DNA of 34,025 nucleotides from an uncultured Bacilli bacterium (lineage in GTDB: Bacteria; Bacillota_I; Bacilli_A; RF39; UBA660): assembly GCA_944358795.1 (NCBI GenBank), contig CALVRW010000002.1, positions 1 to 34,025 on the forward strand, written 5' to 3'. A program made the position numbers and the translations under genes. Below the pieces are notes generated by a model. The model was not told the DNA's origin, did no database searches, and saw nothing but the letters and a program-made list of their open reading frames with translations. Of this stretch, positions 1 through 34,025 are shown piece after piece (the stretch's first letter is position 1; the number at the start of each line of letters is the position of its first letter).

Positions 1-80
1 TATAAGTATTTAAAATTTGATAAAAAAATCAATAATTTTATTGTGCCAAAATTTATATTGAGATGTGATATAAAATTAAA

Positions 81-110
81 AGCAAGAAATTTATTAAAAA
101 ATTTCTTGCT
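81..110 (-). terminator. Stem-loop, possible minus-strand terminator
   Basis: A perfect 12-bp inverted repeat (AGCAAGAAATTT at 81-92 and its complement at 99-110) encloses a 6-nt loop. On the minus strand it is followed by a T-rich stretch (TTTTAATTTTA), whereas on the plus strand no T-run follows. It may end a minus-strand transcript, but no minus-strand gene is visible nearby. The rest of 1-145 holds nothing I can recognise. Confidence 0.4.
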
Positions 111-145
111 TAAGTTAATGACATTGAAAATAATCTTCTTTTTTT

Positions 146-174
146 TCATATTCTTTTTTTTATCTTCATATAGT
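146..174 (+). promoter_or_regulatory. SigE-type promoter of spoIVA
   Basis: TCATATT (146-152) fits the B. subtilis SigE -35 consensus KMATATT at every position. After exactly 14 nt comes CATATAGT (167-174), close to the SigE -10 CATACAHT. It lies 26 nt before the spoIVA start codon. In B. subtilis spoIVA is transcribed by mother-cell SigE, so element, spacing and gene agree. Not tested experimentally. Confidence 0.65.
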
Positions 175-200
175 TAAATGAAAAAGAAAGTAGGGATGAA

Positions 201-1676
201 ATGGAAAAGTTAGATATCATTAAAAGTATTACGGGACGAACAGGTGGCGATATCTATTTAGGAGTTGTCGGAGCAGTAAGAACTGGGAAATCAACTTTTA
301 TCAAAAAAGTTATCGAAAACTTAGTTGTCCCTAATATTGAAGATGAATATGAAAAAAAGCGTGCTTTAGATGAAATACCTCAAAGTGCGCAAGGAAAAAC
401 GATTATGACAATGGAACCAAAGTTTGTTCCAAGTCAAGCAGCGACAATTAAAATTGATGACTTTACTTGCAATATTCGTTTAGTAGACTGTGTTGGATAC
501 GTGATACCAAATGCAAAAGGATATGAAGATGAAAATGGACCAAGACTGGTGAAAACACCTTGGTATGATGAAGAAATTCCATTTATTGAAGCAGCAGAAG
601 TAGGAACTGAAAAAGTAATTAAAGATCATTCAACGATTGGAATTGTTATGACAACGGATGGTTCAATTGGTGAACTAAATCGAAGCGATTATGTTGAAGC
701 AGAACAACGTGTTGTTAGTGAATTATCTAGTATGGGAAAACCTTTCATTGTTGTATTAAATTCTAGTCACCCAATGTTACCAGAAACAGAACGATTAGCT
801 GAAAAGTTAACAGATGAATATCAAGTACCAGTTATTCCAATGAGTGTGGAAAATATGAGTGAACGAGATATTTACAACATTTTAAGAGAGGCACTTTATG
901 AATTTCCAGTAGTAGAAGTAGATGTAAAGATGCCAGAATGGATTGCATGTTTAGAACCAAGTCATTGGTTAAAAAAAGTTTATATTGATAAAATTCGTGA
1001 AAGTGTTGTTGAGATTGATAAATTAAAACATATTGATACAATCACTGCTCATTTCATGAATTGTGAATATATTTCAAAATCTTTCTTATCTGAAGTTGAT
1101 ACGGAAACAGGTAGAGTAACCGTTACGTTAGATGCACCAGATGAGTTATATAATCAAGTATTAAAAGATATTATTGGAGTAGAATTAACAAGTCGAGCCG
1201 AACTATTAAGTTTATTCCAAGAATATAATGAAGCGAAAAGAGAATATGATCAAATTAAAGGTGCTTTAAAAATGGTAAAACAAACTGGTTATGGAGTAGC
1301 AAGTCCAACGTTAAGTGATATGCAGTTAGATAAACCAGAAATTATTAAACAAGGTAGTCGTTATGGAATTAAATTAAAAGCACTTGCTCCAAGTATTCAC
1401 ATGTTTAGAATTGATGTAGAATCAACATTTGAACCAATTATCGGTTCAGAATTACAAAGTAAAGAATTAATTGATTATTTGATGAAAGATAAAGATAAAG
1501 ATCCAGAAAGTATTTGGAAAAGTGAAATCTTTGGACGTAGTCTTGATGTGATTGTACAAGAAGGAATCCAAGCAAAATTATCACTTCTTCCAGATAATGT
1601 TCGCTATAAATTACAAGGAACACTTTCTAAATTAGTAAATAAAGGATCAGGTAATTTATTTGCAATTGTACTTTAA
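201..1676 (+). CDS. spoIVA: Stage IV sporulation protein A (SpoIVA)
   Basis: SpoIVA is the mother-cell ATPase that polymerises on the outer forespore membrane and forms the base layer on which the spore coat assembles; cortex formation also depends on it. The 491-aa product matches the usual length (492 aa in B. subtilis). The N-terminal P-loop GAVRTGKS spans residues 24-31, with the Walker A lysine at K30, the same position as in B. subtilis. The middle region and the short hydrophobic C-terminus (GNLFAIVL) fit the family. The start is set by AGTAGGGATGAA directly upstream. A SigE-like promoter precedes it and an intrinsic terminator follows, so it is probably monocistronic. Its presence shows that the organism belongs to a spore-forming lineage. 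Confidence 0.97.
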   Translation: MEKLDIIKSITGRTGGDIYLGVVGAVRTGKSTFIKKVIENLVVPNIEDEYEKKRALDEIPQSAQGKTIMTMEPKFVPSQAATIKIDDFTCNIRLVDCVGYVIPNAKGYEDENGPRLVKTPWYDEEIPFIEAAEVGTEKVIKDHSTIGIVMTTDGSIGELNRSDYVEAEQRVVSELSSMGKPFIVVLNSSHPMLPETERLAEKLTDEYQVPVIPMSVENMSERDIYNILREALYEFPVVEVDVKMPEWIACLEPSHWLKKVYIDKIRESVVEIDKLKHIDTITAHFMNCEYISKSFLSEVDTETGRVTVTLDAPDELYNQVLKDIIGVELTSRAELLSLFQEYNEAKREYDQIKGALKMVKQTGYGVASPTLSDMQLDKPEIIKQGSRYGIKLKALAPSIHMFRIDVESTFEPIIGSELQSKELIDYLMKDKDKDPESIWKSEIFGRSLDVIVQEGIQAKLSLLPDNVRYKLQGTLSKLVNKGSGNLFAIVL

Positions 1677-1699
1677 AACTCTTTGAAAGAGTTTTTTTT
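1675..1699 (+). terminator. Intrinsic terminator of spoIVA
   Basis: A 9-bp stem (AAAACTCTT at 1675-1683 with its complement at 1687-1695) and a 3-nt loop, running into eight T residues (1692-1699). It overlaps the spoIVA stop codon. Confidence 0.85.
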
Positions 1700-1743
1700 G
1701 TATAACATAACGATAATGTTCCATATTAATAATGGTGAGTTAT

Positions 1744-2247
1744 ATGTACTATATCAATACTTTTTTAATTTATTCTATTTTAGGATATGGGTTAGAAACA
1801 GTGGTTGCTTTTTTAACGAAAAGTCATTTTCAAAGTGGAATTCTATATGGTCCTTGGACACCAGTATATGGAGTAGGAGCGGTCATCATTGTTTTACTTT
1901 CTAATTATTTATTTTATAATCTTCATATGCCACGTATTTATGAGACACTATTTGCTTTTGTTATTATTACAATTATGTTAACAGCAATTGAATGGTTAGG
2001 TGGAATCGCGATTGAACACTTTTTCCACAAAGTTTTTTGGGATTATAGTAGTCATCCATTTCACATTGGAAAGTATATTTCTCTTACGATGAGTCTTGCT
2101 TGGGGAGTTGGTTCTATCTTTTTTATTTATGTAGTAAAGCCTTTTTTAGACCCACTTGTAAAACAAATTCCTGCAACAATTACGATCATTGTGATGGTAG
2201 TATTTCTTCTAGATTATGGTTTAACATTTTATCATAATATAAAATAA
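1744..2247 (+). CDS. Polytopic membrane protein, putative ABC-transporter type IV family (PF06541-like)
   Basis: A 167-aa integral membrane protein with about five hydrophobic segments. The N-terminal pattern GYGLETVVAF, followed about 20 residues later by YGPWTPVYGVGAV, is the signature of the small membrane family formerly called DUF1113 and now named putative ABC-transporter type IV. Its biochemical role is unknown. An in-frame ATG exists at 1732, but GGTGAG at 1734-1739 overlaps that codon and is correctly placed only for the ATG at 1744, so I start there. The gene stands alone between two terminators. Family assignment rests on motif memory, not a search. Confidence 0.8.
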   Translation: MYYINTFLIYSILGYGLETVVAFLTKSHFQSGILYGPWTPVYGVGAVIIVLLSNYLFYNLHMPRIYETLFAFVIITIMLTAIEWLGGIAIEHFFHKVFWDYSSHPFHIGKYISLTMSLAWGVGSIFFIYVVKPFLDPLVKQIPATITIIVMVVFLLDYGLTFYHNIK

Positions 2248-2273
2248 AAAGATTTCTTGTGAAATCTTTTTTT
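2247..2273. terminator. Bidirectional intrinsic terminator between convergent genes
   Basis: A 10-bp stem (AAAAGATTTC at 2247-2256 and its complement at 2261-2270) with loop TTGT. T-runs follow on the plus strand, and the A-run before it gives a U-run on the minus strand. It serves both the membrane-protein gene and the rodA-like gene, whose stop codon begins at its edge. Confidence 0.8.
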
Positions 2274-3402
2274 AATTGGCATATCGCATTTGTTCATTGG
2301 AAATATTAAAGAATATTCCTGCCATAATCATATAACTTAGTAAACTAGAACCACCATAGCTAATAAATGGAAGGGTAATACCAGTAATTGGCATAAGTCC
2401 AAATGTCATTCCAATATTTTGTAGTTGCTGATAAATGAGCATTCCAACAATTCCTGCGATTACATATTTATTAATATTAGAACTACTACGGATGGCAATA
2501 AATATTAATCGAATATCAAAGAAGGCAATTAAAGAAAGTAAGAATACAGAACCGATAAAACCAAAGTTACTTGCGAATGTTGCGAATACAAAGTCAGTTT
2601 GTGGTTCTGGAAAATAGAGTGGAGTTTGATTAAAACCATTTCCAAATAATCCAGCAGAACCAATTGCACTTAATCCATTTTCTAATTGAAATCCACTTTT
2701 ATTAGACCAATCTAGTAAACGATCTACACGTAAAAAGAAACTAGTACCAAAGATATCGATAAATAAATCAGTGTTGATAAAATAAATTGCAAGAACAACA
2801 CCTACAAAAGCAAGTAAAATACCAATCGCAATTAAAAACCAACGATAGCGTATTCCTGATATAAAAAGCATAATTGCTGTGATTAATAAATAAATCAATA
2901 CTACTCCCGTATCTGGTTGTAAAAAAGTAAGGATACTTGGAATTGCTACAACGATTCCTACTTTAATTAAAAATTGAAATTCTTCTTCAACGGTAGGATC
3001 TGTGTAATTGGTATTAAAGTCATGAATCATTGTTCCCAGTGTAATAATCAAAATAATTTTCATAAATTCACTCGGTTGAATCGTACCAATTCCTGGAATA
3101 GAGAACCAGCATCTTGCATCATTAATCGGTTCAGCAAATAAGAGTAATGCGACTAAAGAAGCAATTCCAATTCCATATAACACCCATATATTCCGATAGA
3201 TATATTCGTTTCCAATAAACATAATAAAATAAGCGAGGAGAAATCCTACAATATACCAGATTGCCTGTCTAAGTGCTAAATCATGCATATAACTTGGAAG
3301 TAAACTTTGTGCACTATAGATGGTAGCAATACTGATTACAGCAAATATAATTAACGTGATAAATAATCCTCGATCTACTTTATATTTTGATATTTTTTTC
3401 AT
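2272..3402 (-). CDS. rodA: SEDS peptidoglycan glycosyltransferase, RodA-like
   Basis: SEDS proteins polymerise lipid II into glycan strands in the membrane: RodA for side-wall elongation, FtsW for division. The 376-aa product has about ten transmembrane segments. Family signatures are visible: CWFSIPGIG..QPSEFMKI near residue 105-120, LQPDTGVVL, the extracytoplasmic GLFGNGFNQ and FPEPQTDFVFA (containing the conserved Asp), and C-terminal GITLPFISYGGSSLLS. RodA is favoured over FtsW because the gene is not in a division cluster and lacks a long cytoplasmic tail, but the sequence alone does not settle this. A longer reading would start at 3420. AGGTGA just before the ATG at 3402 sets the shorter start. 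Confidence 0.88.
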   Translation of the reverse strand: MKKISKYKVDRGLFITLIIFAVISIATIYSAQSLLPSYMHDLALRQAIWYIVGFLLAYFIMFIGNEYIYRNIWVLYGIGIASLVALLLFAEPINDARCWFSIPGIGTIQPSEFMKIILIITLGTMIHDFNTNYTDPTVEEEFQFLIKVGIVVAIPSILTFLQPDTGVVLIYLLITAIMLFISGIRYRWFLIAIGILLAFVGVVLAIYFINTDLFIDIFGTSFFLRVDRLLDWSNKSGFQLENGLSAIGSAGLFGNGFNQTPLYFPEPQTDFVFATFASNFGFIGSVFLLSLIAFFDIRLIFIAIRSSSNINKYVIAGIVGMLIYQQLQNIGMTFGLMPITGITLPFISYGGSSLLSYMIMAGIFFNISNEQMRYAN

Positions 3403-3534
3403 GTAATCACCTGTTAACATCTTACACTAAAATAAGAGATTATTCAATGATTATAAAAAGATAAAATTTTTTTTCTTTTTATGAAGGATTTTAGAGATTT
3501 TTATCGAAAAATAGTAGTGTAAGGGAGGAAACGT

Positions 3535-6321
3535 ATGAAGAAAAAAATACTTGTAATATTGGTTTTAATTGGAAGTATGATTGGTTTTGTAAATGCGAAA
3601 CCAAATGATACACAAGTACGTGTTAATTATTTAAAAAATGTTTATGGGAATTTTGTTATTGGAGATTTATTTTATTGGAATCAGATAGGACTCACTTATG
3701 CGAATAATAAACTTGCATATTGTTTAGAACCAGGTAAATGGATTACAGAAAATATTTATGATTCATATACTGATTTTTCCATTAAAAATTTAGATAAAGA
3801 AGATAAAGAGTACTTAGAGTTAGTTGCATATTATGGATATCAATATCCATCCCATCAGACAACAAAATATTATTTAGCAACGCAAGAATTAATATGGCGA
3901 TATTTAGGCTTGAAAGAAATATATTGGACAACAAAAGCAGAGCATCAAGGAGAAAGAATTAATGTCGAAGCTGAGAAAAATGAAATTAAGCGTCTTATGA
4001 ATGGACATTATAACAAACCATCTTTTCATGGTCAAACTTATGAAGTTATTTCGGGTGTTCCATTTCATTTAATCGATAAAAATAGAGTTCTTCATGATTA
4101 TGGAGTGATTTTACCAGTAGAACATGAAACAGAAATTAATGGAGATAAGTTGACAATTTATCCTAAAAAAATAGGGGACTCAACGATATCATTTTTACGA
4201 TATCCAGGTTCTTATCAAGCAAGTTTTCTTTATACAAAAAATAATTCACAAGCACTAGGAACCTTTGGATTATCCAGTCGTATTGAAGCAAATATTCATA
4301 TTAGAGTAAAAGGTTATCAACTTACCATTCATAAAAAGGATGCTGATACGGATACCAATGTACCAAGTGGAGATGCAAAATTAGAAGGAGCAGTCTATGA
4401 AATAAGTAATGGCTTAGATTATTTAAATACGATGACAACCGATAAAAATGGAGTTGCTACACTAAAAAATATTCCAGCTGGTACTTATAAAATAAAAGAG
4501 ATAAAAGCACCAGAAGGATATTTATTAGATAAGAAAGTTTATACTGTTACTTTAAATAAAGATACTGCTTTAGAAGTAGAAATGGATATGCCAGAACAAG
4601 TAATGAAGAATAAGATAAAGTTAATCAAAGTTTTTTCAGATGGCGAAACAGGAATTTTAAAACCAGAAGTAGAAATTCATTTTGGTATTTATAAAAAAGA
4701 TGGAACTCTTTACCGGGAAGTTGTAACAGATTCTTATGGTTCTGTTTCGTTTGAATTACCATATGGAAAATATGTTGTAAAACAGTTAAATACATTACCA
4801 AACTATGAAAAAGTAAAAGATTTTGAAATTCATGTAACAGAAGATAAAAAAGATATTATTCAATTTGTTTTACATGATAAATTTATTCGTAGTAAAGTAA
4901 AAATAAAAAAAGTAGATGAACTGGGAACACCAATTCATGAAGCAGGAATTACCTTTAAAATAAAAAATCTAGATACTGGAGAATATGTCAAACAGACAAT
5001 CACTTATCCAGAACATAAAATAATCGAAGAATTTAAGACTGACCAAAATGGAGAAATCGTATTACCAGCTACATTACCAGCAGGACGTTATGCATTAGAA
5101 GAGAAAACAGCTCCAACTGGTTATTATAAATTAAAAGAACCTATTTTATTTACTTTAAACGAAGATACAGAGTATGAAGAAACAGAAGATGGATTACTTT
5201 ATACAATTGAAGTAAAAAATGTAAGACAAAAAGGAAAAGTAAAGATTAAAAAACAAGGTCGTAAGATTACACTAGTTCAAACTGATGATGGATTATATCA
5301 ACAACAAGAAGAATTAAAAAACTTAACAGGGGTAGAGTTTACGTTATTTGCCAAAGAAGATATTATTGAAAACGGGAAAGTGATTTATAAACAACATGAT
5401 GTAGTGGAAAAGTTGGAAACAGAGAACGGGGAAGTGATTTCCAAAGAGTTACCATTAGGAAGTTATTGTTTAAAAGAAAGTCGAACAATTGAAGATTATA
5501 TGTTAGATGAGAAAGAATATTGTTTCAAATTAGAAGCAAAAGAAGAACAAGATAGTGTGATAATAAAAGAATTTTCTTTTGTAAATGAAAAACCTCATAC
5601 TAAAATAGAATTATTAAAAGAACAAGAAAAGATGATAGGGATTGAAAAGAAAACAGGAGTTTATCAAAAAATTCCATTTGAACAAATAGAATTCGGTATC
5701 TATAATAAAGAACCAATTAAAATCGATGATACAATGATAAAAGAAAATACTTTATTAATGAAAAAAACTACAAATCAAGAAGGAAAACTTATAGTTGAAG
5801 AATTACCTTTTGGAACTTATATGATAAAAGAATTAACTGATAAAGAGGAATATAAAAAAAGTAAAGACATAGAAGTGAAACTAACAAAAGAAGAACCACA
5901 AAAATCTATTACAGTTGTAAATGAAAAGAAGAAAGGGAGTGTTTTAATTTTAAAACAAGATGATAATGGCAATTTATTATCTAATGCAACCTTTACGATT
6001 ACGAATGAAACAGGAGATATTACGTATCAAAATCAAGTAGATGAAAATGGATCTCTTCTTTTAGAATCATTGGAGTATGGAACATATTATCTAGAAGAGA
6101 CGAAAGCACCAGATGGATATCAACGAATGAAGAAAAAAATAAAAGTTGAAGTACATCAAGATGCTTTAGTAAATAAAATCGTTGTAAAGAATAAAAAACT
6201 ATTTTTACCAGATACTTCTAGTTTAACGAAAACCATAGAAAAATGGATTGCAATTGGATTTGGAAGTATGATTACATTTTTCTTTCTTGCTTTTGTCATA
6301 AAAAAGAAACGTCATGGATAG
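3535..6321 (+). CDS. Surface adhesin: thioester domain plus six SpaA/CnaB-like repeats with LPxTG-like anchor
   Basis: A 928-aa cell-wall protein. Residues 1-21 form a signal peptide ending VNA. Residues about 30-250 look like a thioester (TED) domain: YCLEPG (C63), the central TQELIW motif (residues 116-121) and a later SQALG (Q239) that could be the Gln partner of the Cys-Gln thioester. Six SpaA/CnaB-type domains follow (about 260-880). Most carry the E-box strand (KIKEIKAPEGY, ALEEKTAPTGY, CLKESRT, MIKELTD, YLEETKAPDGY) needed for Lys-Asn isopeptide bonds. The second repeat reads VVKQ, with Gln in place of Glu. The C-terminus has LPDTS, a hydrophobic segment and KKKRHG, a sortase sorting signal in variant form. 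Known TED adhesins bind host proteins covalently; the target here is unknown. AGGGAGGAAACGT sets the start. The sortase gene overlaps its 3' end. Confidence 0.9.
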   Translation: MKKKILVILVLIGSMIGFVNAKPNDTQVRVNYLKNVYGNFVIGDLFYWNQIGLTYANNKLAYCLEPGKWITENIYDSYTDFSIKNLDKEDKEYLELVAYYGYQYPSHQTTKYYLATQELIWRYLGLKEIYWTTKAEHQGERINVEAEKNEIKRLMNGHYNKPSFHGQTYEVISGVPFHLIDKNRVLHDYGVILPVEHETEINGDKLTIYPKKIGDSTISFLRYPGSYQASFLYTKNNSQALGTFGLSSRIEANIHIRVKGYQLTIHKKDADTDTNVPSGDAKLEGAVYEISNGLDYLNTMTTDKNGVATLKNIPAGTYKIKEIKAPEGYLLDKKVYTVTLNKDTALEVEMDMPEQVMKNKIKLIKVFSDGETGILKPEVEIHFGIYKKDGTLYREVVTDSYGSVSFELPYGKYVVKQLNTLPNYEKVKDFEIHVTEDKKDIIQFVLHDKFIRSKVKIKKVDELGTPIHEAGITFKIKNLDTGEYVKQTITYPEHKIIEEFKTDQNGEIVLPATLPAGRYALEEKTAPTGYYKLKEPILFTLNEDTEYEETEDGLLYTIEVKNVRQKGKVKIKKQGRKITLVQTDDGLYQQQEELKNLTGVEFTLFAKEDIIENGKVIYKQHDVVEKLETENGEVISKELPLGSYCLKESRTIEDYMLDEKEYCFKLEAKEEQDSVIIKEFSFVNEKPHTKIELLKEQEKMIGIEKKTGVYQKIPFEQIEFGIYNKEPIKIDDTMIKENTLLMKKTTNQEGKLIVEELPFGTYMIKELTDKEEYKKSKDIEVKLTKEEPQKSITVVNEKKKGSVLILKQDDNGNLLSNATFTITNETGDITYQNQVDENGSLLLESLEYGTYYLEETKAPDGYQRMKKKIKVEVHQDALVNKIVVKNKKLFLPDTSSLTKTIEKWIAIGFGSMITFFFLAFVIKKKRHG

Positions 6322-6835
6322 AATATTCGAAAAATTAGGTTGGATTACACTATTTTTGATGGTATTTTCTTTTTTACTGGGTTATGGATTTCTGAAAATA
6401 GATCAAAAACAAGAACAAAAGTTGATTATAGAATATGAAGAAGAACCACAACAATATCAAACCAAATATTTTGGGTATCTATCCTTCCCAGATTATCAAC
6501 AATATCGATTTATTATGTATGGTTCACCAGAGAATGCTGTGAAACAAGCGAAAATAGGAATTTTTGGAGAACAACCAAACTCAGTTCCTTCTGATCCACT
6601 GATTTTAGTAGGTCATAGTAAAAAAAATCAGTTTGAAATTCTCCATAAGTTGAAAATTGGCGATGAAGTAAAGTTAACAAAAGAAAAGAATCAATATCAG
6701 TATCATGTAGTAGATAAAGAAGTTATTGAAGAAAGTGATATGTCGTTTATGAAAAAAATTCAAGATCATATGCTTATTTTAATTACTTGTATGACAGATA
6801 ATGAGAAACGATTAGTTGTATATTGTCAATTTTAA
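6314..6835 (+). CDS. Sortase dedicated to the upstream adhesin
   Basis: A 173-aa membrane-anchored transpeptidase. Residues 8-28 form an N-terminal signal-anchor. The catalytic set is visible: His101 in LVGHS, Cys159 in LILITC (the TLxTC-type motif) and Arg166 in KRLVVY. The gene overlaps the end of the adhesin gene by 8 nt, so the two are translationally coupled, and the adhesin's LPDTS signal is its most likely substrate. Overall length and TLxTC-like ending resemble class D or class E sortases rather than class A, but I cannot assign a class with certainty. It should attach the adhesin to peptidoglycan or its precursor on the outer face of the membrane. No clear terminator follows, only a short palindrome at 6849-6864. 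Confidence 0.9.
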   Translation: MDRIFEKLGWITLFLMVFSFLLGYGFLKIDQKQEQKLIIEYEEEPQQYQTKYFGYLSFPDYQQYRFIMYGSPENAVKQAKIGIFGEQPNSVPSDPLILVGHSKKNQFEILHKLKIGDEVKLTKEKNQYQYHVVDKEVIEESDMSFMKKIQDHMLILITCMTDNEKRLVVYCQF

Positions 6836-6853
6836 CCTTTTATCTGGTAATGA

Positions 6854-6882
6854 TTGACATCATTATTTCTTCATAGTAAACT
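6854..6882 (+). promoter_or_regulatory. SigA-type promoter with a palindrome over the -35
   Basis: A perfect -35 TTGACA (6854-6859), 17-nt spacer and a weak -10 TAAACT (6877-6882) precede the gene at 6911. AATGAT-TGAC-ATCATT (6849-6864) is a perfect 6-bp palindrome centred on the -35. It could be an operator or a weak hairpin. Confidence 0.5.
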
Positions 6883-6910
6883 GAATATAGAAGGAACTAG
6901 GAGGGATACT

Positions 6911-7771
6911 ATGCAACAAAACGTGTCATTGCAGTCTTTATTAGGAATTCAAAGTACAGTAAAGTATCGTGAATTTAACATCTTAGTTTTACTAGATAAA
7001 GAAAAAAAAGATAATACATATCCTAAAAGAATGAAATGTTATGAAGAAGAATTAGAAATATTAGAACCAGCAAGTTTAATTGGTGATTATATGTGTCTTG
7101 TAATTGGTAGTTCCAACATTTCCAATCATAAAATCACAATTAATAGTATTCCTGAAGGTGATATTTACACGAAACGTTTTAGTGGAGTGATTAATGCACT
7201 AAAACGATATTTAGAACAACAAAAAATGTATACAAAACGATATGAATGTACCATTCCAAGAAATCAAGTAACTGTTCCAGATAATAAAACACCATTTTGT
7301 CGTTTTGTTGACGGAAATATAATTATTAATATTTTTTGTCATAATGAAACAATGATTAAAGAATTAGAACCATATGTAATAAATAATTTAGGTCAATTAA
7401 TTGATATGGCACAATTGAAAAGTGAGCAACTTGTGATTGTTACAATGGATGAATCTGGAAAAGCAGTATGGTCAAATCATAAGAAGAGTACAACAGAAGA
7501 AGTACTTGCTACATTAAATGAAAATTTAAAACAAGGAAATTATTTAACAACGAGTTATGATATGGTCAATAGTAAACAATATTATTTTGATTTCACTGTG
7601 ATTGATCGTACATTACCACATGATTTTGAAAAACATTTTATTGTGATTGGTCCGGTAAAAGATGTTCAAACATTTTCTAGATTAAATCATATTTGCTCTA
7701 AAATAAGACGTGAAGGAGAAACCATAAGGATGGATCCAATTACATTAGAAGATTTAAAGGCTCATTCATAA
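6911..7771 (+). CDS. Hypothetical protein, unrecognised family
   Basis: A 286-aa soluble, mixed alpha/beta protein without signal peptide, membrane segment or a motif I recognise. The C-terminal third (PHDFEKHFIVIGPVK, then a basic helix HICSKIRREGE) looks like a compact domain. The N-terminal half has short beta-rich stretches (MCLVIGSSNIS). The reading frame is open from 6854, but AGGAGGG before the ATG at 6911 fixes the start. It has its own SigA-like promoter and a terminator-like hairpin at its end, with recD2 beginning 28 nt further on, so some read-through into recD2 is possible. I give no function. Confidence 0.75.
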   Translation: MQQNVSLQSLLGIQSTVKYREFNILVLLDKEKKDNTYPKRMKCYEEELEILEPASLIGDYMCLVIGSSNISNHKITINSIPEGDIYTKRFSGVINALKRYLEQQKMYTKRYECTIPRNQVTVPDNKTPFCRFVDGNIIINIFCHNETMIKELEPYVINNLGQLIDMAQLKSEQLVIVTMDESGKAVWSNHKKSTTEEVLATLNENLKQGNYLTTSYDMVNSKQYYFDFTVIDRTLPHDFEKHFIVIGPVKDVQTFSRLNHICSKIRREGETIRMDPITLEDLKAHS

Positions 7772-7787
7772 TGAACCTTTTCTTTTT
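7756..7787 (+). terminator. Probable intrinsic terminator before recD2
   Basis: Imperfect hairpin AAAGG-C-TCATT (7756-7766), loop CAT, AATGA-A-CCTTT (7770-7780), followed by TTCTTTTT. It overlaps the end of the preceding gene and lies just before the recD2 ribosome binding site, so it may only attenuate. Confidence 0.5.
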
Positions 7788-7799
7788 AGAGGTGAGAAC

Positions 7800-8865
7800 A
7801 TGAAAAAATATATAAAAGGGAATTATCGAAGAAGTATCTTTGAATCAGATAAAGGTTACGTAATTGGTTTATTTAAAGTATCGGATACCAATATGGAAAA
7901 TATGGAAGATTATATTGGAAAAACGATTACATTTACTGGTTATTTTCATGAACTAAATTTAGATGATTCTTATGTATTTTACGGAGAAGAATTAGAACAC
8001 CCAAAGTATGGATTTCAATTTCAAGTAAGTGAATATGAACGATTAAAACCAAGTGGAAAAGATGGAATTGTTGCTTTTCTATCAAGTGATTTATTTCATG
8101 GAATTGGTGAAAAAATGGCTGAGAGAATTGTCGATACTTTAGGTGAACAAGCATTAGATCGAATTTTAGAAGAGCCAGAAAGTTTGATGTTAGTACCAAA
8201 ACTTAGTAAAAAGAAAATGGATCATATTGTAAAAACATTAGAGAAATATGAAGAAAGTCATCAAACAATTGTCTATTTAACTGATTTAGGATTTAGTATG
8301 AAAGATAGCTTAAATATCTATAATTATTATAAAAGTAATACCATTCCAACAATTGAACATAATATTTATAGATTGTTAGATGATGTTGACGAAATCTCTT
8401 TTCCTAAATTAGATGAAATCAGTATGAAACTAGGTTATGATTGTATGGAAGATAGTAGAATAGAATCCTGTATTATTTATATTATGGAACAACTATCTTT
8501 TAAACAAGGAGATACGTATTTATATCAAGAAGAAGTAATCAAACAATTAAATCGTTATTTGAAAATAGAAATAACATTAGAACAATTTACTAATCATTTA
8601 CACAATTTACGTTTGCTAGACAAGGTTGTAGTAGAAGAAAATAAATTATATTTAAAAGAAATGTATGAAGCTGAAAAAATTATTGCTTATGAGTTAAGCT
8701 CTTTGACACAGAAAAAAACATTTGATTATCCGAAATTAACGACTTATTTAGAAACATTACAAAAAGAAAATGATATTATTTATAACGAAAAACAAAAAGA
8801 AGCGATTGTAACAGCACTAACAAATTCGATTACGATTATTACTGGTGGACCAGGTACTGGAAAAA
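7800..8865 (+). CDS. recD2: RecD2 helicase, 5' exon (interrupted by a group II intron)
   Basis: RecD2 (YrrC-type) is a 5'-3' superfamily 1B DNA helicase working without RecBC in DNA repair and fork maintenance. This exon gives residues 1-355: an N-terminal OB-like region, a helix-hairpin-helix segment (LFHGIGEKMAERIVDTLGEQ, about residues 100-119) and the helicase 1A start with ITGGPGTGK (Walker A, GGPGTGK at residues 349-355). The exon ends after the first base of the next codon, where a group II intron begins with GTGCG. Without splicing the frame hits TAA at 8889-8891 and makes a motorless 363-aa product. Joined to 11709-12862 it gives 739 aa with GKTTIMKAIVEL restored across the junction, the normal RecD2 sequence and length. 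GAGGTGAGAAC sets the start. Confidence 0.93.
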
Positions 8866-9277
8866 GTGCGACAAGTTTAGTAGTTAAATAAACAAAGCTA
8901 CTACATTATCTAAGATAATGAACTGATAGTCTGAGATGAGAATTGATAGGGTAACGCCTTGAAGCTCACTGCTAATACTTCGACATGCAGGAGTTGGTAA
9001 CAAACCGTGTGAAGCTCGAGGAAGACGGCTGAAGAACACCCTAGAACAGAAAATTATTAAGTAATGTTGGTATAAAAGTGTCTAGAGACCGCCCGCAGGA
9101 AAGATAACAGAGTATGTTCAAGGAAAAATGAGTCAATAACTCATGTGTTTGATAGGTCGGGCATCTATAAAATAACTATGGTTAGAATGTATTCAAAATA
9201 CTGACGAACCTCCGAATGTAAGTCTCGTAAAAGTGGAAAGAGTCGAAAGGGCTCGGGATAGTTATATGCCAGAGGGT

Positions 9278-9299
9278 AGACTGAATTTTTTCTAAGTCT
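9278..9299 (+). other. Intron domain I hairpin carrying EBS1
   Basis: AGACT (9278-9282) pairs with AGTCT (9295-9299). The 12-nt loop contains TTTTTC (9287-9292), the exact reverse complement of GAAAAA at 8860-8865, the last six bases of the 5' exon (IBS1). Location in a terminal loop of domain I and adjacency to the splice site fit EBS1. Confidence 0.75.
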
Positions 9300-9649
9300 G
9301 ACCTTAATCGTTACAGGCGATTGCGGTATATCGGGATAGAGGAGTGAACCTAAGGTTATATGGTAAAAGATAAGGCTATCGGAACTTGGAATTATCCAAC
9401 CTTAAGCTTTAAGGTTTAAGGTAGCAGAAGCGAAAACATTTAATAATGTATAAGTTATGCGTAATGGATAATAAGCGGTGGTATTACTTATGATGTTTCT
9501 TGTAATGAGAAACGGAGGGATGACCACTAGTCATAATATAAGATTAACGTAAACTTACATCAAAATTTTATATAACAAATTGCGAGTAAGAATAATAAAC
9601 TTCGTAAGTTGGGAAGTTAACTCTTCGCAGAAATCGAGGTGAATACGTT

Positions 9650-11590
9650 ATGAAAGATAAAAACTTTACACGAAAAGAAAAATCTGCATATTATTCACAA
9701 TGTATGCAGATGTATCAAGGTTTATATGAGTTAACAAAAGAACAAATTAAAGATAAAGGTTATGCTTCGCATAAAAGCTTAATGTATAAAATAGCTTCTA
9801 CAAAGAATATAGTGAATGCAATAAGAAGTATTTCAAAAAACACAGGCGGAAGAACCGCTGGTGTGGATGGAACTACCATTAGGGATGTTAAGAAATATAA
9901 TAACTCAGAAATGGTAAGAAGAATACAAAATAAACTTCTAGGTAACAACTATCAACCTAAAAGAATTAAAAGAGTATATATTCCTAAAAATAATGGGGAT
10001 TTAAGACCTCTTGGAATTCCAACAATAGAAGATAGAATTATACAGCAAGCAATAAAGCAAGTACTTGAACCAATAGCAGAAGCTCAATTTTCAAGAGTAA
10101 GCTCAGGATTTAGACCAGGAAGGTCTGCTCATAATGCAATGGCACAAGTAGACAATATGATACAAATGTCTAAAATGAGTTGGTGTGTCAAATGTGACAT
10201 AAAAGGATTCTTTGACAATGTTGACCATAATAGATTAATTAAAGCATTATGGAGTTTTGGTATAAGAGACAAAAAAGTTCTTAGTATTATCAAAACAATA
10301 TTAAAAACAGAAATAGTAGATATGGATGGTACAGTAACAAAACCTGAAAAAGGAACGCCACAAGGCGGAGTTATAAGCCCGCTACTAGCAAATATTTACT
10401 TAGATGCTTTAGACAAATGGGTAGAATCTCAATGGACACATTTTAAAACAAGGCACACATATTACTCAGATATAAGAGATAAGAGCTATCAAAGACCAAA
10501 TCAAAATAAGAAATATAGAGCACTTCGAAGTAACTCAAAAATGAAAGAAATGTATATTATTCGATATGCAGATGATTTTTTGATTTTTACAAACAGTAAA
10601 GAAAATGCAGAGAAAATAAAACATGCTACTATATTATGGTTAAAACAAAATTTAAAACTTGAGTGCAGTCTTGAAAAAACAAAGCTCATAGACCTTAAAA
10701 ATGAATTTGCAGAATTTCTGGGATTCAAATTTAAAATATCCAATAGAGTAAAAGTAACATCTAAAGGAAGTAAAAAATATATTATAGATTCACATATTGC
10801 AGATAAGTCGCTTAAAAATATAAAAGAAAAGTTGAACAAACAAATCGATTATATAGCTACTGCAAATGATAATATAACATTTCATAAAGCCATACAAATT
10901 TACAATAGCATGGTAATGGGCATTCATAATTATTTCTGTGTTGCTCATGGAGTTAATAATGATTTAAGCCGACTTGGCTGGGATATTCAAAAGAAACTCT
11001 ATAACAGAGTTCTCAAAGATTATCCAGACAGAAACTCTACACCAGAAAATTATCTTCCGTGTTACCAGACAATAGTAAATAAATATGGTACTTCCAAAGA
11101 GCTAAAATGTTGCAAAGGAATTCCGATAATTCCAATCAGGTATGTACAATTTAAAGCCCCAATAAGCTTTAATGAAGGTTATAATCTATATGATATAGAA
11201 AATAATCTAAATACAATAAACCTTGAAGATATGGCAAAAATAATTGCATATTTTTCAAGTGATGTGCATAATGAACGAGACACAACGGAATTATACGAAA
11301 ACAAAATCAGTAGATTAGTTAGCCAAAAAGCTCTCTGTTATATTACGAAAACACCGTTGATATATGGAGAAATAGCTACACATCATATACTTCCTGTACA
11401 TCTTGGTGGAACTGATAAATATGAAAATATTATCATAATACAAGAAAGAGTTCATGAATTAATACATAATTCAGAATCACTACAAGAAGCATTAGAGAAG
11501 CTCAAATCGGAATATTCAACGGGAAAAAGAATCGAAAAGAAGTTTACTGAAATCTATATTAAAGCGAATCCTGAAAAATCTAAAATTTAA
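9650..11590 (+). CDS. ltrA: Group II intron reverse transcriptase/maturase with HNH endonuclease domain
   Basis: The 646-aa intron-encoded protein promotes splicing (maturase) and target-primed reverse transcription. Reverse transcriptase blocks are intact: IPKNNGDLRPLGIPTIEDRI (111-130), SSGFRPGRSAHNA (151-163), CDIKGFFDNVDH (182-193), GTPQGGVISPLLAN (235-248), YADDF (306-310) and EFLGFKF. A maturase/X region follows. The C-terminus is an HNH nuclease: CYITKTP, ATHHILPVHLGG (HH near residue 578), then N and H in YENIIIIQERVHELIH. The first Cys pair of the usual zinc-type HNH reads CYIT, so one ligand seems lost. GAGGTGAATACGTT sets the start. The frame is intact and the protein is probably functional. 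Confidence 0.95.
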   Translation: MKDKNFTRKEKSAYYSQCMQMYQGLYELTKEQIKDKGYASHKSLMYKIASTKNIVNAIRSISKNTGGRTAGVDGTTIRDVKKYNNSEMVRRIQNKLLGNNYQPKRIKRVYIPKNNGDLRPLGIPTIEDRIIQQAIKQVLEPIAEAQFSRVSSGFRPGRSAHNAMAQVDNMIQMSKMSWCVKCDIKGFFDNVDHNRLIKALWSFGIRDKKVLSIIKTILKTEIVDMDGTVTKPEKGTPQGGVISPLLANIYLDALDKWVESQWTHFKTRHTYYSDIRDKSYQRPNQNKKYRALRSNSKMKEMYIIRYADDFLIFTNSKENAEKIKHATILWLKQNLKLECSLEKTKLIDLKNEFAEFLGFKFKISNRVKVTSKGSKKYIIDSHIADKSLKNIKEKLNKQIDYIATANDNITFHKAIQIYNSMVMGIHNYFCVAHGVNNDLSRLGWDIQKKLYNRVLKDYPDRNSTPENYLPCYQTIVNKYGTSKELKCCKGIPIIPIRYVQFKAPISFNEGYNLYDIENNLNTINLEDMAKIIAYFSSDVHNERDTTELYENKISRLVSQKALCYITKTPLIYGEIATHHILPVHLGGTDKYENIIIIQERVHELIHNSESLQEALEKLKSEYSTGKRIEKKFTEIYIKANPEKSKI

Positions 11591-11625
11591 ACAGTAAGTG
11601 AAAAGTTAACTTATATTATGATGGC

Positions 11626-11659
11626 ACGCCGTGTGCGGTGAAAGTCGCATGCACGGTGT
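11626..11659 (+). ncRNA. Group II intron domain V
   Basis: A 34-nt hairpin with the diagnostic bacterial sequence GCCGTGTGCGGTGAAAGTCG and its closing strand CGCATGCACGGTGT. Domain V is the catalytic core of the ribozyme. Its good preservation argues that the intron can still splice. Domain VI (about 11660-11708) follows directly. Confidence 0.9.
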
Positions 11660-11708
11660 AGAGCGGGGGAAAAGCTGGAGACAATATCAAAGGCTTACCT
11701 ATCGCTAT

Positions 11709-12862
11709 CGACCATTATGAAAGCAATTGTCGAACTATATGCACGTATTCATAAAATGGATGAGGATGAATTAGAAGCAAATTTATGCCTTTTGGCACCA
11801 ACAGGACGTGCAAGTAAGAGAATGAGTGAATCAACATTACATGGAGCTTCTACGATTCATCGATTTTTAAAATGGAACAAAGATAATAATGAATTTGCGG
11901 TAAATGAATTTAATAAAGATTTTAGTCGTTTTATTATTGTGGATGAAGTAAGTATGATCGATACACTTCTTTTAAATCATCTATTAAAAGGATTAACCAA
12001 TCAAATCCAGATGGTATTAGTTGGTGATTATAATCAATTACCAAGCGTTGGTGCTGGACAAATTTTAAAAGATATGATCGATAGTAATGTGATTCCAACT
12101 GTAGAGTTAGAACATTTATATCGCCAAGATGAAAATTCCTATATTTCTACATTAGCAAGCGAAATAAAAGAAGATACCTTAAGTTCTAAGTTTTTAGAAA
12201 CACATAGTGATTATACATTTCTAAAGTGTTCTAGTTCTAGTATCAATATGAATTTAAAAAATTTATGTAATCAATTAAAAGAAAAAGGATATCATGAAAA
12301 AAGAGTACAAATAATGGCACCGATGTATCGTGGAGAAAATGGAATTGATATTCTGAATAAAGAATTACAAGAGGTATTTAATCCAAATGATGGAACAAAA
12401 GTAGAAATCAAATATGGTGATGTTATTTTTAGAGAACAAGATAAAATTTTACAATTAGTCAATATGCCAGATGAAAATGTATTTAATGGTGATATTGGTG
12501 TAATAAAATATATTATTCCTGCTAATCGTAGTAAAAGTGGTAAAAATGAAATTTATGTCGACTATGATGGAATAGTTGTAAAATATTTACCAAAAGATTT
12601 TGTCAAAATAAAACATGGTTATGTAATTACCATTCATAAATCACAAGGAAGTGAATTTGAAGTTGTCGTTATGCCAATTAGTCATAATTATCATAGAATG
12701 CTTTATCGAAAACTAGTTTATACTGGTGTCACAAGAGCAAAAAAGAAATTAATTTTAATTGGTGAAGCAAATGCGTTTGAATTTGCAGTTCATAACAATC
12801 AAGAATATATAAGAAAAACAACCTTAAAAGAAATGTTACAAAATATGAATAAACAATTGTAA
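11709..12862 (+). CDS. recD2: RecD2 helicase, 3' exon
   Basis: This exon carries the rest of the motor. Numbering in the spliced protein: T356-T357-I-M-K completes the P-loop, motif Ia LLAPTGRASKRMSE (about 383-396), Walker B VDEVSMID (about 433-440), motif III VGDYNQLPSVGAG (about 460-472), LYRQ (about 492-495), motif V TIHKSQGSEFE and motif VI YTGVTRAKKKLILIG near the C-terminus. The exon begins with CGACC, which completes a Thr codon with the final A of the first exon. An internal ATG at 11717 has no ribosome binding site, so independent translation is unlikely. Both exons share the codon use of the neighbouring genes, and neither shows decay, consistent with a spliced and working gene. 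Confidence 0.93.
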
Positions 12863-12877
12863 TTTGTTCATATTAAG

Positions 12878-12903
12878 AGTGTATATAAATAGTTATATAC
12901 ACT
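12878..12903 (+). terminator. Stem-loop downstream of recD2
   Basis: An 11-bp perfect stem (AGTGTATATAA at 12878-12888, complement at 12893-12903) with loop ATAG. A T-run comes only about 8 nt later, so as an intrinsic terminator it is suboptimal; it could also be a regulatory palindrome. Confidence 0.45.
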
Positions 12904-12936
12904 GGCTCATATTTTTTAACTAAAGAGGTGATTAAA

Positions 12937-13089
12937 ATGAAAATGGGAAAAAATTTAGCCCTAGTTGCACTTGGTGCAGGATGTATGTATTTATATGAAA
13001 AATACAACAAACCAATGATGCGTAAAGTAGAAAGAACAGTAGATAAAACAATTAAAAAAGCAAACGAGAAGTTAGAAGATATGATGTAA
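12937..13089 (+). CDS. Small 50-aa membrane-anchored protein
   Basis: A short ORF with an excellent AAGAGGTGATTAAA before its ATG and a terminator right after the stop. The product begins MKMGKNLALVALGAG: a short hydrophobic helix (residues 6-20) followed by a basic, helical tail (KVERTVDKTIKKANEKLED). The layout resembles small YtxH-like envelope proteins, but I cannot assign it. The strong ribosome binding site and the clean terminator are the main reasons to believe it is real. Confidence 0.7.
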   Translation: MKMGKNLALVALGAGCMYLYEKYNKPMMRKVERTVDKTIKKANEKLEDMM

Positions 13090-13094
13090 TTGAT

Positions 13095-13120
13095 AAATCC
13101 CCAATTGGGGATTTTCTTGT
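13095..13120 (+). terminator. Intrinsic terminator
   Basis: An 8-bp stem (AAATCCCC at 13095-13102 with GGGGATTT at 13107-13114), loop AATT, followed by T-rich TTCTTGT. It ends the 50-aa gene. Confidence 0.7.
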
Positions 13121-13122
13121 AC

Positions 13123-13151
13123 TTGAGAAAATGGATAAAATATGCTATCCT
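13123..13151 (+). promoter_or_regulatory. Probable SigA promoter of the small pilin-like gene
   Basis: TTGAGA (13123-13128), 17-nt spacer, TATCCT (13146-13151), about 20 nt before the start codon at 13171. Confidence 0.5.
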
Positions 13152-13170
13152 ATTAATAGTAGGTGATTGT

Positions 13171-13527
13171 ATGAAACAGAACAAGGGATTTACATTAATT
13201 GAATTATTGGCTGTATTAGTTTTACTATCTGTATTAGCTTTAATTGCTTTTCCACAAGTAGAAAAATATATGGCACAATCTAGAAAAGATGCAAATCAAA
13301 CAGAAATTAAAAATATTATTGCCGCTACAAAAAACTGGGAAGCTGACAATAGAGGAAAAATACCTGACAATGGTAAAACGTATACTTTGACATTAGGTGA
13401 ATTAATTGATGGTGGATATATTGATGAAGTAGAAAACCATGAAACAAATGAAAAAATGTCGAGAGATACTACAATTACCATTACGAACAACAATGAAACA
13501 TATGAATACAGAGTTGCAATTCCATAG
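13171..13527 (+). CDS. Type IV pilin-like protein (ComGC/minor pilin type)
   Basis: A 118-aa prepilin. The start MKQNKGFTLIELLAVL is a classical class III signal: a prepilin peptidase would cut after Gly6 and methylate Phe7, with Glu at mature position +5. A hydrophobic helix continues to about residue 26 (ALIAFP), followed by a small C-terminal domain with two repeated T/N-rich strands. Length and helix are like ComGC or minor pilins, which form the competence or type IV pilus fibre across the wall. No assembly ATPase, platform protein or prepilin peptidase gene lies in the window. AGGTGATTGT before the ATG at 13171 overrides an in-frame ATG at 13090. It differs from the two large pilin-like proteins further on. 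Confidence 0.85.
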   Translation: MKQNKGFTLIELLAVLVLLSVLALIAFPQVEKYMAQSRKDANQTEIKNIIAATKNWEADNRGKIPDNGKTYTLTLGELIDGGYIDEVENHETNEKMSRDTTITITNNNETYEYRVAIP

Positions 13528-13533
13528 TTGGAC

Positions 13534-13562
13534 TTGTATTCTTTTTTTGATTATGATACAAT
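13534..13562 (+). promoter_or_regulatory. Extended -10 promoter
   Basis: TTGTAT (13534-13539), 17-nt spacer, TG-A-TACAAT (13554-13562). The predicted transcript would begin near 13569, upstream of the ATG at 13588 but after the more 5' in-frame ATG at 13528, which supports the later start. Confidence 0.55.
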
Positions 13563-13587
13563 ACAGGACACAACGGAGTTGATAGAA

Positions 13588-14013
13588 ATGAAAAAAGAAA
13601 ATAATCAAGAACAATTGTATCAAACAAAAAATATTTATGCTTGTGCTAATATTGAAGGAGAAATAGAAAAAGTTTTTTACATGGTAATGGATTCTAAAAA
13701 TGAAAAAAATTATTTATTAGTAGATAATGGATTAGAAGAAATTCCTATGAATCAAGATGATTATACTTATATGCCAATTCATATGGGTATTTATGATTTA
13801 ATTGATATCTATAACCATTTTTGTAAAAGTGTTGATAAAGGTTTTCAACCATTAAAAATTAAAACTGAGTTGACAAAAACAGAATTGATTTCACTTGTTT
13901 ACTTTTTAGATCCTTTATTACATGATTCTTTTTTACATGTAGCAAGAACAATTAAACAAAGTAAAGAAGAATCTTATTGTCCAGTCAAAAAGAAAGTGCT
14001 TGAACATAAATAA
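13588..14013 (+). CDS. Hypothetical protein
   Basis: A 141-aa, acidic, soluble protein with no motif I know. The first half is beta-rich (CANIEGEIEKVFYMVM, NYLLVDNGLEEIPM) and the second helical (MGIYDLIDIYNHF, LISLVYFLDPLLHDSFLHVA). The frame is open from 13528, but GGAG with 9-nt spacing and an extended -10 promoter both point to the ATG at 13588. The promoter for the downstream Phe T-box leader overlaps the last codons of this gene. No function proposed. Confidence 0.65.
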   Translation: MKKENNQEQLYQTKNIYACANIEGEIEKVFYMVMDSKNEKNYLLVDNGLEEIPMNQDDYTYMPIHMGIYDLIDIYNHFCKSVDKGFQPLKIKTELTKTELISLVYFLDPLLHDSFLHVARTIKQSKEESYCPVKKKVLEHK

Positions 14014-14027
14014 AAATATGATATAAT
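14000..14027 (+). promoter_or_regulatory. Promoter of the pheST leader
   Basis: TTGAAC (14000-14005), 16-nt spacer, TATAAT (14022-14027) preceded by TG (extended -10). It overlaps the 3' end of the upstream gene and would start transcription near 14034, the 5' end of the T-box leader. Confidence 0.75.
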
Positions 14028-14033
14028 TAAAAA

Positions 14034-14243
14034 AGAAGCAATGACCAAAGAGTAGTAATAAGATTTTTTATTGATAGAAAGTTCGTGGTTGATGGAAACG
14101 AATAATAAAAACTTATGAATTCACTTTGAGAGCTTTATATTGCAAAGATATAACGGTCACGCGTTTTAGTGAAGAGGTAGTTTAACTACGAAATAAGGTG
14201 GTACCACGTCATCACGTCCTTAGTATTAGGACGTGATTTTTTT
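14034..14243 (+). ncRNA. T-box riboswitch, phenylalanine-specific
   Basis: A canonical T-box leader. Stem I begins near ATGACCAAAGAGTAG. The specifier codon is most likely TTC (Phe) at 14120-14122, just before ACTTTGAGAGC. The T-box sequence AAGGTGGTACCACG is at 14195-14208. The antiterminator uses AAGG...CCTT with the 7-nt bulge TGGTACC. The competing terminator is ATCACGTCCT (14211-14220) with AGGACGTGAT (14228-14237) plus a T-run, and it overlaps the antiterminator as expected. Uncharged tRNA-Phe should switch on the downstream hydrolase-pheS-pheT operon. Confidence 0.92.
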
Positions 14244-14278
14244 ATTACAGTAGTATCCGTCTAAAGAAAGGAGTCGTT

Positions 14279-15004
14279 ATGTTATTTCGAAAGGCAGTTT
14301 TATTTATTCATGGCTTTTCTGCAAGCTATTATGAAAATGAATATTGTATTAATACATTACAACGATATCCTGAATTAGATGTTTACACGTTTACGATGCC
14401 AGGACATGAAACACCAATTATGCGAAAAGTACCATATCAAAGTTGGATAGAACGATCAGAAGAAGCACTACTAGATTTATTCCGCGATTACCATTCGATT
14501 TATTTAATTGGTCATAGTATGGGTGGTGTAATTGCTAGTTATCTAGCGAGTAAATATCCAAAAAGAGTAAAAAAATTAGTACTTGTTGCACCAGCTTTTC
14601 TATATGGAAGTTTTGAACAAAACAAAGCAGATATTCAATCCTTTTTCGAGGGGGAAAATAGAAAAGGTGTTGTCGGATATGATACGTTATTTTCTAAAAT
14701 TAGAAGTGTACCAGCAAAACAAATTGTTGAATTTACAAAATTAGTCAAAGAATATAAACCATATATTGAAAAAGTAACATGTCCAACCTTGATTTTACAA
14801 GGAAATATTGATGATGTTGTACCATTTGAGTCCAGTGTTTATGCTTTTGATTCATTAAAAGCGACTTGTAAATACTTAACAGTATTAAGAGATGTTAGAC
14901 ATCAAGTATTTATCAGTCATAAAAAAGAAGAAATTACAAATTATATTTATCAGTTTTTAAAATGGAATGAAGCATTTCATAAAATAAAAAGAGATATGAT
15001 ATAG
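14279..15004 (+). CDS. Alpha/beta hydrolase (carboxylesterase/lipase type)
   Basis: A 241-aa cytoplasmic alpha/beta-hydrolase. HGFSAS (residues 11-16) forms the oxyanion region, GHSMGG the nucleophile elbow (Ser80), the acid is Asp178 or Asp179 (GNIDDVVP) and the base is His208 (VRHQVF). The layout is that of monoacylglycerol-lipase/carboxylesterase-like enzymes. The substrate cannot be told. AAAGGAG lies before the ATG. It is the first gene after the Phe T-box and is followed 12 nt later by pheS, so it should be transcribed under phenylalanine-tRNA control although it has no evident link to translation. Confidence 0.88.
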   Translation: MLFRKAVLFIHGFSASYYENEYCINTLQRYPELDVYTFTMPGHETPIMRKVPYQSWIERSEEALLDLFRDYHSIYLIGHSMGGVIASYLASKYPKRVKKLVLVAPAFLYGSFEQNKADIQSFFEGENRKGVVGYDTLFSKIRSVPAKQIVEFTKLVKEYKPYIEKVTCPTLILQGNIDDVVPFESSVYAFDSLKATCKYLTVLRDVRHQVFISHKKEEITNYIYQFLKWNEAFHKIKRDMI

Positions 15005-15016
15005 AGGAGGGTTATT

Positions 15017-16078
15017 ATGAATGAAAAAATCAATGCGTTAAAAGAAGAAATCAAAACAAAATTAGAAACCATTTGTTCGATGAAAGAATTAAATGAGTTA
15101 AAAGTAGAGTATTTAGGGAAAAAAGGTCCAATTGTTGCACTAAGTGGGATGATGAAAGAATTACCAGTAGAAGAAAAGAAAACATTTGGAGCATTATTAA
15201 ATACGTTTAAAAATGAAGTAAATATGTGGTTTGAAGAAGCGAAAAAAACATTAGAAGAAAAAGAATTAAATGAAAAATTAGCGAAAGAAAAAATTGATAT
15301 TACATTAGATAGTACATCATTACCTGTAGGAGGAAAACATCCAATTCAAATGGTAATTGATGATGTATGTGATCTATTTATTTCAATGGGATATGATGTA
15401 GTAGAAGGACCAGAAATTGAACAAGATTTATACAATTTTGAAAAGTTAAATTTACCAAAAGGACATCCAGCACGTGATAGTCAAGATAGTTTTTATATTA
15501 CTGAAGAGATGTTACTTAGAACACAAACTTCTCCTGTTCAAGCTAGAACAATGGAAGCAAACCAAGAAAAATCACCAATTCGTATGATTTGTCCTGGTAA
15601 AACATATCGTAGAGATAATGATGATGCGACACATTCTCATCAATTTCATCAAATTGAAGGATTAGTAGTCGATGAAAATATTTCTATTGCTGATTTAAAA
15701 GGAACTTTAGAAATTTTAGCAAAAACAATGTTTGGAGAAGATAGAACAGTTCGTTTTAGACCAAGTTTCTTCCCATTTACAGAACCATCTCTTGAAGTAG
15801 ATGTTAGTTGCTTTAAATGTGGTGGAGAAGGATGTAGCTTATGTAAAGGAACAGGATGGATTGAAATTTTAGGTAGTGGAATGGTTCATCCAAATGTTCT
15901 AAGAGAATGTGGATATGATCCAGAAAAATATACAGGATTTGCATTTGGTATGGGTCCTGAAAGAATTGCTATGTTAAAGTATGGTATCAATGATATTCGT
16001 CATTTCTATACTAATGATATGCGTTTTATTAGTAACTTCAATCGAAAGGAAGGGGGATCTACGAATGAAAGTAAGTAA
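15017..16078 (+). CDS. pheS: Phenylalanine--tRNA ligase alpha subunit
   Basis: PheS is the catalytic subunit of the (alpha-beta)2 class II synthetase charging tRNA-Phe in the cytoplasm. The 353-aa product starts with the N-terminal coiled coil (residues 1-90). The aminoacylation core follows: [43 protein letters not shown] (motif 2), [17 protein letters not shown], the Cys-rich [17 protein letters not shown] and [18 protein letters not shown] (motif 3). AGAGGAGGGTTATT sets the start. The 3' end overlaps pheT by 14 nt, which couples translation of the two subunits. Regulation is through the T-box leader. Confidence 0.97.
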
Positions 16079-18452
16079 AAGCTTTTTAAGTGATTATATT
16101 GATATTCAAGATATTAATTATCATGAGTTAGCAGAAAAAATGGTTTTTGCTGGAAATGAATATGAAAGTATTGAACCAATTTGTGATGCGAAAAACTTAG
16201 TTGTAGGAGAAATACTAGAATGTAAAAAACACCCTGAATCTAAAAAATTAAGTATTTGTAAAGTAGATTTAGGTTTAGAAGAACCAGTTCAAATTTTATG
16301 TGGTGCACCAAATGTAGTGGATGCGAAAAAAGTAATTGTTGCAAAAGTAGGTGCCGTATTATCTGGAATTGAAATTAAAAAAGCAAAATTAGCTGGAATG
16401 GAATCAAATGGAATGATTTGTTCTTTAGCAGAATTAGGATTGGATTCTAAATATGTTACAGAAGAAGATAAAAAAGGAATTCATATCTTACCAGATGATG
16501 CCCCAGTTGGAATGGATGCAGTAAAATACTTAGGATATGATGATGAAACAATTGACTTTGAATTAACTGCCAACCGTGCTGATTTAATGAGTGTCCTTGG
16601 TATGGCTTATGAAGTAGGTGCAATTTACAAAAAATCTGTAACAGAGCCAGAGATTGAAGTTCATGAGGGAAATGGAAACATCGAAGACTCTATGAGATTA
16701 GATGTAGAGACAGATGCATGTTCTATCTATCTTGGAAAATTAGTGAAAAATGTTGTCATAAAAGAAAGTCCAGATTTTATTAAGACAAGATTAATGGCAA
16801 GTGGAATTCGTCCAATTAATAATGTCGTTGATATTAGTAATTATGTCATGTTAGAATACGGACAACCACTTCATTTCTTTGATGCAGACCAACTTGGAAA
16901 TCATGTTATTGTAAGAAACGCAAAACAAGATGAAACAATGACGACATTAGATGGAAATGAAAGAATTTTAAAAGAAAATGATATTGTTATCGCAAATGAA
17001 AAAGAAGCTGTTTGTTTAGCTGGAGTAATGGGTGGATTAAATACAGAAGTTGAATTAGATACAAAAAATATTTTTATTGAAGCTGCTATTTTTAATCCAT
17101 TAAATATTCGTTATACAGCAAAAACAATTTTACGTAGTGAAGCAAGTAGTCGTTATGAAAAAGGAATCGATCCAAATCGTACGAAAAAAGCGATTATGCG
17201 CGCATGTATGTTATTAGAAAAGTACGCAAGTGGAGAAGTGTTACAAGGAATGCTTGTTCATGATAGTGCAAACCATGAAGATAAAAAAATTGAGATTAGT
17301 TTAGATAAAATTAACCAAGTACTTGGTATGAATCTAACAAAAGAAGAAGTAACGGATGTTTTCTCTCGTCTACAATTTGCAGTGGAAGAAAAGGATCATA
17401 ATTTTGTTGTAACAGTTCCAACAAGAAGATTAGATATTACAATCAAAGAAGATTTAATTGAAGAAGTAGGACGTATTTATGGATATCAACATGTAGTAGG
17501 TAGAATGCCTTCTAGTGTAGTTAGAAAAGGTGGATACGGAAAAAAAGGATCTGATTTAAAACAAATTCGTGATAGAATGCAAGCTTTAGGATTAAACCAA
17601 GTAATTACTTATTCTCTAGTAAGTGAAGAAGAAAGCACTTGGTTTGGTGGAAATGAAAAAGAAAGCGTTATTCTTGCTTCTCCTATGAGTGAAGATAGAA
17701 AAGTAATGCGAAAAAGTATCATTCCTTCTTTAATGAATGTTTACCAATATAATCGTGCAAGAGGAATCAAAGATGTTCAAATTTACGAAACTGGTAATAT
17801 TTATTATAAAGAAGAAGATGAATATATAGAAAAACCAATGTTAGCTGGATTAGTATCAGGAACTTATCTAACAAATAGTTGGCAAGGAATCAGAATTAAT
17901 GTTGATTTTTACACAGTAAAAGGAATTGTTGAAAACTTATTACAATATTTTGGATTAAAAGGAAGATATCATTTTGAAGTAGAAGAAACAATGTCTGATA
18001 TGCATCCTGGAAGAACTGCTACTATCATTGTAGACCGAGTAAAAGTAGGATATTTCGGACAAGTACATCCAAAAAGAAATAAACAAGAACTATATGTATT
18101 TGAAATTGATTTAGAAAAATTAATGTCAATTAAGACACGTGGTATTAAATTTAAAGAATTAAACAAATATCCAACAGTGAAAAAAGATGTCGCATTTATA
18201 GTAAAACAAACAGTAACCAGTGAAGAGATTAAAAAAGTAATTATGAAAGCTGGTGGAAGATTACTTACGGATGTATCAGTATTTGATGTTTATGTTGGGG
18301 AAAATGTTGGTGCCGATGAAAAATCAATTGCTTATTCATTAGAATTCCAAGATATGACTCGTACTTTAAATGATGAAGAAGTAACACAAGTATTCAATCA
18401 TATTATTGAAAAAGTAGAAACTTCGTTGGATGCAAAATTAAGAGACAAATAA
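16065..18452 (+). CDS. pheT: Phenylalanine--tRNA ligase beta subunit
   Basis: PheT partners PheS, binds tRNA-Phe and edits mischarged tyrosine. The 795-aa length is normal for Bacilli. Domains in order: N-terminal region, EMAP/OB-type tRNA-binding domain (about residues 40-150; [20 protein letters not shown]), the B3/B4 editing domain (about 205-390; [20 protein letters not shown]), B5 (about 400-475), the catalytic-like core and the C-terminal anticodon-binding FDX-ACB domain (about 700-795; [18 protein letters not shown]). AAAGGAAGGGGG precedes the ATG at 16065. A longer reading from 15981 lies inside pheS and is rejected. A terminator overlaps the stop codon. Confidence 0.97.
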
Positions 18453-18463
18453 GTCTCTTTTTT
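18440..18463 (+). terminator. Intrinsic terminator of pheST
   Basis: A 7-bp stem AAGAGAC (18440-18446) with GTCTCTT (18453-18459), 6-nt loop, then T-run to 18463. It contains the pheT stop codon. Confidence 0.85.
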
Positions 18464-18500
18464 GTATGTATATAAAATGAATAAAAACCAAAAAAAGGTA

Positions 18501-18529
18501 TTTAAAAAGAACCAGAAGTGTGATAAAAT
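18501..18529 (+). promoter_or_regulatory. Promoter of the first structured pilin leader
   Basis: TTTAAA (18501-18506), 17-nt spacer, TG-A-TAAAAT (18521-18529, extended -10). Predicted start near 18536, about 40 nt before the conserved leader element and 205 nt before the pilin start codon. Confidence 0.5.
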
Positions 18530-18575
18530 TAGCATATAGGAAAGTAAAATGTTAGATAAATATTTTGCGTTTAAA

Positions 18576-18674
18576 GTCTCTTTCATTATATTAGCAAATA
18601 GTAAAAATGGGGGGGGGCGATTTAGCCCTCCTCCTATTCTTTTGTATGAAAAAGAGATAACTAAAGGAAGTGAG
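18576..18674 (+). ncRNA. Structured leader RNA element, copy A
   Basis: This element lies in the 5' untranslated region of the large pilin-like gene and recurs nearly unchanged at 33432-33515. An outer helix pairs GTCTCTTTCAT (18576-18586) with ATGAAAAAGAGA (18646-18657). Inside it a run of nine G plus C (18609-18618) pairs along its full length with GCCCTCCTCC (18625-18634), allowing two G-U pairs, around the loop GATTTA. T-rich TATTCTTTT follows, so the inner hairpin has the form of an intrinsic terminator. TAACTAAAGGAAGTGA closes the conserved block. I know no riboswitch class with this sequence. It may be an attenuator. Confidence 0.65.
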
Positions 18675-18740
18675 TTTGAAGGAAAAAGTATATTTTAAAT
18701 ATTAACAAATTCAAAAAAGGAATAAGGAGTGAATGAAAGA

Positions 18741-20273
18741 ATGAAGGAAAAATCAAAACAAGGATTTACATTAATTGAGTTACTTGCGGTTATTGTCATA
18801 CTAGCAGTTATTGCCCTAATCGCAACGCCATTAATTATGAATGTGATTAATGATGCGAAAAAGAGTACTGCAAGAGATGCCGGATATAGCGTGATTAAAG
18901 CTGGAGAATTAAAAGCAGCAACAGAAGGAATCGAAAGTGTCAATCCACCTTTTCATTATGATGAAGGTAGTAACCTACCAATGAAAGGAACCAAGCCAAC
19001 AAAGTTCACACTTGATATCGATAAAGAAATGAAAACACAATTACGTGCTTGGATTAATGGATACTGTGTTGTAAAAGATTATGATACAGAAGAAGTAACA
19101 ATCGATGAAAGTAAGACAACAGAGAAAAAATGTGTAAAAGGAAATAATGGTATAGAAGAGCCAGAGATAGCAGATGGGCTAATACCAGTTACCTTTGATA
19201 GTGAAGGTAAGACTGTAAAAGCTGACGTTGATAGTGATTGGTATGATTATAATAATAAAAGATGGGCGAATGCTGTAGCTGTAACTAATGAAAGTAGAAA
19301 TAAATATAAAAGTGCCAGTGCTGGAACTGAAATCGCAGAATCTGATATCTTAGCTTATTATGTATGGATACCAAGATATAAATATCAATTATGGAATGTA
19401 GAAGGAAATACATCAACTCCACAAGAAATTAAAATCGAATTTGAAAGTAAGAGTACACCAAAAAGTACCGGAACCAAAAATGGAGAATGGTTAACACATC
19501 CAGCCTTTACTTTTGGAAGTACAGAATTATCAGGACTATGGGTTGGAAAATTTGAGATGACAGGAACAGCGTCAAGTCCAACCATCAAACCAAATGTTTC
19601 TTCCTTGAGAAGTTTAAATATTAGTAGTTTCTTTAATACGATAAAAAGTATGGGAAATAATTATGGACTAAGTAGTTATGATTCCCACATGATGAAAAAT
19701 AGTGAATGGGGAGCAGTTGCTTACTTATCACATAGTAAATATGGAAAAAATAGTGAAGTATTTCTAAACAACCGTTCTCTTTATACAACAGGATGTGGAG
19801 CAGATAGTGTAAGTGAAGGTAATACAAGCACATGTAAAAATGCTTATGGGAGTAAAGGAAATGGAACTTATAATCAAAGTACAACTGGAAACATCACAGG
19901 TGTCTTTGATATGAGTGGAGGAGCTTGGGAATTTGTAATGGCCAATAGTGCTAACCAAGATGGAAGTTTTAACACAGCAGACAGTGGATTTACCAGTGCC
20001 CCAGATAGTAAATACTATGATAAATATGATTATAATACTAATAGAGAAAATAATAGTATTAGTAAATTAGGAGATGCGATGAAAGAAGTTTATGTGTCAT
20101 CAGCTAAACATTGGAACGGTGATTATGGTTATATAGCTTACTCATCCAGCCCTTGGATAAAGCGAGGCGGTGAGTATATACATGATACAAGAGCTGGTGT
20201 ATTCTCTTCGGGAAATTACACCGGTTCCGGGTATGTGAGCAACTCTGCGCGTGCTGTCTTAGTCAACGATTAA
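18741..20273 (+). CDS. Large type IV pilin-like protein with C-terminal FGE/C-type-lectin-like domain
   Basis: A 510-aa surface protein. MKEKSKQGFTLIELL is a class III prepilin signal (cut after Gly8) followed by a long hydrophobic helix ending ALIATP. A linker domain (about 45-135) has two Cys. From about residue 200 a second domain shows features of the formylglycine-generating-enzyme/C-type lectin fold: YYVWIPRYKY (about 205), GLWVGKFEM, NSEWGAVAYLS, GVFDMSGGAWEFV (about 387-399), and a Ser/Tyr/Gly-rich C-terminus WIKRGGEY...SARAVLV. The last ~110 nt are far richer in GC than the rest. The design suggests a pilus-tip or minor-pilin adhesin. The start is the ATG 11 nt after AAGGAG; the in-frame GTG at 18729 overlaps that Shine-Dalgarno. 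A terminator follows. Confidence 0.85.
   Translation: MKEKSKQGFTLIELLAVIVILAVIALIATPLIMNVINDAKKSTARDAGYSVIKAGELKAATEGIESVNPPFHYDEGSNLPMKGTKPTKFTLDIDKEMKTQLRAWINGYCVVKDYDTEEVTIDESKTTEKKCVKGNNGIEEPEIADGLIPVTFDSEGKTVKADVDSDWYDYNNKRWANAVAVTNESRNKYKSASAGTEIAESDILAYYVWIPRYKYQLWNVEGNTSTPQEIKIEFESKSTPKSTGTKNGEWLTHPAFTFGSTELSGLWVGKFEMTGTASSPTIKPNVSSLRSLNISSFFNTIKSMGNNYGLSSYDSHMMKNSEWGAVAYLSHSKYGKNSEVFLNNRSLYTTGCGADSVSEGNTSTCKNAYGSKGNGTYNQSTTGNITGVFDMSGGAWEFVMANSANQDGSFNTADSGFTSAPDSKYYDKYDYNTNRENNSISKLGDAMKEVYVSSAKHWNGDYGYIAYSSSPWIKRGGEYIHDTRAGVFSSGNYTGSGYVSNSARAVLVND
20161..20271 (+). other. GC-rich 3' segment, candidate hypervariable region
   Basis: By my count 26 of 60 bases (20161-20220) and 28 of 50 bases (20221-20270) are G or C, against roughly a third or less in the surrounding genome. 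It encodes the last ~37 residues of the FGE-like domain, where diversity-generating retroelement targets carry their variable region. No template copy is present in the window. Confidence 0.4.
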
Positions 20274-20286
20274 TTCAACATATATG

Positions 20287-20314
20287 GAGATTGTTAGATT
20301 ACAATCTCTTTTTC
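20287..20314 (+). terminator. Intrinsic terminator of the large pilin gene
   Basis: A 7-bp stem GAGATTG (20287-20293) with CAATCTC (20302-20308), 8-nt loop, then TTTTTCTT. Confidence 0.8.
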
Positions 20315-20337
20315 TTAATGAAATAAAAATAGAAATT

Positions 20338-20346
20338 TGTTATAAT
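20338..20346 (+). promoter_or_regulatory. Extended -10 element, uncertain
   Basis: TG-T-TATAAT is a perfect extended -10, but it lies only 4 nt before AAGGAGGTGAG. A start at the usual distance would fall inside the ribosome binding site. Either initiation is closer than usual or the match is fortuitous. No good -35 is visible. Confidence 0.35.
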
Positions 20347-20363
20347 AAAAAGGAGGTGAGAAT

Positions 20364-20702
20364 ATGGAAAAAGTATTATTGCAATCATTAGATCGTAAAA
20401 AATTACAACAGGAAGGATTAGATTTTGTATTTCAATATTATTGTTATAAAAGAGAAAATCAAAATCAAGATTGGCAATTACAACCTGGAAATATTACTTC
20501 TTATGAACCAGAAGAATTTGAACATGAGTTAGAAAAACAAGAACTTGTACGTATTATTTTAGTCCCATTTCGATATACAGAGGAAGATATGTTTAATGAA
20601 ATTAAATTAGATGATGAATGGGTTCCAGTAAAAGAAAGTGAAATTGTACTATCAAAAGAAGAATTAGAAGAAAAGAAAGTAGAATTGTGGAAAAATTGTT
20701 AG
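20364..20702 (+). CDS. Hypothetical protein
   Basis: A 112-aa, acidic, soluble protein rich in Glu and Gln, without signal peptide or membrane segment. It begins MEKVLLQSLDRKK and has two long charged helices at the end (EEFEHELEKQELVRIIL; LSKEELEEKKVELW). The ribosome binding site AAGGAGGTGAGAAT is one of the strongest in the window, which supports a real, well-expressed gene. It is bracketed by the pilin terminator and the amidotransferase gene 50 nt downstream. I do not recognise the family. Confidence 0.7.
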   Translation: MEKVLLQSLDRKKLQQEGLDFVFQYYCYKRENQNQDWQLQPGNITSYEPEEFEHELEKQELVRIILVPFRYTEEDMFNEIKLDDEWVPVKESEIVLSKEELEEKKVELWKNC

Positions 20703-20752
20703 TTTAAAATAGAATACTTGTATCATAATAGAAGTAGAAATGAGTCGATAAT

Positions 20753-21499
20753 ATGGAAAAAGTGGTAATTGGAATTGTTCCAACAAGTACATTATGGCAA
20801 GAAAATACGCCGTATCAAGATAAGTATCAATTTGTAAATTTATATAGTAAACGGATTTATGAATTAGGAGGAATTCCGCTTGGAATTTTACCAAAAGATG
20901 GTTTGATTGAAAGTGATACATTATCGATATGTGATGGAATTATTATTCCTGGTGGTAATAGAATTGATTTTTATGTTTATCAAGTAATAGAAGAAGCAAG
21001 AAAGAAAAAAATTCCTATTTTAGGTATTTGTATGGGTATGCAAGCGATGGCTATTTATAGTTTATTACTTGATAAGATGGATGAAATTGGAAATCAAGAT
21101 AAGTGGTGTAAAAAGTATCAATTGTTAAAAGAAAAAGAACATGGTAGTTTATTACAAGAGTTGGAAGTTCCTAATATCCATGATGGTAAGATTTTAGATA
21201 GAAAGCAATTATTGCATTTAAAACATCATGTTAGAATAGAAGAATCTTCTTTAGCTTATCAAATTTATCAGACAAAAATGATTTCTGTTTATAGTTTACA
21301 TCATTACACTCCTAAAAAGATTGGTAGTCAATTTTGTGTTAGTGGAGTAGCAAGTGATGGTGTAATGGAAATTATTGAGAGTAAAGATTCTACCCATTTT
21401 ATGATGGGAGTTCAATTTCATCCTGAATTAGAAAATCATTCTATGTTACTTTCTTATTTTATGAAACAAGTTGAAAATCAAAAAAGGCAACGTTATTAA
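20753..21499 (+). CDS. Class I glutamine amidotransferase-like hydrolase (peptidase C26, PuuD type)
   Basis: A 248-aa cytoplasmic enzyme of the gamma-glutamyl-GABA hydrolase/peptidase C26 family. GIVPTSTL and IYELGGIPLGILP start the fold, IIIPGG(N) forms the oxyanion turn, Cys93 sits in GICMGMQ, and VQFHPE near residues 220-225 gives the catalytic His and Glu. Family members cut gamma-glutamyl amide bonds; the substrate here is unknown. The ribosome binding site is weak. It converges on the gatD-like gene, and their stop codons overlap within the terminator loop. In contrast to that neighbour, all three catalytic residues are intact. Confidence 0.85.
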   Translation: MEKVVIGIVPTSTLWQENTPYQDKYQFVNLYSKRIYELGGIPLGILPKDGLIESDTLSICDGIIIPGGNRIDFYVYQVIEEARKKKIPILGICMGMQAMAIYSLLLDKMDEIGNQDKWCKKYQLLKEKEHGSLLQELEVPNIHDGKILDRKQLLHLKHHVRIEESSLAYQIYQTKMISVYSLHHYTPKKIGSQFCVSGVASDGVMEIIESKDSTHFMMGVQFHPELENHSMLLSYFMKQVENQKRQRY

Positions 21500-21512
21500 T
21501 TCGTTGCCTTTT
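21482..21512. terminator. Bidirectional terminator with overlapping stop codons in its loop
   Basis: An 11-bp stem AAAAGGCAACG (21482-21492) with CGTTGCCTTTT (21502-21512) and a 9-nt loop. The loop contains TTAA (21496-21499), which supplies TAA to both convergent genes. Confidence 0.85.
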
Positions 21513-22224
21513 CTTCTTTATAATAATGTTCCATGAAATGATCATGGGCTTTTTTTTCTAACTCTAATTTTAATTTTTTTCTTGTTTTAATCTTTTTTTC
21601 TTTACAAATCTCACGACAGAAATATTCTAATAGTTCTGGATTACGAATTAAGATAGGTCCAATAAAATAGGTTCCAAAAAAATGATGTTCCATATAACCT
21701 TCGGTTTTACTATTTGGATAACTTCCAATTCCTCTTATCATGGTAAAGATTGGTTTGTTACTATCTTTGATAACACCAAATTGATTTTGGAATCCTAAAA
21801 TAGGAGAAGAAGTGAGTTCTGTTTTTGCAAGAACTTCATCTACCATACGAAATGTTTCTAATTTTGTTGTATAAGGAAAAATTTGTAAGGTTTCTATTTT
21901 TTTACCTGTTTGATCTATCATGTATTTTCCAAATAATTCCATTGCATTTCCTGTTGCTAGGAAAAAAGTACCATGTTCGATTGCTGTTTTAATTTGTTCT
22001 TTATAAGATAATAAATGGTTTAATGCTAACATTTGGTTTTCTTCTGTTCCCATTCCTAAATAGACAAAATCATACTCAGTAAAATCTAATTCGTCATCGG
22101 TTGTTAATAGTTTTACTGTAACATCAACACCAATACTTTCTAACGCCATTTTTAATGCTTTTACATTTCCACTTTCTCCATATAAATTTAATAAGTCATA
22201 ATATAGATGTGCAATTGTTATCAT
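21496..22224 (-). CDS. gatD: GatD-like subunit with degenerate glutaminase active site
   Basis: GatD normally hydrolyses glutamine and feeds ammonia to MurT, which amidates the D-Glu of lipid II. The 242-aa product has the fold and several family marks (HLYYDLLNLYGESGNV at the start, GFQNQFG, EGYMEHHFFGTY, IGPILIRNPELL). The nucleophile motif, usually LAICGGYQLLG, reads LATGNAMELFG, with Gly92 where Cys should be. The usual GTYLHGP reads GTYFIGP, so the catalytic His is Ile188. I confirmed both changes on the DNA. It overlaps murT by 4 nt (ATGA), so the pair is translated together. It is probably a structural partner, or the complex uses free ammonia or another chemistry. Confidence 0.85.
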   Translation of the reverse strand: MITIAHLYYDLLNLYGESGNVKALKMALESIGVDVTVKLLTTDDELDFTEYDFVYLGMGTEENQMLALNHLLSYKEQIKTAIEHGTFFLATGNAMELFGKYMIDQTGKKIETLQIFPYTTKLETFRMVDEVLAKTELTSSPILGFQNQFGVIKDSNKPIFTMIRGIGSYPNSKTEGYMEHHFFGTYFIGPILIRNPELLEYFCREICKEKKIKTRKKLKLELEKKAHDHFMEHYYKEEKATN

Positions 22225-23558
22225 TTTTTCTCACTTCCATTCATTAATTCATGAAACGGTATTACATAGTCAAAATTAAGAATTGCAAAAATATCACCTT
22301 TGTTTTTTTCTTTGATATATGGTACTGCTTCTTCTAATGAATCAAAAGTTTTAATTTTCTTTTCATCAATATTCGCATATTTTACTCTTGTAGCAATATC
22401 ATAACAATGTAATCCTACACAAATAACTTGGTTAATATCATGTTTCGCAAGTATTTCGAAATCAATATCATAAAGCCATGATAGATCATCAAAGGCATAG
22501 CGTCTACTAATTTCTTTCCAACCAATGACGATTGTTTTTTCACCTTTCATACGATCAACATATAAAATAGATTGATTAAAGGTACTACTGTTTTCATTTT
22601 TATTATTTAATACATGAACATTACGACCTTGATATTGATAGACACTAAAGTTCTTTGTATTTCCTGCTATTTCAGAAGTAGTAGAAAGAATAACATCTTC
22701 TTTTATTCCAATTAATTTTGTTGCTGTATAAGCAGCTAATGTATTATAAACACAGTATAATAATTGATATGGAATATGTGTTTTCTTATCATTTTGTATT
22801 GTAATCGTTTTATTATCATAGTCTATATCAGTACAAGTAATATCTATTTTAGGACGTTTGAAATGACAATTTGGACAATGATAATCACCAATTTCTTCGA
22901 AGTGATAATAATCATAGATTAATTTTGTATGACAAATTGGGCAGTAAGTAAAGTTTAAGTTTTTAAATTTACTGACGATATAAGAATAACGATTTTTATC
23001 AATTCCATAATAAGTAACTGGATTTTCTTTTTCTAATACAAATTTTTGTAACATTGGATCATCACCGGATATAATAAGATGCATATCAGAAGTAAGAGCT
23101 TTTTTAATTTCTTGATAAACTAAATCAAAGTGTCCTTGTCTAGGTGGTTGATCACGTGTAATATTGGAAATTACAACGTAGTTTGGTTTGATACAAGGAA
23201 ATACATATTTACAGTATCGTTCATCTACTTCAGCAATGACAATATCACTTTTTATAGAACCATTTAATGTACTATGTTCTAATAACAAGGTTGTAATTCC
23301 AGCACTTAGATTAGAACCTTTCGAATTATGTGCAACTTGATATCCATCCTTCTTACAAATTTCGGCAATCATACTAGTAATACTTCCTTTTCCACTAGAA
23401 CCGGTTACCGCAATGACAATTTCTGGCATCTTAAATTCATGCATTAAGTTAGGATATAATTTTAGTGCAATACCACCTGGTAAGCTAGATCCACGGTGTA
23501 ATAATTTTCCAACTAATACGAAAATCTTTCCAATGATAATAGTAATTGTTTTACGCAT
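22221..23558 (-). CDS. murT: MurT-like Mur ligase family protein
   Basis: MurT is the ATP-dependent ligase half of lipid II isoglutaminyl synthase at the inner face of the membrane. The 445-aa product has a hydrophobic start, the Mur ligase P-loop VTGSSGKGSI (51-60; the family norm is GTNGKTTT), NITRDQPPRQGHFD (132-145; usually a RDQxDRxGE pattern), a zinc ribbon (C206, C209, C228, C231) and the C-terminal DUF1727-type domain with DLSWLYDIDFE. Departures in the P-loop and in the RDQ motif, together with the inactive GatD, mark a divergent branch. GGAAGTGATATTT sets the start at 23558; an in-frame ATG at 23573 lacks a site. It has its own promoter. Confidence 0.87.
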   Translation of the reverse strand: MRKTITIIIGKIFVLVGKLLHRGSSLPGGIALKLYPNLMHEFKMPEIVIAVTGSSGKGSITSMIAEICKKDGYQVAHNSKGSNLSAGITTLLLEHSTLNGSIKSDIVIAEVDERYCKYVFPCIKPNYVVISNITRDQPPRQGHFDLVYQEIKKALTSDMHLIISGDDPMLQKFVLEKENPVTYYGIDKNRYSYIVSKFKNLNFTYCPICHTKLIYDYYHFEEIGDYHCPNCHFKRPKIDITCTDIDYDNKTITIQNDKKTHIPYQLLYCVYNTLAAYTATKLIGIKEDVILSTTSEIAGNTKNFSVYQYQGRNVHVLNNKNENSSTFNQSILYVDRMKGEKTIVIGWKEISRRYAFDDLSWLYDIDFEILAKHDINQVICVGLHCYDIATRVKYANIDEKKIKTFDSLEEAVPYIKEKNKGDIFAILNFDYVIPFHELMNGSEKK

Positions 23559-23580
23559 AAATATCACTTCCATTACAACG

Positions 23581-23589
23581 ATTATACCA
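23581..23589 (-). promoter_or_regulatory. Extended -10 promoter of murT-gatD
   Basis: On the minus strand TGGTATAAT is a perfect extended -10, about 23 nt before the murT start codon. The -35 region is poor (TCTAAA at 17-nt spacing), as often seen with extended -10 promoters. Confidence 0.6.
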
Positions 23590-23704
23590 TAGTTTTACAA
23601 CATTTAGATACTATATTAACGTAACTAGATTTTCTTTTTCTACTTTTGTCGAATTCGTTTTTTTCATAAGATTGCTATGATATAGTTCTCTTGGAGATGA
23701 GAAG

Positions 23705-23938
23705 ATGATGAAAACAGAATTAGAATATAAGAAAAATACTTTAGTAATTTCTGTAGAAGGTTATGCTGATATGGAAGAAATTCGCAGATTAAAACAAAAA
23801 ATGTATATTATCATGAATGAATATGGAATTACAGAATTAAGTTTTAATTTAAAGAATGCACAAAATATTGATATTGGAATGTTTGAAGAGTTTTTACCAC
23901 AATGTCATATAGAGAATATTGATTCATTTAAGATTTGA
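23705..23938 (+). CDS. Small hypothetical protein, weakly STAS-like
   Basis: A 77-aa protein with strand-helix-strand-helix pattern: TLVISVEGYAD, EEIRRLKQKMYIIMNEY, ELSFNLKNAQNIDIGMFEEF. This recalls a minimal STAS/anti-sigma-antagonist fold (G-x-x-D turn, then L-x-x-x-x-x-I-D), but no phosphorylatable Ser is clearly placed. GGAGATGAGAAG precedes two adjacent ATG codons. It has an extended -10 (TGCTATGAT at 23673-23681) and its own terminator, so it is separate from the yqfCD operon that follows. Confidence 0.6.
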   Translation: MMKTELEYKKNTLVISVEGYADMEEIRRLKQKMYIIMNEYGITELSFNLKNAQNIDIGMFEEFLPQCHIENIDSFKI

Positions 23939-23955
23939 TGATCAAATCTTTTTTT
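23930..23955 (+). terminator. Intrinsic terminator
   Basis: AAGATTTGAT (23930-23939) and its exact complement (23941-23950) form a long hairpin with minimal loop, followed by a T-run to 23955. It includes the stop codon of the 77-aa gene. Confidence 0.85.
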
Positions 23956-23957
23956 AT

Positions 23958-23986
23958 ACATAAACAAGGGAAAACTTTCGTACAAT
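23958..23986 (+). promoter_or_regulatory. SigE-type promoter of yqfCD
   Basis: CGTACAAT (23979-23986) matches the SigE -10 CATACAHT in seven of eight positions. ACATAAA lies 14 nt upstream (23958-23964) and keeps the central CATA of the -35. The spacing equals that before spoIVA. yqfCD is SigE-dependent in B. subtilis. Confidence 0.55.
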
Positions 23987-24001
23987 GAGATAGGTGGTAT
24001 T

Positions 24002-24241
24002 ATGGAATTACTAGGTAAAATAAGACAGTGTTTATTACCGGAAAATTTAGAAGTTCATTTGTATCCAGAGTATCTTCATATTGTAAGTTTTACAAGTATT
24101 GGTGAAATTAGTACTGAAAAAATGATTGTAAGACATCAAAATGGAATGATACAAATTAAGGGAAAAAATCTTTCTTTAGCAAAACTACTTGGGGATGAAG
24201 TATTAATTAAAGGTAGTGTGGAACAAATAGAATTTAGGTGA
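24002..24241 (+). CDS. yqfC: Sporulation protein YqfC
   Basis: A 79-aa member of the YabP/YqfC family, mother-cell sporulation proteins of unknown biochemistry. The beta-rich core (LEVHLYPEYLHIVSFTSIGEIS, then MIVRHQNGMIQIKGKNLSLAKLLGDEVLIKG) is typical, and the length is slightly short of the B. subtilis protein (about 93 aa). AGGTGGTATT precedes the ATG. The stop codon is part of the ribosome binding site of yqfD. A SigE-type promoter lies directly upstream, in line with sporulation-specific expression. Confidence 0.88.
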   Translation: MELLGKIRQCLLPENLEVHLYPEYLHIVSFTSIGEISTEKMIVRHQNGMIQIKGKNLSLAKLLGDEVLIKGSVEQIEFR

Positions 24242-24245
24242 TGAT

Positions 24246-25427
24246 TTGAAAAATATCATAAAAATAAAAGTAACGGGGAAAAATATTGAACGTTTTCTTA
24301 GAAGATTACATAATCATAAGATTGATTTATTAGAAATTAAATATCGAAATTATAATGAAGTCATTGTTAAAATTTATGCCAAAGATTATGAACAAGTAGA
24401 AAAATTAAAAACGATTTATGACGTTCAAATACTGAATTCTTATGGTTGGTTAAAAATAAAACAACAATTTTTTTCTTATAAACTTTTTTTCTTTTCTTTA
24501 GCTGTAGGTGCTTGTATATTACTACTTCTTACTAATGTTATTACAGGAGTAGAAGTCATTCATTCTGATAAGGATATTAGAACTTTATTACTAGAAGAAG
24601 TAGAAGAATATGGTATTAAAAAATTTCATTTAAAAAAAAGTTATGATCAAATAGAGCAGATAAAAAAGGACATTTTAGAGAATCATAAAAAAGAGTTAGA
24701 ATGGATAGAAATTATTAATATTGGGACAAAGTATCAAATTAAGGTAGAAGAAAGAAAACAGAATCAAAAGAAAGAAACATTAGAAAAAAGAAATATTGTT
24801 GCGAAAAAACCGGCTATTTTAAAAAAAATAGAAGCGAAGAATGGTGTTATTACCAAAGAGATTAATCATTATGTAGGAAAAGGAGATCCGGTTATTAGTG
24901 GTGAAATCTATCTAAATGAAGAGTTAAAAGATATTACAAGTGCTGACGGAAAAATATATGGTGAAGTATGGTATAAAAGTTCTGTAGAATTTCCATATTT
25001 ATACTATGAGGAAAATTACACCGGAAAAAAGAAAACGGTATATCAAATTCGTTTCTTAAATTGGCAGTTTGATTTATTTAATTTTCATCCTTTTAAACAA
25101 AGTAAAAAGAAAGATAAAATATTACTCCAACATTCTTTTTTACCATTTCAATTGGTCAAAGAAGAACAAGAAGAAGTTGTTGTAAAAGATAAAATTTATA
25201 CAATTGAAGAGGCAATTACGGAAGCAAGAAAACTTGCTGTGAAAAAGATGGAGGAACAATTAGATAAAAATGAATATATAATTTCAACAAAAGATTTGAA
25301 AGTTAGTACAAAAGAGAGTAAAATAAGACTAGATGTATTTTTTACTGTATATGAAGATATTACTGCATATCAGAAGATAGATGAAGAAGAAGTGAAGAAA
25401 CGATTAGAAGAAACAAAAAAAGAATAG
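24246..25427 (+). CDS. yqfD: Sporulation protein YqfD
   Basis: A 393-aa mother-cell protein (B. subtilis YqfD about 398 aa) conserved next to yqfC in spore formers. The cytoplasmic N-terminal domain (residues 1-80) begins IIKIKVTGKNIERFLRRL. One transmembrane helix follows (about 85-105, FFFSLAVGACILLLLTNVI), then an extracytoplasmic region with DIRTLLLEEVEEYGIKKF and VTGK/ISADG-like repeats (EINHYVGKGDPVISGEIYL). The start codon is TTG: the AGGTGA that ends yqfC is placed for it and no ATG fits. The function in engulfment or coat/cortex stages is not resolved. In many Bacilli phoH follows; here a VanZ-like gene does. Confidence 0.9.
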   Translation: MKNIIKIKVTGKNIERFLRRLHNHKIDLLEIKYRNYNEVIVKIYAKDYEQVEKLKTIYDVQILNSYGWLKIKQQFFSYKLFFFSLAVGACILLLLTNVITGVEVIHSDKDIRTLLLEEVEEYGIKKFHLKKSYDQIEQIKKDILENHKKELEWIEIINIGTKYQIKVEERKQNQKKETLEKRNIVAKKPAILKKIEAKNGVITKEINHYVGKGDPVISGEIYLNEELKDITSADGKIYGEVWYKSSVEFPYLYYEENYTGKKKTVYQIRFLNWQFDLFNFHPFKQSKKKDKILLQHSFLPFQLVKEEQEEVVVKDKIYTIEEAITEARKLAVKKMEEQLDKNEYIISTKDLKVSTKESKIRLDVFFTVYEDITAYQKIDEEEVKKRLEETKKE

Positions 25428-25442
25428 AATTGAGGTATTACT

Positions 25443-26060
25443 ATGATGACAGAAATAGTAATTAATATTTTTAAAAATAGTTGGCCAATGATTTTAATAT
25501 TAACTACTATTTTAGCCAGCATGAAAATAACATATTATATCAAAAATAAAACGAAAATTGTTTTTTATCATGAAGTATTACAATTAGCTTTTTTAATTTA
25601 TATTTTATGCTTATTCTATGTTGTAACATTTCAAGATGTTAGTTGGTCTACTTCTAACTTTGTTCCTTTTAAAGAGATGTTTCGTTATAAATTAGGAAGT
25701 CCTTTATTCTATCGAAATGTAATTGGTAACATGATTATGTTTATGCCATATGGTTTTTTTATTACGTATTTCTTAAAATTAACAAAGCTACGTAGTGCGG
25801 TGATTTTAAGTGTTATCGCATCGACAACGATTGAAATTACACAACTTTGTATTGGTAGAGTATTTGATATTGATGATATTGTTTTAAATATACTTGGAGG
25901 AATCTGTGGTTTTTACATTTGCTATATCTTAACGAAAATCCAAGCAAAACTACCATCTGTATTGAAAAATGAGATATTTTATAATATAATAATGGTGTTA
26001 ATTTTGATTGGAATTATCTTTTATTTTTATCAAGTAATGGTAGTAGGAGGCATGGCATGA
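25443..26060 (+). CDS. VanZ-like family membrane protein
   Basis: A 205-aa protein with five or six membrane helices. The VanZ-family motif is clear: NFVPF, RNVIGNMIMFMPYGFF (about residues 92-107), TTIEITQLCIGRVFDIDDIVLNILGG (about 125-150). VanZ gives low-level teicoplanin resistance by an unknown route; most members, including those in cores like this, have no known role. TGAGGT precedes the ATG. It overlaps ybeY by 4 nt (ATGA) and sits between yqfD and ybeY, where many Bacilli have phoH. Confidence 0.85.
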   Translation: MMTEIVINIFKNSWPMILILTTILASMKITYYIKNKTKIVFYHEVLQLAFLIYILCLFYVVTFQDVSWSTSNFVPFKEMFRYKLGSPLFYRNVIGNMIMFMPYGFFITYFLKLTKLRSAVILSVIASTTIEITQLCIGRVFDIDDIVLNILGGICGFYICYILTKIQAKLPSVLKNEIFYNIIMVLILIGIIFYFYQVMVVGGMA

Positions 26061-26515
26061 ATCAAGTAGAATTTTTTAACGAGACAAAGGAAGAAATACC
26101 TTATATAGAAACATTAAAAGATTTTATCAATTATGCAATCAAAAAAGAAAAAATAGAACCTGTCGAATTTAATATAATTTTTGTAAATAAGGAAGAAATT
26201 CATAAATTAAATCGTACTTATCGGGGAATTGACCGAGAAACAGATGTGATTACGTTTGCTTTAGAAGATCACAAAGATGTTGAATTTTTAGATGGAAGAG
26301 TACTTGGTGATATTTATATTTGTGTTGATAAAGCCAAAGAACAAGCTAAGGAATATGGACACAGCTTACTTAGAGAATATGCTTTTTTATGTATTCATGG
26401 GTTTTATCATTTACTAGGATATGATCATATGACAGAAAAAGAAGAAAAAATAATGTTTGCAAAACAAGAGGAGGTACTAAATGAATACGGAATTACAAGA
26501 GAGAAAGAAATTTAG
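26057..26515 (+). CDS. ybeY: Endoribonuclease YbeY
   Basis: YbeY is a zinc metalloprotein needed for 16S rRNA 3'-end maturation and ribosome quality control. The 152-aa product has the signature HGFYHLLGYDH with metal ligands H114, H118 and H124, and the upstream conserved LNRTYRGIDRETDVITFAL (51-69) and LGDIYIC. It overlaps the vanZ-like gene by 4 nt and dgkA by 35 nt, and is part of the tight run to recO. The ribosome binding site AGGAGGC lies inside the preceding gene. Confidence 0.96.
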   Translation: MNQVEFFNETKEEIPYIETLKDFINYAIKKEKIEPVEFNIIFVNKEEIHKLNRTYRGIDRETDVITFALEDHKDVEFLDGRVLGDIYICVDKAKEQAKEYGHSLLREYAFLCIHGFYHLLGYDHMTEKEEKIMFAKQEEVLNEYGITREKEI

Positions 26516-26873
26516 TGTAAAACGTTTTTTTAATAGTTTTAAAAATTCTTTTTCTGGATTACGATATGCTTACAAATATGAACAAAGTATGACAATTCAC
26601 ATGGTTTCATGTTTGATTGTAGTAACACTTGGAATTTTGTTTAAAATTAGTGAAGTAGAATGGGCAATTTGTGTTATGGCGTTAGGATTAATTGGGGCGA
26701 CTGAATTAATTAATACCTCAATAGAAGCAGTAGTAGATTTAGTAACACGAGAAATCCATCCATTAGCAAAAGTAGCAAAAGACACTGCAAGTGCAGCTGT
26801 ATTTGTCTTTTCTACTGTAGCTTTTATCTGCTTTTTAATTATTTTTATACCAAAAATGTTGGTACTTGGATAG
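26481..26873 (+). CDS. dgkA: Diacylglycerol/undecaprenol kinase, first tandem copy
   Basis: A 130-aa membrane kinase of the prokaryotic DgkA family. In Gram-positives it phosphorylates undecaprenol to the lipid carrier used in wall synthesis. Three transmembrane helices are visible, and the family signature ELINTSIEAVVD spans residues 75-86, followed by HPLAKVAKDTASAAVFV. A basic N-terminal amphipathic stretch (KRFFNSFKNSFSGLRYAYKYEQSM) matches the surface helix. GAGGAGGTACTAA lies inside ybeY, whose 3' end it overlaps. A paralogue follows 10 nt later. Confidence 0.93.
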   Translation: MNTELQERKKFSVKRFFNSFKNSFSGLRYAYKYEQSMTIHMVSCLIVVTLGILFKISEVEWAICVMALGLIGATELINTSIEAVVDLVTREIHPLAKVAKDTASAAVFVFSTVAFICFLIIFIPKMLVLG

Positions 26874-26883
26874 GTGGTAAGGT

Positions 26884-27288
26884 ATGAATCAAGAACAAAG
26901 AGACGAACAAAAGAAAATGGGAATAGGGCGTTTTATCAGAAGTTTTGGATATTCGATTGCCGGTCTTCGTTATGCTTATAAATATGAACAAAGTATGTTT
27001 GTTCATGTACTTGCTACAATCATTGTTATTTTAGCAGGAATCTTTTTTAAACTTAATTTATTTGAATGGTTAATTTGTGTATTAGTAATTGGTCTTGTTA
27101 TCGCAACAGAACTAATTAATACCTCAATAGAAGCAGTGGTAGATTTAAGTTGCCCAGAAATCCATCCACTAGCAAAAGTTGCCAAGGATACTGCAAGTGC
27201 AGCAGTGTTTGTTTTTGCAATAACGGCAATTCTATGTGGAGGATTTGTTTTCCTTCCTAAAATTATCGAATTTATCACAACATTATAA
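26884..27288 (+). CDS. dgkA: Diacylglycerol/undecaprenol kinase, second tandem copy
   Basis: A 134-aa paralogue of the preceding gene with the same three-helix plan, the same ELINTSIEAVVD signature and HPLAKVAKDTASAAVFVF. The N-terminus is a little longer and begins MNQEQRDEQKKMG. All key Glu and Asn residues of the catalytic segment are kept, so both copies look active; they may form mixed trimers or differ in substrate. AGGTGGTAAGGT precedes the ATG. The pair probably arose by tandem duplication followed by divergence. Confidence 0.92.
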   Translation: MNQEQRDEQKKMGIGRFIRSFGYSIAGLRYAYKYEQSMFVHVLATIIVILAGIFFKLNLFEWLICVLVIGLVIATELINTSIEAVVDLSCPEIHPLAKVAKDTASAAVFVFAITAILCGGFVFLPKIIEFITTL

Positions 27289-27298
27289 AGGAGAATTT

Positions 27299-27685
27299 AT
27301 GGTAGAAAAATTACAACAATTATTACAAAACTCTTATAGTCCTTATTCTAACTTTAAAGTGGCATCCATTGTCGTAATGAAAGATGGGACGCTTTTTTCT
27401 GGTGTGAATGTGGAAGATGCATCATATCATGCAGGAATTTGTGCTGAGCGAAATGCGATTACAACTGCTATTGCGAATGGATATAAAAAAGGTGATTTTC
27501 AAGAAGTTTATGTCATGGTAGATAGTGATGAAATTAGTACTTGTTGTTTTGTATGTCGCCAATTAATATTAGAATTTTTTGAAAAAGAAGCAAAAATTAC
27601 ATGTATGAATAAAAATGGAGAAAAACGCGTTTTCACTGTTTCTGAGCTTTGTCCTTTTCCATTTAGCGAGGAGGATTTACGATGA
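27299..27685 (+). CDS. cdd: Cytidine deaminase
   Basis: Cdd converts cytidine and deoxycytidine to uridine forms in pyrimidine salvage. The 128-aa product has YSPYSNFKVAS, the zinc-binding HAGICAERNA (catalytic Glu) and the second ligand pair in CFVCRQ. The usual PCGACRQ is changed to CCFVCRQ, keeping the two zinc Cys. A longer reading starts at 27236 inside dgkA, but AAAGGAGAATTT points to the ATG at 27299. It overlaps era by 4 nt, keeping the common cdd-era order. Confidence 0.94.
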   Translation: MVEKLQQLLQNSYSPYSNFKVASIVVMKDGTLFSGVNVEDASYHAGICAERNAITTAIANGYKKGDFQEVYVMVDSDEISTCCFVCRQLILEFFEKEAKITCMNKNGEKRVFTVSELCPFPFSEEDLR

Positions 27686-28566
27686 AAAGTGGTTTTGTCA
27701 GTTTAATTGGACGTCCAAATGTTGGAAAATCGACTCTGTTAAATGGTATTATTGGAAAAAAAGTTGCCATTACGAGTAACAAACCACAAACGACAAGAAA
27801 TGCGATTCAAGGAATTTATAACGATGATGATACCCAAATTATTTTTGTTGATACTCCTGGAATCCATAAACCAAATCATAAATTAGGAAAATATTTAAAT
27901 AAACAAGCTTACTATAGTATTGAAGACGTTGATGTGATTTTATTTTTAACGGATGTAAAAGAAAAACTAGGACCAGGAGATCAATATATATTAGAACGTT
28001 TAAAACAAGTAGATAAACCTGTTATTTTAGTGTTAAATAAAATTGATGGATTATCAAATGAACAGATCTTTCAAAAAATACTAGAATATAAAGATTTATA
28101 TCCATTTAAAGAAATTGTTCCAGTATCTGCTTTAAAAAAGAAAAATATTGAAGAATTAATGAAAGTAATTCGTACGTATTTACCAGATGAAGTAAGATAT
28201 TATGGGGAAGATGAAATTACCAATAAACCAATTTCCTTTTTAGTAAGTGAAATTGTAAGAGAAAAAGTATTTCAACTAACCAATGATGAAATACCACATT
28301 CTTTAACCTGTATTACTGAACAAATGAAGAAAACAAAAAATAAATATATTATTAACGTTTGTATTATTGTAGATCGTGACGCTTTAAAAAAGATTGTCAT
28401 TGGAAAAAATGCTTCTAAGGTAAAAGAAATTGGTGTTAGAGCGAGACCAGAAATTGAAGAATTACTAGGTTGTCCAGTTTATTTAGAAATCTATGTTAGA
28501 ACGATAAAAAAATGGCGTGATCGAGAAAAGTATTTACAAGAATTTGGGTTTCATGATTTTGAATAA
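27682..28566 (+). CDS. era: GTPase Era
   Basis: Era is an essential GTPase that binds the 3' end of 16S rRNA during 30S assembly. The 294-aa length is normal. GTPase motifs: GRPNVGKS (10-17), the switch I segment NKPQTTRNA, DTPGIHKP and NKID. A C-terminal KH domain contains IVIGKNASKVKEIG, the GxxG-type RNA-binding loop. GAGGAGGATTTACG precedes the ATG, which overlaps the cdd stop. yqzL and recO follow as in Bacillus. Confidence 0.97.
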   Translation: MKSGFVSLIGRPNVGKSTLLNGIIGKKVAITSNKPQTTRNAIQGIYNDDDTQIIFVDTPGIHKPNHKLGKYLNKQAYYSIEDVDVILFLTDVKEKLGPGDQYILERLKQVDKPVILVLNKIDGLSNEQIFQKILEYKDLYPFKEIVPVSALKKKNIEELMKVIRTYLPDEVRYYGEDEITNKPISFLVSEIVREKVFQLTNDEIPHSLTCITEQMKKTKNKYIINVCIIVDRDALKKIVIGKNASKVKEIGVRARPEIEELLGCPVYLEIYVRTIKKWRDREKYLQEFGFHDFE

Positions 28567-28610
28567 AGATAAAAATAATTACCACTATAGTAATAGAGGT
28601 GATTATTTTT

Positions 28611-28718
28611 ATGAAACAATTACTTTGGGATATGTTTCGAAAAACGGGAAAAATTGAATATTATATGAAATATAAAGAATTAGAACGATTAGAACAAAGT
28701 AATCAAAAGGAAGTGTAA
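28611..28718 (+). CDS. yqzL: YqzL-like small protein
   Basis: A 35-aa protein between era and recO, exactly where Bacillus carries yqzL. The sequence MKQLLWDMFRKTGKIEYYM has the family pattern of a W, then F-x-x-T-G-x-I-x-x-Y. AGAGGTGATTATTTTT precedes the ATG. The function of YqzL is unknown. It is shorter than the Bacillus protein (about 47 aa). Position plus motif make the call fairly safe. Confidence 0.75.
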   Translation: MKQLLWDMFRKTGKIEYYMKYKELERLEQSNQKEV

Positions 28719-28720
28719 TC

Positions 28721-29461
28721 GTGATTGAAAAAGTAGAAGGTATTATTTTAAATGAGAAAAGTTATGGTGAGACAAGTAAAATTATAAATTTATTTACGAA
28801 GGAACATGGGATTATTGGTTTGATGGCAAAAGGAGCCAAAACCATGAAAAGTCCACTTCGTAGTGTCACAGGGAAATTAACTTATGGATCTTTTTATATC
28901 GTTTACAAACAAGATAAACTTTCTACTTTAACAAATGTCGATGTGATAAACTATTTTAAAGAAATTAAAATGGATATAGATAAAATTAGTTATGCTAGTT
29001 TTTTATTAGAATTAGCAGAGCAAGTTTATCGACATAATAATAATGAAGCTATTTATCAATTACTGATAGATGCCTTACTTAAAATAGAAGAAGGTTATGA
29101 TCCGATGATTATAACGAATATGATTGAATTAAAATATTTGGATTATTTAGGAGTGATGCCTGTTTTAGATGGTTGTTGTAAATGTGGTTCTAAAACAAAC
29201 ATTACAACATTGTCTAGTAGTTTAGGTGGATACTTGTGTCGTAATTGTCAAACAATGCATGAACATATGAATGATCCAAAAACAATAAAATTAATTCGAA
29301 TGTTCTATTATGTAGATATATCAAAAATAGAAAAATTAGAAATAAAAGATAAATATAAATTTGAAATCAATACTTTTTTAGATGAATATTATGAAAGATA
29401 TACCGGATTATATTTAAAGAGTAAAGCTTTTATTCAAAATTTAAATAAGATTGTAAAATAA
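28721..29461 (+). CDS. recO: DNA repair protein RecO
   Basis: RecO works with RecF and RecR to load RecA on SSB-coated DNA. The 246-aa product shows the N-terminal OB fold (VEGIILNEKSYGETSKIINLFTKEHG), a helical middle and the zinc-binding CCKCG...CRNC (about residues 151-185). The start is GTG at 28721, 2 nt after the yqzL stop, with AAGGAAGTG at the end of yqzL as ribosome binding site. A terminator closes the operon. Confidence 0.95.
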   Translation: MIEKVEGIILNEKSYGETSKIINLFTKEHGIIGLMAKGAKTMKSPLRSVTGKLTYGSFYIVYKQDKLSTLTNVDVINYFKEIKMDIDKISYASFLLELAEQVYRHNNNEAIYQLLIDALLKIEEGYDPMIITNMIELKYLDYLGVMPVLDGCCKCGSKTNITTLSSSLGGYLCRNCQTMHEHMNDPKTIKLIRMFYYVDISKIEKLEIKDKYKFEINTFLDEYYERYTGLYLKSKAFIQNLNKIVK

Positions 29462-29488
29462 ATCTAATACTTCAGATTTATTTTTTTT
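29456..29488 (+). terminator. Intrinsic terminator of the ybeY-recO run
   Basis: A 10-bp stem AAATAAATCT (29456-29465) and its complement (29474-29483), 8-nt loop, T-run to 29488. Confidence 0.85.
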
Positions 29489-29489
29489 A

Positions 29490-29498
29490 TGGTATAAT
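29490..29498 (+). promoter_or_regulatory. Extended -10 promoter
   Basis: TGGTATAAT is a perfect extended -10, 21 nt before the next start codon. TTCAGA (29471-29476) may act as a weak -35 with 16-nt spacing, although it lies in the terminator. Confidence 0.6.
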
Positions 29499-29519
29499 AG
29501 TTTCGATGGGAGAGGTAAT

Positions 29520-30221
29520 ATGAAAAAAATTAGTTTGTTTGTTATCATGATTGGAATAATATTATTAATTCCTATACAGGTGAGTGCTGAAAATGTAGAT
29601 GATTTACCAGATTCATGGCGACCAGAGTGGGAAGATACAGTTACCTATAGTGCACAATATAAAAAATATATGGAGGAAGAAAGCTGGGAATGTAAAGATG
29701 GGACTTGTACTAACTATAAAGGTGAGAAAGTAAGCGAAGATAAATTAAAACAAATGTATAAAGAAGACTTAAAATTTATTGCTTGGCGTTCTGAAAAAAA
29801 TTGGGAATGTGAAAATGGAACTTGTACCAATGACAAAGGTGAAACAAAATCTAAAAATGATTTAAAAAAAGAATATAATGCAAATTTAGTAGGTCAAAAA
29901 GATGAAAGCTATTATGGAGACATTCAAGATGAAAATTATTATGTATGTAATGGTTTATTAAGTGAAAATCTTGCTACTTTACTAGGGAAAATTTACCGAA
30001 CTGTTATTTTATTATCCATGGTTGTTGTTGTAGTGATGGGAATGATGGATTTTACCAAAGCAACAGCAAGTAATGATGCAGACGAGATGAAGAAAGCATG
30101 GAAAAGATTTGTTAATCGTCTAATTATTGCGATGATATTACTAATGTTACCAGTTTTATTAGAATTTATTTTCACATTATTTGGAAACGATGATATGAAA
30201 AATTGTTTAGAGTATTTTTAA
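29520..30221 (+). CDS. Secreted/membrane protein with Cys-repeats and VirB2/TrbC-like C-terminal helices
   Basis: A 233-aa envelope protein. A signal peptide ends VSA (residue 23). Two imperfect repeats follow, starting WECKDGTCTNYKGEK (56-70) and WECENGTCTNDKGET (95-109), each with a Cys pair that could form a disulphide. Two membrane helices (about 161-177 and 199-221) are joined by a polar, amphipathic loop DFTKATASNDADEMKKAWKR. The helix-loop-helix layout with DF-K-A and KKA-KRF is that of VirB2/TrbC-like conjugative pilin proteins of Gram-positives. No other secretion-system gene is near, so it may be an orphan. It has its own promoter and terminator. Function not established. Confidence 0.65.
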   Translation: MKKISLFVIMIGIILLIPIQVSAENVDDLPDSWRPEWEDTVTYSAQYKKYMEEESWECKDGTCTNYKGEKVSEDKLKQMYKEDLKFIAWRSEKNWECENGTCTNDKGETKSKNDLKKEYNANLVGQKDESYYGDIQDENYYVCNGLLSENLATLLGKIYRTVILLSMVVVVVMGMMDFTKATASNDADEMKKAWKRFVNRLIIAMILLMLPVLLEFIFTLFGNDDMKNCLEYF

Positions 30222-30258
30222 GTCTTAATCCATAATATAGATTACAAATAAAAAACTA

Positions 30259-30304
30259 AGACAAGAATTATGTTGTTTCAGACAAATTCATGTCTTTTTT
30301 TTTG
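30259..30304 (+). terminator. Intrinsic terminator
   Basis: AGACAAGAATT (30259-30269) pairs with AATTCATGTCT (30285-30295) with one A-A mismatch, followed by nine or more T. A shorter hairpin AGACA/TGTCT lies within it. Confidence 0.7.
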
Positions 30305-30356
30305 GCCAATAGCGTAAAATGAATACTGCACCTGTAAAAATAGAATGGAGAAATAA

Positions 30357-30863
30357 ATGAAAGAAAATGGAATTGAAGTATTATTATCTGTGATGGCATA
30401 TCATAGTAATTATCCTATTGTATTTGAAGTAAAAGAAGGAAAACCAATTGAATCAGGAAGACATTATCGAACAGTAAAGCTACCAATGAAAGATGAAAAT
30501 TATGCACAAACGTTAGAACAACTTGCAATAGAAGATCCTGATTATAACGAACTATTAATGACAATGGGAGTAGTAGATGAAAAGATAGGAATGGATGCAA
30601 AACAATTACATGTTAATATGGTAAAGTATTTAGCAACCCATGAAATAGAATATTGTAATGATTTAAAAAATGAAAATTGGTTAATTAAATTTCCAGAACA
30701 AATACTGCAAACTAATTTAAAAAGTTATCCACAATTATTAGATTCAACGTATCATTTTGTGAATCGTTTTTATACACAGAATTTTTTAAATCGTTTACGA
30801 AAAATAGGAGAAAGAAAAACAAAACAATTAGAGTATGCTTATAACCCTATGAGAAATCATTGA
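30357..30863 (+). CDS. Hypothetical protein
   Basis: A 168-aa soluble, mostly helical protein, no signal peptide or membrane helix. Segments: beta-rich IEVLLSVMAYHSNYPIVFEV at the start, an acidic middle (LAIEDPDYNELLMTMG) and a basic C-terminus (RLRKIGERKTKQLEYAY). GGAGAAATAA precedes the ATG. The glyQS promoter overlaps its last codons. I do not recognise the family; it may be specific to this lineage. Confidence 0.65.
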   Translation: MKENGIEVLLSVMAYHSNYPIVFEVKEGKPIESGRHYRTVKLPMKDENYAQTLEQLAIEDPDYNELLMTMGVVDEKIGMDAKQLHVNMVKYLATHEIEYCNDLKNENWLIKFPEQILQTNLKSYPQLLDSTYHFVNRFYTQNFLNRLRKIGERKTKQLEYAYNPMRNH

Positions 30864-30888
30864 CAAATGATTTCTTTTATAATACAAT
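30860..30888 (+). promoter_or_regulatory. Strong SigA promoter of glyQS
   Basis: A perfect TTGACA (30860-30865), 17-nt spacer and TACAAT (30883-30888). Transcription should start near 30895, giving a leader of about 145 nt. Confidence 0.85.
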
Positions 30889-30895
30889 GTAACTA

Positions 30896-31026
30896 TCTTA
30901 AATATTGACAAGCGAAGACGTGGGATGGAAACCAAAGAGCGATGTAAAAAAAGATGATTCTCTTTAGAATAAGTAAGGTGGAACCGCTCATTATACGAGT
31001 CCTTACACATTCTAAAGAGTTTTTTT
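30896..31026 (+). ncRNA. T-box riboswitch of glyQS, unusually short
   Basis: The T-box AAGGTGGAACCGC is at 30975-30987 and its antiterminator is clear: GTAAGG, bulge TGGAACC, GCTC paired with GAG and CCTTAC (30973-31006). Only about 80 nt lie between the promoter and the T-box, too little for a full stem I. A small hairpin TGG-GATGGAAA-CCA (30921-30934) exposes GGA, a glycine codon, and could be a reduced specifier. The terminator stem CTCTTTAGAAT (30960-30970) with ATTCTAAAGAG (31009-31019) plus seven T encloses the antiterminator rather than overlapping it. AAAGAG at 30934-30939 could compete for CTCTTT. Glycine specificity rests mainly on the gene it precedes. Confidence 0.8.
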
Positions 31027-31041
31027 ATTAGGAGGGAAATA

Positions 31042-32412
31042 ATGGAAAAATTAACAATGGAAAAACTAGTCAATTTAAGTAAACAATATGGATTTATTTT
31101 TCAAGGAAGTGAGATTTATGATGGTCTTGCTAATACTTGGGATTATGGTCCACTTGGAGTAGAACTTAAAAATAATGTAAAAAAATGTTGGTGGAAACGA
31201 TTTGTTCAAGAATCACCAAATAGTTATGGTGTTGATGCAGCAATTTTAATGAACCCACGTGTTTGGGAAGCAAGTGGACATTTAAGTAATTTTTCAGATC
31301 CACTTATGGATTGTAAACAATGTAAGACAAGACATCGTGTAGATAATATGATTGAAGAATTTGATTCTAATGTTAATGCTGATGCGATGAGTACAGAAGA
31401 AATGATGGCTTATATTAAAGAACATCATGTACCTTGTCCAAACTGTGGAGGACATGACTTTACTGACATTAGACAATTTAATTTAATGTTTTCTACCCAT
31501 CGTGGTGTAACGAATGATTCTAAAAGTGTTGTTTATTTAAGACCAGAAACAGCACAAGGAGAGTTTGTAAACTTTTTAAATGTTCAAAGAAGTATGCGTC
31601 TTAAAGTACCATTTGGTATTGGTCAAATTGGAAAAGCATTCCGTAATGAAATTACACCAGGTAACTTTACATTCAGAACAATCGAATTTGAACAAATGGA
31701 ACATCAATTTTTCTGTAAAGAAGGAACTGATGAAAAATATTATGAATACTATAAAAATTTTGGAAAACAATTCTTTATCGATTTAGGATTAGAAGCAGAA
31801 CATTTACGATTTAAAGATCATGAAAAATTAGCACATTATGCCAAAGCAGCCTGTGATATTGAATACTTATTTAACTTTGGTTGGGGAGAAATCAATGGTA
31901 CTCATAATCGTACAAACTTTGATTTAACAAACCATCAAGCATTTAGTAAAAAATCAATGGAATATTTAGATCCAGAAACGAACGAAAAATATATTCCATA
32001 TGTTATTGAAGCAAGTTATGGATGTGACCGTGTCGTTCTAGCACTTCTAGATGAAGCATATGAAGAAGAAACACTAGAAGATGGTACAACAAGAGAAGTA
32101 ATGCACTTTATTCCAGCAATCGCACCATATAAAGTAGCAGTATTACCACTTGTAAAAAAATATCATAGTGAAAAAGCGATGGAAGTATATCATCAATTAA
32201 GTAAATATTTTATGACTACTTATGATGAATCAGGAAATATCGGAAAACGTTATCGTAGACAAGATGTAATTGGAACACCATTTGCAATTACGATTGATGA
32301 TAATACTTTAAATGAAGGTACCGTAACAATTCGTGATCGTGATACAATGGAACAAATTACATTGTCAATTGAAGATGCAATTCAATATGTTGAAAAGAAA
32401 ATTCAGTTTTAA
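31042..32412 (+). CDS. glyQS: Glycine--tRNA ligase (single-chain, dimeric type)
   Basis: Charges tRNA-Gly. The 456-aa product is the alpha2 type of class II synthetase: YGFIFQGSEIYDGLANTWDYGPLG at the start, MNPRVWEASGH, zinc-type Cys pairs CKQC and CPNCGG, motif 2 FRNEITPGNFTFRTIEFEQME, motif 3 EASYGCDRVVLALL and a C-terminal anticodon-binding domain (PYKVAVLPL, YRRQDVIGTPFAITID). AGGAGGGAAATA precedes the ATG. It is controlled by the short T-box leader upstream. No clear terminator lies in the 17 nt before the following gene. Confidence 0.97.
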   Translation: MEKLTMEKLVNLSKQYGFIFQGSEIYDGLANTWDYGPLGVELKNNVKKCWWKRFVQESPNSYGVDAAILMNPRVWEASGHLSNFSDPLMDCKQCKTRHRVDNMIEEFDSNVNADAMSTEEMMAYIKEHHVPCPNCGGHDFTDIRQFNLMFSTHRGVTNDSKSVVYLRPETAQGEFVNFLNVQRSMRLKVPFGIGQIGKAFRNEITPGNFTFRTIEFEQMEHQFFCKEGTDEKYYEYYKNFGKQFFIDLGLEAEHLRFKDHEKLAHYAKAACDIEYLFNFGWGEINGTHNRTNFDLTNHQAFSKKSMEYLDPETNEKYIPYVIEASYGCDRVVLALLDEAYEEETLEDGTTREVMHFIPAIAPYKVAVLPLVKKYHSEKAMEVYHQLSKYFMTTYDESGNIGKRYRRQDVIGTPFAITIDDNTLNEGTVTIRDRDTMEQITLSIEDAIQYVEKKIQF

Positions 32413-32429
32413 AAAAATAAGGTGATAAA

Positions 32430-33331
32430 ATGAACCAAAAGCAGTTGCAACAGTTAATTCGTTATTGTATTGGATTTAAGGTTGTTTTCTCATATAAAAG
32501 AATAGATTTTTGGTATCGTACATTCGGTATTTGTGGACAATATATTTCAGATACTGATTTATCACAAAATAAATTAGAAAAAGAATTATCAAAATCTTTT
32601 CAAATATTTAATGAGTATATAAAAAGAGAAAAATTAGAAAAAGAAATATTAAATACAGAGTATCGACAATACTTTTTATTAACAGAAACATATGTAAAAC
32701 AATTAAAGGAAACAGGACGAAAAGTTTTGCATTAGAAAAGGATTGTTATCCATTAAATGATTTTCCATATTATAAAAGATTAAAACCATATATACCAGTT
32801 GAATATCAAAAAGTCTTTGAATTACTAAATGGAATAGAAACAACAAAGAAGTCTATCCAAGAACTGATAGAAGAAAATCCAAAATATACAGAAAAGAACC
32901 TCTATACAATGCATCAAAGAGTAAAAAAAGCAATCGTACTTTATCATAAAAAAGATAAAGAAAATGAAAAAATAGATGAGTCATTCTTTTTATCAGTAAA
33001 AGAATCTTTTCCTAACAATAAAGAAAAAGCAAAGGCAGTTGTATTAAGAAAAAATATTGATTTTAGTAAAATATATCGCATTGTAAAAGAGATGGATCCT
33101 ACTTATTTTTCTCCTGTGCAACAGATTATTTTTGAAAAATCTTATCCAATTAATCCATTAGAAGGAAAGTCAATCAGTGAAATAGGAGTAGAGTTACGTC
33201 AATTAGATTCTAAGTATCATGGATCATCAAAAGAAATATTAAAAACATTAACAGAAACAAAGAAAAATATTTCTGAATACTATGAAACACATCAAGAAGA
33301 AATAGAATCACGATTGCAAAGTTTAAAATAA
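32430..33331 (+). pseudogene. Unknown gene split by a -1 frameshift
   Basis: A good AAGGTGATAAA starts a 101-aa frame that stops at 32733-32735 (reading ...ETGRKVLH). The other frame is open across the break and on to 33331. Moving at the four A residues near 32720-32723 joins TGRK to SFALEKDCYPLNDF and gives a continuous protein of about 300 aa; one missing A explains it. The first part is basic and helical; the second has YKRLKPYIPVEYQKVF, repeated Lys-rich helices and a coiled-coil-like end. It could be a true pseudogene, a sequencing or assembly error in the A-run, or less likely a programmed frameshift. Family unknown. An internal ATG at 32909 has no ribosome binding site. Confidence 0.65.
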
Positions 33332-33384
33332 GAAAGAATTATATTATACTGTTATCATTTATAAATTTATACTTTAGTAAATGA

Positions 33385-33413
33385 TTGACAGTATAATGGG
33401 TATTTGATATGAT
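33385..33413 (+). promoter_or_regulatory. Strong promoter of the second structured pilin leader
   Basis: A perfect TTGACA (33385-33390), 17-nt spacer, TATGAT (33408-33413) with TG one base upstream (extended -10). The start near 33420 places the conserved element at the very 5' end of a leader of about 180 nt. Confidence 0.8.
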
Positions 33414-33431
33414 TAAAATGTAAAAAGTAGA

Positions 33432-33515
33432 GTCTCTTTCATTAGGGCAAAAATGGGGGGCGATTTAGCCCTCCTCCTATTTTTTGTATGAAAAAGAGAT
33501 AATTAAAGGAAGTGA
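33432..33515 (+). ncRNA. Structured leader RNA element, copy B
   Basis: Same element as at 18576-18674: outer helix GTCTCTTTCAT (33432-33442) with ATGAAAAAGAGA (33488-33499), inner hairpin G6C (33455-33461), loop GATTTA, GCCCTCC (33468-33474), then TCCTATTTTTTG and the tail TAATTAAAGGAAGTGA. The G-run is six long here against nine in copy A, so the inner stem is 7 bp rather than 10. A 12-nt stretch between the outer and inner helices of copy A is absent. Confidence 0.65.
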
Positions 33516-33597
33516 TTTACTAAAAAAATTGTCGAAAAAAGTATATTGATGGTATACATGATATACTACTAATAGAATAGAAGGAGTGAATAAAAGA

Positions 33598-34025
33598 ATG
33601 AAAGAAAAAAAATATCAAGGATTTACCTTAATTGAACTGTTAGCAGTAATCGTAATTTTAGCTGTAATCGCACTTATCGCAACACCACTTATTATGAATG
33701 TGATTAATGATGCGAAAAAAGGAGCCGCTAGAGATGCTGGTTATAATGTAATTAAGGCAGGAGAGTTGAAAGCAGCAACATCAGGAATAGAAAATCAAGA
33801 ACCTCCATATCACTATGATGAAACAAGTAATCTACCAATGAAGGGAACAAAACCATCAAAATTTACCTTAGATATTAATGAAGATATGGATACACAACTA
33901 AAAGCATGGTTAAATGGATACTGTGTTGTAAAAGAATATGGAAATGAAACAGTAACGATTGATGAAAGTAAGAAGTCAGAAGCAGAATGTGTTACAGGTG
34001 GAAGTAGTGTCACGAAAAAATACGA
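33598..34025 (+). CDS. Large type IV pilin-like protein, partial (runs off the window)
   Basis: The first 142 codons of a paralogue of the gene at 18741. MKEKKYQGFTLIELL gives the same prepilin signal (cut after Gly8). The hydrophobic helix is identical in sequence (AVIVILAVIALIATPLIM), and the linker domain is closely similar (DAGYNVIKAGELKAATSGIE, NLPMKGTKPSKFTLDI, LNGYCVVKEYG, TIDES). AAGGAG lies 11 nt before the ATG, as in the other copy; an in-frame GTG overlaps that site. The C-terminal domain is beyond the window, so whether it has the FGE-like part cannot be seen. Confidence 0.88.
   Translation, partial: MKEKKYQGFTLIELLAVIVILAVIALIATPLIMNVINDAKKGAARDAGYNVIKAGELKAATSGIENQEPPYHYDETSNLPMKGTKPSKFTLDINEDMDTQLKAWLNGYCVVKEYGNETVTIDESKKSEAECVTGGSSVTKKY

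Follow-up and report, generated by a model that had tools for sequence, protein, structure and literature searches.

A genus-specific terminator-like leader element before dispersed prepilin genes and a diversity-generating retroelement in an uncultured Bacilli bacterium, and its possible role as an attenuator

What does a terminator-like hairpin do between a promoter and the start of a pilin gene, and why should it be repeated? The question is raised by a 34,025-nucleotide stretch of DNA from an uncultured Bacilli bacterium (hereafter the window; contig C2 of a 1.17-Mb genome that is 94% complete), in which a first-pass annotation had described two copies of a leader RNA, here called A and B. 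Both copies lie where that annotation had placed them, and a sequence check found the described parts to be common to the two. The reading that we favor, with a probability of about 0.5, is that the element is a genus-specific, cis-acting leader attenuator that gates a diversity-generating retroelement (DGR) and its pilin targets. The two copies and their surroundings comprise the following features:

18501 to 18529, plus strand: weak distal promoter of copy A, TTTAAA-17-TAAAAT (9/12 matches in a consensus scan, TG before the second hexamer)
18576 to 18586, plus strand: 5' pyrimidine arm of the outer helix P1 of copy A, GTCTCTTTCAT (from the fold)
18609 to 18634, plus strand: inner hairpin P2 of copy A, with a G9 tract plus C, the loop GATTTA at 18619 to 18624 and a CU-rich 3' arm (terminator scan; covariance-model match at 18574-18673, E 8.9e-16)
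18635 to 18643, plus strand: T-rich, terminator-like tract 3' of P2 of copy A, TATTCTTTT (sequence and terminator scan)
18646 to 18658, plus strand: 3' purine arm of P1 of copy A, ATGAAAAAGAGAT (fold and duplex)
18741 to 20273, plus strand: prepilin A, fused to a domain resembling DGR variable proteins, 510 amino acids from its ATG (PF07963, E 1.3e-7)
20137 to 20267, plus strand: diverged, variable-repeat-like segment of pilin A, related to template repeat TR1 (alignment to TR1)
33385 to 33413, plus strand: distal promoter of copy B, TTGACA-17-TATGAT (11/12 matches)
33432 to 33442, plus strand: 5' pyrimidine arm of P1 of copy B (fold; duplex of -9.5 kcal/mol)
33455 to 33477, plus strand: P2 of copy B, with a G6 tract plus C, the loop GATTTA at 33462 to 33467 and a CU-rich 3' arm (terminator scan; covariance-model match at 33430-33515, E 4.0e-13)
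33478 to 33485, plus strand: T-rich tract of copy B, TATTTTTT (sequence and terminator scan)
33488 to 33500, plus strand: 3' purine arm of P1 of copy B (fold and duplex)
33546 to 33567, plus strand: remnant of a proximal pilin promoter at copy B, TTGATG and TATACT with a spacer of 10 rather than the 17 nt seen elsewhere
33598 to 34023, plus strand: 5' part of prepilin gene B, an open frame that runs off the contig end (PF07963, E 1.1e-8)

The P2 hairpin of copy A reads GGGGGGGGGC-GATTTA-GCCCTCCTCC, followed by its T-rich tract, and has 10 pairs in the terminator scan, 8 of them G-C; copy B reads GGGGGGC-GATTTA-GCCCTCCTCC before its own tract. Against dinucleotide shuffles the copies fold with z = -3.3 (A) and z = -2.5 (B), and the 5' arm of P1 in copy A forms a duplex of -9.5 kcal/mol with its own 3' arm. 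The proposed order of promoter, leader and pilin gene is well supported at copy B, where the near-consensus promoter that had been reported is indeed present and 0 of 300 shuffles equaled its score, but less so at copy A, whose weak promoter taken alone does not exceed chance in the shuffle comparison. The proximal promoter is absent from copy A and, with its shortened spacer, probably broken at copy B. An open reading frame of 49 amino acids with a weak Shine-Dalgarno match runs through the hairpin in copy A alone (window 18549-18698). The earlier remark that the element matches no familiar riboswitch family agrees with the Rfam search, which returned no gathering-score match at the element; within the window it matched only elsewhere, at a group II intron and a T-box, and a lenient scan added chance matches alone. 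The intron (window 8891-11717, RT/HNH open reading frame 9650-11590) interrupts a RecD2-like helicase (open reading frames 7800-8891 and 11717-12862), and the T-box leader (RF00230, window 14032-14224) precedes a hydrolase-like gene and pheS/pheT-like genes. The window also encodes a repetitive surface protein of 928 amino acids (3535-6835) that has a C-terminal anchor-like end and is followed by a sortase-like gene.

Copies A and B are part of a larger family. A 19-nt core, with at most 3 mismatches, was found at 9 sites of the 1.17-Mb genome, compared with 0 when read backwards; a diverged extra copy precedes the pilin gene of contig C15, and another, on contig C3, was found through its G-run. 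A covariance model built from ten copies and searched in 193 genomes of the family recovered 14 full copies, of which 11 belong to this genome and 3 to a sister species, with 0 in the 191 other family genomes, and the element was not found in the leaders of pilins from other genera. Among the genomes searched, it is confined to one genus. All 14 copies have the same orientation and lie 59–147 nt before the next gene, which is on the same strand and encodes a prepilin in 13 cases; the fourteenth copy precedes an operon with MutS-like, Avd and reverse-transcriptase genes, which itself leads into a pilin. The first-pass annotation had thus been right to propose a dispersed family of structured leaders tied to pilin-like genes. 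Its forecast that a covariance model would find many matches, each before a prepilin gene, held for their number but for only 13/14 of their positions, and the scatter unrelated to pilin genes that it had feared did not appear, since every copy precedes either a prepilin gene or the DGR operon.

The sister species carries the same element at orthologous places, next to sufS-like (C3), gap-like (C26) and glyS-like genes; the last of these lies 1 kb upstream of copy B in the window, and the sister element follows the same gene. Because it occupies orthologous places in both species, the element predates their split. At the sufS-like place of the sister, no DGR genes stand between hairpin and pilin, so that the DGR was either inserted there in this genome or lost in the sister. 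Some loci are truncated: two further pilin loci keep the 3' flank alone, joined to the 3' end of a group II intron, at a locus on contig C6 the hairpin is reduced to its 5' half, and no intact 5' exon was found for the intron-interrupted copies, where the contigs end. At L003 and L009, the element is abutted, at an identical position, by a sequence like a terminal repeat and by a divergent start resembling that of a transposase (MPRKYDNNF); this junction removes the 5' arm of the outer helix, and a third such junction is found at the C6 remnant (L178).

Could the element be a passenger, a repeat without function of its own that was dispersed by gene conversion between the 5' ends of paralogous pilin genes? 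Paralogs are nearly identical in their leader and N-terminal coding sequence, some outer helices have mosaic arms, and gene conversion or duplication does explain part of the element's spread. However, the element also stands before a DGR operon that is not homologous to the pilins and before three prepilin types, has been retained at three orthologous places in both species, shows compensated stem changes in the gap-like pair and was not found at other genes, which together make a mere passenger improbable.

The pattern of conservation is that of an RNA. The inner hairpin P2 is present in 14/14 copies, and over its sixteen pairs 91% of cells are paired, compared with at most 80% when the arms are slid by one column. 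About 32 of the paired cells are G-U by our own count from the pairing table; as these would be A-C mismatches on the opposite strand, selection appears to act on the plus-strand RNA, in the sense of the pilin gene. The loop GAUUUA is nearly invariant, with one inserted A in two copies. The outer helix, which has a 2-nt bulge, is more variable: it can be seen clearly in L001, L002, L006, L119, L130 and the C3 copy but is weaker in the rest, among them L004, L109 and L121, and L003, L008 and L009 lack its 5' arm. Of the two-helix architecture proposed earlier, the inner helix was therefore found throughout, but the outer one is bulged, weak or armless in several copies. Compensatory changes, which had been predicted for both helices, exist but are modest: the arms of an outer helix pair better with each other than with permuted arms (p = 0.033 with ten copies; p = 0.006 with eight, after removal of duplicates), whereas the 2–3 double changes in P2 are close to the shuffled controls. 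A further hairpin, TTGCTA..TAGCAA, precedes the linker in three copies (L004, L007 and L119). The terminator scan of the plus strand recovered the hairpin in copies A and B and in that of the DGR operon, compared with 0.0–0.1 expected; in the remaining copies a G+C-rich stem with an immediate U-tract is seen by sequence, although it is poor in L005 (TTTTAATA).

The genes behind the element turned out to be more than pilins. Products A and B both score above the PF07963 cut-off and have the N-terminal GFTLIE methylation motif of type IV prepilins, and the closest pilin relatives come from records with the names uncultured Tenericutes/Bacilli and Candidatus Onthousia. The sequence profile of pilin A matches 5vf4 (TaqVP; E 2.3e-5), and structure prediction (mean pLDDT 74) gives a fold that matches TaqVP (E 6.5e-8) and Mtd (E 4e-4); with TM-scores as low as 0.26–0.34 by query length, this likeness is best taken as a resemblance at the level of domains. 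On contig C3, the hairpin is followed by genes for a MutS-I-like protein (PF01624, E 2e-7), an Avd-like protein and a reverse transcriptase (E 1.7e-16), then by an asparagine-rich template repeat and a prepilin gene. The Avd-like protein (bAvd, 3.5e-8; NCBIfam Avd, 8.5e-11) stays below the curated cut-offs but is identified clearly by its E-value and position. On contig C42, a hairpin-bearing pilin gene is followed downstream by a second such operon, which has a template repeat of its own; the template repeats of the C42 (L202) and C3 (L192) operons differ. When three hairpin-bearing pilins were compared with the template of the C42 operon, 15/39, 23/39 and 19/39 adenines differed, compared with 0/98, 1/98 and 8/98 other positions; pooled, this amounts to 57/117 adenines vs 9/294 non-adenines (p 2e-27). 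Both operons are DGRs: they have a reverse transcriptase, an Avd-type protein and a template repeat, and the variable repeats compared with the C42 template show adenine-specific differences. Most of the genes that the first-pass annotation had called large pilins, correctly as to the pilin part, are DGR variable proteins with a pilin N-terminus and a C-type-lectin-like domain, a feature that it had missed.

The segment in pilin A differs from TR1 at 18/37 A positions and at 25/94 non-A positions, and these non-adenine differences are too many for a current TR1 target, so this assignment was rejected. A genome-wide search for variable repeats of TR2 (at most 3 mismatches at non-template-A positions) retrieved TR2 itself alone. 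No variable repeat was found in three hairpin-bearing prepilins (L003, L008 and L009), and three pilins resembling variable proteins are without the hairpin element; both observations count against the reading that we favor. The pilin-like targets are dispersed over many contigs, several of which end inside these genes. The palindrome TAGTCGCTAGCGACTA lies a few bases past the variable repeat in 3/3 clear TR1 targets (L202, L204 and L205) and resembles the stem-loop that is needed downstream of the variable repeat in phage BPP-1.

Whether the hairpin regulates or merely insulates depends on the promoters around it. A distal promoter with a score of at least 10 stands just upstream of the hairpin in 8/14 copies, where 0.84 would be expected, and the layout of an attenuator, with the promoter upstream of the terminator and the gene downstream, is found in 8/14 copies; the distal promoter is not clear in L001, L003, L005, L007, L009 and L121. 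Between hairpin and gene, 8/14 copies have a proximal promoter, TTGNNN-17-TATACT, which also precedes hairpin-less pilins and carries an inverted repeat, GTATAC..GTATAC. Because this promoter lies downstream of the hairpin, the hairpin can attenuate only the distal transcript in those 8 copies. The terminator within a leader that had been postulated is thus present in form, but attenuation would be limited to the distal transcript wherever a proximal promoter exists (8/14). Across the -35 and -10 elements of proximal promoters (e.g. L100, L102, L107 and L110) runs the inverted repeat TAGTATAC..GTATACTA, possibly an operator for a regulator common to the pilin family.

The same observations bear on a simpler explanation, in which the hairpin is a plain insulating terminator that was carried along whenever a pilin 5' region was copied; it would block transcription from upstream or from remnant promoters, the pilins would be expressed solely from their own, regulated proximal promoter, and there would be no regulation in the leader. 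That the proximal promoter is found in 8/14 copies as well as before hairpin-less pilins fits such a role, as does the look of a bidirectional terminator that the A-tract and U-tract give to the hairpin. In both species, the hairpin of the gap-like locus comes straight after the upstream gene, and there it is likely to be the terminator of that gene because it lies 35–38 nt past the stop codon, with no clear promoter in the interval. A strong distal promoter placed between the upstream gene and an insulator in 8/14 copies would, however, be pointless, a nearly invariant GAUUUA loop would not be needed, and complete termination would silence the window copies, L008 and the copy of the DGR operon, none of which has a proximal promoter in working order. 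We consider plain insulation a serious but rather doubtful account of the family as a whole.

Another possibility is that the attenuator is phase-variable, with slippage in the G-tract changing the strength of the terminator stem and thereby switching pilins and the DGR stochastically. The G-tract has 6 to 9 nt, depending on the copy, and is sometimes interrupted, while the loop and the 3' arm are nearly constant; the tract differs within each of the three orthologous pairs, and of the 10 places in the genome with 7 or more consecutive G, 7 lie inside full hairpin copies and one more in a truncated copy. There is also a precedent for pilus attenuation combined with repeat slippage in S. gallolyticus (PMC3894217). 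In related genera, poly-G runs of 8–16 nt separate the -35 (TTGAC) and -10 elements of promoters (L034 (~4,800), L061, L062, L148, L152, L154, L158-L160 and L162), before pilin-like genes in L034, L061 and L062, which lends the idea some further weight; judged from their sequence, these spacers are likely to make slipped-strand phase-variable promoters. Six to nine G are nevertheless short for a contingency tract, and the stem with G6 still folds stably. We hold stochastic switching by such an attenuator to be quite unlikely, and think it only slightly less so that slippage sets both pilin display and hypermutation activity, cell by cell, through the common attenuator.

We infer the following scheme for the attenuator that we favor. 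Some 40–80 nt downstream of the distal promoter, the RNA would form a hairpin like that of an intrinsic terminator, made up of the G-tract, the loop GAUUUA, the CU-rich arm and the U-tract, and framed in many copies by the weaker outer helix. The U-tract would end most transcripts from the distal promoter, with a fraction reading through, so that the leader would set the joint output of the target pilins and the DGR machinery. Loci with a proximal promoter could be expressed without passing the hairpin, which may there only insulate. The window copies, L008 and the C3 DGR operon would depend on read-through; indeed, the window copies and the C3 operon seem to need it because their proximal promoter is shrunken (copy B) or absent. 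Read-through would have to be partial or conditional, since a complete terminator would silence such loci. That one DGR operon carries the same leader as the pilins makes their coordinated control plausible.

How read-through might be controlled was approached through several candidates. Between the 5' pyrimidine arm and the G-tract, 8–11 pairs (-5 to -11 kcal/mol) are possible, better than with shuffled arms, and would form a candidate antiterminator; this pairing shows no covariation, is worse for cognate than for permuted partners and is much weaker than the hairpin. Leader-peptide attenuation was rejected, as no conserved open reading frame or Shine-Dalgarno site is present, and so was a conserved mini-ORF of ATG and G-tract, which has no ribosome-binding site and is absent in three copies. 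A LoaP-type NusG paralog was discarded too, the 94%-complete genome having a single NusG. A translational switch, in which the 5' arm would pair with the gene start, was dismissed because the pairing is not specific to the cognate gene (p = 0.42). This last result also bears on the idea that the element encodes a family of small RNAs, terminated after about 60–100 nt and acting in trans, for example through the CU-rich arm on Shine-Dalgarno sequences. Promoter, hairpin and U-tract are indeed the anatomy of a small-RNA gene as well, and the CU-rich arm looks like an anti-Shine-Dalgarno sequence; yet the 5' arm pairs no better with its cognate start region than with those of other copies, and the constant place directly upstream of the same gene classes suggests action in cis, so that we regard small RNAs as very improbable.

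Among known systems, attenuators of the Bacillota such as T-box, TRAP, PyrR and similar ones, controlled by proteins, ribosomes or ligands, place a terminator hairpin between promoter and gene. The element described here shares this arrangement but has no Rfam match, an antiterminator that is only a candidate, and a single NusG in its genome. The pil1 pilus operon of S. gallolyticus has a promoter and a stem-loop terminator in its leader, with a slippage-prone repeat in a translated leader peptide, whose ribosome melts the terminator (Danne et al. 2014, PMC3894217). The order of promoter and leader terminator and the presence of a slippage-prone repeat are common to both; unlike in pil1, the repeat here is an arm of the hairpin, there is no conserved leader peptide with a ribosome-binding site, and the pili are type-IV-like instead of sortase-type, with many dispersed copies of the leader, one of them at the DGR operon. 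Group IIC introns insert after intrinsic terminators, according to work cited in PMC7161350, and two loci have a hairpin and T-tract with a group II intron end at the 3' flank, which supports the reading that we favor; unlike such intron targets, the element is found at pilins and the DGR operon only, rather than at terminators in general.

A literature search, which was not exhaustive, found no report of a leader element common to a DGR and its targets, and a 2026 paper treats the regulation of DGRs in nature as open, an "exciting frontier" (PMC12875486). A leader common to the mutagenic machinery and its dispersed targets would be a concrete point of DGR control, and it brings to light, in uncultured gut Bacilli, a family of pilins that had gone unnoticed and is linked to targeted protein hypermutation. 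With the known MSL-Avd DGRs, the present systems share an MSL-Avd-RT operon, a template repeat, adenine-specific variable repeats and C-type-lectin variable proteins like TaqVP and Mtd; they differ from these in that their targets are dispersed prepilin fusions and in that operon and targets have a leader hairpin in common.
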